NCBI RefSeq assembly: GCF_002836255.1
Contig: NZ_PJAU01000061.1
Location: forward strand, 1-64,000
Source of the DNA: Colwellia sp. 75C3
GTDB taxonomy: Bacteria; Pseudomonadota; Gammaproteobacteria; Enterobacterales; Alteromonadaceae
DNA length: 64,000 bases
Direction of reading: 5' to 3'
The position numbers and the translations under genes were made by a program. Under the pieces are notes generated by a model. It searched no databases, had not been told where the DNA came from, and worked only from the letters and a program-made list of their open reading frames with translations. How positions within the stretch are numbered: position 1 is the stretch's first letter; each line of letters begins with the position of its first letter. Of this stretch, positions 1-64,000 are shown one piece after another.

Positions 1-58
1 CCGCTTCGCTACACAATTTTAGCCAACCATTACTTAGCCTGTTATTTGGGCGTTATAT
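1..58 (+). repeat. attC site 1, 3' part only
   Basis: The right arm TTTAGCCAAC and the core GCGTTATAT (crossover G at 52) are present; the left half lies before the window. The array therefore continues upstream. Confidence 0.85.
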
Positions 59-276
59 GCTTTTTAAAACTTAGCTTTAAGAACGTTAAATAATTAGATT
101 TTTTCGCTAAAGTAGGTTTGTTTTTAACACTAATAAGCTTTTCCCTTGTTACCTTTTTCAAAGGTGGAAAAACTATTAATGTTGTTCAGCCAGTTGTGTG
201 TAGCAAAAATTCACTGCTTGGCGTATTTATAACAGGCGCAATAAAAGTATGTAACGGTTGGTTTAACCACCGTGGC
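59..276. other. ORF-less integron cassette A
   Basis: This is the body of a cassette bounded by core GTTATAT at 52-58 and its complementary box ATATAAC at 277-283; the complementarity extends to 9 bp. I see no open frame with a start and ribosome binding site on either strand. It does not clearly resemble the other non-coding cassettes in the window. Confidence 0.6.
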
Positions 277-374
277 ATATAACAAGGCATTCAAAAGGAC
301 TAAAAAAAGTTGGCTGCCGTTCGTGCCTCACTATTTTAGCCAACCATTTTTAGCCTCTTAATGGGGCGTTAGTT
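277..374 (+). repeat. attC site 2
   Basis: Complete site: inverse core ATATAAC at 277, arms AGTTGGCTG and TAGCCAAC, core GTTAGTT at 368. It is nearly identical to attC 14 at 6180 although the attached cassettes are unrelated. Confidence 0.93.
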
Positions 375-390
375 GCCAATGGAGATCAAT

Positions 391-909
391 TTGAGCAATA
401 GAATTATTGAGGTTGTTGACTACGATCCAAATTGGAGTAAAACTTTTGAAACTGAAAAAGTAATGCTAACCAAAGCTATTGGAAGCAATGCTGTAAAAAT
501 CGAACATATTGGTAGTACATCTGTTGTTGGTTTATCGGCAAAACCTGTTATTGATATTTTAATTGAGGTTACAAGCCTTACAGAACTGGATTCAGCAAAT
601 AAAAACATTGTAGGTCTTGGTTACATTGTTAAAGGTGAAAATGGCATTTCAGGTAGACGCTACTTTCAAAAAGGTGGTAATCAACGTAGTCATCATGTTC
701 ATGCTTTTCAAACCAGTGATTTACACTTACTTCGGCATAGAGCATTTAAAGAGTACCTAATTGCACATCCAATTATTGCGTCAGAGTATAGCTTTATTAA
801 AAAAGAGGCTGTTTCCAAAAGCGGTAATGATATTAATTTTTATATGGCACTAAAAAATAACTTTATTCAAAAACATGAAATACTAGCTATCGAGTGGTTT
901 GGCAACTAA
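391..909 (+). CDS. GrpB family protein (cassette gene)
   Basis: The protein is a GrpB/UPF0157 family member, about 172 residues, close to the family length. It has the family's WSKTF segment near the start, the HIGSTSVVGLSAKPVIDI core and the HHVHAF stretch in the middle. The fold is nucleotidyltransferase-like; the biological role is not established. TTG at 391 is chosen because GGAG lies six bases upstream and the protein then begins SNRIIEVVDYDPNW, as in the family; ATG at 379 is the alternative. The stop TAA lies inside the inverse core box of the following attC, which marks it as a typical cassette gene. Confidence 0.85.
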   Translation: MSNRIIEVVDYDPNWSKTFETEKVMLTKAIGSNAVKIEHIGSTSVVGLSAKPVIDILIEVTSLTELDSANKNIVGLGYIVKGENGISGRRYFQKGGNQRSHHVHAFQTSDLHLLRHRAFKEYLIAHPIIASEYSFIKKEAVSKSGNDINFYMALKNNFIQKHEILAIEWFGN

Positions 910-1004
910 CAAGCCATTCAAGCAGGACTTTTAACAGTTGGCTAGGTCCCGCTTCGCTTCACATTTTAGCCAACAATTAAAAGCCTCTTAATGGGGCGTT
1001 ATGC
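904..1004 (+). repeat. attC site 3
   Basis: Inverse core AACTAAC at 904 complements the cassette's own first bases GTTAGTT (368). Arms CAGTTGGCT and TTTAGCCAAC, core GTTATGC at 998. Confidence 0.93.
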
Positions 1005-1020
1005 GTATCAAAAGGTTCAT

Positions 1021-1521
1021 ATGGAGTTTGTAAAACTGTCTCGGTATCATGCTAACCTGCTTTTAGATTTTGAACTAAAAAACAAGCAGTGGTTTGATTC
1101 ACTAATTGAACCAAGAGACAAATCGTTCTACTCACAACAAGGTATAACTGATCATATTGACTCTTTAATTAAACAAATGGAGAACGGTGCTGGGTATAGC
1201 GGCGTATTAGTACAAAATAACACTATAGTTGCCCGAGCAAACCTTAAAGATATTTCAAAAAATGAAGCATTTGTCGGCTATAGAGTAGCTGAAGACTTTA
1301 CGTCAAAGGGTGCTGCAAGTTATTGTTTGTCGCAACTGGTGAGTATTGCACAAAGTAAACTTAATATTACCATGCTGAAAGCTAGGGTTCTGGAAAATAA
1401 TCCTGCATCAATGCATATATTAAAAAAGTTTGGCTTCCAGGCAACTGGCACAATAACAAACTTTATAACTTTAAATGGTAATAAATTAAGTTGCACAGAC
1501 TTGAGTGTTAAATACGCATAA
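1021..1521 (+). CDS. GNAT family N-acetyltransferase (cassette gene)
   Basis: Predicted acetyl-CoA-dependent N-acetyltransferase of the RimJ/RimL-like GNAT group, about 166 residues. The central GYRVAEDFTSKGAAS region corresponds to the acetyl-CoA loop (motif A), followed by LKARVLENNPASMHILKKFGF, the usual C-terminal GNAT signature. Substrate unknown. ATG 1021 follows an AAAGG ribosome binding site. The gene fills its cassette and stops at the next attC (1516). It is one of several GNATs in the window and is not close to the others. Confidence 0.85.
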   Translation: MEFVKLSRYHANLLLDFELKNKQWFDSLIEPRDKSFYSQQGITDHIDSLIKQMENGAGYSGVLVQNNTIVARANLKDISKNEAFVGYRVAEDFTSKGAASYCLSQLVSIAQSKLNITMLKARVLENNPASMHILKKFGFQATGTITNFITLNGNKLSCTDLSVKYA

Positions 1522-1615
1522 CAAGCTGTTTAATCAGGACAAAATACAGTTGGCTGTGTTTCGTACCTCAACATTTTAGCCAACAATATTTTGCCCATTA
1601 ACGAGGGCGTTATAT
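1516..1615 (+). repeat. attC site 4
   Basis: GCATAAC at 1516, arms CAGTTGGCT and TTTAGCCAAC, core GTTATAT at 1609. The box complements the cassette start at 998. Confidence 0.93.
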
Positions 1616-1629
1616 GCAAAGAGAATCAA

Positions 1630-1830
1630 GTGGCATATTCTGAATACGATGTTGTAAAGGTAATAGCTTTAAATCCAAATGTTCCTGAAGCAGAAATAGG
1701 AGATACAGGTACAATCCTTATGCTTTTGGAACATGAGAATAATAGGGCATACGAAGTTGAATGTGTATTGCCAGATGCTACAAATAAATGGCTAGGCACT
1801 TTTGAACCAAGCCAATTACAACTTGTGTAA
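1630..1830 (+). CDS. DUF4926 domain protein (cassette gene)
   Basis: Small soluble protein of about 66 residues with the DUF4926 layout: YDVVKVI at the N-terminus, a GDTGTILML turn, AYEVEC and a final WLGTFEPSQLQLV. The fold is SH3-like in related families; function unknown. GTG at 1630 is chosen because it places the conserved domain at the very start. It is followed 15 bp later by attC 5. Confidence 0.75.
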   Translation: MAYSEYDVVKVIALNPNVPEAEIGDTGTILMLLEHENNRAYEVECVLPDATNKWLGTFEPSQLQLV

Positions 1831-1844
1831 GTATCTGATATTGC

Positions 1845-1946
1845 ATATAACAAGGGTTTTCAAGTCGGACAAATTACAGTTGGCTTTTTGTTCGTGCCTC
1901 ACTTATTTTAGCCAACTGCAATTTGCCGCTTAAAACGGCGTTAGCT
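1845..1946 (+). repeat. attC site 5
   Basis: Box ATATAAC at 1845, core GTTAGCT at 1940. From the AACAAGGG segment to the GGCGTTA core it reads the same as attC 17 (8390), with a different cassette gene. Confidence 0.93.
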
Positions 1947-2044
1947 TTTACTCAAGGAGAGAGTCTATCAAATACGCTGAAGAATATTCAAAGCCTGAAA
2001 AGATTAGAATAAAAGCATTACTAATTTTAGCTAGTGCTTTAGTT

Positions 2045-2428
2045 GTGATTGTAGGTATAAAATGGTTTTTCCCATTTTTAGAATGGTATGTAGATACTGT
2101 TCATTGTCATACTCCTTTTGGTTATTCTGGAATATCTGTACTCTGGAACTCTATGCTTGTATGTTTACCTTTATTTGGTGCTATTTCTATCGGTATGTTC
2201 ACATTGCCACTTGGTATAAAGGGCTTTATGCATGGACAATTTCCGCCTAAAGGCATAAAGGTACTTCAGCCTACTAAAATCATTGTAGGGTGGCGAGCGA
2301 ATATTAAATCATTCATCCATATATTTGTTCCTGTATTTCTTATACTATTTTCTATCTGGGGCTACTTTCAAGTAGATGAAATGCCTAAAAAAATGGAAGG
2401 TTTTGACTATAGCGTATGTAAAAGCTAA
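2045..2428 (+). CDS. Membrane protein, start uncertain (cassette gene)
   Basis: No recognised family. There are hydrophobic segments near the start, in the middle (WNSMLVCLPLFGAISIGMF) and near the end (FIHIFVPVFLILFSIWGYF). The frame stays open upstream: a strong AAGGAG at 1954-1959 is followed after a normal spacing by ATC AAA TAC GCT GAA (1967), which reads as an N-terminus lacking only an ATG and would restore a first membrane helix (ALLILASALVVIV). GTG 2045 is the first canonical start but has no ribosome binding site. Either the start codon has mutated or initiation is at ATC. The stop lies in the attC box. Confidence 0.6.
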   Translation: MIVGIKWFFPFLEWYVDTVHCHTPFGYSGISVLWNSMLVCLPLFGAISIGMFTLPLGIKGFMHGQFPPKGIKVLQPTKIIVGWRANIKSFIHIFVPVFLILFSIWGYFQVDEMPKKMEGFDYSVCKS

Positions 2429-2522
2429 CAAGAAAATCAACAAGGACAAAAAACAGTTGGCTTTTGCTCCTTCGTCGCTAATTTTAGCCAACAATTTTTT
2501 GCCTGTTATTTAGGCGTTAGGT
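2423..2522 (+). repeat. attC site 6
   Basis: AGCTAAC at 2423, arms CAGTTGGCT and TTTAGCCAAC, core GTTAGGT at 2516. Confidence 0.93.
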
Positions 2523-2541
2523 TTAAATGGAGAATTAACAA

Positions 2542-2754
2542 ATGGATGTTGCTTTAAATAGTTTTGGTATATTCGGTGTTTTATTTTATTTCATACTGGT
2601 GATTCTATGGATCATGGTTCCAGTTTTCATCTTCTTAATTTCAAAACGAGTAAAACAAATGCTCAATGTTATTGAGTCCTCTCAATCCGAAATTAAGGAG
2701 TTAAATGCAAGTATTAAGTATTTAAAACGCAAATATAATGAATCAAATGAGTAA
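2542..2754 (+). CDS. Small membrane protein with coiled coil (cassette gene)
   Basis: A 70-residue protein with one or two membrane segments (residues about 8-38, rich in I, L, F, V) followed by a charged helical tail predicted to form a coiled coil (residues about 40-68). A GGAG site precedes ATG 2542. Family not recognised. Likely an inner-membrane anchored protein. The gene is followed at once by attC 7. Confidence 0.65.
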   Translation: MDVALNSFGIFGVLFYFILVILWIMVPVFIFLISKRVKQMLNVIESSQSEIKELNASIKYLKRKYNESNE

Positions 2755-2758
2755 TTAA

Positions 2759-2858
2759 ACCTAACAAGGCATTAAAGCAGGAAAATTTACAGTTGGCTTT
2801 TTTCACTGCGTTCAACAGTTTAGCCAACTATAAATTTCCTCTTAATGAGGCGTTAGAG
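2759..2858 (+). repeat. attC site 7
   Basis: ACCTAAC at 2759, core GTTAGAG at 2852. Almost the same sequence as attC 18 (9017). Confidence 0.93.
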
Positions 2859-2874
2859 CTATAAGGAGTTAGCA

Positions 2875-3333
2875 ATGAGGAAAGTAGTTACATTATCAAT
2901 TTTTAGCGTTTTTTTGGTGGCATGTGTTTCGAATGACACAGCCGAAATGGCAGTTGAAGAACCAATACAATATATAGATTTGACCTTAGATGATAAGAAG
3001 GACTTGATTAAGGAGTATTGGGTAGTAGAAAAAAGACAAGAGCCTAAATACCCAATTAGCGCAGCTAGAAAAGGTTTATCGGGTTGTGTAGATCTAATTG
3101 TAGGTATTAAGACTAATGGAAAGTCTGGTGGGTATAAAGTCAAAAAGTCATACCCTGAAGGTGTATTTGATAAATATGCAGCGGCTGCATTAAATAATTG
3201 GAAATGGGAAGCAACGGATAAAAACGTTGATAGAAAACCTGTTTTAACAACCATACAATTAGACTTCATGGTCAGTGGGTCTAAAAATAAAAAAGAAGCT
3301 GAAAGTCAGTGTGGGTTGTCCCACAATTTATAG
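2875..3333 (+). CDS. Lipoprotein with TonB C-terminal-like domain (cassette gene)
   Basis: A 152-residue predicted lipoprotein: signal peptide with lipobox LVAC (Cys at residue 17), then a TonB_C-like domain at about residues 60-130. The domain shows the family pattern EPKYPISAARKGLSGCVDL, a glycine-containing turn, and the FDKYAAAALNNWKW helix. Unlike true TonB it has no proline-rich spacer and no N-terminal membrane helix able to contact ExbB/ExbD, so it is not expected to energise receptors by itself. AAGGAG precedes ATG 2875. Confidence 0.75.
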   Translation: MRKVVTLSIFSVFLVACVSNDTAEMAVEEPIQYIDLTLDDKKDLIKEYWVVEKRQEPKYPISAARKGLSGCVDLIVGIKTNGKSGGYKVKKSYPEGVFDKYAAAALNNWKWEATDKNVDRKPVLTTIQLDFMVSGSKNKKEAESQCGLSHNL

Positions 3334-3425
3334 CTCTAACAAGTTGCTTAAACGGAAAAATAACAGTTGGCCATCGCTTCGCGATTATAGCCAACCATTA
3401 TTTTCCGCTTAGCAAAGCGTTAGAG
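3334..3425 (+). repeat. attC site 8
   Basis: CTCTAAC at 3334, arms CAGTTGGCC and TAGCCAAC with a short loop, core GTTAGAG at 3419. Confidence 0.92.
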
Positions 3426-3441
3426 TTACTAGGGAATTATC

Positions 3442-3978
3442 GTGATCGTCGAAAGCTCATATTGGAAATTACCACTTATTGAGAGTGCTAAAAAATTTGA
3501 AGAATTAGAAGAGCTTTGTGAATTATCAGAACGCCACTTTGTTCAAATAGAACAGGATATTTTTTTAGGCTTCTATACAATTAGAAAATTACTCGACGCA
3601 TCAAAAATTACAGATAAACTAAAGAATAAGAAGATAGTATTAAAGTCACATCCAAACAAAGATAAATACGTTACATTGCTTAATAACCATAAACTAGATG
3701 AAAAATATGATTTCAGTGTCTTAAATTCTGAACAACGAGATTTATGGTTTATCGCTAGTCGCCTTATTCATAGTTATATTTTTCAAATATCTATAAACGA
3801 TATGGGTATTTTTGATGGTGTTTTATTTACTTCTGACACAGATAAAACTAAAAAACTTTATTGGCTAACCTCACAAGAAATTATCAGCATATTTCAAGAA
3901 GTAGGTAGCAATGAGGTAACAAAGTTTGAGTGGAGTATTGATCCAGAAAGTGGTCAAGAAACGATGGTGGCATCGTAA
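3442..3978 (+). CDS. Hypothetical protein (cassette gene)
   Basis: A 178-residue soluble protein of no family I recognise. It is mainly helical in composition, with an acidic N-terminal region (FEELEELCELSERHF) and a hydrophobic centre (LWFIASRLIHSYIF). No signal peptide or membrane helix. GTG 3442 follows a GGGA element. The gene ends where attC 8's partner box begins (3979). Confidence 0.65.
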   Translation: MIVESSYWKLPLIESAKKFEELEELCELSERHFVQIEQDIFLGFYTIRKLLDASKITDKLKNKKIVLKSHPNKDKYVTLLNNHKLDEKYDFSVLNSEQRDLWFIASRLIHSYIFQISINDMGIFDGVLFTSDTDKTKKLYWLTSQEIISIFQEVGSNEVTKFEWSIDPESGQETMVAS

Positions 3979-4076
3979 CTCTAACAAGGCGTTCAAACGG
4001 ACAAAAAACAGTTGGCTGTTTCACTCCGTTCACAATTTTAGCCAACAATTTTTTGCCGCTTAACGTGGCGTTATGT
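3979..4076 (+). repeat. attC site 9
   Basis: CTCTAAC at 3979, arms CAGTTGGCTG and TTTAGCCAAC, core GTTATGT at 4070. Confidence 0.93.
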
Positions 4077-4088
4077 GTTTTTCAAATT

Positions 4089-4487
4089 ATGAGTAAATTT
4101 AAAGTTTTATTAATCCCCGTAGCTACTTTACTAGGTGCGCTATTAGGTTATTTTCTAGCACCGCCACAACCACTTTATCCTTTTGCAGGTGAAAAGCATG
4201 AACTTGAACTCATTCGCTATATTGAGCTTCATATAATCATTTATTTAGGTTTCTTTTCAGCATGCTTTACATCCTTATCTTCTAAGCTCCTCAATACTTC
4301 CATAAGTTTAGCCATCGGTTCATTAATTTCAGTTGGTTTATTTATTGGCGCAATAGATGATTTAAGGAGCGGAGCTATCCCTTCTTACAGTTTTCGAGAA
4401 ATAGTTGTATATGTTGTTGGTTGTATTTCTTGGTATGGTATAGTTTATTTATTCAGTAGCTTTTTCAATAAAAACAAAGTGGTATAA
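4089..4487 (+). CDS. Four-helix membrane protein (cassette gene)
   Basis: About 132 residues with four probable membrane segments: VLLIPVATLLGALLGYFL near the start, IIIYLGFFSACFTSL, ISLAIGSLISVGLFIGAI, and VVYVVGCISWYGIVYLF. Family not recognised. ATG 4089 is preferred because upstream codons lie inside the attC core; no strong ribosome binding site is visible. A short spacer separates the stop from attC 10. Confidence 0.65.
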   Translation: MSKFKVLLIPVATLLGALLGYFLAPPQPLYPFAGEKHELELIRYIELHIIIYLGFFSACFTSLSSKLLNTSISLAIGSLISVGLFIGAIDDLRSGAIPSYSFREIVVYVVGCISWYGIVYLFSSFFNKNKVV

Positions 4488-4489
4488 AC

Positions 4490-4588
4490 ACATAACAAGT
4501 TACTCAAACGGACGCTAAACAGTTGGCTAGCGCTCGTTCCTCGCACATTTTAGCCAACAATTTCGCGCCGCTTAGTAAGGCGTTAGGT
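4490..4588 (+). repeat. attC site 10
   Basis: ACATAAC at 4490, arms CAGTTGGCTAG and TTTAGCCAAC, core GTTAGGT at 4582. Confidence 0.93.
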
Positions 4589-4596
4589 GTATACGG

Positions 4597-4947
4597 ATGT
4601 CACTCTGTTTGGTTGTTTCAAAGCTAGCTACAGAATTAGAAACACAGCTTGATGGCTGTACTAGTAGCCAACAGTCAATGCTGAAAGTTATGGTAGATAT
4701 GCCGAAATATTTAGCTAAAAATGACTTAGCTTTATGGGAAGCTGATTATCGCTCGTCGATTAGCGAAGATGAAGACGAAAAGAGTCTTGAGTACAAGGCG
4801 ATAGATATATTATACGAGCTCGCAGGTTTAAATTTATTTGGCAAGTTTCAAGTGAGTGTATCTAAGCAAGTGTATTCAAGCGTCGTCGCCAATTTAGAGC
4901 GTTTGGGTATTCAGGTTACAAGTGATTTGGACGTTTCTAGGTGGTAA
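4597..4947 (+). CDS. Hypothetical protein (cassette gene)
   Basis: A 116-residue soluble, acidic protein without a recognised domain. The sequence is helical in character with an acidic middle (ISEDEDEKSLEYKAIDILYELAGL). No signal or membrane segment. The start lies only a few bases past the attC core, with no clear ribosome binding site, so a later start is possible. Confidence 0.6.
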   Translation: MSLCLVVSKLATELETQLDGCTSSQQSMLKVMVDMPKYLAKNDLALWEADYRSSISEDEDEKSLEYKAIDILYELAGLNLFGKFQVSVSKQVYSSVVANLERLGIQVTSDLDVSRW

Positions 4948-4951
4948 ATAC

Positions 4952-5054
4952 ACCTAACAAGAAATTAAACAAGGACAAAAAACAGTTGGCTTTTTGTTCA
5001 CTCCGTTCACCTATTTTAGCCAACTACTTTTTGCCTGTTAATTAGGCGTTAGTT
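4952..5054 (+). repeat. attC site 11
   Basis: ACCTAAC at 4952, arms CAGTTGGCT and TTTAGCCAAC, core GTTAGTT at 5048. Confidence 0.93.
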
Positions 5055-5335
5055 GCACGCACTAAATCAGTATTATTAATTTGCTAGTTTAGTGTTTAAC
5101 ACGTAGTTTCGTGTCTGGTTCAATCTTTGGTTTGGCAATGGAAGTGCCTTCAAATACTCACTTCTTCTTTGCCCAACCCAGTTTTCGCCTCACAATGTTT
5201 TAAGATCAAGAAGCTTTAGTTTTTAAGGCTCAAAATCAAGTTTAGGTGTGTAGTGCGGGGATGTGTTTTTTGTATCTTCCGTCTATCCCGTAAACATGGT
5301 AACTTATTGTAAAGTTAGTGCTTTTAACAAGCAGC
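5055..5335. other. ORF-less integron cassette B (conserved non-coding family)
   Basis: A 280-bp cassette body with no convincing gene. Conserved blocks are shared with the cassette at 19503-19716 (around TTTGCTAGTT, ATCTTTG.TTTGGCAATG, and a terminal AAACATGGTAACTTATTG) and with the cassette at 5849-6179 (around CAGTTTTCGCC, GGCTCAAAAT, GTG.GGGGAT, ATCCCGTAA). GGGGAT at 5257 can pair with ATCCC at 5285 across a T-rich loop. The conservation suggests a functional RNA or regulatory element rather than decayed coding DNA. Confidence 0.6.
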
Positions 5336-5437
5336 AACTAACAAGGCAATCAAGCGGGACACGCAACAGTTGGCTACGTTTCGCTTCGCTACACATTTTA
5401 GCCAACTATTACTTAGCCCCTTATTGGGGCGTTAGGC
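5336..5437 (+). repeat. attC site 12
   Basis: AACTAAC at 5336, arms CAGTTGGCTACG and TTTAGCCAAC, core GTTAGGC at 5431. Resembles attC 33, which ends the related ORF-less cassette. Confidence 0.93.
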
Positions 5438-5488
5438 TTCCTAAAACTCCGTTAGCCTCGCGTATATCAATATTGGAGTTACTTATAA

Positions 5489-5749
5489 GTGGATTTACCT
5501 GTGAAAGAAGTGTTTTTTTTCGATTCAATGCTAACCCCTAAAATTATCACATTCGTGTATTGGCTAATGCTTCTGGGAGCTTTATTTTCAGCTTTGGCCG
5601 TAAGGTACACACAAGGTGAAGATGGGAATCTAACTGGTTGTGCAATTATTGTTTTTGGGGCCATTGGTTCAAGAATTTGGTGTGAGTTACTAATTGTTTT
5701 ATTTAAAATTAATGAGAATTTACAAAAAATTGCTAATAAATCTGAATAA
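5489..5749 (+). CDS. DUF4282-like membrane protein (cassette gene)
   Basis: An 86-residue protein matching the DUF4282 plan: FFFDSMLTPKIITFVYWL leads into a first membrane helix, a short loop, a second helix (CAIIVFGAIGSRIWCELLIVLF) and a charged tail FKINENLQKIANKSE. The R-I-x-CELLIV-x-FKINENL end is the most recognisable part. Function unknown; inner membrane. GTG 5489 has GGAG about ten bases upstream. Confidence 0.7.
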   Translation: MDLPVKEVFFFDSMLTPKIITFVYWLMLLGALFSALAVRYTQGEDGNLTGCAIIVFGAIGSRIWCELLIVLFKINENLQKIANKSE

Positions 5750-5848
5750 GCCTAACAAGCAAATCAACTAGGACTTAAAACAGTTTGTTGTTTTTCGTCC
5801 CTCAAAATTTTAACAAACAATTTTAAGCCTGTTATTTGGGCGTTATAT
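5750..5848 (+). repeat. attC site 13 (variant arms)
   Basis: GCCTAAC at 5750, core GTTATAT at 5842. Both arms have changed together: AGTTTGTTG on the left and TAACAAAC on the right, so pairing is kept. Confidence 0.9.
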
Positions 5849-6179
5849 TTCCCCACGAATTCAAACGCGTATATTTATTACCGTTTGTATTTATTAAATG
5901 GGTAAGGCGCTTGTTTCGGTTCGTTGTTGTGGTAAGTTATTCGGCGTAAATTCTGTTTCAGCTTTTGGTTAATCAGTTTTCGCCAACGAATTTTTTTAGT
6001 TATCGCTCAGTAAAGTTTAGCGGTAATAATAAGTTTCAAAGCATTCGCTACATTTAGTTTGGCGAGTGGCTCAAAATTCAAGGTTTGGCGTGTCGTGGGG
6101 ATATTTTTTAATCCTACTCATTCCATCCCGTAACCGTTTGTATGTTTGGTTTCGTTTAGTGTTTGCCATGTAGGTCAAA
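5849..6179. other. ORF-less integron cassette C (conserved non-coding family)
   Basis: A 330-bp cassette body with no supported ORF. It shares with cassette B the segment around GGCTCAAAAT, TGTCGTGGGGAT, a T-run and ATCCCGTAAC. GGGGAT at 6097 can pair with ATCCC at 6125 as in cassette B. Confidence 0.55.
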
Positions 6180-6278
6180 ATCTAACAAGCCAATCAAGCA
6201 GGACTAAAAAAAGTTGGCTGCCGTTCGTGCCTCACTATTTTAGCCAACCATTTTTAGCCTCTTATTGGGGCGTTATAT
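6180..6278 (+). repeat. attC site 14
   Basis: ATCTAAC at 6180 (one mismatch to the cassette's own core GTTATAT), arms AGTTGGCTG and TTTAGCCAAC, core GTTATAT at 6272. Near copy of attC 2. Confidence 0.92.
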
Positions 6279-6293
6279 ACCTAAGGATAGGAT

Positions 6294-6746
6294 ATGGATT
6301 TCATCTCAATAACTCACGTTACTCTTGCTGTCACTGCCACTCTAAGTGGAGCTATAGTTTTAGCCCGCAGGAAAGGTGACGTGCTTCACACTAGGTTAGG
6401 AAAATTATTTATTGCGTGTATGGTGTTAGTAAATATTACTGCATTTGCTCTATGGCCTAAATATGGATTTACATTTTTTCAACCTTTAGCATTATGGAAT
6501 TTAGTTTGGGTGCTTTTGGGCTATTATTATGCAACCAAAAAACCAAACAAAAATTGGCTAATTAATCATTACTATTTCATGTCGTACGCTTATGTTGGTG
6601 TACTTGCTGCGGCACTTGCCAGAATTCCATTAAGCTTTGGCTTTCTACCAAATGAAGCAGCATTCATTTCCATTGCTGTTGTTTTTGGTATTTCAACTTA
6701 TTTAATAGAAAAGCAAGGTAAAAAGTTGAGAGTGATCGGTATATAA
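6294..6746 (+). CDS. DUF2306-like membrane protein (cassette gene)
   Basis: A 150-residue protein with four to five membrane helices. The N-terminal pattern, a helix ending SGAIVLARRKGDVLHTRLGKLF, is typical of DUF2306/predicted membrane proteins with a conserved KG...H.RLG loop. Later segments LWNLVWVLLGYYYA and YVGVLAAALARI are membrane spanning. Function unknown. GGATAGG precedes ATG 6294. Its last codons overlap the attC 15 box. Confidence 0.7.
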   Translation: MDFISITHVTLAVTATLSGAIVLARRKGDVLHTRLGKLFIACMVLVNITAFALWPKYGFTFFQPLALWNLVWVLLGYYYATKKPNKNWLINHYYFMSYAYVGVLAAALARIPLSFGFLPNEAAFISIAVVFGISTYLIEKQGKKLRVIGI

Positions 6747-6841
6747 CAAGCTGTTAAACAAGGACAAAAAACAGTTGGTTTTTGCTCCTTCGTCGCTTAT
6801 TTTAACCAACTATTTTATTGCCTGTTAACAGGGCGTTAGAT
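6741..6841 (+). repeat. attC site 15 (variant arms)
   Basis: ATATAAC at 6741, arms CAGTTGGTT and TTTAACCAAC (compensating change), core GTTAGAT at 6835. Confidence 0.92.
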
Positions 6842-6870
6842 GCATACGATGTTCAAGTTTGGAGTTTCTG

Positions 6871-7899
6871 TTGGAAGTTAGAAAATTAAACGCCTTACGT
6901 GGACTAGCAGCATTTATTGTTTTTATTACACATTTTAGCGATATAACAAATTGGCTTGATGGTATGTTAGGTGGAGGCTCTGGAGCATACGGTGTAATGC
7001 TGTTCTTCTTATTAAGCGGCTTTTTAATGTCTTACCTTTATCTATCTCAAGAATTCAATAAAATTAATGTCAAACGTTACCTACTAGCGAGAGCTGCAAG
7101 AGTAGCTCCATTGTTCTTCGTTGTTGTACTCAGCTCATACATATTATCTTTAGCTGGCAATGACACTCTCTACAGCATTCCTGATGTCAATACACTAATA
7201 GGTCATCTATTATTTTTATATGGTGAAAGTGTACTTTGGTCAATTCCACCAGAAATACAGTTTTACTTCGTATTTATTATATTTTGGTCTTTCTCAAAGA
7301 GCAGGCCTGGTTATATTTATTTTTCAATCATAGCTGTAATGATCTTACTGTTTTTTATGAACTTCCCCCGAATAAATGGTGACTTAAGCGGAATTCCATA
7401 TAACTTATTTAATACACTACGAAGCCTACCTTACTTTTTTATTGGGGTTATTTTTGGGATGCATTTTAAGTCCATAAAGATACCAAGCTACCTTAGAAAG
7501 CACTGGTTTATTCTAGTATTACTTTTAATTCCTGCAATGTATCCAGAGCTTACGTCTATTACGTCTGACGCTAAGCATAGAATGTGGTTAAGCTATGAAG
7601 TATTACTTGTAATGAGTTCCGTATTCTTTTGCATTGTGTTCTTGGTTCCTGATAACAATGTACTATTAGCTAATAGGTTCGGTGACTTCTTAGGAAAAAT
7701 ATCTTATTCATTATATTTGCTACACATGCCAATTATTATTTTTGTAAACAAGCTCAATTTAAGCGTTGAATTGAAATTAATATTATCTTTTGGTTTAACT
7801 GTTTCAATAGCATTTGTATCATTTAAATATTTTGAAAAGCCTGTTGCTAGCTTCATACGTAACATAGCATCTAACAAGAATTTCAAGCGGGACTGCTAA
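6871..7899 (+). CDS. Acyltransferase family 3 protein (cassette gene)
   Basis: An integral membrane O-acyltransferase of family 3 (OafA/NodX type), about 342 residues. The signature LNALRGLAAFIVFITHFSD begins the protein, with the catalytic-type His in ITHF. RYLLARAARVAPLFFVVVL follows, then about ten membrane helices and the C-terminal ISYSLYLLHMPIIIF motif. It probably acylates a surface sugar or lipid. TTG 6871 is chosen because GGAG lies six bases upstream. The frame runs about 30 bases into attC 16, so the last residues are attC-encoded. Among the largest cassette genes here. Confidence 0.85.
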   Translation: MEVRKLNALRGLAAFIVFITHFSDITNWLDGMLGGGSGAYGVMLFFLLSGFLMSYLYLSQEFNKINVKRYLLARAARVAPLFFVVVLSSYILSLAGNDTLYSIPDVNTLIGHLLFLYGESVLWSIPPEIQFYFVFIIFWSFSKSRPGYIYFSIIAVMILLFFMNFPRINGDLSGIPYNLFNTLRSLPYFFIGVIFGMHFKSIKIPSYLRKHWFILVLLLIPAMYPELTSITSDAKHRMWLSYEVLLVMSSVFFCIVFLVPDNNVLLANRFGDFLGKISYSLYLLHMPIIIFVNKLNLSVELKLILSFGLTVSIAFVSFKYFEKPVASFIRNIASNKNFKRDC

Positions 7900-7970
7900 C
7901 AGTTTGCTCGGTTTCGCTTCGCTACACAATTTAAGCAAACAATTATCAGCCCCTTAAATGGGCGTTAGGT
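7869..7970 (+). repeat. attC site 16 (variant arms)
   Basis: ATCTAAC at 7869, arms CAGTTTGCT and TTAAGCAAAC (both arms changed together), core GTTAGGT at 7964. Confidence 0.92.
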
Positions 7971-8028
7971 TTTAAAAAAGTGTGGTGGTAGGCGAAGCAA
8001 AAAAGAAATTAAATACAAGGATGGAAAT

Positions 8029-8376
8029 ATGACGGATTCTTCTGAAGTTCTGGTAATCGCCGAAAAATATCTGAAAGAAATGCTGGAAGCAGATGACACG
8101 GAAAACTTCGACTTGTATACGAAGCGATACGAAGAAAAGTACCTTGTTAACTTTTCGAGAGAGAGGTTTTCAGATGACATCAAGGGTATGCATGAAAGGA
8201 ACGGCATGAATACGGGCTACGAGTTTCTATGTACGTTAAGAAATTTTAGTTTCGATGGTTTAGATATTTTCAGGCTCGTTTGGAAAGGTATTTATGAAAA
8301 GCGGGATGCTGTGATCGAGTTTGACGTATATAAAAAAAATGGAAACTGGTACGTTATTCAGTCGGCAGTTCATTAA
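8029..8376 (+). CDS. NTF2-like small protein (cassette gene)
   Basis: A 115-residue cytosolic protein. The layout of an N-terminal helix (VIAEKYLKEMLEADDTENFDLYTKRYEEKYL), a middle strand region and a closing YKKNGNWYVIQSAVH strand is what NTF2-like/SnoaL-type proteins show; the exact family is not certain. AAGGATGG precedes ATG 8029. Codon use looks more GC-rich than its neighbours in the first third, hinting at a different origin. Confidence 0.65.
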   Translation: MTDSSEVLVIAEKYLKEMLEADDTENFDLYTKRYEEKYLVNFSRERFSDDIKGMHERNGMNTGYEFLCTLRNFSFDGLDIFRLVWKGIYEKRDAVIEFDVYKKNGNWYVIQSAVH

Positions 8377-8389
8377 AGTGCGGGATAAA

Positions 8390-8491
8390 ACCTAACAAGG
8401 GTTTTCAAGTCGGACAAATTACAGTTGGCTTTTTGTTCGTGCCTCACTTATTTTAGCCAACTGCAATTTGCCGCTTAAAACGGCGTTATAT
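8390..8491 (+). repeat. attC site 17
   Basis: ACCTAAC at 8390, core GTTATAT at 8485. Body identical to attC 5. Confidence 0.93.
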
Positions 8492-8503
8492 CTCTAGGAG
8501 TTT

Positions 8504-9010
8504 GTGTTGACTATTGTTGAAACTGAGAGGTTAAGTATTCGTCAAATTACGAATGAGGATGCTATAAACCTATCAAAAGTGTTAGCTGATCCTATAGTAA
8601 TGGAATATTCGACAGTAGGTGTTCATACAGAAGAACAGATTTATGATTATATAGCTAATTGCAAAAATCAATATGACTTAAATGGTTATGGGCATTGGGC
8701 AATTTATAACTCTATAACTAGTGAGTTTGTTGGTGTGTGTGGTCTTAATAAGCATAAAGTGGACACTGATGATGTTATACATATCAATTATCGTCTTGCC
8801 ACTGACCAACAAGGTAAAGGTTATGCTGTTGAGTCTGCATTTGGTGTATTACATTTTGCTAAAAATTCCTTAAAGCTTAAATCGGTACACGCGCTAATAG
8901 AATCGGATAATGTTAGCTCTGTTAAAGTCGTAAACAGAACAGGCTTTCAATTCATTAAATCTTCTGTATTTCGTGGTTTTAAAGTCGACATCTATCAAGT
9001 GGCTCTATAA
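8504..9010 (+). CDS. GNAT family N-acetyltransferase (cassette gene)
   Basis: A RimJ/RimL-type GNAT acetyltransferase of 168 residues: ETERLSIRQITNEDA at the N-terminus, a GHWAIYNSITSEFVGVCGL strand pair, the acetyl-CoA loop YRLATDQQGKGYAVES, and VHALIESDNVSSVKVVNRTGFQ. Substrate unknown. AGGAG at 8496 serves either GTG 8504 or TTG 8507. The stop is 6 bp before attC 18. Confidence 0.87.
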   Translation: MLTIVETERLSIRQITNEDAINLSKVLADPIVMEYSTVGVHTEEQIYDYIANCKNQYDLNGYGHWAIYNSITSEFVGVCGLNKHKVDTDDVIHINYRLATDQQGKGYAVESAFGVLHFAKNSLKLKSVHALIESDNVSSVKVVNRTGFQFIKSSVFRGFKVDIYQVAL

Positions 9011-9016
9011 AACGAG

Positions 9017-9116
9017 ATATAACAAGGCATTAAAGCAGGAAAATTTACAGTTGGCTGTTTTCACTGCGTTCAACATTTTAGCCAACTATAAATTTCCTCT
9101 TAATGAGGCGTTATAT
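9017..9116 (+). repeat. attC site 18
   Basis: ATATAAC at 9017 complements the cassette start at 8485 over 10 bp. Core GTTATAT at 9110. Near copy of attC 7. Confidence 0.93.
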
Positions 9117-9131
9117 GTAAATGGAGTTTGC

Positions 9132-9497
9132 ATGAAATTTTTGGTGTTAATCATATGTTTTCTTTTGAATGGCTGCTCAACAGCTACATTTAATTCTAAT
9201 GCTGGCATTTATGCTGAAAATAAAATTAGAGAAAGTGTCGTAAAAAGATATACCAACTCTGAAGTATGGAAGTTAGGTGCTTCACAAGTGGGTCATGTAG
9301 AAGCAAGGTTTTGCCAAAAAGATATACGGGACTATAAACCTAGTAAAGAAGCTTTAATTGCTGACTTAAAAGTAAAAACTCAGAAGTTAGGCGGTAATGC
9401 TTTAGTTTTTGATTCTTGTTTGGTTAACAGAACTACTGCCAGTTGTCATACCAAGATTGACTGTAATGGTATGGCTTATCTAATTACATATAAGTAA
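9132..9497 (+). CDS. RcsF-like lipoprotein (cassette gene)
   Basis: A 121-residue predicted lipoprotein with lipobox LNGC. The mature part resembles RcsF: VGHVEARFCQ, a helix ALIADLKVKTQKLGGNALVFDSC, then a C-terminal Cys-rich strand region TASCHTKIDCNGMAYLI. RcsF is the outer-membrane sensor of the Rcs envelope stress pathway and carries two disulphides; four to five Cys are available here. Whether an Rcs phosphorelay exists in this host cannot be seen. The stop lies within the damaged box of attC 19. ATG 9132 has GGAG upstream. Confidence 0.65.
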   Translation: MKFLVLIICFLLNGCSTATFNSNAGIYAENKIRESVVKRYTNSEVWKLGASQVGHVEARFCQKDIRDYKPSKEALIADLKVKTQKLGGNALVFDSCLVNRTTASCHTKIDCNGMAYLITYK

Positions 9498-9587
9498 TTA
9501 AACAAGGACAAAAAACAGTTGGCTTTTTGTTCACTACGTTCACTTATTTTAGCTAATAATTTTTTACCTGTTAATTAGGCGTTATGT
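9488..9587 (+). repeat. attC site 19, damaged
   Basis: The box reads ATATAAG at 9488, consistent with a small deletion. The left arm CAGTTGGCT is intact but the right arm has decayed to TTTAGCTAAT. Core GTTATGT at 9581 is intact. Confidence 0.85.
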
Positions 9588-9654
9588 TTTTAAATTGGCC
9601 TCTTGTTTGTGTCACTTGAAATACACGAAGAATAATTTCAATCAAGGAAGATAC

Positions 9655-10206
9655 ATGAAAATAATATTTATCACACTAGTATTACTTATTAGTACCAGTC
9701 CATGTTTCGCTGTAGAATATATTAGCAGTAACGGAAAGAATCATATCTTTGGAATTGATTTAGGCCTAGGTTCAATTGACCCAGAAAACTTTGAGGAAGA
9801 ACTGGATACTGAGTCCATTGTTAGGCTTACCTATGGTTATCAATATAACTCAACTTGGTCGATAAATACGGGGTTAATATTTGGTAACGGAACGGAGTTG
9901 TGTATTGTGACCTGTCCGGAACTACGTACTTTAAGTTACACCAGTTACATTTTAAATATCAAAGGTTCACACCCTCTAAATAATCGTTGGTCAGTGTTTG
10001 GGAAGTTGGGCGTAAATTATTATGATTTAGAGCTTTCCGGAGCTAATCAAGCTAACGTAACTGATAACGGTATCGGGCCATTGATAGCTACAGGTTTTGA
10101 TTTTAGAGCATATAATGGCTTCGGTTTAGGCATTGAGCTTTCATTACAGGATATGGCCGTTATCACTTCAACAGGCGTTTCTTTTAATTTCAGTTATATG
10201 TTCTAA
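9655..10206 (+). CDS. Small outer-membrane beta-barrel protein (cassette gene)
   Basis: A 183-residue exported protein: signal peptide ending SPCFA, then alternating amphipathic strands (IVRLTYGYQYNSTWSINTGLIFG, WSVFGKLGVNYYDLEL, GFGLGIELSLQDMAV) and a terminal Phe (FNFSYMF), the outer-membrane insertion signal. It fits an eight-strand OmpA/OmpX-like barrel. AAGGAAG precedes ATG 9655. Two Cys (C..TC in ELCIVTCPEL) could form a loop disulphide. Confidence 0.8.
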   Translation: MKIIFITLVLLISTSPCFAVEYISSNGKNHIFGIDLGLGSIDPENFEEELDTESIVRLTYGYQYNSTWSINTGLIFGNGTELCIVTCPELRTLSYTSYILNIKGSHPLNNRWSVFGKLGVNYYDLELSGANQANVTDNGIGPLIATGFDFRAYNGFGLGIELSLQDMAVITSTGVSFNFSYMF

Positions 10207-10230
10207 ATACTACTAATCAGTGGTTAAAAA

Positions 10231-10333
10231 ACATAACAAGAATTTCAAGAAGGACAAAATACAGTTGGCTTTTTGTTCACTCCGTTCACCTATTTTAGCC
10301 AACTGAATTTTGCCCCTTAACAGGGCGTTATAT
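10231..10333 (+). repeat. attC site 20
   Basis: ACATAAC at 10231, arms CAGTTGGCT and TTTAGCCAAC, core GTTATAT at 10327. Confidence 0.93.
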
Positions 10334-10349
10334 GCCCAAAGGGGTTCAG

Positions 10350-10934
10350 ATGAACAATAAATTTTTGATTATGATTTTAACCTTGGGCATCAGCAATATA
10401 GCATTCGCTGAAGATAAAAATTATAAAGGTCGTGTTCAACTTACCCTGAAAGAACCAAGTGGTAGTGGCTTTTCCTCTTACACTGATTTCGAAACTAGTA
10501 CTAATCAAAAAATCATTAGTTACTTCAGAAGAACAAGCGGGCAATTTACAGTTGTTACGAATAATGGACTTCATATAGATCCTTCAAAAATGAATAAATA
10601 TCGTAGTTCTCTAAATATACTCGAAGTTAACAATGATTCATTCATTGCATCATTAAAAATTCACTCAAACTCAATGGAATATGATTCAGAAAAGTCAAAA
10701 GGCACTCTTATATCTAAAGTCATAGTAGACCATAAAATTAAAGGAGTATTATTTGGCAAAAATGAATATTCTTATATCAATAAGGGTATGCCAAATTTAT
10801 TTGTTGAAATTGATTTCGATAAAGTTTTTACAAAAGAAGAAATCAAAGAAAGATTCAATCAACAGGTATATATCAAGTCGTTAAAGCAGGACAATCATCT
10901 TCCCCCGATAAAACGGACACCAAAATCTAACTAA
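10350..10934 (+). CDS. Exported hypothetical protein, 3' end altered by IS
   Basis: Signal peptide (MNNKFLIMILTLGISNIAFA) followed by a soluble region of about 175 residues with no recognised family. Predicted periplasmic. The frame passes through the attC 21 box (10869) and then into the IS left end at 10899, so the last dozen residues are IS-encoded; without the insertion the frame would have stopped inside attC 21. The bulk of the protein is intact. ATG 10350 follows AAAGGGG. Confidence 0.65.
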   Translation: MNNKFLIMILTLGISNIAFAEDKNYKGRVQLTLKEPSGSGFSSYTDFETSTNQKIISYFRRTSGQFTVVTNNGLHIDPSKMNKYRSSLNILEVNNDSFIASLKIHSNSMEYDSEKSKGTLISKVIVDHKIKGVLFGKNEYSYINKGMPNLFVEIDFDKVFTKEEIKERFNQQVYIKSLKQDNHLPPIKRTPKSN

Positions 10935-10947
10935 AGATGAGGTGTCT

Positions 10948-11298
10948 ATGCCCAAATACAATAATCCAAGACGAACTTGGAAATATTCAAATGAGTTCAA
11001 AGTTAATGGTGTTCAACTGAGTTTTGTTGTCGGCGTTACAATCAAAACTGTCTCTGAAAAACTCGACATACACCCGTTTATGCTGTCACGATGGCGAAAA
11101 GAATATCGCGAAGGAATAATTGTGGCTGATAAACGTAAAAAAGTAGCTGGGCAATCGAAAGCCAAAAAAGTACTCACTAAAGAGCAACAACTTGAACGTG
11201 AAAATAAACAACTCAAGGAGGAGCTGTATATCCTAAAAAAGTGGCAACGGTTTCTTGCCGAGGAACATCAAGCCGATATCGATTCATCAAAAAACTAA
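10948..11298 (+). CDS. IS3-family transposase OrfA
   Basis: About 116 residues: N-terminal helix-turn-helix (RTWKYSNEFKVNGVQLS to IHPFMLSRWRKEYREG) that binds the IS ends, then a leucine-zipper coiled coil (LERENKQLKEELYILKKW). ATG 10948 follows GAGGTG. The frame contains A AAA AAG at 11235-11241, the usual site for -1 frameshifting into OrfB in this family. OrfA itself looks intact. Confidence 0.85.
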   Translation: MPKYNNPRRTWKYSNEFKVNGVQLSFVVGVTIKTVSEKLDIHPFMLSRWRKEYREGIIVADKRKKVAGQSKAKKVLTKEQQLERENKQLKEELYILKKWQRFLAEEHQADIDSSKN

Positions 11299-12119
11299 GA
11301 CCCGACATAAAAGTTGTTAGGTTACTGGAGTTTTTTGATGTATCTAAAAGTGGCTATTACGATTGGCGTGAGCGACAACCCAGTGCCCGTACGATAGAGG
11401 ATGTTGAACTTAAACAGAAAATTCAGCAAATATTCACCGAAAATAAAGGACGATATGGCAGTCCACGAATATTTAAGGCCTTACAAAAGCAAGGATACAA
11501 CATCGGAAAAAAGCGTGTAGAACGGTTGTATCGAGCGCTTGGACTGGTTGCTAGAGTGATGCGCGTGACTACACGCTCTGCATTTTATAAACGCTTTCTT
11601 ACTACAGGTACGAACTTAAGGCCTGATGGTGAAGTGCCATTGGCTAAAGATAAAGTGTGGGTGGCAGATGTCACGTATTTGAAAGTGAATGGCGTTATTT
11701 GTCGGTCATAATGGATTTATATTCACGGCGTATTATTAGTTGGATTTTAGATAAAAATAGGACGATGGAAGTCACAAAGTGAACGTTAAAAAATGCGGTT
11801 AAGAAACGAAAACCCCAAGATGGTTTAATGCTGCATACCGACAGAGGTGTTGAGTATCGAGGCCATGTTTATCAAGCGGTTTTAAAACGAAGCGGTATTA
11901 CACATAGCTTAAGCAGAGCGGGTAAATGTACTGATAATGCGCATATGGAGTCATTTTTCCATTCAATGAAGGTAGAAGTGATTCGAGGTAATGTGTTTAA
12001 AAGTGATAAAGAACTGCGTGGAACACTTGGAAGTTACATTAACAATTACTACAATGTTTCGAGGATGCATTCAGGTAAACTATTGTTCTCCAATAGAATA
12101 TGAAGCCCTGGCAGCGTAA
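11241..12119 (+). pseudogene. IS3-family transposase OrfB, degraded
   Basis: The integrase-core half of the transposase, in the -1 frame of OrfA. The DDE residues are visible in WVADVTYL, LHTDRG and HMESFFHSMK. A base is missing near 11697 (LKVNG then a shift), there is an in-frame TGA near 11778, and another shift near 12075 separates RMHSG from the expected SPIEYEALAA end. The protein cannot be made as one chain. Confidence 0.85.
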
Positions 12120-12261
12120 AATAAAATGTGTCCGTTTTATCGGGGGTAGATCAAAATTTACAGTTGGCTGTTTTCGCTCCGCTCGACATTTTAGCCAACT
12201 AAATTTTGCCTCTTAACAGGGCGTTATGTGTTCATCATTAATCGAAGTATGGAGTACAAAA

Positions 12262-12558
12262 ATGGAATTGGAAATCACTTGGGATAGAGTTGTACGAATT
12301 TGGTGGTCATTTCTTTGGCGTAACCTTTTAGCAATTTTGGGTGCAATAGTTATAGGGGCAATTGTTGGATTTATACTTGGCTTAATTTTAGGTATTATTG
12401 GCGTTCCGACTGAAACAATTAAAATGATAGTCCAACCAATAGGCTTCTTAATTGGTTTAGGTATATCGGTTATTCCTCTTAAAATGGTTTTAGGCAAAAA
12501 TTTCGGAGAGTTTAGGTTAGTTTTAATTAGTACAGAAGATACTGAGTCAAACACATAA
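12262..12558 (+). CDS. Small membrane protein (cassette gene)
   Basis: A 98-residue protein: amphipathic start ELEITWDRVVRIWWSFLWR, then one long glycine-rich hydrophobic span (NLLAILGAIVIGAIVGFILGLILGI) and a second (MIVQPIGFLIGLGISVIPL), and an acidic tail. Family not recognised. GGAG lies upstream of ATG 12262. The stop overlaps the box of attC 22. Confidence 0.65.
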   Translation: MELEITWDRVVRIWWSFLWRNLLAILGAIVIGAIVGFILGLILGIIGVPTETIKMIVQPIGFLIGLGISVIPLKMVLGKNFGEFRLVLISTEDTESNT

Positions 12559-12654
12559 CAAGGGTTTTCAAGTCGGATAAATTACAATTGGCTTTTTGTT
12601 CGTTCCTCAACCATTTTAGCCTACTGCAATTTGCCGCTTATTCCGGCGTTATGC
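12553..12654 (+). repeat. attC site 22
   Basis: ACATAAC at 12553, arms CAATTGGCT and TTTAGCCTAC (one mismatch), core GTTATGC at 12648. Confidence 0.88.
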
Positions 12655-12757
12655 CGACATGTCATAGGCTTGGCATATGAATGTCACACTCTTAACGTAT
12701 ACAAAAAGGTAAATTCTCTCCATATTATTGGCAACTTTAATTAGGAGGAATTTAACA

Positions 12758-13027
12758 ATGGAAATGCAAATAAATATAAATGTGATTAAAACCCAAAGAA
12801 ATAATAGAGCTTGGAGCCAAACTCAGCTAGGGGATGTATCAGGACTAAGTTTAAGGACAATTCAACGTATTGAAAACACAGGTGTCGCTTTTCTTGTCGG
12901 TTTATCAAGTTGGCAATTAGGGTATGGCGATATATCTACTTTTAAAGGTGGTTTGTATGGTACTACTGCTTATCAAGTTAGGCTGTCAAATTACCATGTT
13001 TGGATATTAGGTGTATTGGGTGGCTAA
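12758..13027 (+). CDS. XRE-type HTH protein, probably truncated and fused
   Basis: A perfect AGGAGG leads to ATG 12758. Residues 1 to about 42 are an XRE-like helix-turn-helix (INVIKTQRNNRAWSQTQLGDVSGLSLRTIQRIENTG). After GVA the usual continuation of the domain is missing; the frame instead enters about 45 residues with no resemblance (SSWQLGYGDISTFKGGLYG and on). This looks like an internal deletion joining a regulator's N-terminus to other cassette DNA. The attC box after it does not complement the cassette start well, which supports a rearrangement. Confidence 0.55.
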   Translation: MEMQININVIKTQRNNRAWSQTQLGDVSGLSLRTIQRIENTGVAFLVGLSSWQLGYGDISTFKGGLYGTTAYQVRLSNYHVWILGVLGG

Positions 13028-13121
13028 CAAGTTGTTAAAAAAGGACAAAAAACTGTTGATTTTGCTCCTGCGTCGCGTATTTTAACTAACCATTACTTAG
13101 CCTGTTATTTAGGCGTTATAT
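13022..13121 (+). repeat. attC site 23 (weak arms)
   Basis: GGCTAAC at 13022, arms CTGTTGATT and TTTAACTAAC with mismatches, core GTTATAT at 13115. Confidence 0.8.
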
Positions 13122-13166
13122 GCCTGGGCAATTTAGGTGTAGATTTCACACATGGATGAATTATAA

Positions 13167-14714
13167 ATGTCAGGAAGAATCTCTTTTTTATCAACATTAA
13201 TTTTTGTCGTATTAATTATTGTTAGTTTAGGTGCTTGTAATAACTCTATTACTCTAAGTAATACATCAAGAAGTACTCCAATATCCAATCTTCCACCCCT
13301 ACAGCCAAGTTCTTTATCTAATGATGGAAAAGAATATGATGGTCGCACCCAAGTAACTTTTTTACTTGAAACACCACTTAATACACCTGTAAATTCGAGT
13401 ATTTATTTATCAGGAACATTTGACGATTGGTCAGGTGGTAACAGTAATAAATATAAATTTAATAAAATCGAAGATAATAAATATCAATTAACAGTCGAAG
13501 AGGATGCCGGCAGTGTTTTACAGTTTAAAGTTACTCGTGGTTCTTGGGATTTTGGGGAAGTAGATGAACGGGGTCGCCGTATTGGAAATAGAGTGCTTAC
13601 CGTAAGAAATAAACCATTATTTGTAAAATTAGTCATTAGGAACTGGAACGATAAATCCGAAGAAATAGGTAATACAGATTCAGGTTATTGGGAAACAGAA
13701 ATACCTAATTACAAAAGTGAGCCGCTTAAACCAAGAATACGTTTAAATGGTAATAAAATTAATGTTGTGTCTTCATTTAATGAATATTCAGAAGAAGGTG
13801 CTACGGCCATTGATCATAACGGTAAAGCTCTGTCAGATAAGCTGGAAATAAAAGGTTTACCTGAAACGAATAACCTCGGCGATTACCTTATCACATATGA
13901 AGTCAAGGATAGTCAAGGTAGACAAGCCGAGCCTATAAGCAGAATGCTTAGAATTACGGGTAAGAAACCTATTAAATATTCGCTACGCCCTGTAGGAAGC
14001 ACAAGTTCACATTTAGGCTATATTGAGCAAATCCCTGCTCAGTACGGTAAAGATTTAACAAAAAAATATCCTCTATTTATTTACCATCATGGTGCAGGCG
14101 GCGAAGCTGCTTCAATGGATTTGTCTAGACAAACGTCTCTCTTTCAACTTGCCAATTGGTGGGGCGGTGGTCCTGCTAGAATAGCAATGAGAGGGCATTG
14201 GAATACTAACTCGCCTCTTATTGTGTTGTCTCCTCAACGTTCATTTTTTAAATCTGATATCGCTAGCATTGATGCATTTGTAGATTATGCCATTAAAAAC
14301 TATCAAGTAGATCCTACTCGTATTTATATGGGCGGCTTTAGTGCGGGAGGTTATATTTCGTGGGAGTATGCAATTAAATACCCTACAAAAATCGCTGCCA
14401 TTTTACCCCTTGCGGGCACTGTTTTTCCTGAATCACTAGCAAATATATGCAATGCTAAGGAAGTTGCTGTTTGGGCTTTTCATGGTGCGGATGATACAAC
14501 AGTAGATGCTGATGATGCGAAAAAATCAATAAAATCTTTTAATAAATGTGATCCTAAACAGCATGCTAAATTAACCTTGTTTGATGATGGAGGCCATGCA
14601 AGCCATCAAAGAGTATTAGAGTTAACGGGTATGTTCGGATTTTCGGAATTAAGCGATCCTTTTGATGAAAATATATATACATGGTTAATGTCACAACGTT
14701 TACCAAACAATTAG
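13167..14714 (+). CDS. Secreted PHB-depolymerase-like esterase with carbohydrate-binding-like and Ig-like domains
   Basis: A 515-residue lipoprotein-type exported protein (signal with LGAC) and the largest cassette gene here. Domain order: a CBM20/48-like sandwich at about 60-160 (VTFLLETPLNTP, IYLSGTFDDWSGG), a DUF5011/HYR-like Ig domain at about 195-270 (FNEYSEEGATAID, YLITYEVKDSQGR), and an alpha/beta hydrolase of the PHB depolymerase/LpqC kind at about 285-510. Catalytic Ser392 lies in GGFSAGG, the acid is near HGADDTTVD (442-449), and His is near 477 in GGHASH. It probably cleaves an ester polymer or acetylated polysaccharide outside the cell. The downstream attC has lost its left part to an IS fragment. 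Confidence 0.83.
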   Translation: MSGRISFLSTLIFVVLIIVSLGACNNSITLSNTSRSTPISNLPPLQPSSLSNDGKEYDGRTQVTFLLETPLNTPVNSSIYLSGTFDDWSGGNSNKYKFNKIEDNKYQLTVEEDAGSVLQFKVTRGSWDFGEVDERGRRIGNRVLTVRNKPLFVKLVIRNWNDKSEEIGNTDSGYWETEIPNYKSEPLKPRIRLNGNKINVVSSFNEYSEEGATAIDHNGKALSDKLEIKGLPETNNLGDYLITYEVKDSQGRQAEPISRMLRITGKKPIKYSLRPVGSTSSHLGYIEQIPAQYGKDLTKKYPLFIYHHGAGGEAASMDLSRQTSLFQLANWWGGGPARIAMRGHWNTNSPLIVLSPQRSFFKSDIASIDAFVDYAIKNYQVDPTRIYMGGFSAGGYISWEYAIKYPTKIAAILPLAGTVFPESLANICNAKEVAVWAFHGADDTTVDADDAKKSIKSFNKCDPKQHAKLTLFDDGGHASHQRVLELTGMFGFSELSDPFDENIYTWLMSQRLPNN

Positions 14715-14720
14715 GGTTGT

Positions 14721-14735
14721 TGTATTCGGGGTAGA
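14721..14735 (+). mobile_element. IS right-end fragment
   Basis: The stretch TGTATTCGGGGTAGA resembles the right end of the IS at 12136-12150 (TTTATCGGGGGTAGA) and is followed by the same attC position as in the split attC 21. It is short, so this is a tentative relic. Confidence 0.45.
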
Positions 14736-14815
14736 TAAAAATTTACAATTGGCTTTTTGTTCGTTCCTCAAACATTTTAGCCAATTGCAATTTGCCGCTT
14801 ATTGCGGCGTTATAA
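14736..14815 (+). repeat. attC site 24, 5' truncated
   Basis: The left box and spacer are gone; arms CAATTGGCT and TTTAGCCAATTG and core GTTATAA at 14809 remain. Confidence 0.85.
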
Positions 14816-14831
14816 ATACAAGGATGGTTCG

Positions 14832-15275
14832 ATGAAAACTCTCAGCATAATATTACTATTTATTACTTTTCAATCCACTGCAATGGCTGAAAAGGGCGTT
14901 GTTGTTAATATACTCCCAGATAAATTAACTTTGTCAATTGACTGTGAAGCTCAAGTCAAACTACAACGATTAAAAACAGAACCAGAAAAATTCTCGGTTG
15001 GCTATTCTTGCAAGAATGCGACAAATGGTAGTTACTATATGGATTTTCGTCTAAATGATATGGATATAGTCGCCGATTTTGATGATGGTTCAGCTAAAGT
15101 TGATGTGAATAAAACTAAGTTTAAATCATATACACTTTATGAATTATTTATTGAAAGTAAGGACGGAGAAAGATTTAAATTTGTTTCCTATTGTACAAAA
15201 GATATTTGTCTCGATTTAGTTGGTAACTATGAAAAATCAGTTAAAGACTCTATTACGTCTCAGTTAAGAAGTTAG
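14832..15275 (+). CDS. Exported hypothetical protein (cassette gene)
   Basis: A 147-residue protein with a signal peptide (MKTLSIILLFITFQSTAMA) and a soluble mature region with four Cys (in DCEAQ, YSCKN, SYCTKDICLDL) that could form two disulphides. Predicted periplasmic. No family recognised. AAGGATGG precedes ATG 14832. Confidence 0.65.
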   Translation: MKTLSIILLFITFQSTAMAEKGVVVNILPDKLTLSIDCEAQVKLQRLKTEPEKFSVGYSCKNATNGSYYMDFRLNDMDIVADFDDGSAKVDVNKTKFKSYTLYELFIESKDGERFKFVSYCTKDICLDLVGNYEKSVKDSITSQLRS

Positions 15276-15291
15276 TATATGAATTCGGCAT

Positions 15292-15394
15292 TTATAACAA
15301 GTTGTTCAAGCGGGACAAATTTATTGTTGGCTGGTTCCGCTCCGCCTCACATTTTAGCCAACCATTACTTAGCCCGTTAATATGGACATTAGGC
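15292..15394 (+). repeat. attC site 25, core mutated
   Basis: TTATAAC at 15292, arms TTGTTGGCTG and TTTAGCCAAC. The 3' core reads GACATTAGGC at 15385 instead of GCGTTAGGC, so the crossover G is lost. Confidence 0.85.
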
Positions 15395-15420
15395 GAAATG
15401 CCACAACCAAAGGATTGCGT

Positions 15421-15954
15421 ATGAAATTTGAAACAAGTAGACAGTTTGGCTTAGGTAATCGAAAATATACCTTAACTGAGAATTTTGAATTTTTTGGTGT
15501 AACATTGCCTATTGGCTTAACAGTTGATGGTTCTTCCGTGCCAAAAGTTCCTATTCTGTTTTTGGCAACTCTTTGGTTGTTGTTTTCAAATGAACTTCCA
15601 TTTTCTACTCCTTCATGGGTTGATAGTCTCGTGGTCGTAGTGATGTTACTGGTTGGTATATGTGAGAGCAGTGGTTGGTTTATGAAGCCTGCGGCAGTAC
15701 ATGATTACAGATTTCAAAATGCCTCTACCGCATTTGGTTGGTTTCCAGCGAACATTGAGTATTTTGTATTAATGCTTAGGAAGGTATTTCAATATTCAAA
15801 CGAAAAACCTTCTCCATTCATATTTCAAACCTTATTTCATTTAAGTTTAGGTTTAGCTATAGCTCTCGCTCATTTATTTGTACTTACTTTATTTGGTTGG
15901 TATGTTTGGTACGGGTACTATTCTAAGAACAAACGCCTTGGTAAAATTGTCTAA
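15421..15954 (+). CDS. DUF1353-like membrane-associated protein (cassette gene)
   Basis: A 177-residue protein. The N-terminal part (YTLTENFEFFGVTLPIGLTVDGSSVP) and AAVHDYRF in the middle match DUF1353, in which the His-Asp pair is conserved. Two hydrophobic stretches are inserted or appended (ILFLATLWLLF, SLVVVVMLLVGI) and a further helix lies near the end, so it is probably membrane bound. ATG 15421 is preferred over 15382 because AAAGGA precedes it and 15382 is inside attC 25. Function unknown. Confidence 0.7.
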   Translation: MKFETSRQFGLGNRKYTLTENFEFFGVTLPIGLTVDGSSVPKVPILFLATLWLLFSNELPFSTPSWVDSLVVVVMLLVGICESSGWFMKPAAVHDYRFQNASTAFGWFPANIEYFVLMLRKVFQYSNEKPSPFIFQTLFHLSLGLAIALAHLFVLTLFGWYVWYGYYSKNKRLGKIV

Positions 15955-16045
15955 CAAGTTGCTTAAACGGACAAAAAAACAGCTGATTGTGCTCGTTCCT
16001 CGCTATTATAGTCAGCCATTTTTAGCCGCTTAGAAAGCGTTAGTG
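15949..16045 (+). repeat. attC site 26 (variant arms)
   Basis: GTCTAAC at 15949, arms CAGCTGATT and TAGTCAGCC (paired with one G-T), core GTTAGTG at 16039. Confidence 0.88.
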
Positions 16046-16070
16046 TTGTAAACAAACTATGGAGTGTAAA

Positions 16071-16442
16071 ATGGAATTAGGTGCATTTTCAGTAAGTTTA
16101 TCGGTTAGTAACATCGAAGAGTCGAAAGTCTTTTATCAAAAATTGGGTTTCGAGATAGTTGGTGGAGATCAATCTCAAAATTGGTTAGTACTAAAAAACG
16201 GTGATCATAAAGTAGGGTTATTTCAGGAAATGTTTGAAGGGAATATAATGACTTTCAATCCAGGCTGGGATCAAAACCGTAAAACACTAGAATCATTCAC
16301 TGACATTAGAGAGCTATTAAAAGAGTTTGAGTCTCAAGGTGTTCATATAGTTCAACAATCTATCAATAGTGAAAGAGGCCCTTCGAGTTTTTCTATTAAA
16401 GATCCAGATGGTAACTCGATTCTAATTGATCAACATGTGTAA
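16071..16442 (+). CDS. VOC family (glyoxalase/bleomycin-resistance fold) protein
   Basis: A 123-residue VOC protein: first beta-alpha-beta unit FSVSLSVSNIEESKVFYQKLGFEIVGG, second half LESFTDIRELLKEFESQGVHIV, and a closing SFSIKDPDGNSILIDQH. Metal-ligand positions are partly present, so it could be an enzyme or a binding protein. GGAG lies before ATG 16071. Substrate unknown. The attC that should follow is reduced to a remnant. Confidence 0.8.
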   Translation: MELGAFSVSLSVSNIEESKVFYQKLGFEIVGGDQSQNWLVLKNGDHKVGLFQEMFEGNIMTFNPGWDQNRKTLESFTDIRELLKEFESQGVHIVQQSINSERGPSSFSIKDPDGNSILIDQHV

Positions 16443-16445
16443 ACA

Positions 16446-16478
16446 ATACTAATTTTACGTTTATTGCGGCGATAGGTT
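16446..16478 (+). repeat. attC 27 remnant
   Basis: Only a 3' half is left: AATTTTACG, CTTATTGCGG-like and CGATAG in place of CGTTAG. The cassettes on either side are no longer separable by normal recombination here. Confidence 0.55.
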
Positions 16479-16494
16479 AACAAGGATAGTTAGA

Positions 16495-16786
16495 TGAATA
16501 ATTTACTGTTTAAAGAAAAGTTAGTGGTGGCATTTTGTTTCTTGGCGCTGGCTGTTATGACTTTTTCAATTCTCAAAGTGGCTTGAGTAATTTAGCTATT
16601 TCAACAGGCGTAGCAATAACTTTATTTAGTACTGGATTAATTCCTAAAATATTTTCTATGCCTTTAAAATCTGCACTCAAAGACATTCAATCACCAATTC
16701 TAGTCAAAGTTGAAACGCAGCAATATTTAGCATTAAGTGGTATTGTAATTAGCTCTATTGGCTTGGGAATGCAATTGTTAATCTAA
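16495..16786 (+). pseudogene. Small membrane protein, frameshifted
   Basis: One frame from about 16503 encodes LLFKEKLVVAFCFLALAVMTF, a good N-terminal membrane helix, without an in-frame ATG. ATG 16495 with AAGGA upstream is one base out of frame. From about 16560 a third frame encodes FFNSQSGLSNLAISTG and on to QLLI, with two more hydrophobic spans. The parts join naturally around the run ACTTTTTC, so two single-base changes best explain it. TTG 16535 would be the start if it is still expressed. Family unknown. Confidence 0.55.
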
Positions 16787-16867
16787 CAACAAAATTAACA
16801 AGGACACGTAACAGTTGGGTAACAACTTTAGCCAACTATTACTTAGCCTATTATTTGGGCGTTATGA
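16781..16867 (+). repeat. attC site 28 (short loop)
   Basis: ATCTAAC at 16781, arms CAGTTGGGT and TTTAGCCAAC with a very short loop, core GTTATGA at 16861. Confidence 0.88.
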
Positions 16868-16887
16868 CGTAATATCGAGAATGTCGT

Positions 16888-17595
16888 ATGAAAATAAGAT
16901 TATTCATTTTTACTTTGTGCTTATGGAGTACTTTTTCTATGTCTGAAGAGTGTGTTGTATTACTTCATGGGATGGCTCGTTCCGATAGCTCTATGAATAA
17001 AATGGAGACAAAGCTTAAAGAAGCGGGGTATACCGTCGTGAATTTTGACTACCCATCAACTCGGTTTAATATTGAGAGTATTGCCAAAGATTACCTTCCT
17101 AATGCAGTCGCGCAATGTAAACCTAACGTAATCATAAATTTTGTGACTCATTCTCTTGGTGGAATTGTGTTACGTAAATATTTAAGCGATAACAAACTAG
17201 AACTCTTAGGCAGAGTGGTAATGCTAGGTCCTCCGAATAAAGGAAGTGAGGTTGTTGATAAACTTAAAAATGTTCCAGGATTTGAATTTATTAATGGCCC
17301 CGCGGGTTTGGAATTAGGAACTGATAAAACAAGTATTCCAAACTTGCTTGGGCCAGTCACCTATCCAGTAGGAATAATCGCAGGCAGTTCAACTATTAAT
17401 CCAATACTTTCTCAAATGCTTCCAAACCCTGATGACGGTAAAGTGTCAGTCGAGAACACAAAGGTAGAGGGGATGGCTGATCACATAATTCTACCAGTTT
17501 CTCACCCATTTCTTATGCGAAATGACGAAGTGATTAGGCAAGTTAAAAGGTTCCTAAAAACAGGGAAGTTTCAGCATAGTAAATTTTCTCCCTAA
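16888..17595 (+). CDS. Exported alpha/beta hydrolase, lipase-like (cassette gene)
   Basis: A 235-residue protein with a signal peptide (MKIRLFIFTLCLWSTFSMS) and a lipase/PGAP1-like hydrolase fold. VVLLHGMARSDSSM is the oxyanion-loop strand; the nucleophile Ser is in THSLGG (about residue 90); RVVMLGPPNKGSEV follows as in class I bacterial lipases; His near HIILPVSHPF may complete the triad. Probably a periplasmic esterase or lipase. The stop overlaps a damaged attC. Confidence 0.82.
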   Translation: MKIRLFIFTLCLWSTFSMSEECVVLLHGMARSDSSMNKMETKLKEAGYTVVNFDYPSTRFNIESIAKDYLPNAVAQCKPNVIINFVTHSLGGIVLRKYLSDNKLELLGRVVMLGPPNKGSEVVDKLKNVPGFEFINGPAGLELGTDKTSIPNLLGPVTYPVGIIAGSSTINPILSQMLPNPDDGKVSVENTKVEGMADHIILPVSHPFLMRNDEVIRQVKRFLKTGKFQHSKFSP

Positions 17596-17673
17596 TAAGG
17601 CAATTAAATCGGATTAAAAAAGCTGACTGTTACTCGTGCCTCGCTATTTTAGCCTCTTATTGAGGCGTTATGT
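17590..17673 (+). repeat. attC site 29, damaged
   Basis: The box has decayed to CCTAATA. The left arm reads AGCTGACTG and the right arm is deleted (TATTTTAGCCTCTTA). Core GTTATGT at 17667 is intact. Confidence 0.75.
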
Positions 17674-17681
17674 TTTTGTGA

Positions 17682-17882
17682 TTAAACGCTATTTTCTAGG
17701 TGTTTTCTAATAAGGCTGATTTCTTCAGCTGCCTTTGCTAATTCCAACTTGCACCTTTGATGTTCTTGTAAAATAGTTTCATTTAAGGTGACCATTTTTT
17801 TTACAGGCGCTAGAAAACGTGCCAACCAAAAACCAATATTTATCAGCACTAATACTAATGCCCAAATTGCAAATGTAGTCAT
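17682..17882 (-). CDS. Small single-span membrane protein (reverse-strand cassette gene)
   Basis: A 66-residue protein: one membrane helix at the N-terminus (FAIWALVLVLINIGFWLARFL) followed by a helical, charged cytoplasmic tail of about 40 residues with coiled-coil character. Its ATG comes directly after the stop of the HTH gene at 17884, with GGAAG upstream, so the two form one operon reading right to left, opposite to the array. No family recognised. Confidence 0.65.
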   Translation of the reverse strand: MTTFAIWALVLVLINIGFWLARFLAPVKKMVTLNETILQEHQRCKLELAKAAEEISLIRKHLENSV

Positions 17883-17883
17883 T

Positions 17884-18093
17884 TTATTCTTCCTTGTTAT
17901 GTTGTTTAGGGTTAACTTTTTTTGATTCTAACCACTGATCTACATCAGCGCGGTCGAATTTAATATTTTTTGAGTTTAGCTTTATGTAAGGCGGACAATC
18001 CCCACTTGCTATGTATTTGTATATGGTTCTTTTGGAGTCACCCAAGTACAACGCTAAATCTTCAATGGACATTAAATTCAAATCATTCACCAA
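17884..18093 (-). CDS. HTH DNA-binding protein, excisionase/MerR-like (HTH_17) (reverse-strand cassette gene)
   Basis: A 69-residue protein with the helix-turn-helix_17 (AlpA/excisionase-like) pattern: LMSIEDLALYLGDSKRTIYKYIASGDCPPYIKL, then KFDRADVDQWLESKK. Such proteins regulate promoters or assist recombination. It heads a two-gene reverse operon with its own promoter (18118-18146), so it does not depend on an integron promoter. No phage or plasmid genes are near, so a role in excision is not supported by context. Confidence 0.78.
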   Translation of the reverse strand: MVNDLNLMSIEDLALYLGDSKRTIYKYIASGDCPPYIKLNSKNIKFDRADVDQWLESKKVNPKQHNKEE

Positions 18094-18117
18094 TCACAAA
18101 ACGCTTCAATATGACGT

Positions 18118-18146
18118 AATATGTCACCATATTCACAAAGTGTCAA
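18118..18146 (-). promoter_or_regulatory. Sigma-70 promoter for the reverse HTH operon
   Basis: On the minus strand TTGACA (18146-18141), a 17-base spacer and CATATT (18123-18118) lie about 25 bases before the HTH start. The partly symmetric TGAC...GTCA around 18113-18126 overlaps the -10 region and could be an operator. Confidence 0.65.
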
Positions 18147-18190
18147 CACTGTTTTTGTAGTGAATTCTTAGACATTATATAAGGATAAAA

Positions 18191-18291
18191 AGATAACAAG
18201 CTGTTAAACAAAGACAAAATATAGTTAGCTTTTGCTAATTCGTCGTTTATTCTAACCAACTATATTATTGCCTGTTAACAGGGCGTAATAC
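18191..18291 (+). repeat. attC site 30, damaged
   Basis: AGATAAC at 18191, arms TAGTTAGCT and TCTAACCAAC, core GCGTAATA lacking one T. Divergent relative of attC 15. Confidence 0.75.
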
Positions 18292-18319
18292 ATAATCATC
18301 TGTTTGGAGTTTAAAATTA

Positions 18320-18616
18320 ATGAAGTGCCCAATAACAGGAATTTTACCTAAAACTGTTAAGGTTGGAAAAATTTCTGTAGACGTTTCTGAAGAATGTGTA
18401 GGTGCTTTTTTGATAAGCTTGAATTAGATAAGCTTGATGAAAAGTATGAAATACGGGGGAGAAGTTCTAGTTGAGCATTTATTACGATTTGAAGCTCATA
18501 TTTTAGATGCAGACAAACGTATTAATTGTCCTAAATGTGAAAGTGTAGTGATGATGAGGCGCTTTTACAGCCTTAAACAAAGCATGTATTCAACCTTTGT
18601 GTCCAAATGTTGTTGA
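18320..18616 (+). pseudogene. zf-TFIIB-like zinc-ribbon protein, frameshifted
   Basis: The first frame gives KCPITGILPKTVKVGKISVD and SEECVGAF, the start of a zf-TFIIB-type protein (normally CPKC...VDvC..CgG.WFD). A shift in the T-run near 18411 hides the continuation FDKLELDKLDEKYE. A further shift in the G-run near 18456 leads to GEVLVEHLLRF...RINCPKCESVVMMRRFYSLKQ. The last zinc knuckle with its WLDxGEL helix is missing. At least two frameshifts plus a decayed end; no product expected. Confidence 0.65.
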
Positions 18617-18682
18617 GCAAGTTTTCATGTTTAACAAATATCGCTAAATGAAGTCAAAAAACGTGCGTTTATATAAAGCGTT

Positions 18683-18771
18683 ATATTAAAAAATAAGTCG
18701 GAGTAAATACAGTTGGCTCACGGTTCGCGCAGTTTAGCCTAGCTGTATTTGTCCGCTTAGCAAGGCGTAGG
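18683..18771 (+). repeat. attC site 31, damaged
   Basis: Left arm CAGTTGGCT intact, right arm TTTAGCCTAGC, core GCGTAGGC missing one T. The usual AACAAG at the left is gone. Confidence 0.75.
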
Positions 18772-19101
18772 CTATTTTGAAATTTTCTCTTCCCAATCTG
18801 CAGCCCAATCTCTCAAAGGGTTAAGTGTGTTCATTAAGGACAATCCTAATGTTGTTAGTTTATAGCCTTCTGATGTTGTAAAAACTAATTCAGCTTCAGT
18901 CAGTTGCTTAATTCTAGTGTTTAAAACAGAAGGAGACATACCGTCACATCGTTCTTGTAACCCTCTAAAACTTAGAGGGTCTGAGTTAAGTTCCCACATG
19001 ATTCTCATGTTCCACTTTCGGCCTAACAAATCGAATACAGCCATGATTGCTACACCCGAACTGGATCCTCTTACTAATTTTTTCGGTAATGGTGTTGTCA
19101 T
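18772..19101 (-). CDS. HxlR family transcriptional regulator (reverse-strand cassette gene)
   Basis: A 109-residue winged-helix regulator of the HxlR family. LLGRKWNMRIMWELNSDPLSFRGLQERCDGMSPSVLNTRIKQLTEAELV is the DNA-binding domain; DWAADWEEKI closes the protein as in the family. It is divergent from a YciI-family gene 90 bp away, and the intergenic region holds two identical-pattern palindromes, so it most likely controls both genes. HxlR proteins often sense electrophiles or quinones through Cys; one Cys (in ERCDGM) is present. Confidence 0.87.
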   Translation of the reverse strand: MTTPLPKKLVRGSSSGVAIMAVFDLLGRKWNMRIMWELNSDPLSFRGLQERCDGMSPSVLNTRIKQLTEAELVFTTSEGYKLTTLGLSLMNTLNPLRDWAADWEEKISK

Positions 19102-19109
19102 AAGTATTG

Positions 19110-19155
19110 CGCTACTAAAAGAGTAGCGGCATAGTCCGCTACGAAATAAGTAGCG
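19110..19155. promoter_or_regulatory. Twin palindromic operators between hxlR-like and yciI-like genes
   Basis: Two 19-bp palindromes of the form CGCTAC-N7-GTAGCG occupy 19110-19128 and 19137-19155. Centres are 27 bp apart. They sit between the divergent starts (19101 minus, 19191 plus), where a dimeric HxlR regulator would be expected to bind. Confidence 0.8.
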
Positions 19156-19190
19156 ATATTATATTAATCTATTTAAAAAGCGAGAATTAT

Positions 19191-19478
19191 ATGTATTTAG
19201 TAGATATGAGTTTTACTGACATGGCAAAAATTACACCAGAACTAACTGATAAGCATAAGAGTTATCTTGAACAAGAATATAAATCAAACAAGCTGATGTT
19301 TGGTGGAAGAAAAGTACCTAGAACTGGGGGGATACTTATCTCACAGCATGCAAGTGAGCGAGAGCTTAAACAAGTTTTAAACTCAGACCCATTCGTTAAA
19401 AGTGGAGCTGTATGTTATTCAATCACTGAATTTATTCCTGTAATGGCTTCTAAAGCTTATGAGGATGTCATAGCCTAA
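19191..19478 (+). CDS. YciI-like protein (cassette gene)
   Basis: A 95-residue protein of the YciI/DUF1330-like ferredoxin-fold group: MYLVDMSFTDMAKITPELTDKHKSYLEQEYKSNKLMFGGRKVPRTGGILI, then DPFVKSGAVCYSITEFIPVMA. YciI-like proteins act as small enzymes or binding proteins in degradation pathways and are often next to an HxlR or other regulator. Here the divergent HxlR gene and shared operators support a regulated detoxification pair. Confidence 0.82.
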   Translation: MYLVDMSFTDMAKITPELTDKHKSYLEQEYKSNKLMFGGRKVPRTGGILISQHASERELKQVLNSDPFVKSGAVCYSITEFIPVMASKAYEDVIA

Positions 19479-19502
19479 TAAGTTGCTAACAGGTCGTTAG
19501 TT
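19474..19502 (+). repeat. attC 32 remnant
   Basis: Only the ends are left: CCTAATAAGTTGC directly joined to AACAGGTCGTTAGTT. The whole stem-loop has been deleted. Confidence 0.6.
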
Positions 19503-19716
19503 GTTCGCACTGAATTTACTAAATTTATTTGCTAGTTCAGTGTGTATCTTAACCCTTTGTATTAGATTTAATCTTTGATTTGGCAATGCCATCAAATATT
19601 CAGTTCTTTTATTCTTACCTCAATTTCAGTATGTATTTAGGAGATGCTTTGTGAATCTTTCGTTTATCACATAAACATGGTAACTTATTGCTTCTGTTGT
19701 TCTTTTAAGTCAACGT
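19503..19716. other. ORF-less integron cassette D (conserved non-coding family)
   Basis: No supported ORF. Blocks around TTTGCTAGTT, ATCTTTGATTTGGCAATG and AAACATGGTAACTTATTG match cassette B (5055-5335) in the same order. The attC that follows is also related to the one after cassette B, so whole cassettes are homologous. Confidence 0.6.
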
Positions 19717-19816
19717 AACTAACAAGGCAATCAAAGGAACACGCAACAGTTGGTGGCGTTTCGCTTAGCTCCACATTTTAGCCAACAATTATTTTCCTCT
19801 GAATGAGGCGTTATAT
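19717..19816 (+). repeat. attC site 33
   Basis: AACTAAC at 19717, arms CAGTTGGTGG and TTTAGCCAAC, core GTTATAT at 19810. Confidence 0.9.
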
Positions 19817-19831
19817 GCAAAAGGAAATCGC

Positions 19832-20047
19832 ATGAAATATCTAGCCGTTACATTTATACTTGTCCTACTTTCAGGTTGTTCTTCTCTCGTAGGAGCCATT
19901 GCAGAAACAGCGTTTGAAAAAGCTACTGATACCGAAATTAGCTATGTTGGCGCAAGTTGTCCTGATGTTAGGCGTAATTGTTCTAGCGGTAATTATCAAG
20001 AGTGGTATCAAAGTAATGGAAAACTAGCTTGTGCTTGTAATAACTAA
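19832..20047 (+). CDS. Small lipoprotein (cassette gene)
   Basis: A 71-residue predicted lipoprotein, lipobox LSGC (Cys 16), with a short mature part rich in Cys (ASCPDVRRNCSSG, LACACNN). It probably sits in the outer or inner membrane with disulphides. Family not recognised. AAGGAAATCGC precedes ATG 19832. Confidence 0.7.
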   Translation: MKYLAVTFILVLLSGCSSLVGAIAETAFEKATDTEISYVGASCPDVRRNCSSGNYQEWYQSNGKLACACNN

Positions 20048-20051
20048 TTGC

Positions 20052-20149
20052 ATGTAACAAGCTGTTCAAAAGAACAATTACAGTTGGCCAGCGCTCGTGC
20101 CTTTCATAGTATAACCAACAATAATTTTCCGCTTAACGTGGCGTTATAT
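20052..20149 (+). repeat. attC site 34
   Basis: ATGTAAC at 20052, left arm CAGTTGGCCAG, right arm decayed to TATAACCAAC, core GTTATAT at 20143. Confidence 0.85.
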
Positions 20150-20165
20150 TTCAGGAGTAATCTGC

Positions 20166-20570
20166 ATGTTTAAATATCTATTTCCAGTTTTAATATTGAT
20201 ACCTTGGTTGACTCAAGCAGAAGCCATTGAAGTTTTGACGGTTGACCGATCAATATCAAAGAGTATTCAACTTTCTTTTCCAAACGATATTAATATTAAA
20301 CCTAAAAAAGGTGACTTCGAAATAATTAACTATGTACTTATGAGTAATGAAATTGGTGAACGCTGGAGTGTTGTAACGCTTACTAATTTATCATCAGGCA
20401 ATCGAGAATTTTCTCATGATCACTTAATCGCTTTATTTGCGGACGGCAGTCGTATAAGCCCACTACAGTATAAATTAAACTTTAAGGGGCAAGAAACTCA
20501 GTCTATTACGGTATCATTCGGAGTACACAAATTTCCAATACTAAGCATCTATTCAAGTAATGAAATATAA
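20166..20570 (+). CDS. Exported hypothetical protein (cassette gene)
   Basis: A 134-residue protein with a signal peptide (MFKYLFPVLILIPWLTQAEA). The mature part is beta-rich in pattern (RWSVVTLTNLSSGNREFSHDHLIALFADGSRISP). Predicted periplasmic; no family recognised. GGAG lies before ATG 20166. The stop overlaps the attC 35 box. Confidence 0.65.
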   Translation: MFKYLFPVLILIPWLTQAEAIEVLTVDRSISKSIQLSFPNDINIKPKKGDFEIINYVLMSNEIGERWSVVTLTNLSSGNREFSHDHLIALFADGSRISPLQYKLNFKGQETQSITVSFGVHKFPILSIYSSNEI

Positions 20571-20649
20571 CAAGTTATTTTAAAGGGCAAAATACCAGTT
20601 GTTTTTATTTTAAACCAACTATTTTTAGCCCCTTAATTAAGCGTTATGT
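20565..20649 (+). repeat. attC site 35 (short)
   Basis: ATATAAC at 20565, arms CAGTTGTTT and TTAAACCAAC with a small loop, core GTTATGT at 20643. Confidence 0.85.
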
Positions 20650-20690
20650 GCACCTAGGATTGGGTGTTAAATTAAACAAGAGGGAACAAA

Positions 20691-21011
20691 ATGAAATTCT
20701 ATCCATATTCGATAATTGAATCTAAAAATCTTAAAGCACTATTAATTTCAGCGAGAGTATTAGGCTTCTTTAGCTATTTATTATTCTTTGCAGCATTATT
20801 TATAGGTATTCTTGGTGTTGTAAATGATGTACCCAAAACAGGTGAGTTGAGCAGCGGACTAAAGGCAACACTATCTGCGCCAGGTACAACAGGCCCAGCA
20901 ATTCTATTTTTATTCTGGGGAGTTATTTCTTCAATAGGTTTACTTGCTTTCAGTGGCCTTTGTGCGGCAGTTGTTTCTTGTGAACATAAATTTACTTCCA
21001 CTAGTGAGTAA
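20691..21011 (+). CDS. Two-helix membrane protein (cassette gene)
   Basis: A 106-residue protein with membrane spans at about 23-48 (LGFFSYLLFFAALFIGILGVV) and 68-95 (AILFLFWGVISSIGLLAFSGLCAAVVS) and a short periplasmic loop. Cytoplasmic ends are polar. Family not recognised. GAGGGA precedes ATG 20691. Confidence 0.65.
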   Translation: MKFYPYSIIESKNLKALLISARVLGFFSYLLFFAALFIGILGVVNDVPKTGELSSGLKATLSAPGTTGPAILFLFWGVISSIGLLAFSGLCAAVVSCEHKFTSTSE

Positions 21012-21015
21012 GTGC

Positions 21016-21114
21016 ACATAATATTTTAATTAATCATGACAAATAACCGTTAGCTCGGTTTGCTACGCGACCCATTTTGCCAGCTATTATTTTCAGCTTA
21101 ACGTGGCGTTACCA
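21016..21114 (+). repeat. attC site 36, damaged
   Basis: Box ACATAAT, left arm CCGTTAGCT, right arm TTTGCCAGC, core GCGTTACC at 21106. Recognisable only by comparison. Confidence 0.65.
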
Positions 21115-21158
21115 CTAAGGCATGGTTAATCACAATCGGATTAAAAGTTTTATACATA

Positions 21159-22364
21159 ATGTTATTTAATATGGATCGTCACGAACCTCTAACCAAAACC
21201 TCATGGAATGAAAGTGTTGTTCAAATAGAAATATCGACAATTATCGATGATATTCAACGTTCACTATTACCTGATTCTTGTTGGCCAACGCATCCACTTG
21301 ATGCAGAAAGCTACCCTAAAGTTGGACCTAAATGGTCTGCATACGCTGGAGCTGCAGGCACAATTCACGCTTTACAAATACTTAGTGGATATGGATATAA
21401 AGTAAATGACTTGTCAGGATTAATTGAAAATATTTACCAGTCTTTTTTGAAAACACCTGATGTATCAGTAGAGCCTGGCTTACAAATAGGTGAACTAGGC
21501 ATACTCATGCCCGCAATTTTAGCGCAGCCTGATGATGAAAAGCTATCAAAGCTAGTTCTGCGATGTATGGAAGATACTATCGATCTTCCTCTGTATGAAA
21601 TAACTTCTGGGCAAAGTGGAATGATGCATGCTGCCTTAGCCCTTTATCGCAAGTCGGGAAAAAGTCATTGGAAAGACTTGTTTGTTAAAGGCGCAACGTC
21701 ATTAATGGATAACTGGACACAAGATACCGATACGGGCGAATGGCTTTGGCAAAGCCAAGTATTTGGCCCTAAACGTCATTATTATGGTGCTTGTCATGGT
21801 GTAACTGGCAATGCCAATATTCTTTTACAAGGCGCTGATTTATTACCCGAAAGTTACACCGAAATAATAATTAAGCGTACGGTTGCCACGTTAAATATTT
21901 CAGCAAAACAAAAAGACAACTTAGCGAATTGGACGCTCTGTACTAAACCAGACATTGATAAATTGCTTGTTCAATGGTGTCATGGAGCAGCCGGTATTGT
22001 TACCGCAATGTCAAGAACACCGGCGATTGATTCACCTGAATCTAAACTGCTTGATGAGTTGTTAGACAAAACTGCGGAGCTGGTTTGGCAAGCAGGTCCT
22101 CTCGTAAAAGGTTCGAATATCTGTCATGGGACATCTGGTAACGGTTACGCCTTTTTGTATTTATATCGAAAAACGGGCGAGTCATTATGGCTTGAGCGAG
22201 CAAAAAAATTCGCAATGCATTCTATTGAACAATGTCAGAAAGCGCGCTTGCATTATGGGCAAGGTCGATTTACCTTATGGACAGGAGACGCAGGGCTTGC
22301 AATATATTTGTATCATTGCATGTATCCTGAAAAAGCGGCTATACCGGGCTTGGATTTATTTTAA
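21159..22364 (+). CDS. LanC-like (lanthionine synthetase C-like) protein
   Basis: A 401-residue alpha/alpha toroid protein of the LanC/LANCL family. Three CHG motifs are visible: Cys212-His213 (ACHGVTGN), Cys274-His275 (QWCHGAAG) and Cys322-His323 (ICHGTSGNG). By comparison with nisin cyclase NisC (His212, Cys284, Cys330, His331), zinc ligands Cys274, Cys322 and His323 and the catalytic-type His213 are all present. There is no dehydratase or precursor peptide gene next to it, so the role may be LANCL-like, adding glutathione or another thiol to dehydroamino acids, rather than lantibiotic synthesis. It is rare as an integron cassette. The start could also be ATG 21171. Confidence 0.85.
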   Translation: MLFNMDRHEPLTKTSWNESVVQIEISTIIDDIQRSLLPDSCWPTHPLDAESYPKVGPKWSAYAGAAGTIHALQILSGYGYKVNDLSGLIENIYQSFLKTPDVSVEPGLQIGELGILMPAILAQPDDEKLSKLVLRCMEDTIDLPLYEITSGQSGMMHAALALYRKSGKSHWKDLFVKGATSLMDNWTQDTDTGEWLWQSQVFGPKRHYYGACHGVTGNANILLQGADLLPESYTEIIIKRTVATLNISAKQKDNLANWTLCTKPDIDKLLVQWCHGAAGIVTAMSRTPAIDSPESKLLDELLDKTAELVWQAGPLVKGSNICHGTSGNGYAFLYLYRKTGESLWLERAKKFAMHSIEQCQKARLHYGQGRFTLWTGDAGLAIYLYHCMYPEKAAIPGLDLF

Positions 22365-22373
22365 GTCTGTCGT

Positions 22374-22479
22374 GCTTAACAAGCCGTTAAAGTAGGATAA
22401 AGTTCAGTTGACTGGTTCCGCTTTGATCTTGTACCACTTTGGTGGAAACACACTTTAGCCACTTATTGTGGCGTTAGCT
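22374..22479 (+). repeat. attC site 37, with altered loop
   Basis: GCTTAAC at 22374, left arm CAGTTGACTGG, right arm reduced (CTTTAGCCACTT), core GTTAGCT at 22473. The loop contains an extra hairpin, TACCACTTTGGTGG. Confidence 0.75.
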
Positions 22480-22493
22480 CTTTAAGGAATAAT

Positions 22494-23027
22494 ATGAAAC
22501 GTAGGCAGTTTATTAAAGCTTCATTGGCGAGTGGGGCTGCTTTTATAGGAATAGGTGTTGGAACATTTCAGTTCATTGAGGAGGGCAGCAAAGATAGCCT
22601 GACGATCGAATTTGCGTTAAATAAACTGAATGCGCTATCTAATGAAAGCATTCAAAATTTGGGAGAATGGAATCCCCATCAAATATTTACACATTGTGCA
22701 CAAAGTATAGAGTTTTCAATGTCTCAATTTCCGGAACATAAATCGAGTTTTTTTAAAAGCACAGTTGGAAAATTAGCATTCTCAATTTTTTCATCTAAAG
22801 GTAGTATGACTCATGGTTTACATGATCCAATTCCAAGCGCACCAACGCTTACGAAAAGTTTAGATTCAATAATAGCACTAAATCGCTTGATAAAATCATT
22901 GATTGAATTTGATAATTATCAAGGAACTCTAGCCCCACACTTTGCCTATGGTGAACTAACTAAAAATGAATATGAAAAAGCACATTTGATGCATTTATAT
23001 AATCACCTGCAAGAAATAAAGAGCTAA
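22494..23027 (+). CDS. DUF1569 protein with Tat-type signal
   Basis: A 177-residue protein. KRRQFIKASLASGAAFIGIGVGTF is a twin-arginine type export signal, unusual for this family. The rest fits DUF1569 (DinB-like four-helix bundle): LNALSNESIQNLGEWNPHQIFTHCAQSIEFSM, later PHFAYGELTKNEYEKAHLMHLYNHL with the conserved metal-ligand-type His residues. Presumably a periplasmic metal-binding helical protein, function unknown. AAGGAAT precedes ATG 22494. Confidence 0.78.
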   Translation: MKRRQFIKASLASGAAFIGIGVGTFQFIEEGSKDSLTIEFALNKLNALSNESIQNLGEWNPHQIFTHCAQSIEFSMSQFPEHKSSFFKSTVGKLAFSIFSSKGSMTHGLHDPIPSAPTLTKSLDSIIALNRLIKSLIEFDNYQGTLAPHFAYGELTKNEYEKAHLMHLYNHLQEIKS

Positions 23028-23103
23028 CAAGGCATTCACGGACAAGTAATAGCTTGCTTCATAATTAGGCTAAGCATTTTATACCCGTTATTGGGCGTTA
23101 TAT
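23022..23103 (+). repeat. attC site 38 (short loop)
   Basis: AGCTAAC at 23022, arms TAGCTTGCT and TTAGGCTAAGC, core GTTATAT at 23097. Confidence 0.75.
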
Positions 23104-23126
23104 GTTATTAATTTGTTTATTGCCTT

Positions 23127-23340
23127 AAAGGTGAGGTTATAAATGAACTCAAAGATGGTACTCAATTAATTCTGAGCGAAGGCATGTCATATATTGTCTC
23201 AGATGACTTGAGTTCTCATCGTTAAATTACCAATGAGGGCGTGCAACTATTAATAATGGATGGCGACTTCTTGAAATTAAAACATAACGAACCATTCAAC
23301 AAGACAAATAAACGTTGGCCATGGGTGTCAGACTTGTTTT
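23127..23340 (+). pseudogene. DHCW-motif cupin remnant
   Basis: The frame reads KGEVINELKDGTQLILSEGM, then SYIVSDDLSSHR, a TAA at 23223, and ITNEGVQLLIMDGDFL. This is the second half of a DHCW-motif cupin protein (KGELvteLkDGrkftL, GMSYqvsDd..HRS). The codon after HR, usually Ser, has become a stop, and the N-terminal half with the DHCW motif is missing. The last codons run through an attC fossil (box ACATAAC at 23282, then AACGTTGGCC). Confidence 0.7.
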
Positions 23341-23438
23341 AATTAACACATAGACTATCACTATATTTGAAAGCAGTGATGTAAAAAAATAAACGAGATA
23401 CTTCGAATAACTAAAGAATAGATAACATCCTCTTTATT

Positions 23439-23518
23439 CAGAACAAAATACGGCTGCCTGTTTTTGTTCATCAAGACTTTAATCAATATGTTGTTGCATT
23501 AAAGAGAACCTTATATGG
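23439..23518 (+). repeat. attC remnant
   Basis: Decayed site: CAAAATACGGCTGCCTG resembles the left arm and AACCTTATATG stands where GCGTTATATG is expected. The stretch 23341-23438 before it holds nothing I can identify. Confidence 0.5.
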
Positions 23519-23532
23519 CACATGGAAGCGGT

Positions 23533-23898
23533 ATGGATTACGATCAATTTAATAAGTTTTGCGGTTCATTGGCTGCAACAACATATATCGTTCAATGGGG
23601 TAATTCACACGTTTGGAAAATTGGCGGAAAAGTTTTTGCTGTTGGTGGTTGGAGCGAAAATAAGAAACCCGCTTTTGTTTTTAAAACATCAGATGTAAAT
23701 TATGGTTTTTTAAAAGAATCTCAAGGGTACAAGCCAGCGCCATATTTTGCTAATCGGGGTATGAAGTGGATACAGTTATTTGATAGTGTAAAAGGGAAGG
23801 ATGATGATTTAATATATTATCTTACAGAATCTTATCGTATAGTTTCACTTGGTTTGACTAAAGTAAAACAAAAAGAACTTGGGTTAAATCAGCGTTAA
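23533..23898 (+). CDS. MmcQ/YjbR family protein
   Basis: A 121-residue protein of the MmcQ/YjbR (double wing) family: MDYDQFNKFCGSLAATTYIVQWGNSHVWKIGGKVFAVGG, KPAFVFKTSDVNYGFLKES, and a helical end YYLTESYRIVSLGLTKVKQKELGL. The fold resembles DNA-binding or MutT-like wings; role unknown. ATG 23533 is preferred to 23515 because the domain starts there and GGAAG lies just upstream. Confidence 0.85.
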   Translation: MDYDQFNKFCGSLAATTYIVQWGNSHVWKIGGKVFAVGGWSENKKPAFVFKTSDVNYGFLKESQGYKPAPYFANRGMKWIQLFDSVKGKDDDLIYYLTESYRIVSLGLTKVKQKELGLNQR

Positions 23899-23910
23899 CT
23901 GATAAAAGTG

Positions 23911-23995
23911 ATATAACAAGAAGTTAACGCATGACAAATTCCCACGATGTTTGGCAGTTAGTAGTTTTAGTGATAATTTTTTAATCATATAAGGA
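23911..23995 (+). repeat. attC site 41, mostly lost
   Basis: ATATAAC at 23911 and AAGAAGTTAACGC are typical. The arms have decayed (TTTGGCAGTTAG, TAGTTTTAG) and there is no GCGTTA core. Confidence 0.5.
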
Positions 23996-24004
23996 TATAA
24001 TTTT

Positions 24005-24196
24005 ATGAATGATACAATACGTGGAATAATACTATTTTTTCTAATATCAGCCGCGATTACTTGTTATGTTTATAGTAATTCAACGGGTCTTTGGAGTTTT
24101 ATTATTATTGGTGGCGTTTTTGAAATTGCATTTTGGTTTGGTCTTTTTTCTGGAGATGATTCAAACTCAAACTCAAACTCAAACTCAAGCACATAA
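24005..24196 (+). CDS. Small membrane protein with Ser-Asn repeat tail
   Basis: A 63-residue protein with two membrane spans (IILFFLISAAITCYVY and FIIIGGVFEIAFWFGLF) and a hydrophilic tail DDSNSNSNSNSST encoded by a hexanucleotide repeat. AAGGATAT precedes ATG 24005. Family unknown. The stop lies in the attC 42 box. Confidence 0.65.
   Translation: MNDTIRGIILFFLISAAITCYVYSNSTGLWSFIIIGGVFEIAFWFGLFSGDDSNSNSNSNSST
24161..24190 (+). repeat. Tandem repeat, hexanucleotide TCAAAC
   Basis: Four copies of TCAAAC plus one TCAAGC. The copies are in frame with the gene and encode Ser-Asn. Unit length six keeps the frame when copy number changes. Confidence 0.9.
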
Positions 24197-24298
24197 CGAT
24201 ACGACTATTAAGTTACTTAAATGGACATAAACAGCTGGCTGTGCTCGGTATATCGCTGATAGAACCAGCTATTTTAAAGGCTTAGTAAAGCGTTAGCA
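24191..24298 (+). repeat. attC site 42
   Basis: ACATAAC at 24191, arms CAGCTGGCTG and AACCAGCTA, core GTTAGCA at 24292. Last site with all parts recognisable in the compact array. Confidence 0.8.
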
Positions 24299-24313
24299 GT
24301 ACAAAGGGATGTA

Positions 24314-24559
24314 ATGAAATTAGAATTAATCTGTACGTTAAGTATTGCTTTATCATTCACTTTAAGTGGGTGTTCTCCTGAAAAAACGCCTAAATTTGCT
24401 CAGCTTGATAATGAAACGTCAGATTTTTGTTCAAAATTTAATGACGAAAATGAATCGGGTAAGCAAATTACCGTTACTAACTACACAATTAAAGCAGTAG
24501 AAATTGATAGTAATGGTAACAAAATTGAAACAAACAAGATTGTAGACTGCGGAGCATAA
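24314..24559 (+). CDS. Small lipoprotein
   Basis: An 81-residue predicted lipoprotein with lipobox LSGC (Cys 20) and a short mature domain ending IVDCGA, with two further Cys. No family recognised. GGGATG precedes ATG 24314. The expected attC after it is reduced to GCATAATATTG. Confidence 0.7.
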   Translation: MKLELICTLSIALSFTLSGCSPEKTPKFAQLDNETSDFCSKFNDENESGKQITVTNYTIKAVEIDSNGNKIETNKIVDCGA

Positions 24560-24597
24560 TATTGATAAAGGCATTATTAATATTGGAGAAGGTATAG

Positions 24598-25059
24598 TTG
24601 AGTAGTTATCAATTTAAAAAACATTATTATATTCGTGGATTAAGTGAACCTCTATTATGTCTTTTCTTATGTATTCCATTTTGGATTTTTAAAGACAGTA
24701 TTCCTGACCATCTCTGGGGGAAAGCATTTTTTCTTATAGCAGGTATACCGTTTCTATTGATTTGGCTAGCTGATCGTATTTATAAGGTAATTAAACATCC
24801 CAATTTATTTGTATTTGATTTAACTTCAAACAGTTTAACTATTGATAATGCCAATTACGCTTTTGATGATTTAAACTACTTTTACATTTCAGAAAAAGAA
24901 GGTGCTTTTACAATGGAATTTTCGTTTCCTAGCCCTAAAACATTTGAAGCTGGATATAACCTTAAAACACTTGCTGTTTATAAAATTGACTCATCACTTG
25001 AGGAGTTTAATGATTCAATACGCAACATGAAACATATAAAAACGTATTCATCCGATTAA
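24598..25059 (+). CDS. Two-helix membrane protein
   Basis: A 153-residue protein: membrane spans at about 15-30 (EPLLCLFLCIPFWIF) and 40-60 (AFFLIAGIPFLLIWLA), then a soluble C-terminal domain of about 90 residues with a strand pattern (LFVFDLTSNSLTIDNANYAFDDLNYFYISEKEG), like small PH-like membrane proteins. TTG 24598 follows GGAGAAGG. Family not recognised. Confidence 0.65.
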   Translation: MSSYQFKKHYYIRGLSEPLLCLFLCIPFWIFKDSIPDHLWGKAFFLIAGIPFLLIWLADRIYKVIKHPNLFVFDLTSNSLTIDNANYAFDDLNYFYISEKEGAFTMEFSFPSPKTFEAGYNLKTLAVYKIDSSLEEFNDSIRNMKHIKTYSSD

Positions 25060-25218
25060 AAAATTGCTTACTAATCAATAAAATTGAGACGCAAAAGTTG
25101 TACCTAGGCGTGGGCAAATTGGTGATATAAGTTTATTAAGACACACAGCACAATTAGCTCTAGGCGACCAAGGTCTCTAATAAACGGCTAAATAAGAACA
25201 AATGCTTTTACACCACTG

Positions 25219-25266
25219 AACGGACACCAAAATCTAACTAAAGATGAGGTGTTCTAAGCCAAACTC
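25219..25266 (+). mobile_element. IS left-end fragment
   Basis: From 25219 about 35 bases match the IS left end at 10914 onwards (CGGACACCAAAATC, then AAGATGAGGTGT), after which the copy diverges. No transposase follows. It marks a former insertion or a deletion end. Confidence 0.8.
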
Positions 25267-25275
25267 AACGATATG

Positions 25276-25947
25276 TTATTCTTTATCGCGGTAAGCATTA
25301 ATTATATACTCAACACTGGCAGCACTGCCTTGTTGAACTCGGTTATAGTGATTGAGTGTTCTTTCTAAATATTGTTTAACTACGTTTGCTTGTTTAGCTG
25401 TAATTGATTGCCAAATGTCATCACCAACAGCGCTGATGGGGCTATTTTTATTACTTATCGATGAAACCAAAATGATTTCATAGAAACGTCGATTATCCTC
25501 AACTAAAACTTCTTTCTGTAAACTAAAATCTAATGTTATGAGTTGTTGGCGTAATTCAAATTGGTTGTTTACGGGGCACAGTAAAAAATCTATGTTTACG
25601 TTAGGGTGGCTCTGATGAATATCATTGATAAATTGCCTCATCAAATCCCCACCAACCCCAGCAATGATAACTAGGTGCGATCCCTCATAATGTTGCAATG
25701 GTAATGTCGAGACATCAATACAGTGTGTTTTCCACGCTGATACTGAATTTGGATAAAATCGCTGTAATTTACTTTCTACCTGTGACATGAGATCAGGTAC
25801 GATATCAACAAAATGTATATTTTGAGCTGCTTGTTTAGACAGTAAGCTTGATCCCAGAAAACCGTGATCGCAGCAACAGTCCCATATGTGGGTATAATCT
25901 GATGTTACCATTTGCTCAATATGCTGTAATCTTTTACTGAGTTTCAA
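25276..25947 (-). CDS. tRNA adenine-N1 methyltransferase, TrmK-like
   Basis: A 223-residue Rossmann SAM-dependent methyltransferase of the TrmK/COG2384 group. LSKRLQHIEQMV opens the protein as in the family; motif I is DCCCDHGFLG (DIGTDHAYLP in Bacillus TrmK). VIIAGVGGDLMRQFI is the motif IV region, and LLCPVNNQFELRQQL follows. Family members methylate N1 of A22 in tRNA. It is on the minus strand just past the IS fragment; its reversed direction and core-type function mark a break in the cassette array. Confidence 0.8.
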   Translation of the reverse strand: MKLSKRLQHIEQMVTSDYTHIWDCCCDHGFLGSSLLSKQAAQNIHFVDIVPDLMSQVESKLQRFYPNSVSAWKTHCIDVSTLPLQHYEGSHLVIIAGVGGDLMRQFINDIHQSHPNVNIDFLLCPVNNQFELRQQLITLDFSLQKEVLVEDNRRFYEIILVSSISNKNSPISAVGDDIWQSITAKQANVVKQYLERTLNHYNRVQQGSAASVEYIINAYRDKE

Positions 25948-26209
25948 TGAAATAGCCTATCTTACGATTTAAAATCACAGCATTGTAATGCTTTTTTTTC
26001 TTTTTGCGAAGTTGTCAGCCAATAACTTAATAAATAAGGTGTTAGTTTACTTGTTAAAACTTTATATGTTTTTCTGTACGACAAACGGGTCTTATACTTA
26101 ACCGCTCATAAATTGTAACAACTTTAATAGTTTACTGTTTGTGTATCAAATAGTGTTTCCATATCATGGTTACCTATCAATTAAACTCAAACATATTCGA
26201 GAGATAAAA

Positions 26210-26668
26210 ATGAATAAAATAAAACTACTTTCTATAACTGTTGCGATCTTTTCCTTTTTCCTTTCAACGGTTAGTCATGCAGAATCTGTAACAGGTAAAG
26301 AATACCAAGCAGTAGTTGAAACGGCTTACAATTATTTTAATGGTGTTGCAAACGCAGACCAAAAGCTTATTTCAAAAGCCTTTGATTTTGAGTTTGGTGA
26401 TGTAAAAATGATCACTGTTAACAAAGACACTGGAAAAGAGACCATTAGAACTGTGCCACTAAAAGAGTTTGCGGGATACTTCAAAAAAGCAACGAATGAT
26501 ATATGGGAAGCGAAGGTTCTGTCTGTTGATATAGTTGATGATAAAATGGCTATGGTGAAACTTAATTTTGAAACACCCAAAACCCATTACATTGACTACC
26601 TAGTAATGTATAAGCGTGAAAATGAATGGCGTATTGTCAATAAAACGTTTATTGCACAGAAAAAATAA
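26210..26668 (+). CDS. Exported NTF2-like (lumazine-binding-like) protein
   Basis: A 152-residue protein with a signal peptide (IKLLSITVAIFSFFLSTVSHA) and an NTF2-like domain: YQAVVETAYNYFNGVANADQKLISKAFDFEFGDVKMI, PLKEFAGYF, and VMYKRENEWRIVNKTFI. Similar to the putative lumazine-binding family (PF12893); ligand unknown. ATG 26210 with GAGA upstream gives a clean signal peptide; the frame is open to 26141. Confidence 0.78.
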   Translation: MNKIKLLSITVAIFSFFLSTVSHAESVTGKEYQAVVETAYNYFNGVANADQKLISKAFDFEFGDVKMITVNKDTGKETIRTVPLKEFAGYFKKATNDIWEAKVLSVDIVDDKMAMVKLNFETPKTHYIDYLVMYKRENEWRIVNKTFIAQKK

Positions 26669-26683
26669 TAGCTTAACTCTATT

Positions 26684-26773
26684 AATAACAATGGTCGGCG
26701 GGGTAAATAAAACTGACTGTGCTATCTAGCCCAGCTTTTGGCTAAATGATAACAGCCCATTAAATTGGGCATA
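26684..26773 (+). repeat. attC remnant
   Basis: AATAACAATGGTCGGCGG, then AACTGACTGTG, CAGCTTTTGGC and CCCATTAAATTGGGCATAG keep the order of attC parts but not the pairing or core. Confidence 0.45.
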
Positions 26774-26789
26774 GTGAGCAAATAACGTT

Positions 26790-27338
26790 ATGAGCATAAT
26801 TATCGTTTCTGATGTTTTTGGTATTACGCCAGCATTATTAACACTAAAGCATGAACTGGGAGCCACTATTGTTATTGACCCATACCAAGGGAAAAACATG
26901 GGTTTTACTAATGAAGCTGAGGCGTATTCTTATTTTGTTACCTCGGTAGGGTTAGATAGTTACGTTGCAGAAGTATTAAAAGTTTTAACCGGTATTGACT
27001 GTCAAACAACGCTCATTGGTTTTAGTGTTGGCGCTTCTGCTATTTGGAAGGCCTCTGAAAGCAATGAAAAAAATATGATTAAAGATGCTGTTTGTTTTTA
27101 TGGCTCACAAATTAGAAATTTCACCCAAATAGCGCCATGTTTTAATATCAAGTTAGTATTCCCTAAAAGTGAGGCTCACTTCGATGTTGTTGAGTTGATG
27201 GAAAAGCTTAAAAACAAGCCAAATGTTAAAATAACACAGGTTGATTATTTGCACGGTTTTATGAATTTTCACTCTACTAATTTTGATCGTGTTGGGTATA
27301 AGGATTCTGTTGATTTATTGCAGTCAACGTTAGTCTGA
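26790..27338 (+). CDS. Dienelactone hydrolase-like alpha/beta hydrolase
   Basis: A 182-residue small hydrolase of the dienelactone hydrolase type: IIIVSDVFGITPALLTL, DPYQGKNMGF, the nucleophile elbow LIGFSVGASAIW (Ser in place of the usual Cys), FYGSQIRNF, and a His in DYLHGFMNFHS. Cytosolic. Substrate unknown. The acidic residue of the triad is not obvious. Confidence 0.78.
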   Translation: MSIIIVSDVFGITPALLTLKHELGATIVIDPYQGKNMGFTNEAEAYSYFVTSVGLDSYVAEVLKVLTGIDCQTTLIGFSVGASAIWKASESNEKNMIKDAVCFYGSQIRNFTQIAPCFNIKLVFPKSEAHFDVVELMEKLKNKPNVKITQVDYLHGFMNFHSTNFDRVGYKDSVDLLQSTLV

Positions 27339-27464
27339 TCTGTTGTTATTTGTTAGCTTTTAATAACAAGAGGTTAAATAATGATTGGTTATATGTTCAA
27401 CCTTGCTTAAGCGTTTATTATACATGTGAGTGAATTGCTCAAATACAGGAGTATTAAGTAAATT

Positions 27465-27875
27465 ATGAATAAGAAAATTAGCGGAAGTTGTTTATGTGGC
27501 AAGGTATCTAGCACTGTCGAAGGTCCCTTTAAGAAATTTTATCAATGTTATTGTGACCGATGTCAGAAGAAAACAGGCTCTGCTTTTGCTTCTCTCATGT
27601 TTACTACACCAGATAAAATTGAGTGGCACTCTGGCAAAGACTTAATTAAGCGATTTGATTTACCTGAAGCCATCCGATTTAGTAATGCCTTTTGTACTGA
27701 TTGTGGCTCGCAAGTTCCCTATATTAGTGGAGACGGAGCCTTTTTGATTGTTCCTGCTGGCTATATTTCAGGTGATCCCGATATTAGACCATCGGCCAAT
27801 ATTTTCTGGGATGAACGACCTTGCTGGTTTGATGAAGGTAAATCTGCAGATACTTTTAAAAGCTATCCTGAATAA
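27465..27875 (+). CDS. GFA family (CENP-V/glutathione-dependent formaldehyde-activating-like) protein
   Basis: A 136-residue zinc protein: GSCLCGKVSSTVEGPF, QCYCDRCQKKTGSAFASLMF, and FCTDCGSQVPY give the seven Cys of the GFA fold. The name comes from Gfa of Paracoccus; most relatives have unknown substrates. It ends 5 bases before the next gene, so the two are probably cotranscribed. Confidence 0.87.
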   Translation: MNKKISGSCLCGKVSSTVEGPFKKFYQCYCDRCQKKTGSAFASLMFTTPDKIEWHSGKDLIKRFDLPEAIRFSNAFCTDCGSQVPYISGDGAFLIVPAGYISGDPDIRPSANIFWDERPCWFDEGKSADTFKSYPE

Positions 27876-27880
27876 GTCAT

Positions 27881-28321
27881 ATGAAACATGTAACCCTATT
27901 ATTAATAATAATTTTCACCCTGATCCCGCTTACTCAAGCGAAAGAAATATATAAGTGGGTAGATGAAAATGGGAAAGTACACTTTGGTGATAAAAAACCT
28001 GAAGCCCTCGACGTCGAAGCAATTGATATCAATGTAATAAATTCGATTAAGCGTGTTTCGTACGAAAGTTCCAACATTAATATTGGTAGACAAGTCATCA
28101 TATATACAACTAATTGGTGCGGATACTGTAAAAAGGCGAAACAATACTTCAAAGAAAACGCTATTCGTTATACTGAAATGAATATAGAAAAAAGTAAAAC
28201 AGCTAAACTGCAATATGACAAGTTAGGGGGGAAGGGGGTACCTGTTATATTACTCGGTGATAAAAGAATGAGTGGTTTTAGCGAAGCGGGTTTTGAGCGT
28301 TTTTATAGCAGGACAAACTAA
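27881..28321 (+). CDS. DUF4124-glutaredoxin fusion protein
   Basis: A 146-residue exported protein. Signal peptide (LLLIIIFTLIPLTQA), DUF4124 at about 21-50 (EIYKWVDENGKVHFGDKKP), then a glutaredoxin domain at about 68-146 with active site NWCGYCKKA, GGKGVPVILLG (cis-Pro loop) and FSEAGFERF. Presumably a periplasmic thiol-disulphide protein. Starts just after the GFA gene. Confidence 0.87.
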   Translation: MKHVTLLLIIIFTLIPLTQAKEIYKWVDENGKVHFGDKKPEALDVEAIDINVINSIKRVSYESSNINIGRQVIIYTTNWCGYCKKAKQYFKENAIRYTEMNIEKSKTAKLQYDKLGGKGVPVILLGDKRMSGFSEAGFERFYSRTN

Positions 28322-28410
28322 TCAAAAAACGAGTGTGTTAAGTCATTGGCTTGTGCTTTTATTTGTGTGATTGTAGGTCATTATTTTATTCTTTCAACCG
28401 GTTTATTTAT

Positions 28411-29241
28411 ATGATGCTCAAAGACAGATACCTCGTTACTTCACTGATCATTTGGTTTGTTGCCACAATGGAATCTATTGGTGGTCTATACGGTTTTTGG
28501 TCTATTACAGGAGAAGAACATTCAGTTATTTTGTTGATTGAATCGATAGTTCTCATTGCGCTTATGGTAAATTGTTATGCCATAAAAAACTGGGTTTATC
28601 GTCATTCTGCAGAATCATCACACCGATTATTAGCCTGGATAACCCTTATTGCCTTGGCTTTGTGTCTCTGTGGTGACGTTGTTAATTTTAATTTACCGCT
28701 TACGTACTACCGATATGGCGGTATTGTAAAGCATGATTACCTTGCTGACTCAGTACTGTTTTTTGCTCCCGGTTATACTTTATTTTTGGTGGTTGCTTGC
28801 TCAATTGCACTGGCCAATGGACTTAAACCGAAAACACTCATTACTTCGCTAGCAATAGCCGCCTTAGTTGGTCTTGTTTCATTTTTTTCTATGCACCTAA
28901 CAGGCACAGGCGCGCACGTTACCATTGTGACCGGTATCTATGCCGTTCTCATCACACTTGTAGGTATGAGTGGCATTATTTTATTTGTGTCGCTGCGTAA
29001 ATCTTACCTAAGGTTTTATGTGTGGTTTGTCGCAGGTGGCCTTGTTTTAGCTGCCGTAGCTGATGGTGTTATTGGCCAATTTTGGATCTACGGGAACAAC
29101 GGAGAAGGGTTCTATCCCACTGCAAAATATGTAAATTGGTCATTATATATTGGTTCACAGTGTCTGGTCATTCATCTTGCACGAATCTCTGTTTGGCATG
29201 AAAATGGCGCGTATAAGCCTGTTACTAAAAAAACGGTCTAA
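28411..29241 (+). CDS. Polytopic membrane protein
   Basis: A 276-residue protein with about eight membrane helices. Segments such as ALALCLCGDVVNFN, DSVLFFAPGYTLFLVVACSIALANG and SQCLVIHLARISVW recall lysoplasmalogenase-like (YhhN) membrane proteins, but the match is loose and I do not assign it. ATG 28411 or 28414 is preferred since the upstream stretch is polar and lacks a ribosome binding site. Confidence 0.6.
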   Translation: MMLKDRYLVTSLIIWFVATMESIGGLYGFWSITGEEHSVILLIESIVLIALMVNCYAIKNWVYRHSAESSHRLLAWITLIALALCLCGDVVNFNLPLTYYRYGGIVKHDYLADSVLFFAPGYTLFLVVACSIALANGLKPKTLITSLAIAALVGLVSFFSMHLTGTGAHVTIVTGIYAVLITLVGMSGIILFVSLRKSYLRFYVWFVAGGLVLAAVADGVIGQFWIYGNNGEGFYPTAKYVNWSLYIGSQCLVIHLARISVWHENGAYKPVTKKTV

Positions 29242-29336
29242 CCAGCTTCTTCGGTTAATGTGGCTATAACAGCTTCTAAAAATGATTTGTAATGAAAGTA
29301 GCTTGTGAAACAAAGAGATTAACTACTCATAAAATT

Positions 29337-29418
29337 ATCCAATATAAAATTCTGTTGGCTGTTACCCTCTGTTCAACAGTATAACTCGCGATATTTAGCC
29401 GGTTAATATGGCTTTATG
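29337..29418 (+). repeat. attC remnant
   Basis: CTGTTGGCTGT, GTTCAACAG, ATATTTAGCCGGTTAATATGG and CTTTATG follow attC order. It lies in the 320-bp gap 29242-29560, where I see nothing else. Confidence 0.45.
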
Positions 29419-29560
29419 TGTTTGAATAGGGGGTCGATAACGTATTGATCGGTGTGCTTACGTCAAGATGTGTACCGTTGATGTCATGAAGAGCGCAATC
29501 CATGGTAAAATACCGTATTATAAAGGCTTCAATCTTGAAGTTATCTAGAGGAGAGTACAA

Positions 29561-29707
29561 GTGGCTAAGCAAAATTACAGTTTCGAAAAGCGTCAGAAAG
29601 AAATAGCAAAAAAGAAAAAGAAGGAAGAGAAACGTTTGAAAAAATCAGCTGTAGAGGAAAATCCGTCGCAGGACGTTGACCCTATAGCTGAAACGGAAGC
29701 TGAATAA
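29561..29707 (+). CDS. Small highly charged conserved protein
   Basis: A 48-residue protein starting at GTG 29561 with AGAGGAGAG upstream. The first half is a basic helix (AKQNYSFEKRQKEIAKKKKK and on to KRLKK), the second half acidic (DVDPIAETEAE). The KQNYSFEKRQKEIAKKKKKEEK start is a recurring motif of small gammaproteobacterial proteins of unknown function. Cytosolic, possibly nucleic-acid binding. Confidence 0.65.
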   Translation: MAKQNYSFEKRQKEIAKKKKKEEKRLKKSAVEENPSQDVDPIAETEAE

Positions 29708-29734
29708 GTAACAATCGGCGAGAGAAAATACGTT

Positions 29735-29822
29735 AATCAGTAAGGACAAAACAACAGTTGACTGCATTTGCTTCCTCAACAAATTTAGTCAACTCAAACC
29801 TCCCCATAGCAAGTCGTTAGCT
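29735..29822 (+). repeat. attC-like site
   Basis: CAGTAAGGACAAAAC, arms CAGTTGACTG and TTTAGTCAACT pair perfectly, core GTCGTTAGCT at 29814. It is the best-preserved site beyond 24.3 kb, though its left box is weak. Confidence 0.7.
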
Positions 29823-29895
29823 GCTAACCAACATATCATCAGAATGCATAATATTTAGGAGTATTTATGAACTTAAATTTTGAGCTTAGGATTTT

Positions 29896-30392
29896 ATGAA
29901 TAGCACCAAAGTAGTCGCCATTAGTGGCGTATCTGGTGCAGGTAAAACCACTATAGTGAAACAATTAGCCAAAGAATTTAATTGTCCCTTTTTACTTTTT
30001 GATGATCATACAGATAAAGAAACCTATCCTGAGAACATGAAAGCTTGGCTTAAAAGTGGGGCAAATGTTTCTCTTATTTAAAACGCCGAAATTTGTTAAT
30101 TCATTGAAGCAATTACTCTCAAAAAATAGCAGCAGTTATATTTTTATTGAAGAGCCGTTTGGTAAAGAACGCGATGTTATGTCTACCTTAAATAGATTAC
30201 GTTATTTTGTTAGACCAACCGTTGGAATTATGTTTAAGTCGTATTATAACAAGGCACATTGATCACCCAGATTCAGATCCACTAGATTCTATTTCTAGTT
30301 ACTTGGATAAATACGATGATCACTTTAGAGAAATTTATATATCTACAGCAAATCAAGTTAGGAATAACTGTGATTTAAACATTAAACATTAA
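29896..30392 (+). pseudogene. P-loop nucleoside kinase-like protein, two frameshifts
   Basis: Frame 1 encodes VVAISGVSGAGKTTIVKQLAKEFNCP with a perfect Walker A and ends at TAA 30079. Frame 2 continues TPKFVNSLKQLLSKNSSSYIFIEEPFGKERDVMSTL. Frame 3 from about 30195 gives DYVILLDQPLELCLSRIITRHI and on to NNCDLNI. Joined, this is an AAA/adenylylsulfate-kinase-like protein of about 165 residues. The slips are near 30078 and 30195. Sequencing error cannot be excluded. Confidence 0.7.
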
Positions 30393-30474
30393 ACAAGTGA
30401 CTTCAATAAAAATGACAAGTAATATAATTAATAGCTGGTTAAAAAAAAACATAAAAAGGGACTTACCTAAACAC

Positions 30475-30699
30475 ATGAATTCTCAATTAATAGTTTTTAT
30501 AAAAGTAGCATTATTTACCTTAGTGCTAATCTCCTTCTCTGGTTGTAGCAATAAAGAGTTATATGAATCTATTCAGCCGAAACATAATGATAATGAGTGT
30601 AGGAAACTACCCGCTCATGAATATGACGAATGCATAAAGCATGAAACAAAATCATATGAAGAATACAAAAAAGAAAGAGAAGAGGTTATTAACCAATAA
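30475..30699 (+). CDS. Small lipoprotein
   Basis: A 74-residue predicted lipoprotein: MNSQLIVFIKVALFTLVLISFSGC with lipobox FSGC, then a charged helical mature region with a CRKLPAHEYDECIKHE cysteine pair. ATG 30475 is chosen for its clean signal; the frame is open back to 30397. Family not recognised. Confidence 0.65.
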   Translation: MNSQLIVFIKVALFTLVLISFSGCSNKELYESIQPKHNDNECRKLPAHEYDECIKHETKSYEEYKKEREEVINQ

Positions 30700-30739
30700 C
30701 CTTAACGGCTAACGAGCAATATGGCTTGAGGAGAATAGA

Positions 30740-31282
30740 TTGAGTTTGGTTAACAATTTCAGAATGATGTCTCTGTATAATCAACGGATGAATGTGCAAT
30801 TAATGGAAAGTTGTCTAAAACTTCCAAATAATATACTTGAGAAAGAAACACATTCATTTTTTCCTAATATCATTAGTTATTGGAACCACTTACTTTTTGG
30901 CGATTTAATTTTAGTCGGACGATTAGCGTTAAATGAAATAGCTAGTCTTTCCCCACATGATTTATCAGCATTCCCCACACCACAGTCACCTCAAGACAGT
31001 TACTTCAGTACCTTGTTAGATATAGCAGTGATAAGAGCACAGCTTGATAAGTTAATAATACAATATTGTGCCAATTTAACCGATGCAGATTGTGATAAAT
31101 TTATTACTTATACAACAACCGAAGGTACTTCGATAACTAGGGTTGTAGCTGATGTAACACAGCATATATTCAATCATCAAGCTCATCACCGAGGACAATT
31201 AACCTGTGTATTGAGTCAGTTCGGTGTAGATTATGGTTGTATGGATTTACCTGTGATTGTTGCAGAAGGTAGTCGGAAATAA
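30740..31282 (+). CDS. DinB family protein
   Basis: A 180-residue four-helix protein of the DinB/YfiT group: NFRMMSLYNQRMNVQLMESC, SYWNHLLFGDLILVGRL with the first metal His, and HIFNHQAHHRGQLTCVLSQFGVDY with the HxxxH pair. Such proteins bind divalent metal; some are thiol transferases. TTG 30740 has GAGGAG upstream. The next gene starts just over 30 bases later. Confidence 0.85.
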   Translation: MSLVNNFRMMSLYNQRMNVQLMESCLKLPNNILEKETHSFFPNIISYWNHLLFGDLILVGRLALNEIASLSPHDLSAFPTPQSPQDSYFSTLLDIAVIRAQLDKLIIQYCANLTDADCDKFITYTTTEGTSITRVVADVTQHIFNHQAHHRGQLTCVLSQFGVDYGCMDLPVIVAEGSRK

Positions 31283-31315
31283 TCAAGTAACAGAGTGTTT
31301 TCAATAGGAATGAAC

Positions 31316-31702
31316 ATGAATGAAGTTAGAGGATTTACTGTTTCGATTGTAATAGTCATTATTGCTTTTTTAGTTTCTGCCATAACGGCGGGAATACTCG
31401 CTGATTTAGCGGGTGTTTGGAAAAAACCATTTATTGGTTCAAGTGCTGCCTTTTTCGTAGTGCTCACTGGATATGCAACGGCACCAAGCCATAAACAAAT
31501 AGCCTCAATCACTTGGTTAGTTGTAGGCGCTATTGCTGCTTGGATTTTAGCCGGTAATTCATACTACCCAGAAGATTATACACAGGCATATCAACCGACT
31601 TTAATACCTTTGTTCGCAACTTACCTGAGTGGCCTGATTGCCTTATTGATATGTATGGTGTGGCATAAAAAATACAGCAAGAAAATAAACCTTGGTACTT
31701 AG
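31316..31702 (+). CDS. Four-helix membrane protein
   Basis: A 128-residue protein with membrane spans VSIVIVIIAFLVSAITAGILADLA, PFIGSSAAFFVVLTGYA, IASITWLVVGAIAAWILAG and LIPLFATYLSGLIALLICMVW. Family not recognised. ATG 31316 is preferred because AGG is seven bases upstream; ATG 31310 is too close to it. Confidence 0.65.
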   Translation: MNEVRGFTVSIVIVIIAFLVSAITAGILADLAGVWKKPFIGSSAAFFVVLTGYATAPSHKQIASITWLVVGAIAAWILAGNSYYPEDYTQAYQPTLIPLFATYLSGLIALLICMVWHKKYSKKINLGT

Positions 31703-31787
31703 CATTGACTACATGCACTTTAATCTTGTAACCCTTGACGGGTATTAACTATGAATGGGTCAGAGAATTTTTACTTTCGGAGCGTAA

Positions 31788-32225
31788 ATGAAAAATAAGT
31801 TTGTGGGAATCTTTGAGGTTGATTCAGTAGTAAAGGCTTTAGCACTTTGTATACTTACGATAGGTTCATATTTAATATATAAACTTTACCGTTTATCAAC
31901 TCAAATAAACAAAAATACAAATTTAAAAATATCTACACTTTTCATGATGACCACTATTATCTTATTTAGTATTTCATTAGCCAGCTTGCTTTATGCTTTA
32001 GTTAACCCGCATGATCCTGTTATTTTAAATTATTTAATCGGCATTCATATTATCTCTTCTGCCTTCGATATAACGTGGATAATTAAGGTTCGGAATCGTA
32101 TTAATATCATTGCAGGCTCTAGTAAAGGTGACAAGCTTTGGTTGAACCCATTTATTACCTCAATTTTTCATGTCATCTATATGCAATATAAAATAAACCA
32201 AGGTTTGATGAAAAGCGCTAGTTAG
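31788..32225 (+). CDS. DUF4234-like membrane protein
   Basis: A 145-residue protein. ILTIGSYLIYKLYRLSTQINK is a pattern seen in DUF4234-type proteins, followed by two more spans (LFMMTTIILFSISLASLLYAL, LIGIHIISSAFDITWII) and a C-terminal FITSIFHVIYMQYKINQGL. Weak assignment. CGGAG precedes ATG 31788. Confidence 0.6.
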   Translation: MKNKFVGIFEVDSVVKALALCILTIGSYLIYKLYRLSTQINKNTNLKISTLFMMTTIILFSISLASLLYALVNPHDPVILNYLIGIHIISSAFDITWIIKVRNRINIIAGSSKGDKLWLNPFITSIFHVIYMQYKINQGLMKSAS

Positions 32226-32282
32226 CCAAAGCTTTAATTGGAGTAGCAAAAAATCATCTATCCCTTAAATACACGTTATATT

Positions 32283-32381
32283 CACATGAACATTAAAACT
32301 AAAACAAAAGTTTTTCGTCACTTTTGGCGAAAGGGTATATATTTTAGTTAACACTGTTGCCCTGAACAGGGCGTTGTATTT
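32283..32381 (+). repeat. attC remnant
   Basis: TTTTAGTTAACACTG and CCCTGAACAGGGCGTTGTAT are a clear 3' half; the left half is only vaguely similar. Confidence 0.5.
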
Positions 32382-32404
32382 TTATCAAAGTAAGGATGCG
32401 TATT

Positions 32405-32641
32405 ATGAATAAAGCGATAAGAGCGTCAGATACACCCTATATTATGGATGTAGTAGCAGGAAAGAATTACTTTTGGTGCGCTTGCGGTAAAAGTAAAAAA
32501 CAACCGCTTTGTGATGGTTCTCATAGTGGAACTGATTTTACCCCGCTAATATACAAAGCAACAGAGTCTAAAAAAGTCTTCTTTTGTGGTTGCAAGCAAT
32601 CGTCAAAGCAGCCAATTTGCGATGGTAGTCATAACAAGTAA
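32405..32641 (+). CDS. Double CDGSH iron-sulfur protein
   Basis: A 78-residue protein with two CDGSH-type modules: CACGKSKKQPLCDGSH and CGCKQSSKQPICDGSH, each with the Cys3-His ligand set of a [2Fe-2S] cluster. Proteins of this class are soluble redox or cluster-transfer proteins. ATG 32405 is preferred over 32396 because TAAGGA then has proper spacing. Confidence 0.9.
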   Translation: MNKAIRASDTPYIMDVVAGKNYFWCACGKSKKQPLCDGSHSGTDFTPLIYKATESKKVFFCGCKQSSKQPICDGSHNK

Positions 32642-32649
32642 AGTCTATC

Positions 32650-32712
32650 AAAAGTAGTTGGCTTGTTTCGTTGCTTAACGGCTAGCCAATCACTTTTTTA
32701 CACAGGTCATGA
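32650..32712 (+). repeat. attC remnant
   Basis: TAGTTGGCTTG and GGCTAGCCAATCACT pair as attC arms; there is no core. Confidence 0.45.
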
Positions 32713-32743
32713 GACGTAGCAACAACAAATAATGGGAGTATTA

Positions 32744-33157
32744 ATGAATATTGAGGTTTTACAAAATCCAGATCAAGAACTAACCGACTATCTAGATAAA
32801 AAAATAGCTGACTTTAACTGGGCCAATTGGGAAGTCAGTGAACGTACACCTTTGGCCGTTCAAATTAAAAATGAACAAGGGGAAGTTGTTGCAGGAGCAG
32901 CAGGTCGTACTTTTGGTGACTGGTTATTAATAAATACCTTGTGGGTTAGTGACGAACTCCGCGGTCAAAATATTGGTAGTAAAATTTTAAAAGAAATTGA
33001 GTTTGCTGCAAAACAAAGAGGTTGTTCAAAGTGCCTTTTAGATACACTTAATTTTCAAGCCATGCCTTTCTATGAAAAACATGGTTATAAAACCCAATGG
33101 ATTCAAGAAAATTATCCTAAGACAGGTTGTAAGTACTTTATGCTCAAAGAACTTTGA
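32744..33157 (+). CDS. GNAT family N-acetyltransferase
   Basis: A 137-residue GNAT: PLAVQIKNEQGEVVAGAAGRTFGDWLLINTLWVSDELRGQNIGSKILKEIEFAAKQRGCSKCLLDTLNFQAMPFYEKHGYK has all core motifs including the R/Q-x-x-G-x-G/S loop. GGGAG precedes ATG 32744. Closest in style to small unnamed GNATs often found in cassettes. Confidence 0.88.
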   Translation: MNIEVLQNPDQELTDYLDKKIADFNWANWEVSERTPLAVQIKNEQGEVVAGAAGRTFGDWLLINTLWVSDELRGQNIGSKILKEIEFAAKQRGCSKCLLDTLNFQAMPFYEKHGYKTQWIQENYPKTGCKYFMLKEL

Positions 33158-33348
33158 TATAAAAGCATTATTTAATATAGATAAACAGCCACAATTTCAC
33201 CTCAAACACTTCGTTAAACTTCAAGCGTTAACCGAATGCATTTACTTTTTAAAAGTAATTTTAGTGCAAAAGAATATGAGGAAATAAGGGGTAAGGTATT
33301 TTTCAAACAATTCCTACTCAAGTGAACGTTATGCGTAATGGGAAAGAG

Positions 33349-33768
33349 ATGGAAATTAGAAGCATAAGTTCGGATGAAGCGCTACCCATAAGACATGAGG
33401 TATTGTGGCCAAATAAGCCATTACAGTTTTGTAAGGTTGATGGTGATGAAACCGCAAAACATTATGGTGCTTATTTGAATGATGAATTAGTCAGTGTTGC
33501 CTCTATTTATATGGACGGTCGTGTTGCTAGACTAAGAAAATTTGCCACAGTAGTGGTGTTTCAAGGACGTGGAATCGGGTCAAAATTAATTACCCACATT
33601 TTGAATGAACTGGTGAACAACGGTGCCGAATCTTTTTGGTGTGATGCACGAGCAACAGCTGTTGGTTTTTATAAACAGTTTGGTATGGAAAGTCAGGGTA
33701 CTGAATTTATAAAATCAGAGGTTTCATATTTTAAAATGGATGTTAGTCTTATACCCGTTACTATTTAA
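33349..33768 (+). CDS. GNAT family N-acetyltransferase
   Basis: A 139-residue GNAT of the type with ALPIRHEVLWPNKP at the N-terminus, followed by YGAYLNDELVSVASIYMDG and the acetyl-CoA loop FQGRGIGSKLITHIL, then FWCDARATAVGFYKQFGM. GGGAAAG precedes ATG 33349; upstream in-frame codons lack a ribosome binding site. Confidence 0.87.
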   Translation: MEIRSISSDEALPIRHEVLWPNKPLQFCKVDGDETAKHYGAYLNDELVSVASIYMDGRVARLRKFATVVVFQGRGIGSKLITHILNELVNNGAESFWCDARATAVGFYKQFGMESQGTEFIKSEVSYFKMDVSLIPVTI

Positions 33769-33861
33769 TATGCAGGTTGTAGAGTGATTTTAATTCCCAC
33801 TGCAATCACGCACTTTGCATTGTAACGAGTATATATCCTCGAAAAAACAATGGAGATCAAC

Positions 33862-34233
33862 ATGTTACTCATCGGTGCTTTTTTATTACTTTTTATTGGC
33901 TTTGTTCATTCATATCTGGGTGAAAAGTACATTCTGATACGTCTATTTAAGCGTGATAATTTACCTAAGTTACTCGGCAGTGATTGGTTTACAAAGCGAG
34001 TGCTTAGGTTCGCTTGGCATCTAACCACTATAGCTTGGTGGGGCTTTGCGGCAATATTATATTTTTTATCGCAGCCTAATGAGAATATTCGTGCAGATAT
34101 TTTGCTGACTATTACCGTAGTTTTTGCAATAAGCGGCGTAGTTTCATTGCTGTTTTCGCGTGGCAAGCATTTGTCATGGTTATTCTTTTTCGGTATTGCT
34201 AGCACAAGCTTTTTTGGCGTAATATACGGTTAG
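33862..34233 (+). CDS. Four-helix membrane protein
   Basis: A 123-residue protein with spans LLIGAFLLLFIGFVHSYLG, FAWHLTTIAWWGFAAILYFL, ILLTITVVFAISGVVSLLF and SWLFFFGIASTSFFGVIYG. The HSYLGE and AWHLTT His residues recall DUF-type membrane proteins of unknown function. GGAG precedes ATG 33862. Confidence 0.65.
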   Translation: MLLIGAFLLLFIGFVHSYLGEKYILIRLFKRDNLPKLLGSDWFTKRVLRFAWHLTTIAWWGFAAILYFLSQPNENIRADILLTITVVFAISGVVSLLFSRGKHLSWLFFFGIASTSFFGVIYG

Positions 34234-34235
34234 TA

Positions 34236-34326
34236 AAACATTCAAACGGATAAGGTACTGTGACTGTACTTTTTCCATCATCAATTTTAGTAAAAATTAT
34301 CTTGCCCTTAACCAAGGGCCTTATCT
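34236..34326 (+). repeat. attC remnant (last recognised)
   Basis: AAACATTCAAACGGATAAGG, CTGTGACTGTAC, AATTTTAGTAAAA and CCCTTAACCAAGGGCCTTAT match attC layout, core GCCTTAT instead of GCGTTAT. Confidence 0.5.
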
Positions 34327-34344
34327 TTTTTGGAGTATTTTTAA

Positions 34345-34803
34345 GTGAAGAGTATTGATCTATTTGTAAAGAACTGGGGAACTAAAGATGCCATGGCCCC
34401 GATAGATATCGACGATATTGTCGAACTTGAAAAAAAATTCAATGCTTTTTTACCAGACTCCTATAAATATTTAATCTCTACCTATGGCTTGGTTCATACC
34501 CCAAACGTTTTAACCAAAATCTGTGATTTAAATGTCGGGATTTCTGAGGTACAAGATTTTTTAAGCTTAGACGATGTATTTTCACTATCAAAGTTATATG
34601 AAATGAGTGGTATGCCAAAAGGGCACGTATTATTTGCCTCTGATTGTAAGGGCAACATGTTCTGTTTCAAACTTTCTGATTGTGAAAATAAGCAAGTAGA
34701 TGCACCCGTATGGTTTTATAATCATGGTCTATGCACGGTTAATAAAGTTTCCGACTCTTTTAGCGACTGGCTAGAGCAGTTCAATGAACTTGAAGAAGAA
34801 TAG
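34345..34803 (+). CDS. SMI1/KNR4 (SUKH) family protein
   Basis: A 152-residue SUKH-fold protein: DIVELEKKFNAFLPDSYKYLISTYG, DDVFSLSKLYEMSGMPKGHVLFASDCKGNMFCFKLSD, and VWFYNHG with a closing FSDWLEQF. SUKH proteins are frequent immunity proteins to polymorphic toxins; no toxin is next to it here. GTG 34345 has GGAG upstream. The next gene starts 9 bases after the stop. Confidence 0.85.
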   Translation: MKSIDLFVKNWGTKDAMAPIDIDDIVELEKKFNAFLPDSYKYLISTYGLVHTPNVLTKICDLNVGISEVQDFLSLDDVFSLSKLYEMSGMPKGHVLFASDCKGNMFCFKLSDCENKQVDAPVWFYNHGLCTVNKVSDSFSDWLEQFNELEEE

Positions 34804-34811
34804 GGGCTAGC

Positions 34812-35144
34812 TTGAGCAATTCAACTATTGAAGCTGAAATAAGCTTCCGATTCCTTAGCTTAGATAAGTTTCAGGCCTATTCGTTAGTGCGAGAAATTTT
34901 AGGCGCTACCCATAAAGAAGAGGCAGAAAGTAATCGCTATATTGCTTCTGTTCCCTTAACAAAACAAAACCTTGAAGACATCAATGATTACTACGTGCGC
35001 CAAAGGGTTGAGGTTGAAGCATGTGATATATTTGTTTCAGTCAACACTGAAGCAACTACTTGCAGCATCGCTGTTCCTGCCATAGTTAATCGTATGCTCA
35101 AATATATTGACTGTAAGTTAACCTTTTCTTATACGGTAATATAA
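34812..35144 (+). CDS. Hypothetical protein next to SUKH gene
   Basis: A 110-residue soluble protein with alternating strand-helix character (ISFRFLSLDKFQAYSLVREILGATHKEE, VEACDIFVSVNTEATTCSIAVPAIVNRMLKYIDCKLTFSYTV). No family recognised. TTG 34812 follows GGGGCTAGC. Its tight spacing suggests cotranscription with the SUKH gene. Confidence 0.6.
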   Translation: MSNSTIEAEISFRFLSLDKFQAYSLVREILGATHKEEAESNRYIASVPLTKQNLEDINDYYVRQRVEVEACDIFVSVNTEATTCSIAVPAIVNRMLKYIDCKLTFSYTVI

Positions 35145-35241
35145 ATACTTAACGATTTAATACGGCAATAGTGCTAGATGACCTCGTGAAATTTGGCTAT
35201 ATAGAGTATGCTAGCGGCCATTAAATTTTTTGTTGTTATTT

Positions 35242-35532
35242 ATGTCTATTAAAGTAAAAAACTTACCTGTTAACGAAATTACCTGTTCAAACTGTGAAGC
35301 CTGTTGTTGTAGTTTAGAAGTGATGCTTCTGACTGATACCGGCGTCCCTGATAGGCATGTTTATGTTGATCAACATGGTAAAGAAACTATGTTGCGCTTT
35401 GACGACGGTTGGTGCTCAGCATTAGACCGAGATACCCTAATGTGTTCTATTTATGATAATAGACCTTGGGTTTGTCGAATCTTTGAGATGGGCTCTAATG
35501 AATGCATAGAAGAACGAATAGAGAAGATGTAA
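35242..35532 (+). CDS. YkgJ family cysteine cluster protein
   Basis: A 96-residue zinc/iron-chelating type protein: ITCSNCEACCCSLEVMLL gives the CxxC..CCC cluster, later WCSALDRDTLMCSIYDNRPWVCRIFEMGSNECIEER completes the ligands. The function of this family is unknown. ATG 35242 is the natural start; the frame opens at 35230. Confidence 0.85.
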   Translation: MSIKVKNLPVNEITCSNCEACCCSLEVMLLTDTGVPDRHVYVDQHGKETMLRFDDGWCSALDRDTLMCSIYDNRPWVCRIFEMGSNECIEERIEKM

Positions 35533-35639
35533 TGTCTTCTCCTATGATCGTCTGCATTGGGTGAATTTCATTATCAAATTCGGTACTGTCCACATTGCTT
35601 TCCTGATCCACAACATTTTCGATATGAATAAATGCCAAA

Positions 35640-35666
35640 CTGAGTAATGCTATTCTATTTACTCAG
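35640..35666. repeat. Small inverted repeat
   Basis: CTGAGTAA at 35640 and TTACTCAG at 35659 form an 8-bp stem with an 11-base loop. No T-run follows, so it is not a classical terminator. It lies in the promoter region of the next gene. Confidence 0.5.
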
Positions 35667-35745
35667 TATATTTCACTGTACAATAGTCTTTAATCCGGAT
35701 GCATTTTTGCATCGTCAGCTAATCCTATAAGAGCCAAGTAACCTT

Positions 35746-36060
35746 ATGAATCCATATACAGATATTGCCGATTTAATTGCCACACTAGAAGCAGAAATCA
35801 AAACACTTAACGAGACAATTCATACGTTAAAGCAAGAGCCTCAGGGGTTTAATGAACAGATAATCTTTAAATATATAGATACCGCTAGTACAGGTAAAAC
35901 AAAGGATTACGTTAGATCATTAGGCGTAAAATCGGAACGTGGTTCACTATTTTCATCAGGCGATGTGAGCAAGTTAATCAAAAGTGGTGCTGAAGATATA
36001 TCTCCAGAGTTACTCGCTATAGCACGTGATGTTGTCAGCATGAAAAAGAAAAAACGTTAA
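35746..36060 (+). CDS. Hypothetical coiled-coil protein
   Basis: A 104-residue protein: N-terminal heptad-like helix (ADLIATLEAEIKTLNETIHTLKQ), then a soluble region with KTKDYVRSLGVKSERGSLFSSGDVSKLIKSG, and a basic end KKKKR. Cytosolic; possibly nucleic-acid binding. Family not recognised. It ends 18 bases before the peptidase gene, so they may share a transcript. Confidence 0.65.
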   Translation: MNPYTDIADLIATLEAEIKTLNETIHTLKQEPQGFNEQIIFKYIDTASTGKTKDYVRSLGVKSERGSLFSSGDVSKLIKSGAEDISPELLAIARDVVSMKKKKR

Positions 36061-36078
36061 ATCTAAAATAGAAACCAG

Positions 36079-37527
36079 ATGAAAACTATTAACTCAAATT
36101 TAGGTAGGCTTAGCTCTATGAATAAACGTTTTACTTCCGTGATTTCAATACTGCTTTTTACTGTATTAAGCGTAAATGTATCACAAGCACAGGCGAAATC
36201 AGATAACTTTTCAGCGAAACAATTAACACAAGTAGCAAGCATAAAACAGCAGGCACTCGAAAGCGACTTAGCTTGGGATTTGGTTGAATCATTAACAACG
36301 GAAGTTGGGCCTAGAATGCCTGGTACTCCAGGAGACAAAGCCGCAGTTTCATGGGCCGTAGCTCAATTCGAAGCCATGGGTTTTGATAAAGTTTGGACCG
36401 AGCCTGCTACTTTTCCAAAATGGATTCGTTATTCTGAATCTGCCGCTATTATTAGCCCAGCACCACAAGCTATGCATATAACAGCGTTGGGAAATAGTAT
36501 AAGTACGCCTAAAGAAGGTATACAAGCACAAATCATTGAGTTTAATGACTTAGCCGAATTAGAAAGCTCTCCTGAAAATTCAGCGAAAGGAAAAATAGTT
36601 TTTATAAACTATCGTATGGACCGACATCGCGATGGTAATGGTTACGGACCCGCTGTTCAGGCGCGTAGCCGTGGCGCTGTTGTTGCTGCACAAAAAGGTG
36701 CGGTCGGTTATGTGATGCGCTCAGTAAGTACTGCTTATCATCGTTTTGCACATACCGGTGGCAGTCACTATAAAGAAGGTGTCACTAAGATAGTTTCGAC
36801 GGCTATTTCCAATGCAGATGCAGATCAATTGCATCGTTTAGTTGCTTTAGGAAAACCAGTAACTATTAATATTAACGTGCAAGCAAAATCAATGGGTGAG
36901 GGCACGTCTTACAATGTAATTGCTGAATTTACGGGTAGTGAATTTCCTGAGCAACACGTACTTATTGGTGGACATTTAGATTCATGGGATTTAGGTACGG
37001 GTGCATTAGATGATGGCGCAGGTGTTGCTCTTACAATGGCTGCGGCTAAAATAGCTACCGCTTACGGTAAACCAAAACGTAGTATTCGCGTAGTATTATT
37101 CGCTGCAGAAGAGTTTGGTTTATGGGGTGCTAAAGCTTATGTTAAAGCAAACGAAAATAGCTTATCAAATATTGTTGCCGCAGCAGAGTCTGACTTTGGT
37201 GCTGATAAAATTTGGGCCTTTGACTCTAATGTTCATGCCAGTTCATTACCTTTGGTAGCTGAAATTTCAGCGATGATGGAATCATTGAATGTTAAGTACC
37301 TTGAGAAAAACGCAGCACGTAGTGGTCCTGATCTTATTCCCTTTCGTCCGTTTAACATTCCAGCGTTTGCTTTATCGCAAGATGGTACAGACTATTTTGA
37401 TTACCATCACACAGCCGATGATACGTTAGATAAAATAGACCCTGCTAAATTACGACAAAATGTTGCAGCCTATGCGGTATTTGCTTTCATGGCAGCTAAC
37501 GCTAACACACGTATACTTGGTAAATAG
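36079..37527 (+). CDS. M28 family metallopeptidase (carboxypeptidase Q-like)
   Basis: A 482-residue exported zinc peptidase. Signal peptide around ATG 36118 (NKRFTSVISILLFTVLSVNVSQAQA). A PA-like inserted domain at about 140-260, then the catalytic core: His299 and Asp301 in GGHLDSWD, bridging Asp in GALDDGAG, general base in AAEEFG, Asp in ESDFG, and His near the end in YFDYHHTADD. It cleaves peptides in the periplasm. Either ATG 36079 or 36118 may be used; the latter gives the cleaner signal. A strong terminator follows at 37575. Confidence 0.9.
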   Translation: MKTINSNLGRLSSMNKRFTSVISILLFTVLSVNVSQAQAKSDNFSAKQLTQVASIKQQALESDLAWDLVESLTTEVGPRMPGTPGDKAAVSWAVAQFEAMGFDKVWTEPATFPKWIRYSESAAIISPAPQAMHITALGNSISTPKEGIQAQIIEFNDLAELESSPENSAKGKIVFINYRMDRHRDGNGYGPAVQARSRGAVVAAQKGAVGYVMRSVSTAYHRFAHTGGSHYKEGVTKIVSTAISNADADQLHRLVALGKPVTININVQAKSMGEGTSYNVIAEFTGSEFPEQHVLIGGHLDSWDLGTGALDDGAGVALTMAAAKIATAYGKPKRSIRVVLFAAEEFGLWGAKAYVKANENSLSNIVAAAESDFGADKIWAFDSNVHASSLPLVAEISAMMESLNVKYLEKNAARSGPDLIPFRPFNIPAFALSQDGTDYFDYHHTADDTLDKIDPAKLRQNVAAYAVFAFMAANANTRILGK

Positions 37528-37574
37528 ATTATCTTCCTATAGATAACTCTTTTTGAGTTGAAAGATCAAAAAAG

Positions 37575-37603
37575 CACTGGGTAATTACTCAGTGTTTTTT
37601 TTT
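37575..37603 (+). terminator. Rho-independent terminator after M28 peptidase
   Basis: CACTGGGTAA pairs with TTACTCAGTG (one mismatch), followed by nine T. Confidence 0.88.
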
Positions 37604-37667
37604 GTTTGTTGGTACTGAAAAAAAGTATAGAATCAAATGCATAAGGTTTTTCGTTTGAGGAGTCGTA

Positions 37668-38438
37668 GTGCATTGTCTTAATTTAATTGAGTATCGAGAA
37701 ACGTTAAAGAAAGCATTTTATTTACATGATAAGCGGGACTTAACTATTGATTGTGTACTAGAAGGTACTATGTGTCATGTCATCACTGATTGTCTCGATT
37801 CACCGGCAGTGTTTTTAATTAAAAATGGACCTTTTCATATTCTCGGTGGAGATCCTCAACATCCCAATGCAGCTAAAATTGTTGCATCTATTACTTGTGG
37901 TTCAAGCATTATTTCTACCCCTATAAAGTGGATTAGCCTGGTAGAAGAGCATTTAGCGCTTAGCTTAGAAAAATACAGTAGATATTCGTTAGATCATAAG
38001 AATATTTCTACAGCACACCTTAACGAAATAATAAGGTCTAATGCTGGCATCCATAAGATACAAAAGATCGATGTAAACTTAGCAAATAAAATTTACCTCG
38101 ATTCAAATTTCAAATACCATTTTCAAAATTTCACCTCTGATTCAGACTTCTTAAACCGTGGGGTAGGTTATGCGGTAATGGCAGAAGAGCAAATAATTGC
38201 TGTCGCTTCTTCCGCTTTAGTTTGCGATAGAGGTTTTGAGATTAATATTATGATTTTACCAAAATATCGAGGTTACTCCTTAGGAAAATTACTCGCTGCC
38301 AATTTGGTAAATGAAATCTTAAGGCTAAAAAAAGTACCACATTGGGATGCGGCCAATGAAATATCACTTAATTTAGCAACTCAGTTAGGTTATGATTTCA
38401 TTGAAAAACATCAAGCTTACAGAGTCAATAGGATATAA
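37668..38438 (+). CDS. GNAT acetyltransferase (zwittermicin-resistance-like)
   Basis: A 256-residue protein. The N-terminal 100 residues hold ILGGDPQHPNAAKIVASI; the C-terminal half is a GNAT domain (VGYAVMAEEQIIAVASSALVCDRGFEINIMILPKYRGYSLGKLLAANLVNEIL, NLATQLGYDF). The layout fits the GNAT_acetyltran family with a distinct N-terminal half. GTG 37668 has GAGGAG upstream. Substrate unknown. Confidence 0.82.
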   Translation: MHCLNLIEYRETLKKAFYLHDKRDLTIDCVLEGTMCHVITDCLDSPAVFLIKNGPFHILGGDPQHPNAAKIVASITCGSSIISTPIKWISLVEEHLALSLEKYSRYSLDHKNISTAHLNEIIRSNAGIHKIQKIDVNLANKIYLDSNFKYHFQNFTSDSDFLNRGVGYAVMAEEQIIAVASSALVCDRGFEINIMILPKYRGYSLGKLLAANLVNEILRLKKVPHWDAANEISLNLATQLGYDFIEKHQAYRVNRI

Positions 38439-38551
38439 GTACCCGCTTAGCGGATAATCATTAACAAACTCTCTTACAACAATACTGTCATGTTTTAGGA
38501 TTTCAACGTGACACACAATAACAAGGCCGTTACTGTGGCCGTAGGTATTAA

Positions 38552-39365
38552 ATGGAAATTATATTAATTAGACATGGAAAGCCAGCATCAGCAAATAACC
38601 CAAAGGTTGGTGCTGCACAATATGCCAAATGGATCAGACGATACAATGCATCGAATGTTTCAATTGATAGTCGTCCTAAGGTTATAAACGATCACTATAA
38701 ATCTTTTTATTCGCTATCAAGTGATTTAAATAGGGCGATACACTCAGCTAATATCTACTCAGGAAAGCATCCTGAAGAAGTCGATAAACTTTATCGAGAA
38801 ATGGAAATACAGATACCCGTTCCACTTGAACATGTAGGATTCAGCTGGAATTATAAACGCCTTTAGGCAAGGCATTGATTAAAGAGAATGGTTTTTCCCT
38901 TGTCGAGATCGATAACATAGCATAAAGCGTTTATAAACCAGCCCTTCGGGGAAAACTGAGCAAACCATACTCGTCGTTACATTTGTTTTTAAGGGAACAA
39001 CCCTTAACAAAAAAATGTGCCTTGATTATGATTCGCTCAGCTTTCCTGAAACTAGCATCTTCAAGTGGAGCGGGTATTAATATAAGTTTCCATGGCAATT
39101 AAAAACCTGGCATTGGGTTTTTGTATCAAGAATTTTGTGGATGCTTGGCTATAAAGGTTCATTTGAAACGTTTAAACAAGCTAAGCATCGAGCAGAGTTA
39201 GCGGCTGTTAAGTTGATTGAAATAGCAGAAAAGCAAGAACAACTAGTCCTATTTGGTCATGGTTATATGAATAGATATATTAGAAAGTCATTAATTGACC
39301 AAGGCTGGGTATTAACCTGCAAAAGCAATGCGTATTGGGGAGTCACTCGTCTTGAAAGTAAATAA
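38552..39365 (+). pseudogene. Histidine phosphatase family protein, interrupted
   Basis: The N-terminal part encodes MEIILIRHGKPASANNP (RHG catalytic motif) up to HVGFSWNYKRL and stops at 38866. The C-terminal part resumes near 39090 with YKFPWQLKTWHWVFVSRILWMLGYKGSFE and later LVLFGHGYMNRYIRKSL with the second catalytic His. The 200-odd bases between hold a palindromic element (38950-39046) and stop codons. Two short ORFs remain, neither able to form an active site alone. Confidence 0.8.
38851..39076. repeat. Palindromic element inside the phosphatase pseudogene
   Basis: TTATAAACGC at 38851 is repeated inverted at 38927-38936. Next to it a 97-bp imperfect hairpin has arms GGAAAACTGAGC (38950) and GCTCAGCTTTCC (39035), with an inner stem TTAAGGG/CCCTTAA around AACAA (38989-39007). 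It ends in a tail around AGCATCTTCAAGTGGAGCGG. This looks like a non-autonomous repeat. Confidence 0.65.
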
Positions 39366-39438
39366 GGCATTTAAGAGTAAACAATGAAGTTGAGTTTCTG
39401 TAGTTCAATGCAGGGTATCACTAGACTAGGAGTTTTCA

Positions 39439-39864
39439 TTGATTTTAGGTTATAAAATTAGTTCAGACATTGAAGACATGGATTTGTCCACAATCCATGG
39501 TTATTTATCTCAATCTTATTGGGCTAAGAACATACCACTGAAGACCATGGAAATAGCGATTAATCATTCGTTATGCTTTGGTGTATTTACCAATTCAGGC
39601 AATCAAATCGCTTTTGCACGTATGATCACCGATTCGGCGACTTTTGCCTATCTGTCTGACGTTTTTGTCCTGGAAGAGCACAGGGGGAAAGGGATCAGTA
39701 AGTGGCTAATGCAAGAGATCCTAGCTCATCCTCAATTACAAGGGATTCGACGTATGGCACTAGCGACTAGTGATGCTCATGGACTTTATCAGCAGTTCGG
39801 TTTTAAGGTTTTAGGCTCTCCGGCTTCTTTTATGGAATTACATCAACCGGATGTATATCTGTAA
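39439..39864 (+). CDS. GNAT family N-acetyltransferase
   Basis: A 141-residue GNAT: IHGYLSQSYWAKNIPLKTMEIAINHSLCFGVF, then FARMITDSATFAYLSDVFVLEEHRGKGISKWLMQEILAHP, RRMALATSDAHGLYQQFGF. Matches small single-domain GNATs common in Alteromonadales. TTG 39439 has AGGAG upstream. Confidence 0.88.
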   Translation: MILGYKISSDIEDMDLSTIHGYLSQSYWAKNIPLKTMEIAINHSLCFGVFTNSGNQIAFARMITDSATFAYLSDVFVLEEHRGKGISKWLMQEILAHPQLQGIRRMALATSDAHGLYQQFGFKVLGSPASFMELHQPDVYL

Positions 39865-39974
39865 AAGTACTTAAGTCCCCTTAAAGGCGAAACTTGTCAC
39901 ACTTGTGCGGTACCACAGCGTTTTATCTGTTATTCTACCGCCTTTTACATTGCTAGATTAGGTCTTAAAAGTAT

Positions 39975-40241
39975 ATGAAGCGCACGTTATTTCCAACACT
40001 CATCGGTGTTTTTTCCAGTTTATTTGCCATTTGGTCTCTGCATACCTTTTTAATCGTTGATGATTGCTTAGATCAGGGAGGCTCTTTTGATTATGCTACG
40101 GCAAAGTGTTTACTTGAAAATGGTCAGGTTCATGATTCTAGCCTAGCTAGCATGGCGATAGTTCTCTACTTTGTTGTAGGTTTCGGCGTTTCTTTTACCG
40201 TTTCAACCATTATTAGAAAATTGTTTAACATTAAAAGATAA
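39975..40241 (+). CDS. Two-helix membrane protein
   Basis: An 88-residue protein with spans FPTLIGVFSSLFAIWSLHTFLI and MAIVLYFVVGFGVSFTVSTII around a periplasmic loop with two Cys (DDCLDQGGSFDYATAKCLLENG), probably a disulphide. Family not recognised. Confidence 0.65.
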   Translation: MKRTLFPTLIGVFSSLFAIWSLHTFLIVDDCLDQGGSFDYATAKCLLENGQVHDSSLASMAIVLYFVVGFGVSFTVSTIIRKLFNIKR

Positions 40242-40348
40242 CGACTTTTACATCGGTTAAAAGTCTGTGCAGTTTATTCCACATAGTAAAGCCGCTAGAT
40301 AGTTTTCTCTGAGAGTTACTTGGAAGTTATGTCATTCTCTCTATTAAT

Positions 40349-40507
40349 ATACCAATTCCGTTAAATTATTGACCACTTGTACTGGCTAAAATTCTCCATG
40401 ACGGCGTTGCTTTCAATCCCAATAGCCAGCTATTGGTCAATCAAGCGCCTTGCCCTGAAATATTTTTACTTCGTACAACAAGATCAGAAACTTATCGGAA
40501 TTGGTAT
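40349..40507. mobile_element. MITE-like element
   Basis: Perfect 12-bp terminal inverted repeats ATACCAATTCCG (40349) and CGGAATTGGTAT (40496) enclose 135 bp without a gene. The interior (ATTATTGAC, TGGCTAAAAT, AGCTATTG, ACAACAAG) is repeated at 46506-46626. It lies directly upstream of the DUF1801 gene and extends that reading frame artificially. Confidence 0.78.
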
Positions 40508-40546
40508 TACTCGGCGTTCAAATGGACTATTAAAGAGGTAATCAAC

Positions 40547-40951
40547 GTGAATGCGGATGTTAAAGAAAAATTTTCTAGCTACCCAGCCGACATAGCGACG
40601 GTATTACATCAAATACGTGATTTAATTTTAAGTGTCGCAAAACAAGAAGGCATTGATGAGTTAGAAGAAACGTTAAAATGGGGTGAGCCAAGTTATATTG
40701 CTACGATGGGCAGTACCATTCGCTTTGATTACAAAGTAAAAAATCCAGGGCAAGTTTGGCTTTATTTTAATTGTAAAACGACATTAATCGAAACCTTTAA
40801 AGAAGTTTATCGAGACACTTTCAACTATTCCGGTAATCGCGCTATTATCCTAGACATTGATCAAAAGTTACCCACAAAAGAACTTTCACATTGTCTTTCT
40901 ATGGCGCTACGCTACAAAAAGATTAAGCATCTTGACTTACTTGGTGCATAA
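40547..40951 (+). CDS. DUF1801 domain protein
   Basis: A 134-residue protein with the DUF1801/YdhG fold: FSSYPADIATVLHQIRDLILSVAKQEGIDELEETLKWGEPSYIATMGSTIRFDYK, then a beta region and LSHCLSMALRYKKIKHLDLLGA. Role unknown. GTG 40547 after AGAGG is the natural start; the upstream open frame is derived from the MITE. Confidence 0.85.
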   Translation: MNADVKEKFSSYPADIATVLHQIRDLILSVAKQEGIDELEETLKWGEPSYIATMGSTIRFDYKVKNPGQVWLYFNCKTTLIETFKEVYRDTFNYSGNRAIILDIDQKLPTKELSHCLSMALRYKKIKHLDLLGA

Positions 40952-40999
40952 CATACGCATTGCTGGCAGTGTCATCAGACAAAATTAAGGAATAAATTC

Positions 41000-41599
41000 A
41001 TGAAATTAGTTGTTGGTACGGATTCGACATGGTCTTTAAGAGCTTGGATGTGTTTTCAAATTACGGGCATAGATATAAACGTAAAAGTGATTGATTTAAT
41101 AGAAGAAGGGTATAAAACTGAACTTTTAAAATACTCGCCTACTGGTTTGGTACCGGCCTTAATTAACGATTCATGCGTTATTCATGACTCGTTGGCTATT
41201 GCAGAATACGTTAATGAAATTTCAAAAGGACAACTTTACCCAGTAGATACTGAGCAAAGAGCTGTCGCAAGAAGTTTATGTGCAGAGCTACATACAGGCT
41301 TTTTTCAACTACGTAATAATTGTCCTTTTACTTTGGACAAAGTAACAACACCGTTAAATAGTGATGAAAAAATAATGTTAGAGATTAGCAGAGTGGAGGC
41401 TATTTTCTCCCAAGCTAAGTTGCCCTTTATGTATGATTCGGCCGGTGTCGTAGATACATTTTATGCCGTACTCGCTTTTCGTCTTAATACTTATGGCATT
41501 AAGTTTGAAGGCAGTGCAGGGCGTTACCAAGAAAGCTTACTAAGCTGGGATATTCTAGAAAATGCCATCATACAAGCAATGTCATGGAGAAATAAATAA
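41000..41599 (+). CDS. Glutathione S-transferase family protein
   Basis: A 199-residue GST: thioredoxin-like N-domain with STWSLRAWMCFQITGID and SPTGLVPALINDSCVIHDSLAIAEYVNEI (cis-Pro and the glutathione-binding D-S pair), then an all-helical C-domain. The YfcF/maleylacetoacetate-isomerase-like arrangement is likely. AAGGAAT precedes ATG 41000. Confidence 0.87.
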   Translation: MKLVVGTDSTWSLRAWMCFQITGIDINVKVIDLIEEGYKTELLKYSPTGLVPALINDSCVIHDSLAIAEYVNEISKGQLYPVDTEQRAVARSLCAELHTGFFQLRNNCPFTLDKVTTPLNSDEKIMLEISRVEAIFSQAKLPFMYDSAGVVDTFYAVLAFRLNTYGIKFEGSAGRYQESLLSWDILENAIIQAMSWRNK

Positions 41600-41796
41600 T
41601 AAGCCGATGTAGAGTAGCATTGATAAACCCAGTCTTAGATGAATTCTGGAAAGGATTCAACGCTTTTGTTAACGGTACGTGTCAATAAGGGCTGGGTAAC
41701 ATACGGTGATATTTTTATTGCGAAGTTTTACAAAATATAATCAAGCCTTGTCGGGTCTACTTAGTTAGACACTATTATTTACTCTAGGAATTTCCC

Positions 41797-42306
41797 TTGC
41801 TACGCAGCTTTTCTATTCAGGCCATTATATTTCTTGTCGCGTTTCAACTGCTTTCTTTTTTACGAGAGACGAGTATGTTATCGACTAATACTCCGTTGAC
41901 TGAGATAGCCAAAGCAACGCAAGCTGTTGTTATCGATGAAGTACCTACTTTAATGGGAGAAACCATTTCATTAAATGCTCAAGGTAAAACAACCATTTTG
42001 TATTTCTTTGCGCCTTGGTGTCAGGTCTGTCATGCCAGTATAGGTAATTTACAAGCGCTGTTTCAAAAAAATGAACAGCTTGATGTTATTGCCGTTGCCA
42101 TGGACTTTACCAGCAGCGAAGAGGTGATGAGATTTACTAGCCAACATCAGCTAACCTTTCCTATTGCTTTAGGTAATGAGGCGATTAAACAAACTTTTGA
42201 AATCAGCGGATATCCCAGTTATTACGTTTTAAATGAAGAAAATGTGATTATTGGTAAATCTATGGGATATTCTTCAGAGTTAGGCCTTTATTTACGGTCA
42301 TTATAA
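41797..42306 (+). CDS. Membrane-anchored thioredoxin-like (TlpA-type) protein
   Basis: A 169-residue protein with an N-terminal membrane anchor (SIQAIIFLVAFQLLSFL) and a periplasmic thioredoxin domain: TTILYFFAPWCQVCHASIGNLQAL gives active site CQVC; cis-Pro loop ISGYPSYYVL. Probably reduces or oxidises periplasmic thiols (ScsD/TlpA group). TTG 41797 follows TAGGAA. Confidence 0.85.
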   Translation: MLRSFSIQAIIFLVAFQLLSFLRETSMLSTNTPLTEIAKATQAVVIDEVPTLMGETISLNAQGKTTILYFFAPWCQVCHASIGNLQALFQKNEQLDVIAVAMDFTSSEEVMRFTSQHQLTFPIALGNEAIKQTFEISGYPSYYVLNEENVIIGKSMGYSSELGLYLRSL

Positions 42307-42424
42307 AAAACTTTTAGTTCGATCTGTATAGTGATCTGCCAGTTGTTTGTGTACACTGTATTCTTCAATTATTCATTGGCACTATGCTAAGTAGATAGGC
42401 CAAACAAGCAAAGAAATAATTATT

Positions 42425-43570
42425 ATGCAAATTACTGACAATTTTGACAGCGGTAACATCCGCGTTATTGATGCAACTGATGCAAGCAATATTCAACTAG
42501 AAATAAAGAAAGATAACGAATCTGATTTTTACCAATGGTTTCACTTTAAACTGCAAACTGACTTAAACGCCAATGGCGAGCGTCAAGAGCACGTTATGCA
42601 TTTAAACAATGCAGGTAAAGCTGCCTACCTTGAAGGCTGGGAAGATTACCAAGCGGTTGCTTCTTATGATCGTGAACATTGGTTCCGTGTTCCTACACAA
42701 TATGATGGTGAAAAACTGACTATCACGTTAACGCCAGAATACGATTCAGTTTATTTTGCTTACTTTGCACCATACAGCTATGAGCGTCATCAAGACTTAG
42801 TTCATAACGCACAAATGCACCTTGATTGTCAGGTTCAGGTTTTAGGCCAAACACTTGACGGTCGTGATATGACCTTATTAAAAATTGGTGAAGAGGGTGA
42901 GGGCAAGCGTAAAGTTTGGATCACTGCTCGTCAACATCCAGGTGAATCGATGGCTGAATGGTTTGTCGAAGGTATGTTAGATCGTTTACTTGATGAAGAT
43001 GACGGCGTTGCCCGTGCTTTATTAAACAAAACGGTTTTTTATGTTGTGCCTAATATGAACCCTGATGGCAGTGTTCGTGGTCATCTACGTACCAATGCTT
43101 GCGGTGCTAACTTAAACCGTGAATGGTTAGAGCCAACCATGGAACGTAGCCCGGAAGTTTTCCTTGTTCGTGAACAAATGTTAGCTATTGGCGTTGATAT
43201 GTTTCTTGACGTTCACGGCGATGAAGCATTACCCGTGAACTTTGTTGCCGGTTGTGAAGGTGTTGTTAATTACGATGCTAAACATAAAGCATTAGAAGAC
43301 AAGTTTAAAGAAATCATGATCGCTATCACGCCTGAGTTCCAAGATGAACGCGGCTACGATAAAGATGAACCAGGTAAGGCTAACCCTACGGTTGGTACTA
43401 ACTGGGTTGGTAATCAATTTAAGTGTTTAGCTTATACTATTGAAATGCCATTTAAAGATAATGACTTACTACCTGATTACAGTGTAGGTTGGTCTGATGA
43501 GCGAAGTAGCTTACTAGGCCGTGACTTTTTAACGGGTGTTTACCATATGGTAGATGACTTACGTAAATAA
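42425..43570 (+). CDS. M14 family zinc carboxypeptidase (cytosolic CCP-like)
   Basis: A 381-residue protein of the M14 subfamily related to Nna1/AGBL cytosolic carboxypeptidases. The N-terminal beta domain of about 125 residues precedes the catalytic domain. Zinc ligands His171 and Glu174 (RQHPGESMAEW) and His264 (LDVHGDEA); NPDG and NLNREW substrate loops; catalytic Glu340 in AYTIEMPF. No signal peptide, so cytosolic. A terminator follows at 43593. Confidence 0.92.
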   Translation: MQITDNFDSGNIRVIDATDASNIQLEIKKDNESDFYQWFHFKLQTDLNANGERQEHVMHLNNAGKAAYLEGWEDYQAVASYDREHWFRVPTQYDGEKLTITLTPEYDSVYFAYFAPYSYERHQDLVHNAQMHLDCQVQVLGQTLDGRDMTLLKIGEEGEGKRKVWITARQHPGESMAEWFVEGMLDRLLDEDDGVARALLNKTVFYVVPNMNPDGSVRGHLRTNACGANLNREWLEPTMERSPEVFLVREQMLAIGVDMFLDVHGDEALPVNFVAGCEGVVNYDAKHKALEDKFKEIMIAITPEFQDERGYDKDEPGKANPTVGTNWVGNQFKCLAYTIEMPFKDNDLLPDYSVGWSDERSSLLGRDFLTGVYHMVDDLRK

Positions 43571-43592
43571 GTGACAAACGATTAAAGTAATA

Positions 43593-43619
43593 GGCGAATT
43601 TCTGAGAAATTCGCCTTTT
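43593..43619 (+). terminator. Rho-independent terminator after M14 gene
   Basis: GGCGAATTTC and GAAATTCGCC form a perfect stem with a TGA loop, followed by TTTTCTTT. Confidence 0.9.
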
Positions 43620-43632
43620 CTTTATCTAATAC

Positions 43633-43713
43633 CAAACGAATTAATAAAGTGATTCATTAATCCGTTTGCTATTAAGGCAAATATAATGGCTTGGGAGTCT
43701 AGCCATTATATTT
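43633..43713. repeat. Two inverted repeats upstream of the AGCS symporter
   Basis: CAAACG-AATTAAT at 43633 pairs with ATTAAT-CCGTTTG ending at 43668. AAATATAATGGC at 43679 is perfectly inverted at 43702-43713 with an 11-base loop. Either remnants of a repeat element or operator sites for the symporter gene. Confidence 0.6.
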
Positions 43714-43797
43714 AGTCAGTAAAAGATAAGAATAGATCGAATAAAAAATAATGAATAACATTATTCAATAAAATAATAACAATCAGAGGAGTTAACC

Positions 43798-45336
43798 GTG
43801 CAAGATTTAGTCAATACGATCAACGGTATCATTTGGAGCCCAGCGCTTATTTATTTGTGTTTAGGCGCAGGTTTATTTTTCACTGTCTTAACACGTGGTG
43901 TGCAAGTACGTCATTTTACTGAAATGTGGCGTTTACTACTGTCAGGTAAAAGTTCAGAGAAAGGTTTATCATCATTCCAATCTCTTTCTGTTTCATTATC
44001 TGGTCGTGTCGGTACAGGTAATATCGCGGGTGTTGCAACGGCTATCGGTTTTGGTGGTCCAGGTGCAGTATTTTGGATGTGGGTTGTTGCCTTCTTTGGT
44101 GCAGCTACGGCTTACATTGAATCAACTAACGCGCAAATTTATAAAGAAGAAGACGATGGTTTCTACCGTGGTGGTCCAGCTTATTACATAGAAAAAGCCA
44201 TGGGACAAAAATGGTATGCATGGATATTTGCCATCGCAACGATTATAGCCTGTGGTTTAATGCTGCCTATGGTGCAATCTAATGGTATTGGTGAAGCGAT
44301 TACTATGGTCTTTGGCCAGGGTGATACTATTGAAACTGCGCTTGGTACATTAAGTATGGTTAAAGTGTATACCGCCACCGGTATTGTATTGTTGTTAGGT
44401 TTCATCATCTTTGGTGGTGTTAAACGTATTGCAAACTTTACTCAAGTCGTTGTTCCTTTTATGGCGCTTGCTTACATTTTAGTCTCATTGGTTATTATTG
44501 GTTTAAGTATCGATAGATTACCTGAAGTATTTATGATGATTATCAACGATGCCTTTAGCCCTATGGCAGGTGTTGGTGCTGCTATTGGTTGGGGTGTTAA
44601 ACGTGGTGTTTACTCAAACGAAGCGGGTCAAGGTACAGGTCCACACGCTGCCGCTGCTGCAGAAGTTGAACATCCGGCGCAACAAGGTTTAGTACAAGCA
44701 TTCTCAGTGTACATAGATACATTATTTGTTTGTTCTGCTACCGCGTTTATGATTTTAATTACCGGTGCATATAACGTGCATGGCGCTGGCGAAGTATTCT
44801 TGATTCAAAACGTTGCTGCTGATGTTGCTGCTAATAGCCCAGCTTATACACAACTTGCTGTTGAAAGTGTCTTTAGTGGCGTAGGTAAACCTTTTGTCGC
44901 GATTGCTTTATTCTTCTTTGCCTTTACTACCATTTTGGCTTACTACTTTATTGCTGAAAACAATGTCTATTACATCCGTCGTACTTTAAAAATCCCAGCG
45001 TTAAACTTAGCGTTAAAAATAATGTTAATCAGTGCTACTTTTTACGGTACGGTTAAAGCGGCTGATTTAGCATGGGGTATGGGCGATATTGGCGTTGGTA
45101 TGATGGCATGGCTTAACATCATCGGTATTATCATTATCTTCTTTATGTCTAAACCAGCTATTAAAGCGCTTAAAGATTATGAAGCGCAACAGAAAGCAGG
45201 TGTGAAAAAATTCACCTTCGATCCTAAAACTTTAGGTATAGAAAATGCTGATTTCTGGGAAGAGCGTTATGCTAAAGAAAACCCTGAAGTGAACAATGAA
45301 GTAAATAGTGAAGAGAATAAAGGTAAAGAAGGTTAA
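43798..45336 (+). CDS. Sodium:alanine/glycine symporter (AGCS family)
   Basis: A 512-residue inner-membrane transporter with about eleven helices. Family signatures: IWSPALIYLCLGAGLFFTVLTRGVQVRHF, SLSGRVGTGNIAGVATAIGFGGPGAVFWMW, and GWGVKRGVYSNEAGQGTGPHAAAAAEVEHPAQQG, the sodium/substrate binding region. It imports alanine, glycine or related amino acids with sodium. GTG 43798 with AGGAG upstream. The C-terminal tail is hydrophilic and acidic (NEVNSEENKG). A shared terminator lies downstream. Confidence 0.94.
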   Translation: MQDLVNTINGIIWSPALIYLCLGAGLFFTVLTRGVQVRHFTEMWRLLLSGKSSEKGLSSFQSLSVSLSGRVGTGNIAGVATAIGFGGPGAVFWMWVVAFFGAATAYIESTNAQIYKEEDDGFYRGGPAYYIEKAMGQKWYAWIFAIATIIACGLMLPMVQSNGIGEAITMVFGQGDTIETALGTLSMVKVYTATGIVLLLGFIIFGGVKRIANFTQVVVPFMALAYILVSLVIIGLSIDRLPEVFMMIINDAFSPMAGVGAAIGWGVKRGVYSNEAGQGTGPHAAAAAEVEHPAQQGLVQAFSVYIDTLFVCSATAFMILITGAYNVHGAGEVFLIQNVAADVAANSPAYTQLAVESVFSGVGKPFVAIALFFFAFTTILAYYFIAENNVYYIRRTLKIPALNLALKIMLISATFYGTVKAADLAWGMGDIGVGMMAWLNIIGIIIIFFMSKPAIKALKDYEAQQKAGVKKFTFDPKTLGIENADFWEERYAKENPEVNNEVNSEENKGKEG

Positions 45337-45367
45337 TTAACCTTGGTTACCTTAACGTAAACTAAAA

Positions 45368-45394
45368 AGCCGTTCATTATGAACGGCTTTTTTA
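45368..45394. terminator. Bidirectional terminator
   Basis: AGCCGTTCAT and ATGAACGGCT form a perfect stem flanked by A and T runs on both sides, serving the symporter (+) and the AraC gene (-). Confidence 0.9.
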
Positions 45395-45453
45395 TTGGGT
45401 AAAATGTAAGGTCTTGAAACTATGGTTAGCTTATCTATTGTTATTTCGACAGA

Positions 45454-46473
45454 TTAACTCACTAGTTGGCTTCGATATTCTAAGGGAGATAACTGGGTAT
45501 GCTTCTTAAAAGCGCGGGCAAATGTACTAGGTGAGCTATAACCAAGTTGATAGGTTATATCAGTAATTGAAATGTTTTTAATGGCTAACTTTTGTTTTGC
45601 TAACATGAGACGAACTGATGTTAGCAAGGTTAAAAAAGATTGCTTTTCTACGCTCAATTTACGTTGTAACGTTCGTTTACTCATATGTAGTTTGTACGCG
45701 ATGGTTTCTTCTGTAGGACAACCTAAAGGCAATAATTCATTAATAATTTTAATGACCTTACTACTCGTCTCGCCATTATCCATCGATGCTAAATGTTTGT
45801 TGATGACCATTTCGTTCATTTCAACTAATTCTTCATCATGTGTTGGCAGGGTTTCAGTAAGTAATGCCTTGGAGAATGAAATGCCATTTACTGACTGATT
45901 GCCATAAACAGGGCACTGAAAGTATTCTTCGTAAGCTTTGTTATCGTTTGCAATGTCAAAGCTAAAATATACCCCGGTGGCTGGAATATTTTTTCCAGCC
46001 GCTAATCGAAACATTTTCAAGAAAAAACCGATACCTAATTCAATAGCACAATGGTGAGTTTTAACTCTATCGTCGGGTGCTAATTTACGTTGGTATTGTA
46101 TTAATACCTCTTCACCGTTATCGCCATCGCGCTCTGTTAATTCAATTTGCATAGCGGTATTGATTAATTGACTACTGGCAATAAAACGTTTTAAACCCTC
46201 TTCTAAATTGGCACTAGCAAGCCAAGCCAAGCCAATACTTTTCAAATAAGCGGGTTGAAATAGTGAGGCAGCAACTAAACCAAGTTCGTTATTTTGGGTT
46301 TCTTCTACCGCTAATTTCCATAAGAGTGCCATTTTTTCCATAGGAATTCGGTTTTGAGCATCACCGCTAAGATCAATGTCTACTGCTGAGAATACAGGCT
46401 CGGCTTCTACATCATAAATAGACAGTACTTGGGCGATGAGTCGAGGAATAGTGGCAAGGGTTGTTTGGCTCAT
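45454..46473 (-). CDS. AraC family transcriptional regulator
   Basis: A 339-residue regulator of the OruR/arabinose-binding-like type: an N-terminal ligand-sensing domain (about 20-215) and a C-terminal AraC helix-turn-helix pair (LHMSKRTLQRKLSVEKQSFLTLLTSVRLMLAKQKLAIKNISITDITYQLGYSSPSTFARAFKKHTQLSPLEYR). Relatives control amino acid or fatty acid catabolism. Its tail-to-tail position with the symporter does not show regulation of it. Confidence 0.9.
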   Translation of the reverse strand: MSQTTLATIPRLIAQVLSIYDVEAEPVFSAVDIDLSGDAQNRIPMEKMALLWKLAVEETQNNELGLVAASLFQPAYLKSIGLAWLASANLEEGLKRFIASSQLINTAMQIELTERDGDNGEEVLIQYQRKLAPDDRVKTHHCAIELGIGFFLKMFRLAAGKNIPATGVYFSFDIANDNKAYEEYFQCPVYGNQSVNGISFSKALLTETLPTHDEELVEMNEMVINKHLASMDNGETSSKVIKIINELLPLGCPTEETIAYKLHMSKRTLQRKLSVEKQSFLTLLTSVRLMLAKQKLAIKNISITDITYQLGYSSPSTFARAFKKHTQLSPLEYRSQLVS

Positions 46474-46505
46474 AAATTCTCTATGGATTAAGTATGTCTG
46501 TCTCA

Positions 46506-46626
46506 GTAAATTATTGACAATTTATGCTGGCTAAAATACTTCAAGGCAGGTTGCTCTCAATTTGAAATAGCGAGCTATTGTTTAATCGAGCGTTTACCTT
46601 AATTTATTTTCTGTTCGCACAACAAG
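46506..46626. repeat. Partial second copy of the MITE-like repeat
   Basis: The interior shares TAAATTATTGAC, CTGGCTAAAAT, GAGCTATTG, AATCGAGCG and ACAACAAG in order with 40361-40480. The terminal repeats are missing. The rest of the 349-bp gap (46474-46822) holds an AT-rich run near 46660 and no gene I can see. Confidence 0.7.
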
Positions 46627-46822
46627 GGCGTACATTTAATGAACCGGGTTATATAGGATATATATATTTGAAAACATTAAATAAAGATTCAATCAACTCA
46701 AAAAAATAATTACGTTAAGTAGATTGTCCTATTTTGCACATTAAATGGCACAAAATGTTCAGTTTTCTTAAGGGAATTCTAGCATTATAGCGCGACAAAT
46801 AATTCATTTATCTAGGTCCGTT

Positions 46823-47545
46823 ATGTTATTTAAAGTACAAAAGAAATTTTATGCAGTGACTAGTCTTATTTTGGCTACTTTTTTTCTCAGTGGTTGTATG
46901 AATATTACCGATCAACAAACGTCTGGTTTTTTAAAGAACTATGAGGGTTTTGAGGATGTTTATGACCCGGACTATACCAAAGTTTATCGCAGTAAAAACT
47001 TCACTATCGACATGATTGCAGATATACAGCGTATTAATTTAGTCCCTTTTGAGATGTGGGTTACACCAGGACCTGAAGCAAAATTTAGTCCTGAAGAGTT
47101 GGCCGAGCTGTCACAATATTTTCATCAGCAGATGAGAGATAGGTTAATTGCCAATAGCTATAAAATAGTTAAGCTTATAGGCCCCCAAACTATAACTATA
47201 CGAGGCGCATTTTCTGGGGTTAAGTTTGAGGACCCAGAGTTGATGCCTAATGATTTTATCCCTTTTCGTATGGTACTTAACGCGGGAAATTTTGCTTATT
47301 TACAAATAACTGATAAAAGCGATGTGACAACTAAGGTTTCAGTCGAAATTGAATTTTTAAAAGGTATTCGCAGAGAAAGAATACTGGCAGCCATTAGTAC
47401 TAAATATGTCGATACCACTATTGCCAACTCAGGCGAAGATAATATGACAGTAGTAAAAGAGCTACTTGATCTGTGGGCTGAGAAATTTATCGACCGTTTA
47501 GTTGATATCCGCGCAGAAAAACATGGTGAAACCCCAGTTCAATAA
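46823..47545 (+). CDS. DUF3313 family lipoprotein
   Basis: A 240-residue predicted lipoprotein: lipobox LSGC near residue 25, then SGFLKNYEGFEDVYDPDYTKVYRSKNFTIDMI typical of DUF3313, and a C-terminal half FIDRLVDIRAEKHG. Its place 100 bases upstream of an RND adaptor and pump suggests an accessory role in that efflux system. ATG 46823. Confidence 0.85.
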   Translation: MLFKVQKKFYAVTSLILATFFLSGCMNITDQQTSGFLKNYEGFEDVYDPDYTKVYRSKNFTIDMIADIQRINLVPFEMWVTPGPEAKFSPEELAELSQYFHQQMRDRLIANSYKIVKLIGPQTITIRGAFSGVKFEDPELMPNDFIPFRMVLNAGNFAYLQITDKSDVTTKVSVEIEFLKGIRRERILAAISTKYVDTTIANSGEDNMTVVKELLDLWAEKFIDRLVDIRAEKHGETPVQ

Positions 47546-47645
47546 GTTATTTATTAACTTTTATGATAATTCACACTATCCAAAAACGGTGAGCTAATAA
47601 AAATCACCCAAAACAATAATTTTAAAAGCAGGAAATTTATTCGTC

Positions 47646-48761
47646 ATGAATCTTAACCGTCTTATAAAACCTTTATCCGTTGCCGTTGTCGCGATGAGTT
47701 TTCTATCTGCTTGTGAAAAGCCAACGCAGATCACCGTAACTCCTGAGCTACGACCAGTAAGAACTTTAATGGTTGAAACCGTTGATGTTAGCCAAGCGTT
47801 AGAATTTACTGCCGTCGTTGATGCAGTTAATAGAGCCGACTTAGCCTTTAAGATATCCGGTGAATTAACTGAGTTTTTCGTTAAACAAGGCGATAAAGTT
47901 AACAAAGGTGATGTCATCACTAAACTTGATGATACAGACTTACAAATATACGTAGCAGAAGCACAGGCTCACTTTGACAAAGCGATGGCTGACTTATCAC
48001 GTGCTAATAATTTAGTGAAAACAAATTATATTTCAGCTTCTGAATTTGACCAAATAAGAACAAGTGCCCAATCCGCTAAAGCTCAACTAGCAAGTGCGAA
48101 TAATAACCTAAGTTATAGTACGTTAAGGGCTTCTTTTGATGGCATTATTGCTAAAGTCTATAGTAAAAATCATCAAGAAATCAATGCTAAAGAGCCTATC
48201 GTTAGATTACACGATTTAAGTCAAATCCAGCTTAGTGTTAATATTCCTGAAAGCATCATGATACATCTGAAAAAGAACGCTACCCCTGGCGTTGTCAGCG
48301 CTACGTTTAGTTCAATTAAGAATCAAAGTTTCCCGCTACAATTTAGTGAGGTTAGTACCCTTGCTGATGAGCACAGTAAAACCTACGAAGTCATTTTTAC
48401 CATGGAAGCATTAAAAGGTTATGTGATTTTACCCGGAATGACTGCGTCAGTGAGTGCGCAAGTTGCACTTCCTTATAATGAAAACCAAGTACATCCAAGC
48501 TTTTATCTACCCAGTCATACAGTATTAAAAGATGGTCAGGGGAACTATGTTTTTGTTGTTAACAAACATAAAGCCGATGTTGGTAAAATCTCAAGAAAAC
48601 CAATCGTTATTGGCAATATAACTGCACAAGGTATTGAAGTCTTTACTGGATTAAACTCAGGTGACCATGTGGTAACTGCGGGCATGAGTAAAATTTATTC
48701 AGGTACCTTAGTAAAATTTATCAAAGCGAGTAATTCAGTCGCCGACCTCAGTCAACAATAA
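47646..48761 (+). CDS. RND efflux membrane fusion (adaptor) lipoprotein
   Basis: A 371-residue HlyD/AcrA-type periplasmic adaptor: lipobox LSAC, barrel-sandwich ELTEFFVKQGDKVNKGDVITKLDDTDL, alpha-hairpin (VAEAQAHFDKAMADLSRANNLVK), LRASFDGIIAKVYSKNHQEINAKEPIVRLHD, and a beta-barrel and proximal domain. It links the downstream pump to an outer-membrane channel that is not encoded here. 17 bases separate it from the pump gene. Confidence 0.93.
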   Translation: MNLNRLIKPLSVAVVAMSFLSACEKPTQITVTPELRPVRTLMVETVDVSQALEFTAVVDAVNRADLAFKISGELTEFFVKQGDKVNKGDVITKLDDTDLQIYVAEAQAHFDKAMADLSRANNLVKTNYISASEFDQIRTSAQSAKAQLASANNNLSYSTLRASFDGIIAKVYSKNHQEINAKEPIVRLHDLSQIQLSVNIPESIMIHLKKNATPGVVSATFSSIKNQSFPLQFSEVSTLADEHSKTYEVIFTMEALKGYVILPGMTASVSAQVALPYNENQVHPSFYLPSHTVLKDGQGNYVFVVNKHKADVGKISRKPIVIGNITAQGIEVFTGLNSGDHVVTAGMSKIYSGTLVKFIKASNSVADLSQQ

Positions 48762-48778
48762 AAAGAAAGGCACACTCT

Positions 48779-51700
48779 ATGAATATTACCCGTATGGCAA
48801 TTAACAACAATCGTACAACGATTATGTTGTTGGTAGTGATTATCTTCTTTGGTCTTAATGCTTATAAAAATATGCCCAAGGATTATGATCCTGGCTTTAT
48901 CATTCGTACTGCACAAGTTATTACCCAGTTCCCAGGCGCTAGCCCTGAGCGTGTAGAAATGCTTATTACTGATAAATTAGAGCGCGTTATACAAGAGTTG
49001 CCAGAACTAGACTTTGTTAAAAGTGAGTCACGAACGGGTATTTCAATTATTAGTGTCAATGTTAAAGAGAGTTACCGTAATTTACGTCCTATTTGGGATA
49101 ACTTACGCCGTAAGATTGAAGCTGCTCAAGTGCAGTTACCCGCAGAAAGTTATACTTCAGTGGTTAATGATGAATTCGGTGATGTTTTTGGTATTGTCAT
49201 TGGTTTAACTGCGGAAGGTTATGATTACCGTGAAATGAAAGAAATCGCTGATCAGGCAAAAGATGCCATGCTGAGATTGACTGAAGCAGCAAAAGTACAG
49301 GTTTTCGGCGAGCAACAAGAGCATATTTTTCTTGAATATGACAATGCACATTTAGCCAACTTGGGTATTTCACCAAGTCAATTAAGTGAGCAGTTATCCA
49401 ATCAGAATATTGTTATTTCTGGTGGCAGTATCATTTTAGCCGATGAAGAAATTACCCTTGAGCCAAGTGGTAATTTTGAAAGTATTGAGGAAATTAAAAG
49501 AACGATTATTCAAATTCCCGGGAGTGAACGTCTACTTTATTTAAGTGACTTGGTTACCATTAAACGTAGTTATCTAGATCCAGTGCAAAGCAAAGTAAGC
49601 CTATCAGGTGAGCAGGGGTTATCAATCGCGGTTGCAATGCGACAAGGCGGCAACAATATTTTACTTGGCCAACAAGTCAATGACCTTATTGCGACGTTAA
49701 ATCAAAGTTATCCTATTGGAGTTGAGTTTGAAGCAGTGTCTTTTCTTCCCTTTGATGTGGAGAAAAAAGTAAATGATTTCTCAAGTAACTTAATTCAAGC
49801 CGTTATTATTGTTACTTTAGTGATGTTACTTAGTTTAGGTTTTAGAACAGGACTTATTGTTGCTGTTTTAATTCCTGCCAGTATGATTTTTGCGATACTT
49901 GTCATGTCGCTGTTTAATATAGGTATTGACCAAATATCTTTAGCAGCACTGATTATTGCCTTAGGCATGTTAGTTGATAACGGCATTGTCATGTCTGAAA
50001 GCATCATGGTGTCGATGGAGAAAGGTAAAAAGGCGATTGATGCTGCTGTCGACTCAGCAAATGAATTAAAAATACCACTATTAACGTCATCACTTACTAC
50101 CGCTGCGGCATTCCTCCCTATATTTTTAGCTGAATCAGCCACGGGTGAATACACGGCATCACTTTTTAAAGTGGTTACCATCACTTTATTATGCTCTTGG
50201 GTACTGTCTATGACGGTTATTCCTATGCTTTGTGTAAATTTTATGAAAGTGAAAAAGACAACGGCGTTATTTGATAGTCCATTGTTTGTTGGCTACCGCG
50301 CATTACTTATTAACTTACTGCATTTTCGCTGGCTAACATTAGCAATAACCTTGGTATTATTTATTACCGCGGTTTGGGGACTGTCATTTATTCCTAAATT
50401 ATTTTTCCCACCTTCAGATCGTGCATTTTTCAAAATGGAATTAGAAATGCCTATTGGTACCACGTTAGCCGCAACAGAGCGTATTACCCAGGATATTGAA
50501 AAATATATTAGTGATGAGCTAAAAACAACATCAGAAAACGAAACCGGTGTAACTAACTGGGTTACTTACCTAGGTAACGGTGGTCCACGGTTCTTGCTTA
50601 CTCACAATCCTAAACCAACCAGTAGCAACTATGCATTAATGATTATCAATGTGACCGATCAAACACTGGTTGATCAAACTATGGATAAACTTGAACGCTA
50701 TAGCTTGGCTAATTTTCCTGACTTATTAGTTAAACTACGTAAAATTGAAAATGGTGCACCGATTGAAAACCCAATAGAAGTACGTATAAACGGCACTGAC
50801 GCAGAGCAATTATTCAATATTGTTGATCAAGTTAAAAAGCGTATGAGCGAAATACAGGGTGTAAAAGCTATAAGTGATAATTGGGGAATGCCAATTAAAA
50901 AACTACAGGTCAATATAAACCAAAGCCGCGCCCGTCGCGCTGGTGTATCGAGTAAAGATATTGCCATGTCATTGCAAACAGGTCTTTCTGGGGTCGAATT
51001 AAGTCAGTATAGGGAAGGGGATATTGTTATTCCAATAACTATGCGTACTCAAGCGGGCGATCGCCAAGACATTGGGAAATTACAAGCACTGGCAGTATAT
51101 TCTCAGTCCAGCGGTAGTTCAGTACCACTAACACAAGTTGCTGATATTAAAGTTGTTTGGGAATCAGCTAAAATCCTGCGACGAGATCGCTTAAAAACGA
51201 TTACTATTGGTGGTCAAATTGACAATACCATCACGGCTAATGAAGCGTTTAAGCAGTTAATACCTTGGCTTGAAGAACAACAAAAAGTATGGCCAATTAC
51301 CTACACCTATGAGTTGGGTGGCGAGTATGAAACATCAGGTAAGGCAAATAAATCAATAGGAGATAAATTACCTATTGCTGGTTTTATAATACTGTTATTA
51401 CTTATTGCGCAGTTTAATTCGGTGAGAAAAGCATTCATTATATTACTCACTATTCCATTAGGTATTATTGGCGTAACAGTAGGCTTATTAGTAGGGCAAT
51501 CTTTTATCGGCTTTATGACCATGTTAGGCATAATTTCTTTGGCTGGTATTGTTATTAATAATGCGATTGTCTTGTTAGAGCGAATTAAAATTGAAGAACA
51601 AGCACTGCACAATGATCCTTGCCAAGCGATTATTAATGCTGCTCAGCAACGTCTTAGACCGATTGTATTAACGACAGCAACAACCATTTTTGGCTTAATT

Positions 51701-51856
51701 CCGTTATACCTAGGTGGTGGTGCATTTTGGGAGCCAATGGCTATTGCAATTATAGGTGGGTTATTATTTTCTACCGTATTTACCTTAGGTGTTATCCCTG
51801 TTGTTTATGCGGTATTGTTTTCTGTTAAAACGCCAACAAAACAAACGACTGTATAA
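48779..51856 (+). CDS. RND family efflux pump permease
   Basis: A 1025-residue AcrB/MexB-type proton-driven pump: twelve membrane helices and two large periplasmic loops. Signatures include FPGASPERVEMLITDKLERVIQELPELDFVKSESRTG, the charged residues of helix 4 in IIALGMLVDNGIVMSES, and a repeat-like second half with GIVINNAIVLLERI. It resembles the multidrug or solvent RND group rather than metal (CusA) pumps. Forms an operon with the adaptor, probably with the DUF3313 lipoprotein. Confidence 0.94.
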   Translation: MNITRMAINNNRTTIMLLVVIIFFGLNAYKNMPKDYDPGFIIRTAQVITQFPGASPERVEMLITDKLERVIQELPELDFVKSESRTGISIISVNVKESYRNLRPIWDNLRRKIEAAQVQLPAESYTSVVNDEFGDVFGIVIGLTAEGYDYREMKEIADQAKDAMLRLTEAAKVQVFGEQQEHIFLEYDNAHLANLGISPSQLSEQLSNQNIVISGGSIILADEEITLEPSGNFESIEEIKRTIIQIPGSERLLYLSDLVTIKRSYLDPVQSKVSLSGEQGLSIAVAMRQGGNNILLGQQVNDLIATLNQSYPIGVEFEAVSFLPFDVEKKVNDFSSNLIQAVIIVTLVMLLSLGFRTGLIVAVLIPASMIFAILVMSLFNIGIDQISLAALIIALGMLVDNGIVMSESIMVSMEKGKKAIDAAVDSANELKIPLLTSSLTTAAAFLPIFLAESATGEYTASLFKVVTITLLCSWVLSMTVIPMLCVNFMKVKKTTALFDSPLFVGYRALLINLLHFRWLTLAITLVLFITAVWGLSFIPKLFFPPSDRAFFKMELEMPIGTTLAATERITQDIEKYISDELKTTSENETGVTNWVTYLGNGGPRFLLTHNPKPTSSNYALMIINVTDQTLVDQTMDKLERYSLANFPDLLVKLRKIENGAPIENPIEVRINGTDAEQLFNIVDQVKKRMSEIQGVKAISDNWGMPIKKLQVNINQSRARRAGVSSKDIAMSLQTGLSGVELSQYREGDIVIPITMRTQAGDRQDIGKLQALAVYSQSSGSSVPLTQVADIKVVWESAKILRRDRLKTITIGGQIDNTITANEAFKQLIPWLEEQQKVWPITYTYELGGEYETSGKANKSIGDKLPIAGFIILLLLIAQFNSVRKAFIILLTIPLGIIGVTVGLLVGQSFIGFMTMLGIISLAGIVINNAIVLLERIKIEEQALHNDPCQAIINAAQQRLRPIVLTTATTIFGLIPLYLGGGAFWEPMAIAIIGGLLFSTVFTLGVIPVVYAVLFSVKTPTKQTTV

Positions 51857-52006
51857 GTTAGCTATTTTCACAGACTATCACTAGTGAAATAGCAAAATAG
51901 GTCAGGTATACTAAGCGCAATTAAAGCAAGTACTCTTACTTTTATCTATTAAAGATAAGGTAGGGGACTTGTCTCAACGTTTATATATCACTAGATGAGT
52001 AACTAA

Positions 52007-52336
52007 ATGGCCGTTATTAATTGTCCGGGTTGTAAGAAAAAGATTTCTGATAAAGCAAAAAGCTGTAATCACTGTAACCTTGATTTATCAGAGCTCGACT
52101 CCGATCAACTTGCCAACCTTAACCGTGTTAGTGTTATTAATAAAACCCAACGTCTAATGAATTTCTCTTTTATCGCCATGTTGTTCTTCTGTGGTGGGTT
52201 TTTATTTATGTTTAGAGATAATATCGCACCGGGTACATGGCAACATAACCTAGCCATGGCCAGTACCTTTATCGGTTTTTTCATGTATATAATCATCCGT
52301 GCCATGCTGCTCTTGACCAAGCGTAAAGCGAGTTAG
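52007..52336 (+). CDS. Zinc-ribbon membrane protein
   Basis: A 109-residue protein: zinc ribbon INCPGCKKKISDKAKSCNHCNLDL (CxxC...CxxC), a linker, and two membrane helices (MNFSFIAMLFFCGGFLFMF and ASTFIGFFMYIIIRAMLLL). Function unknown; conserved type in Alteromonadales. Confidence 0.82.
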   Translation: MAVINCPGCKKKISDKAKSCNHCNLDLSELDSDQLANLNRVSVINKTQRLMNFSFIAMLFFCGGFLFMFRDNIAPGTWQHNLAMASTFIGFFMYIIIRAMLLLTKRKAS

Positions 52337-52408
52337 CTTTTTCTGGTACAATATTTACACTCGAAAAAAGCAACTAACACTTAATACTACTTATACCTCG
52401 GAATTCTA

Positions 52409-52732
52409 ATGGATGTAATTAAAACCATAGACGCCATGTCAAAAGACATGTACTTACGCTTAAAGTGTGCTGCAGAAACAGGAAAATGGCCTGAAGGTAC
52501 TGTTGTTGATAAACCTCAACGCGCTACAGCGTTACAATTAAGTATGGCATATCAAGCTAGGCACTTAGACAATGATGAGATGCTTACCATAGGCCCAGAC
52601 GGTCGCGTGGTTGAAAAGAATAAACGACAGTTAAAAGCCGAGTTTTCTGGTAACAAGCCGGAAGAGCCACTTAAAAGCTGTACTAAACCAACACAAGCGG
52701 ACATCGCTTATTTCAGCAACAATGAGCTTTAA
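52409..52732 (+). CDS. DUF1315/YeaC-like protein
   Basis: A 107-residue protein of the YeaC/DUF1315 family: IKTIDAMSKDMYLRLKCAAETGKWPEGTVVDKPQRATALQLSMAYQARHL is diagnostic. Role unknown, highly conserved in gammaproteobacteria. It lies just upstream of the DUF349 gene. Confidence 0.88.
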   Translation: MDVIKTIDAMSKDMYLRLKCAAETGKWPEGTVVDKPQRATALQLSMAYQARHLDNDEMLTIGPDGRVVEKNKRQLKAEFSGNKPEEPLKSCTKPTQADIAYFSNNEL

Positions 52733-52785
52733 GTCTGTACTTAAATCCCTCTCGTTATTCTCTAACTGAAAGAATTAAATTAACT

Positions 52786-55656
52786 ATGATCTTCTCCAAA
52801 TTTTTTAAAACAAAAGTTAACTGGCAACATAAAGACGCGACTGTACGTATTACCGCGATTAATGATGAATTATCTGCTGATAACAGTGAGCAATTCGCCA
52901 TATTAAATGATCTTATCAAACATGATATTAGTGATTTAGTGCGCCGTGCTGCACTTATCAAAGTAGGCACTTTTGATTGTTACCTTGAAGCAAGTAAAGA
53001 TAATAACCAAGTAAAAGTAAAACAATTTGCGGCCAAACAAGTGCATGATATTTTAGCAACTGATCACAATGTAGTGATCAGTACTGAACAAAAGCAAACG
53101 CTATTAGCCCAACAAGCAACAACACCTGTGTTGTCTACTGCTTTATTAGAAGCATGGTTAGCTCATGAACAAGACAGCGCTATTATGATAGCGCTTTACC
53201 AGCAAATAAGTGCACGTAAAACGACAATGCACTTATTAACACATAGCTTTAGCCAAAAACAAAACCCTGATTTTCAGACGTATTTACTTAATCAAGTTGA
53301 TGACAGTAAAGTATTAGAAAAGCTAAGTAAAAAAGCATGTAATGACTTATTAACGCAACAAATTGAAGATAAAATCGCAGCAATACAGGCCGCGATTGAA
53401 AAACCACAAAAATTAACCAAGCAAATTCAACTGACCTTATCAAAACTGCAAGCGTTAAAAGATGTTGCTGATTATGGTGTTTACAAAAAACGTAAAACAC
53501 TATTAATAAGTGATTGGCAGGCCCTAGAAGCTGAATTTGATGTTTTTACTGCCGAAGAACTAGTGGTGTTTAATGATAAATATCAAAGCATAGTGACTCA
53601 ACTGGAAAAGTTATTCATTGCCAAAGCAGAAAACTATCAGCAGCAAATAATAAGCGATAAGTTAGCTCATGATAAACAGCAAGACAAAAAAGAGTTCACT
53701 CAACAGCTTAATCAGATCAGCCAAGGTATTACCACGGCGGTATTTTCAAGTGATAACGTTGATGAAGAACAATTTAAAGAGTTGTTACGTCAGTTAACCA
53801 CCGATATAAAAGCATCGGTACTTAATAAAGCTGAACAAGACGGCTTTATTACCCAAGTAACGAAATTAACTACACGTTTAGGTGAAATACCAGAAATTGC
53901 TGAATCGGTTAGTGAAGCGACCAATTTGATTTCGAAAATCTCACAATTAACCTTACCAAAATCATTAGATGAATTGAACGATCGTCAAGAAACCTACAAT
54001 GATTGGCTAAAAGCGTGGCGCGTCATTGAACGGAAAACAGCAGGTATTTTACCCGAATCCATTGTTAAAGCTCAAAAAGAAATCGTAAGTAACTGGCAGG
54101 GCGGATTAAAGTCACTACAAAGTCAGCAAAAAGAACTGTTTTTTCAACATAAGAAAAGACTAGTAGACATAAAACGCTTACTTAGTAACGGTAAATTCAA
54201 AGTTTGTTTTGGTTTGTTTAAAGGTGTAAAAGAAAGCATTCACCAGTTGTCTGCTCAGCAACAACAGCAATTACAACGTGACTTTGACCAAGTTAGCGAA
54301 AAAATGGTCGAGCTAAGCGATTGGGAACACTACATCGCCACACCACGTAAACAAGAGTTACTGTTAGCGATGCAAACATTGGTTGAAACACCACTTGATA
54401 ACCCGAATGAGCAAGCGACCAAAGTTAAAGAATACCGTAATACTTGGAATTCTTTAGGTCACGCAGATGAGGATGTTGATAAGCAGTTAAATGAGCAGTT
54501 TAATCAACTTTGTGAACAAGCGTTTGCCCCGTGTCGTTTATTCTACGCTGAGCAAGATAAAATACGTTTACAGCATCTAGAGCAACGTCAAAAATTATTA
54601 GAAAAAGCAGAACAGTTTGTTGTCAATCTTAATGAGTCGCAAGAAGCACAGACGGTAGATTTCAAAAAACTGGACGGTCAACTCAATAATTTACAACAGC
54701 AGTGGAATAACGCGGGTGAAGTAGATCGTAACCAATATAAAAAATTACAGCTTAAATTTAAAAATGCTATTACCCCGATTAAAAATGCCATTAGCGTTTT
54801 CCATTTAAGTAACAGCACAGAAAAACAAGCGTTGATCACTAAAGCAGAAGCGTTACTTGCCAGTGAAGATGTTTTAGCTGCTATTGAATCGGCGAAACAG
54901 TTACAACAAACATGGCGTGAAATCGGTTTTGCCGGTAACCATCAAGAAAATCAGTTGTGGCAAAAATTCCGTGAAGTTAATGATGCGTTATTCTCTAAAA
55001 GACAACAGTTTAAGTCTGATCAACAAGCGGCGTTATCAACTCAGCAACAAGTTTTTGTTGATCAAGTAGTTATCATTGAAGAGTCTCTTAATAGCTTAGC
55101 AAATAAAGATGACAAGCAAGTTTTGCAATCAATTGAGCAGCAAGCACAAACGTTACTTAACGACGTTATTGCTCATAGACCTGTTATTAAGCCTGTAGCA
55201 AATCGTCTAGAAAGGATAATTAAAAATATTGAGCAAGTGATAAAAAGTAATAGCCAGGTCAAGGAATCTCAGAGTTGGTCAAACTTGTTTGAGTTATTGT
55301 CCTTACACGCTCAAAACAAGCAAGAGTTGGCAGAATTACAAACATCAGCTGTTTTCAATAATATGACCAGTTTTTGGCAAAAACGTTTCCAAGAACATGT
55401 TAAGTTAACGAAACAAGTTCAAGCGAGTTCTCGCTTTGATAAAACCCTAGAAATTGAAATACTGGGTAAAAGTGATTCGCCAGCAGATCTAGCTGCTCAG
55501 CGTATGAAAGTACAAGTACAGCTAATGCAGGAACAAATGCTTTCAGGTACTGAAATTGATTTAAGTAAATTACTTGTTGATTGGTTGATGTTAGGTCAAC
55601 TTGCTGAAAGTGATTTACCATTAATTGAGCGTTTAAAAGGCATTTATTGTTTGTAG
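52786..55656 (+). CDS. DUF349 repeat protein
   Basis: A 956-residue cytosolic protein. The first 130 residues look like HEAT-type helical repeats (VNWQHKDATVRITAINDE, LVRRAALIKVGTFDCYLEAS); the rest is long coiled coil with several DUF349 modules recognisable by W-x(6)-A/G spacing (TWNSLGHADEDVDKQLNEQFNQLCEQAF, QQWNNAGEVDRNQYKKLQLKFKNAI, TWREIGFAGNHQENQLWQKFREVNDALF). Function not established. ATG 52786. A strong terminator follows at 55729. Confidence 0.9.
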   Translation: MIFSKFFKTKVNWQHKDATVRITAINDELSADNSEQFAILNDLIKHDISDLVRRAALIKVGTFDCYLEASKDNNQVKVKQFAAKQVHDILATDHNVVISTEQKQTLLAQQATTPVLSTALLEAWLAHEQDSAIMIALYQQISARKTTMHLLTHSFSQKQNPDFQTYLLNQVDDSKVLEKLSKKACNDLLTQQIEDKIAAIQAAIEKPQKLTKQIQLTLSKLQALKDVADYGVYKKRKTLLISDWQALEAEFDVFTAEELVVFNDKYQSIVTQLEKLFIAKAENYQQQIISDKLAHDKQQDKKEFTQQLNQISQGITTAVFSSDNVDEEQFKELLRQLTTDIKASVLNKAEQDGFITQVTKLTTRLGEIPEIAESVSEATNLISKISQLTLPKSLDELNDRQETYNDWLKAWRVIERKTAGILPESIVKAQKEIVSNWQGGLKSLQSQQKELFFQHKKRLVDIKRLLSNGKFKVCFGLFKGVKESIHQLSAQQQQQLQRDFDQVSEKMVELSDWEHYIATPRKQELLLAMQTLVETPLDNPNEQATKVKEYRNTWNSLGHADEDVDKQLNEQFNQLCEQAFAPCRLFYAEQDKIRLQHLEQRQKLLEKAEQFVVNLNESQEAQTVDFKKLDGQLNNLQQQWNNAGEVDRNQYKKLQLKFKNAITPIKNAISVFHLSNSTEKQALITKAEALLASEDVLAAIESAKQLQQTWREIGFAGNHQENQLWQKFREVNDALFSKRQQFKSDQQAALSTQQQVFVDQVVIIEESLNSLANKDDKQVLQSIEQQAQTLLNDVIAHRPVIKPVANRLERIIKNIEQVIKSNSQVKESQSWSNLFELLSLHAQNKQELAELQTSAVFNNMTSFWQKRFQEHVKLTKQVQASSRFDKTLEIEILGKSDSPADLAAQRMKVQVQLMQEQMLSGTEIDLSKLLVDWLMLGQLAESDLPLIERLKGIYCL

Positions 55657-55728
55657 ACTCATTGTTGACGTTACAGACGTTAGATAAATCTAGTTAAACG
55701 TAACGAACACCACACCCAGCACAAAACT

Positions 55729-55772
55729 AAAAATCAGTTTGTTTCTTAATATGAAGCAAACTGATTTTTTTT
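55729..55772 (+). terminator. Rho-independent terminator after DUF349 gene
   Basis: AAATCAGTTTGTTTC pairs with GAAGCAAACTGATTT (one G-T), then eight T. Confidence 0.9.
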
Positions 55773-55919
55773 GTAATTACCCGTATCAAAAACAGGCTAC
55801 TTATTACCATTGGTAACAATTTTTAATCCACATTAACAACCAGTTACATTGTTTTTATCCATAACCATTATAATAAATCACGCTAAGTAATATTATTTTT
55901 AATAGGGTAAGCAAAATAA

Positions 55920-56468
55920 ATGACACAATTAAGTTATAGAGACAATGGCTTCACGTTAATTGAGTTAGTGGTTGTTATGGTAATTTTAGGCATCTTGGCT
56001 GTTACGGCTGCACCAAAGTTTATAAGTTTGGCTCATGATTCAAGAGCCTCGACACTGGAATCTATTGGTGGGGCAATGGCTAGTGGTTTGCAACTCATTC
56101 ATTCCCGCGCAATTATCGATAACGAGCAAACAGGTAAAGGTTTAATTCAAATTGCCGGAGTAGATATACCTTTATATAACGGCTATCCCTCTGTGCGTGG
56201 TAGAGATAGTTTTCCTGTTCAAAATGCACAAGTAAAAGCATGGTTAGACATAGATGCCGTTGATCGTAATACGGCTTTCCGTAATCGTGATGCAGCGCCA
56301 TTTTTCACCGATAAATCCTCATTCAATAACTACATCTATATTTTCTTTATCACTGATTATGATCAAAAATCTAAGATTAAATGCCATATTCGCTACGAAA
56401 ACCCGCTAGTTAAACCTGAAAGTGCTCCGAAAAATCCAGTAATCACAATAGAAACAGATGATTGTTAA
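55920..56468 (+). CDS. Type IV pilin-like protein (MSHA-like)
   Basis: A 182-residue prepilin: short leader ending in G, cleavage before F, then FTLIELVVVMVILGILAVTAAPKFISLAHDSRASTLESIGGAM, the class III signal and N-terminal helix with Glu5. The C-terminal region has two Cys (KCHIRYENP, TDDC) forming the usual D-loop. It resembles MSHA minor pilins (MshB/MshC kind) but stands alone here. Processed by PilD and exported to a pilus or pseudopilus. Confidence 0.88.
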   Translation: MTQLSYRDNGFTLIELVVVMVILGILAVTAAPKFISLAHDSRASTLESIGGAMASGLQLIHSRAIIDNEQTGKGLIQIAGVDIPLYNGYPSVRGRDSFPVQNAQVKAWLDIDAVDRNTAFRNRDAAPFFTDKSSFNNYIYIFFITDYDQKSKIKCHIRYENPLVKPESAPKNPVITIETDDC

Positions 56469-56775
56469 CTCTTAATAAGTGATGGCCTGTTACGCATACT
56501 CTTTAGCTAATAGTGTGTTCCCCCTAGTTAAAACACGTATATTTCCTTTCCTTCTATGCTGCTAACACGTATTCTGACTATTACTTTTTTCTAAACAATA
56601 ATAGTCATAAAAAAAACTATGTATCCGTATATCAACTTACTAAACACCTTATTCGACTAACTTACCCATTAAAGCTAATGTAGGTGATAAAAGTGTAATA
56701 AATCGGGAAAGTTAGCTCCCTTGATATGGATAGCCTTGTTTAACTTAGTAATACGACTTTATTAAAGGGGTCCTT
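56469..56775. other. Intergenic region
   Basis: 307 bp, AT-rich, with no ORF or repeat I can support. It probably contains the promoter of the lipoprotein gene at 56776, which is preceded by AAAGGGG. Confidence 0.5.
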
Positions 56776-56958
56776 ATGAAAATTTTTTGTATCTTAGTTA
56801 GTAGCTTATTACTTTCATCCTGTGTGTACTATAGTGTACAACGCGATTTAGGCGGCAGTTCATCTATACCTTGTTCGCAAGGTTCATCTAAAGACAATGC
56901 AAAGTGTAAGGCCGAAATCAAAGCGATTAATCAAGAAATTAATAAACAAGCGCAATGA
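56776..56958 (+). CDS. Small lipoprotein
   Basis: A 60-residue predicted lipoprotein: MKIFCILVSSLLLSSC with lipobox LSSC, then a short polar region with two Cys (IPCSQGSSKDNAKCKAEI) and a basic helix. Family not recognised. AAAGGGG lies before ATG 56776. Confidence 0.7.
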   Translation: MKIFCILVSSLLLSSCVYYSVQRDLGGSSSIPCSQGSSKDNAKCKAEIKAINQEINKQAQ

Positions 56959-57048
56959 TTAGCTCTGCATTTAAAAAAATAGTGTTTTAAAACGATATTG
57001 TTTATAAAACACTATTACTTATGTTATCCCAAAAAAAAGGACGTTTTT

Positions 57049-57519
57049 ATGAAGTTTTGGTTATCAAGTTTACTTGGTTTGTTGTTTGTATTTCCAATTA
57101 TGGTCAACGCGAAAGAGCAGAGTTTTGACTATGAAAAATTTACTAACGAGTACTTCGCCGCTTGGACTAATGTTCAAAAGCCCCAGGCAACAAAGCAAGA
57201 CTTAGAACATTATTTGACCTTTTTAACCGATGATATTGGTTATCAGCATTTACCGTATTCAAATGATGATAGTCGTGCCCCCGATGGTAAAGTTATGCTG
57301 CGTAAAGGCATGAATTATTACCTAGGTATACATACTCAGTACCAAGCCAAATTGACCAATAAGTCTTTTGGTCACAATGTTATTATGATTGAGTTTCGCA
57401 CTAAGGCGAAAGGTATACATCCAGATAATGGTCAAGAAATTCTTATTGATAATAGCGTATTAGAAGTGTTCGAGATTGAACAAGGTAAAATTTCAGTTAT
57501 CCGCCACTACAGTAATTAA
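57049..57519 (+). CDS. Exported NTF2/SnoaL-like protein
   Basis: A 156-residue protein with a signal peptide (KFWLSSLLGLLFVFPIMVNA) and a SnoaL-like domain: YEKFTNEYFAAWTNVQKPQATKQDLEHYLTFLTDDIGYQHLPY, GKVMLRKGMNYYLG, IDNSVLEVFEIEQGKISVIRHYSN. Periplasmic; ligand unknown. AAAAGGA precedes ATG 57049, while the frame extends to 56998. Confidence 0.8.
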   Translation: MKFWLSSLLGLLFVFPIMVNAKEQSFDYEKFTNEYFAAWTNVQKPQATKQDLEHYLTFLTDDIGYQHLPYSNDDSRAPDGKVMLRKGMNYYLGIHTQYQAKLTNKSFGHNVIMIEFRTKAKGIHPDNGQEILIDNSVLEVFEIEQGKISVIRHYSN

Positions 57520-57555
57520 TGTTGACTAAACCAAGGTTTAAGGAATAGCAAGGAT

Positions 57556-58044
57556 ATGATACGTACAGTTCAAGAAAAAGACGCAGAGGCTATTTGTGAT
57601 ATTTATAATCATTACATTACCAACACTATTATTACCTTTGAAGAGCAAACAATAACCCCAGTAGAGATGTTAAGTAGGATCACAAAAGTACTCAACGCTG
57701 AACTACCTTGGTTAGTTGTTGAGGACGATACCGGAGAAGTCGCAGGTTACGCTTATGCAACCAAGTGGCGTGAACGTTTCTCTTATCGATTTTCAGTAGA
57801 AGTCACTGTGTACTTATCAGCAGAGCATGGCGGAAAAGGGCTAGGCAGTCAGTTATACCAAGCCTTATTTGATAAATTAAAAGTGTTGGGAATCCATAGT
57901 GTTATTGGTGGTATTACCTTACCCAATGCTGCCAGTGTCGCTTTACATGAGAAATTCGGCATGGAAAAAGTTGCGCACTTTAAAGAAGTCGGCTTAAAGT
58001 TTGACCGTTGGTTAGATGTTGGTTATTGGCAAGCCACGTTTTAG
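57556..58044 (+). CDS. GNAT family N-acetyltransferase (phosphinothricin-acetyltransferase-like)
   Basis: A 162-residue GNAT of the PAT/Bar type: IRTVQEKDAEAICDIYNHYITNTIITFEEQ, AGYAYATKWRERFSYRFSVEVTVYLSAEHGGKGLGSQLYQAL, GGITLPNAASVALHEKFGMEKVAHFKEVGLKFDRWLDVGYWQ. The closing Kf..W.DVgyWq is diagnostic. Family members acetylate small amines such as methionine sulfone or phosphinothricin; the real substrate is unknown. AAGGAT precedes ATG 57556. Confidence 0.9.
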   Translation: MIRTVQEKDAEAICDIYNHYITNTIITFEEQTITPVEMLSRITKVLNAELPWLVVEDDTGEVAGYAYATKWRERFSYRFSVEVTVYLSAEHGGKGLGSQLYQALFDKLKVLGIHSVIGGITLPNAASVALHEKFGMEKVAHFKEVGLKFDRWLDVGYWQATF

Positions 58045-58286
58045 TCTATAAATCCTAGCTGCAAACGCTATGTCACCGTTATTTCACTATTTCACTATTC
58101 TGTTCATCCCATTATCAGTCGTGGAAGTAAAGGCGTACAATATTGCGCTTTTTTGCTGTGGTAATATATCTTAAAATTAGAACTAACCACCGTAACTCAC
58201 TTACATTTATTTTGCGTATGTGATTAAGTATGGATAATTAAAAAGATAGTAAATTCAACCGATACAAACGTATAAGGTACCCATTT

Positions 58287-61200
58287 ATGCCATCGAAAAA
58301 AATGTTGTCTAAAAAACTTCTACTCTCAGGTGTTGCTCTTAGTGTTTTGTTGGCTTTGCCAACAACTTTTGCACAGGCACCTAACAAATCACCTGCAAAG
58401 ACTAGCGAAGCAAGTGTAAAAGAAACGGCTACGAAATGGTCTGTAAACGATCCTCAAGGACAATTTACCACAGCAAACATAGATGTTCGTTCAGGTACTT
58501 GGATGAATGTAGATTTAAGTCCCGATGGTAAAACCATTGTCTTTGATTTATTGGGTGACATTTACACCATGCCAGCGTCTGGCGGTGAAGCCAAAGCATT
58601 AATGACAGATATTGCCTGGCAAATGCAACCACGTTTTAGCCCGGACGGTAAATACATTGCCTTTACTTCTGATGAAGATGGTGGTGATAATTTATGGGTA
58701 ATGAAAGTCGATGGTAGTGATGCCAAAGCAGTCACTAGCGAAACGTTTCGTTTATTAAATAGCCCTGCATGGTCACCTGATGGTAATTATATTGTTGGCC
58801 GTAAGCACTACACTGGAACTCGCTCCTTAGGTGCAGGTGAAGTGTGGATGTACCATAAGTCGGGTGGCAATGGCGTTATGTTAACTAAACGGCCAAATGA
58901 ACAAAAAGATTTAGGCGAACCTGCATTTTCTCATGACGGTAAATATGTCTATTTTTCACAAGATGCTACGCCGGGTAAAAGTTTTCATTATTCAAAAGAC
59001 TCTGAGAAGGGCATTTACAAAATTAAGCGCCTTGAGCTTGAAACGGGTGAAATTAAAGTCGTTGTATCAGGTAAAGGTGGTGCAATAAGACCTACACTTT
59101 CCCCTGATGGTAAGTATTTAGCGTTTATTAGCCGTGATGATTTCCAATCCAATTTATATTTATACAATCTTAAAAGTGGTGAAGAAACTAAAGTTTATGA
59201 TGGTTTAGACCGTGACATGCAGGAAACGTGGGCTATCCATGGTGTTTATCCTACCATGGCTTGGACTCCAGATAGTGATGGTTTAGTTTTCTGGTCAGGG
59301 GGTAAAATTAATAAATTATCACTTGAATCTAAAAAAGCGACGGTGATCGACTTTCATGTTAAAACACAAAAGAAGATTCAAACCGCTGTACGTTTCACCC
59401 AAGACTTAGATCAAAAAACCTTTGATACCAAAATGTTACGTGATGTTAAAGTCTCTCCTAATGGTAAAGTCGCGGTGTTTGAGTCAATGGGACTGCTTTA
59501 TACCAAAAGCTTACCTAACGGAAAACCTAAACGCTTAACAAAACAAAAAGGTCAGTTTGAGCTTAATCCAAGTTTCTCACGTGATGGTAAAAAGATTGTT
59601 TACGTTAGTTGGGACGATAAAAGTTTAGGTCAAGTTCGTGTTGTATCTAGCCGTGGTGGTAAAGGTAAAACAATAACTCGTGAACAAGGTAAATACGTAG
59701 AACCAAGCTTTTCGCCTAATGGCAAAGTTGTTGTTTATCGTAAAGTTAGTGGCGGTTATATTACCGATCCGACATGGGGCTTAAACCCAGGTGTTTATGC
59801 TGTATCATCAAAAGGTGGTCAAGCTACATTGGTTACTGAAAGTGGCGTACAACCACACTTTGGCGCTCGTAATGACCGTATTTATTTGACCCGTGACGGA
59901 AAGACTCCAAACATTGCACGCGTTGATTTAGATGGTCAGCATGATACTAAATTATATCAAGGCAAGTTTGCTTCTGAGTATCGTGTATCGCCAGATGGTC
60001 AATACCTTGCTTTTGCCGAGCGCTTTAAAGTCTTTGTAACACCTTTTGTTGAACGTGGTGATGTAATTGATATTGGTCCTAAAGCTAAAAATTTACCGGT
60101 AGAACAATTATCAGTACGTGCTGGTGAAGGTGTTAATTGGAATGGTAAATCGAACGAGCTTTATTGGAGCTTAGGTGCTGATTTATACCAAGCCTCTGTA
60201 AACGGTTTATTTGATATCACCGGTAAAACTAGTGATGAAGAGTCTGATGATAAAGTTGAAAAGTCGGTTACTAAAGCGAAAGTGACTAACTTAAGTTATC
60301 AGCAAAAAGTTGATATTCCATCAGGTCATGTCGCTTTTGTTGGCGGTAACGTTATCACTATGGAAGGTGAACAAGTTATTGAAAACGGCGTTGTGCTGGT
60401 TGAAGGTAACAAAATCAAAGCAGTTGGCACTAAAGGGCAAGTTAACATCCCAAGTGATGCAACGATCATTGATATTACTGGCAAGACGGTGATGCCAGGA
60501 TTGATTGATGCTCATGCACATGGCTCACAAGGCAGTAATGAAATTATTCCACAGCAAAACTGGAAAAATTATGCTGGTTTAGCGCTAGGTGTTACCACTA
60601 TTCATGATCCTTCAAACGATACCACTGAATTTTTTGCCGCCAGTGAAATGCAAAAAGCCGGTAAAATAGTGGCCGCACGTCTATTCTCAACCGGTACTAT
60701 TTTATATGGTGCAACTATCCCTGGATATACTTCACATGTTGATAGTCTAGATGATGCTAAGTTTCACGTTGAACGTTTAAAAGCGGCAGGGGCCTTTAGT
60801 GTTAAAAGCTATAACCAACCACGTCGTAACCAACGCCAGCAGTTTATACAAGCAGCGCGTGAATTAGAAATGATGGTGGTACCTGAAGGGGGATCATTAT
60901 TACAGCATAACTTAACCATGGTTGTTGATGGGCATACTACCCTTGAACACTCCATTTCTACTGCTGAAATTTATGATGATATCAAACAGTTATGGTCTCA
61001 ATCTGACATGGCTTACACACCAACTATGGGTGTTGCCTATGGCGGTATTTCTGGCGAAAACTATTGGTACGATACAACCAATGTTTGGGAGCACCCACGT
61101 TTAAGTAAATATGTACCAAGTGAGTTTTTAGATCCACGCTCGATGCGTCGACCAAAAGCGCCGCTTCATCATTACAATCACTTTAACGTCGCCAAAGTTG

Positions 61201-61562
61201 CCAAAGAAATGCAAGACTTAGGTGTTGAAGTTAACGCCGGAGGTCACGGTCAACGTGAAGGTTTAGCAATGCACTGGGAAATGTGGATGATGGCACAAGG
61301 CGGTATGACGCCACTGCAAGCTATCCGCACCGCAACTATTTCTCCAGCAAGATCACTTGGTTTAGATAAAGACTTAGGTTCAATCACCGTAGGTAAACTG
61401 GCGGATATGATTGTTATTGATGGTGACATCAGTAAGGACATTCGTTTAAGTGATAAAGTTACTCATACCATGGTTAACGGCCGTTTGTATAATGCCGACA
61501 CTATGAATGAGATTGGTAACTACGATAATAAACGTGAAAAGTTCTACTTCGAAAACAAGTAG
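58287..61562 (+). CDS. Exported amidohydrolase with N-terminal WD40-like beta-propeller
   Basis: A 1091-residue exported protein: signal peptide ending TTFAQA; then about 600 residues of TolB/PD40-type propeller repeats (LSPDGKTIVFDLLGDIYTMPASGG, FSPDGKYIAFTSDEDGGDNLWVM, LSPDGKYLAFISRDDFQSNLYLYNL and others); then an amidohydrolase domain from about 690 (GKTVMPGLIDAHAHGSQG with HxH, VVPEGGSLLQHNL, TLEHSIST, GGHGQREGLAMHWEMWMM). The propeller may gate or bind a peptide or polymer substrate. Substrate unknown. Terminator at 61617. Confidence 0.92.
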   Translation: MPSKKMLSKKLLLSGVALSVLLALPTTFAQAPNKSPAKTSEASVKETATKWSVNDPQGQFTTANIDVRSGTWMNVDLSPDGKTIVFDLLGDIYTMPASGGEAKALMTDIAWQMQPRFSPDGKYIAFTSDEDGGDNLWVMKVDGSDAKAVTSETFRLLNSPAWSPDGNYIVGRKHYTGTRSLGAGEVWMYHKSGGNGVMLTKRPNEQKDLGEPAFSHDGKYVYFSQDATPGKSFHYSKDSEKGIYKIKRLELETGEIKVVVSGKGGAIRPTLSPDGKYLAFISRDDFQSNLYLYNLKSGEETKVYDGLDRDMQETWAIHGVYPTMAWTPDSDGLVFWSGGKINKLSLESKKATVIDFHVKTQKKIQTAVRFTQDLDQKTFDTKMLRDVKVSPNGKVAVFESMGLLYTKSLPNGKPKRLTKQKGQFELNPSFSRDGKKIVYVSWDDKSLGQVRVVSSRGGKGKTITREQGKYVEPSFSPNGKVVVYRKVSGGYITDPTWGLNPGVYAVSSKGGQATLVTESGVQPHFGARNDRIYLTRDGKTPNIARVDLDGQHDTKLYQGKFASEYRVSPDGQYLAFAERFKVFVTPFVERGDVIDIGPKAKNLPVEQLSVRAGEGVNWNGKSNELYWSLGADLYQASVNGLFDITGKTSDEESDDKVEKSVTKAKVTNLSYQQKVDIPSGHVAFVGGNVITMEGEQVIENGVVLVEGNKIKAVGTKGQVNIPSDATIIDITGKTVMPGLIDAHAHGSQGSNEIIPQQNWKNYAGLALGVTTIHDPSNDTTEFFAASEMQKAGKIVAARLFSTGTILYGATIPGYTSHVDSLDDAKFHVERLKAAGAFSVKSYNQPRRNQRQQFIQAARELEMMVVPEGGSLLQHNLTMVVDGHTTLEHSISTAEIYDDIKQLWSQSDMAYTPTMGVAYGGISGENYWYDTTNVWEHPRLSKYVPSEFLDPRSMRRPKAPLHHYNHFNVAKVAKEMQDLGVEVNAGGHGQREGLAMHWEMWMMAQGGMTPLQAIRTATISPARSLGLDKDLGSITVGKLADMIVIDGDISKDIRLSDKVTHTMVNGRLYNADTMNEIGNYDNKREKFYFENK

Positions 61563-61616
61563 TCTTTGTTGTTAAGCTAATGGCTATTTAATAGCGGGTT
61601 AACTTAGCGTAAAATA

Positions 61617-61648
61617 AAAGCCAGCAAGTGATACTTGCTGGCTTTTTT
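61617..61648 (+). terminator. Rho-independent terminator after amidohydrolase
   Basis: GCCAGCAAGT and ACTTGCTGGC form a perfect stem with A-run before and T-run after. Confidence 0.92.
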
Positions 61649-61701
61649 ATTCATTTAAATAAGCTTCGTAAGACAAACGTACCATAAAAGGAATTTCACG
61701 G

Positions 61702-61920
61702 GTGAGAACGAGTTTACAAAATAAAATTATTGAAGTATGTGATAAAAAGGTGGCTCAAAAGGGCGCTAACGTCGGTTTATCTTTTTATGCCTTCTTTGCT
61801 AACAAAAATGATGACCCTGTTTTATTAATGGAAGCTGCTACGTGGTGGATCATCACCCATAAACTTGATCACTTTGAAAAAGCGTTAAAAATTAAAGCGC
61901 TAGTAATATCTGAGCAGTAG
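61702..61920 (+). CDS. DUF6500-like small protein
   Basis: A 72-residue protein: RTSLQNKIIEVCDKKVAQKGANVGLSFYAFFANKNDDPVLLMEAATWWIITHKLDHFEKALKI. The sequence resembles what I know as DUF6500; function unknown. GTG 61702 has AAAGGA upstream. Confidence 0.75.
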   Translation: MRTSLQNKIIEVCDKKVAQKGANVGLSFYAFFANKNDDPVLLMEAATWWIITHKLDHFEKALKIKALVISEQ

Positions 61921-61980
61921 CTTATTCGAGTAAACTGTCATTATTAGCTGTATTACATCATTTATACATTAGGAAATTCA

Positions 61981-62139
61981 ATGAAAAAAATTATGAGTAT
62001 TTGTGTCGCTGTTTTCATTCTTACCGCTTGCTCTCCTACCATCGGGAGCGAAGAATGGTGTGCTGTTATGAAAGAAAAACCTAAAGGGGACTGGACTGCA
62101 ACAGAAGCTAAAGATTTTACTAAGCACTGTATTTTTTAA
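61981..62139 (+). CDS. DUF3012 family small lipoprotein
   Basis: A 52-residue lipoprotein: MKKIMSICVAVFILTAC with lipobox LTAC, then SPTIGSEEWCAVMKEKPKGDWTATEAKDFTKHCIF, which has the DUF3012 consensus (GSe.WC..m.eKPKGDWTa.ea..fa.hC.f). Envelope-located, function unknown. The protein is short but complete, with a clean signal. Confidence 0.85.
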   Translation: MKKIMSICVAVFILTACSPTIGSEEWCAVMKEKPKGDWTATEAKDFTKHCIF

Positions 62140-62286
62140 AGTAAAGTTAGCTGTCTTCGTATAGAATCCGCTATACAGATTTTCTGAGTAAAATTTTTGA
62201 AATAGAAAAATAAAAACAGAAAAGTCAAAACAGTGAATTTACACTAGTAACACCTTCTTATCCCTTTCTAAAATGACCCAAAATAA

Positions 62287-63159
62287 ATGACTAATATAAC
62301 GATAGCAACTCACAACGGTAACTTTCATGCAGATGATGTATTCAGTATCGCTGCACTTAAAAACATTTTTCCGTCTATTGAACTCATACGTACACGTAAT
62401 TTAGAGCTTATCGCAAAAGCCGATATTGTCATCGATGTAGGTGGTGAATATGATTCCGATGCCGGTCGTTTTGATCATCATCAACGTGGTGGTGCTGGTG
62501 AGCGTGAAAATGGTATTCCTTATTCATCATTTGGTTTAATTTGGCAGAAATATGGTTTAGAAATCTGTCAGGGTAATCAAGAGGTAGCAAATTCCGTAGA
62601 TACTGGATTAGTATCTACCATTGATGCAATTGATTGCGGTCATGTCGAGGGTGTTTCACAAGGTATTAGCCTTAGCCAAACCATTTCAATGTTTAACCCA
62701 ACGTGGCAAGAAGATAGTCACTTTGATACTTGTTTTGATGAAGCGGTTGAATTTGCATCACGCGTTTTAACACGTTTTATTGCCTCTGCTAACGGCGGCA
62801 TTAGTGCAAAAGATATCGTGGCTAAAGCTATCGACAATGCTAAAGATCCTCGAGTGATCGTTTTAGAACAATATACGCCATGGAAAAGAACCGTTCACGC
62901 GTTGTCTGAAGTAGCTTTGTACATGGTTTACCCATCAAATTCTGGCCAATGGCGAATTCAAACAGTACCTGTTGAACCGGGTTCATTTGAAGACAGAAAA
63001 CCATTACCTAACGGTTGGGCTGGTTTATCTGATCAAGCGCTTAAAGACGTAACGGGTATTGATGACGCAATGTTTTGCCATAATGGTTTGTTTATTGCGG
63101 GCGCAGAATCATTTGAAAGCACCATGAAAATGGCAGACATGGCACTTGAAGCAGAGTAG
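62287..63159 (+). CDS. MYG1 family protein (UPF0160)
   Basis: A 290-residue member of the MYG1/UPF0160 family: THNGNFHADDVFSIAALKNIF (metal-binding HADD), VIDVGGEYDSDAGRFDHHQRGGAG (DHH-like), SFGLIWQKYG, ATIDAIDCG-like VSTIDAIDCGHVEG, and the C-terminal PNGWAGLSDQAL and FCHNGLFIAGA. Eukaryotic MYG1 is a 3'-5' RNA exonuclease; bacterial members are probably metal-dependent nucleases or phosphoesterases. Confidence 0.9.
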   Translation: MTNITIATHNGNFHADDVFSIAALKNIFPSIELIRTRNLELIAKADIVIDVGGEYDSDAGRFDHHQRGGAGERENGIPYSSFGLIWQKYGLEICQGNQEVANSVDTGLVSTIDAIDCGHVEGVSQGISLSQTISMFNPTWQEDSHFDTCFDEAVEFASRVLTRFIASANGGISAKDIVAKAIDNAKDPRVIVLEQYTPWKRTVHALSEVALYMVYPSNSGQWRIQTVPVEPGSFEDRKPLPNGWAGLSDQALKDVTGIDDAMFCHNGLFIAGAESFESTMKMADMALEAE

Positions 63160-63250
63160 AAGTCACTTATCCGTTATAAAATACTAAAAGCATAACAATT
63201 CAATGTTCAGTTCTTGAGTTGTTATGTGTTTTGGAAAGTCGAGAGAAAAA

Positions 63251-63448
63251 ATGCATCAATTAACTAAGAAGTCTATAGACTGTCCTTACTGTGGTGAAAC
63301 GATTAAGGTGCTAATTGATTCAACTGACGTCGCACAGCAGTATATTGAAGATTGCCAAGTATGTTGTAAGCCAATAAATTTCTTAGTGTTTGAAAGTGAT
63401 GAGGGTGAACTTACCGTCAGTGTTTTCAGTGAAGATGAAGCGTTTTAA
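63251..63448 (+). CDS. CPXCG motif-containing cysteine-rich protein
   Basis: A 65-residue zinc protein: KSIDCPYCGETIKVLIDSTDVAQQYIEDCQVCCKPINFLVFESDEGELTVSV, the family pattern with CPYCG and CxxCC. Function unknown. ATG 63251 has GAGAG upstream; the frame extends to 63224 without a ribosome binding site. Confidence 0.87.
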   Translation: MHQLTKKSIDCPYCGETIKVLIDSTDVAQQYIEDCQVCCKPINFLVFESDEGELTVSVFSEDEAF

Positions 63449-63487
63449 TAAAACCAAAAGTAACTGAAACGACATTGATTAAAGAAG

Positions 63488-63537
63488 GGATTAAGTTGCT
63501 GTATTGCCTTAGCATACAAAAACTTAATCCCTTTTTT
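63488..63537. terminator. Terminator between CPXCG gene and TonB receptor
   Basis: GGGATTAAGTT (63488) pairs with AACTTAATCCC (63521-63531) over a 22-base loop, then six T. A-run GAAG on the other side is weak, so it serves mainly the plus strand. Confidence 0.75.
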
Positions 63538-63585
63538 CATCTGTTAACTTATAACGCTACTTTTCAACGTTATAAGTTAAGCTAA

Positions 63586-64000
63586 CTAGAAGTTATAATC
63601 TACTTGTATGCCATAAGTCGCTGGTCGGTCGACAAAACCATAAAAAGTATCGGTACCAAAAGTACTACCCGATAATGGATTATTACCCACATAGGTTAAT
63701 ACTTCTTCATTAGTCATGTTTTTACCAAACAGCGCAATATTCCAATTTTCGCTTTCAAGGGCAATACGCATATCAACTTTGTTGTAAGCATCTTCTTCAT
63801 AAAGCGGGTTTAAGTTAACATCAACATTTTGTTTTGCTGAATGATACAGACCGAGTGTCGTTCTGAAGTATTCAAAACCTAAAAATGAAATATCAGTGAA
63901 GTAATCAAAACCAATACTTGCGGTAAACTTCGGGGTATATTGCCCAGATTTACCCGTGTAGTCACATAGTTGATTGCCATCAGCGCCCATATCACCATCA
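63586..64000 (-). CDS. TonB-dependent receptor, C-terminal end (partial)
   Basis: The last 138 or so residues of an outer-membrane receptor whose start is beyond the window. Typical C-terminal barrel: GQYTPKFTASIGFDYF, YNKVDMRIALESENWNIALFGKNMTNEEVLTYVGN, and the end RPATYGIQVDYNF with terminal Phe for outer-membrane insertion. NIALFGKNMTNE is the usual late strand motif. Ligand cannot be read from this part. Confidence 0.9.
   Translation of the reverse strand, partial: DGDMGADGNQLCDYTGKSGQYTPKFTASIGFDYFTDISFLGFEYFRTTLGLYHSAKQNVDVNLNPLYEEDAYNKVDMRIALESENWNIALFGKNMTNEEVLTYVGNNPLSGSTFGTDTFYGFVDRPATYGIQVDYNF

Follow-up and report, generated by a model that had tools for sequence, protein, structure and literature searches.

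Gene-less integron cassettes of a large Colwellia-centred family carry a conserved nucleic-acid fold

The ORF-less cassettes B and C of Colwellia sp. 75C3 belong, as intact members, to a large, Colwellia-centred family of integron cassettes without ORFs, and the conserved fold of this family is well supported as real. Computation shows that compensatory changes preserve its long-range helix, P1, even between members that have diverged strongly; that the bottom strand is the one that folds is fairly supported. Gene-less cassettes of this kind may work as structures and not by coding for protein. In Vibrio integrons, ORF-less cassettes occur in paralogous families, the non-coding share of cassettes ranges from 6% to 49% across arrays, and selfish-element, promoter, and RNA hypotheses have already been raised for them in the available part of that report (Boucher et al., 2006; PMC1382264). 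A literature search with slight coverage of subscription journals returned no report of the Colwellia family or of a conserved cassette-body fold, and neither is reported in the available portions of PMC1382264, PMC11014356, PMC2727003, and PMC11551772. A demonstrable conserved fold turns the question of the purpose of non-coding cassettes into one of precise tests.

The window, that is, the whole stretch of DNA analysed (64,000 nucleotides), covers positions 1-64000 of contig C55 in a genome of 5.4 Mb. According to a loose pattern list, attC-like sites with array-typical ends extend from the window start to about 22.5 kb, and positions 1-9000 and 19100-19900 were inspected by eye. An integron integrase is matched above the cut-off of TIGR02249 on contig C21, with further pieces on C21 and C6; the only match on the window's contig is a sub-cut-off one of 21 bits at 118545, and no integrase therefore lies beside this stretch of the array. 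The two integrase loci (C21:6539-7481 and C6:32434-33091) are each in two pieces, and one piece contains internal stops. The features of the window, all on the + strand, are as follows.

56..279, +, diverged member of the related group 2, at the contig start (C55:94-214 matched)
5052..5338, +, body of cassette B, intact family member, 287 nt, between the attC end at 5051 and TAACAAG at 5339
5052..5056, +, B, P0 5' strand GTTGC, pairing with GCAAC at 5334-5338 and extending attC R'/R''
5058..5064, +, B, P1 5' arm CGCACTA
5181..5189, +, B, core motif, half 1, GTTTTCGCC
5227..5234, +, B, core motif, half 2, GGCTCAAA
5251..5257, +, B, P1 3' arm TAGTGCG
5846..6182, +, body of cassette C, intact long-form member, 337 nt, flanked by attC sites
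5850..5858, +, C, P1 5' arm TCCCCACGA, complementary at 9/9 positions to 6093-6101
5976..5984, +, C, core motif, half 1, GTTTTCGCC
5985..6067, +, C, long spacer, 83 nt, against 35-41 nt in the short form
6068..6075, +, C, core motif, half 2, GGCTCAAA
6093..6101, +, C, P1 3' arm TCGTGGGGA
19499..19716, +, cassette D, decayed remnant with a B-related 5' block and 3' tail, no core, and no P1 3' arm

As the original prediction had it, B and C are gene-less, the longest ORF within the bodies between the attC sites being 31 aa in B and 35 aa in C. Its claim of shared ordered blocks is also borne out: B and D match at 85% over B 210-255 and at 71% over B 21-112 (counted from 5055), and B and C both carry the ordered blocks of the family. 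C matches only itself in its own genome by BLAST, so that the kinship of B and C runs through the family and not through a direct hit. D had been placed on a par with these two cassettes, but it contains neither core half and lacks the P1 3' arm, so that only B and C are intact and D is what remains of a decayed cassette. The GGGGAT...ATCCC pair that had been pointed out is real in B and C, but as a conserved unit it is found in only 2/116 non-redundant members, B and C themselves, and a conserved GGGGAT/ATCCC hairpin is ruled out on this count; in C, the GGGGA half doubles as the 3' arm of P1 (5850-5858 with 6093-6101). Above-threshold core matches in the genome number four, namely B, C, C9:4842, and C55:364292.

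A search with nhmmer yielded 160 distinct full bodies delimited by GTTA and [ACGT]AACA ends with complementary end bases, after 50 further hits with unacceptable ends, many of them truncated at the edge of a contig or locus, had been left out. The bodies measure 279-300 nt in 116 cases (285-292 nt in 90), at most 242 nt in 22, 253-267 nt in 12, and at least 332 nt in 10. Redundancy reduction left 119 bodies, and the removal of three degenerate or mis-bounded ones (L003_p_1356, which is D, L193_m_1084, and L029_p_2078) left the 116 members on which most counts below are based. At E ≤ 0.001, 16 of the 39 genus genomes contain matches to B and 15 of them matches to C, the own genome included in both counts, with up to 14 matches of B per genome. 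A covariance model of the core, built from 28 sequences with 3 base pairs, found the motif in 32/295 genomes of the taxonomic family (8/52 genera) and in 7/394 genomes of the order (5/114 genera); both genome sets were sampled from larger groups, and stricter filters lose weak matches. A pattern scan of named genomes gave 42 hits, of which 34 are members (Colwellia 29, Shewanella 2, and one each in Litorilituus, Thalassotalea, and a gammaproteobacterial MAG) and 8 were judged to be chance; 13 of the 42 were read by eye with 260 bases on either side where available, the other 29 being Colwellia records. The 8 hits suggesting spread to distant phyla (L066, L069, L075, L077, L080, L086, L087, and L097) have neither attC flanks nor family context and were set aside as chance. 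No match to the family was found in the plasmids and viral contigs scanned. One genome (G039; family f1, genus g2) has 12 matches and a subfamily of its own, with bodies of 235-240 and 290 nt and a 5' end that is mostly ACTGTCACCACTA.

The cassette downstream was readable for 115 of the 160 bodies (45 unreadable) and contained a sense ORF of at least 60 aa in 88 cases, another family member in 17, and something else in 10. Direct succession of family cassettes, one attC length apart, was seen for three in L025 and two in L013. At L034:119-441 and L084:299-584, the sequence in front of the member is not an attC site and ends in GTGTCTA or ATGTCTA, as would be expected of a first cassette at attI.

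The ends of the cassette body form two helices. P0, for which B has the complementary ends listed above, is the known attC R'/R'' extension, and R'/R'' complementarity of 9-11 nt is described in the available part of PMC2727003. In most members, P1 is formed by the opening bases of the cassette (about nt 5-13) and a stretch that lies about 80-90 nt upstream of the cassette end. Its start adjoins the recombination point in R', and its arms enclose most of the body, with 186 nt between them in B and 234 in C. The arms differ widely in sequence, for example, CGCACTA/TAGTGCG in B, TCCCCACGA/TCGTGGGGA in C, and GCACCACTA/TAGTGGTGC, CGCAATAT/ATATTGCG, and GCAGTACGA/TCGTACTGC elsewhere; some members have just 4-6 continuous P1 pairs. 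Among the 119 non-redundant bodies, 83% reach a P1 score of at least 7, compared with 39% when the partners are swapped between bodies and 23% after shuffling, and the mean pairing score is 9.75 vs 6.78 (swapped) and 6.02 (shuffled). In some subfamilies the P1 5' arm is predicted to pair instead with a segment near nt 45; no such pair is among the listed covarying columns, and this alternative is not claimed.

The consensus fold computed with RNAalifold for 75 members reaches −18.1 on the top strand and −17.7 on the bottom strand. In 30 column shuffles per strand, the mean was −1.2 for the top strand (sd 1.4, minimum −4.5) and −0.4 for the bottom strand (sd 0.9, minimum −4.1). Individual members also fold better than shuffles, with z-scores of −2.12 (top) and −2.32 (bottom) for the 116 members compared with −0.60 and −0.49 for 59 control segments of the window. 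Covariation was assessed with a home-made G-test with average-product correction against a null of 40 alignments simulated on the tree. The best 7 column pairs, which all exceed the highest null value of 89.4, belong to P0 (2-288, 1-289, 3-287) and P1 (8-207, 5-210, 9-206, 10-205). The P1 pairs 12-203, 7-208, and 13-202 follow at E 0.025-0.075, a range that also holds 8-83, 83-207, 77-84, and the P0 neighbours 1-288 and 2-289 outside P0 and P1, and these E-values are optimistic since the null alignments are less variable than the real one (11.7 vs 14.3 changes per column, counted at every fifth column). Reconstructed on the tree, the changes in P1 comprise 37 events from one Watson-Crick pair to another, 35 that end in G·T or A·C, and 37 that end in a mismatch of another kind. 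The presence of homologues of B and C in other genomes and of covariation among them leaves the reading as a structural element unrefuted, and the covariation is strong, although it lies in another helix than the hairpin that had been proposed.

Within P1 lies the near-invariant core GTTTTCGCC...GGCTCAAA. The two motifs TTTTCGCC and GGCTCAAA are both exact in 103/116 members, and each of their 16 positions is 97-100% conserved in the 111/116 members with both halves locatable at no more than 3 mismatches each; the G preceding TTTT is 79% conserved. Among the 103 exact members, 74 have a spacer of 35-41 nt between the halves, 28 have one of 83-101 nt, and a single member has one of 14 nt. A long hairpin is predicted within the spacer in some long-spacer clusters; this hairpin, P5, occupies the long spacer of other long-form clusters and is not claimed for C itself. 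The pairing of the core halves as a helix of the top strand, P2 (GTTTTcGCC/GGCtcAAAA), shows no compensatory changes of its own and is ruled out as a covarying helix. Some compensatory change is seen only at the first pair inside, which is TA in 37 and AT in 34 (n = 104), with 4 double events vs 9 breaks. Read on the bottom strand, the core is TTTGAGCC...GGCGAAAA, which would combine a GCC/GGC stem with TTT/AAA and a tandem 5'-GA/3'-AG step. A Py-GA-Pu setting of this kind is one in which tandem sheared G·A pairs form, and such a step on the bottom strand would explain why TC/TC on the top strand is as invariant as the paired bases.

The first cassette of the window (56-279) led to a related ORF-less group, group 2, which has matches in 16/39 genomes of the genus, with 21 in one of them. 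Its bodies measure 224-230 nt in 16/19 cases and contain a long central hairpin and versions of the same core. Fully paired core versions such as TTTTACGCTA/TAGCGTAAAA occur beside TTTTTCGCTA/TAGCTCAAAA, and by comparison of these single examples they support P2 as a putative helix. Of the 110 unique group-2 stretches, the 84 that cover at least 150 model positions and are non-redundant were used; the HMMs of the two groups cross-match and the set of 84 thus holds some long-form group-1 members, so that the groups are not independent, while the helices counted in them differ.

Which strand folds was addressed through the wobble pairs, given that A·C on the top strand is G·T on the bottom strand, and in the scoring of P1 both were treated alike. 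In 67 distinct P1 helices the ratio of G·T to A·C is 10:20 (p 0.10), and as tree events there are 11 G·T and 24 A·C (p 0.041). A sense-RNA control, 6S RNA (26/30 fetched loci; L273, L284, L294, and L297 were skipped for odd length), gave 249:105, and a control for single-stranded DNA, 348 distinct attC stems, gave 66:660, or 66:258 without the four commonest positions. P1 differs from 6S (Fisher p 7e-5; tree events 8e-6), its difference from the reduced attC count is not significant (p 0.11), and A·C is its better-tolerated deviation, as in attC stems. The gap cost used in aligning the P1 arms was higher than that used for the two controls. Taken alone, the strand signal of P1 is modest (p 0.04-0.10) and compatible with strand symmetry too. 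Helices predicted inside subfamilies have 59 G·T and 48 A·C, with no strand preference.

In group 2, all wobble events amount to 34 A·C (19 into, 15 out of the wobble) and 10 G·T (9 into, 1 out; p 0.0004), and the into-events alone to 19 A·C and 9 G·T (p 0.09). The group-2 consensus, at −25.6 without G·U, improves to −29.8 on the bottom strand once G·U pairs are allowed and to only −26.0 on the top strand. In the 8-pair part of the group-2 hairpin, 50 pattern-matched unique stretches show A·C in 39, G·T in none, full pairing in 10, and another mismatch in 1. Together, the wobble counts of P1 and group 2 make a sense-strand RNA unlikely and favour the bottom strand, the one that integrons recombine. 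The regulatory RNA put forward earlier is accordingly disfavoured in the sense direction.

A hidden ORF finds no support in a comparison with shuffled sequences: the mean longest ORF in the 116 members is 44.4 aa vs 43.1 aa in shuffles, so no ORFs beyond chance were found, and the longest ORF lies above all 20 shuffles in 6/116 members. With homologues present and no ORF signal, the claim of conservation without coding potential stands. No tRNA-like element was found within the window.

On this evidence, B and C are tentatively regarded as mobile ORF-less cassettes with a nucleic-acid fold as cargo, which as bottom-strand single-stranded DNA would aid mobility or establishment. We infer that the fold acts as single-stranded DNA. 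Replication, DNA uptake, conjugation, or excision of the cassette would expose the bottom strand, which would then fold against the neighbouring attC stem, with P0 and P1 contiguous on one side. Such a fold could help cassette recombination or conversion to the double strand, and since it would do so, the cassette might spread as a hitch-hiker. That the folded bottom-strand DNA is the only cargo, put to use while the cassette or array is single-stranded, is doubtful. It might then assist recombination next to attC, for example, or be a single-strand promoter or a priming hairpin. In the latter variant, excision or arrival in a new cell would be followed by synthesis of the complementary strand and by sense transcription, both started from the fold. 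Cassettes of that sort would form a class of mobile elements that carry a DNA shape instead of a gene. Exactness of both core halves in so many members exceeds the need of a purely structural recombination aid, and a recognised RNA or protein site therefore fits better. If the strand assignment is true, the folding of single-stranded integron DNA extends beyond the attC hairpin to the cassette cargo.

An alternative but unlikely reading of the same fold is an independent non-coding RNA whose template direction is opposite to that of the array, so that it corresponds to the bottom strand, with P1 pairing its two ends and with a conserved core. The P1 ratio of 10:20 is approximately the mirror image of the 6S ratio, and an invariant core combined with variable helices and optional hairpins is typical of structured RNAs. 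Against such an RNA, the best sigma-70 scores on the bottom strand are not enriched (7.18 vs 7.37 in shuffles), an A5 run within 25 nt before the cassette, the T-run of a bottom-transcript terminator, occurs in just 2/116 members, and no Rfam match was found in the whole window at the gathering score or in the region of B and C (4950-6300) at E up to 1.

It is improbable that the cassettes are primarily promoter cassettes, with the fold secondary, in the manner described for Vibrio by Blanco et al. (2024), where most of the gene-less cassettes assayed had sense promoter activity according to the available text (PMC11014356). Members do precede coding cassettes, as the 88 sense ORFs downstream show. 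The promoter suggested earlier nevertheless finds no backing in sigma-70 scans of either strand, where the best scores are no better than in shuffles (6.47 vs 6.89 on the top strand, together with the bottom-strand values above) and where a scan of 4940-6290 found 3 sites with 3.0 expected by chance. Scans of this type cannot exclude a promoter, and because promoters of such cassettes are not identifiable in silico, as stated in the available part of PMC11014356, the missing sigma-70 signal is weak evidence. The covariation of P1 is left unexplained by a promoter.

A sense RNA element within read-through transcripts of the array, serving as leader, antitermination, or processing element for downstream cassettes, is quite improbable. 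It would suit the 88/115 members that are followed by a cassette with a sense ORF, the T5 run just 3' of P1 on the top strand in 57/116 members, and the top strand, which too folds better than shuffles (z −2.1). Against this, the wobble pairs of P1 are unlike those of the sense RNA control, with group 2 in agreement, and the 17/115 members directly followed by another member would be odd for a leader. That the family consists of double-stranded inverted repeats bound by a protein dimer, or of relics of decayed genes, with no single-strand fold, is hardly credible: the deviations of P1 from strand symmetry are not significant as distinct helices, and D shows that members decay, but the P1 arms vary with compensation, unlike a fixed protein site, ORF lengths equal those of shuffles, and a reading frame common to the members is disrupted by spacers that range from 35 to 41 nt.

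Among known systems, attC sites are similar in strand behaviour, being bottom-strand single-stranded DNA hairpins with the same direction of wobble asymmetry, and P0 is their R'/R'' extension, whereas P1 and the core of the Colwellia cassettes sit in the cassette body, outside the attC boxes. Structured bacterial RNAs in Rfam share a covarying closing helix, an invariant core, and optional hairpins, but the Colwellia family has no Rfam match and its wobble pairs are not of the sense-strand type. Frpo is a single-stranded DNA fold that acts in newly entered DNA. The resemblance of the Colwellia fold to single-stranded DNA promoters of conjugative plasmids (PMC11541004), which is an analogy only, would lie in a fold of single-stranded DNA at work in newly entered DNA. 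The Vibrionaceae promoter cassettes are likewise gene-less and located in large chromosomal integrons, but they are single cassettes studied in promoter assays, and no common family or fold is described for them in the available part of the report (Blanco et al., 2024; PMC11014356).

The Vibrio non-coding families resemble the Colwellia family in being ORF-less, in having many paralogues per array, in cross-species conservation, and in the lack of coding homologues, but the available text contains no structure, covariation, or strand analysis of them (PMC1382264). The family HMM (nhmmer, E ≤ 1) matches 0/37 ORF-less cassettes of the order, an indirect test on six genomes of two genera (g72 and g85). 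Five of the six comparison genomes belong to g72, which by its attC type is probably Vibrio. No Vibrio appeared in the core pattern scan of named genomes. Of 8 aligned Vibrio-like cassettes considered for the same P1, 3 show GTAGAGAAAA/TTTTTTCTAC at a distance of 97 nt from the end; these arms are of low complexity and missing in the remaining 5, and a shared P1 is therefore not claimed. The g72 cassettes L253-L257 and L262 represent another ORF-less family, with no sequence match to the Colwellia family, which is about 376-390 nt long, occurs in several similar copies per array, and has the ends TGTAAC/GTTACA or GGCGAT/ATCGCC.
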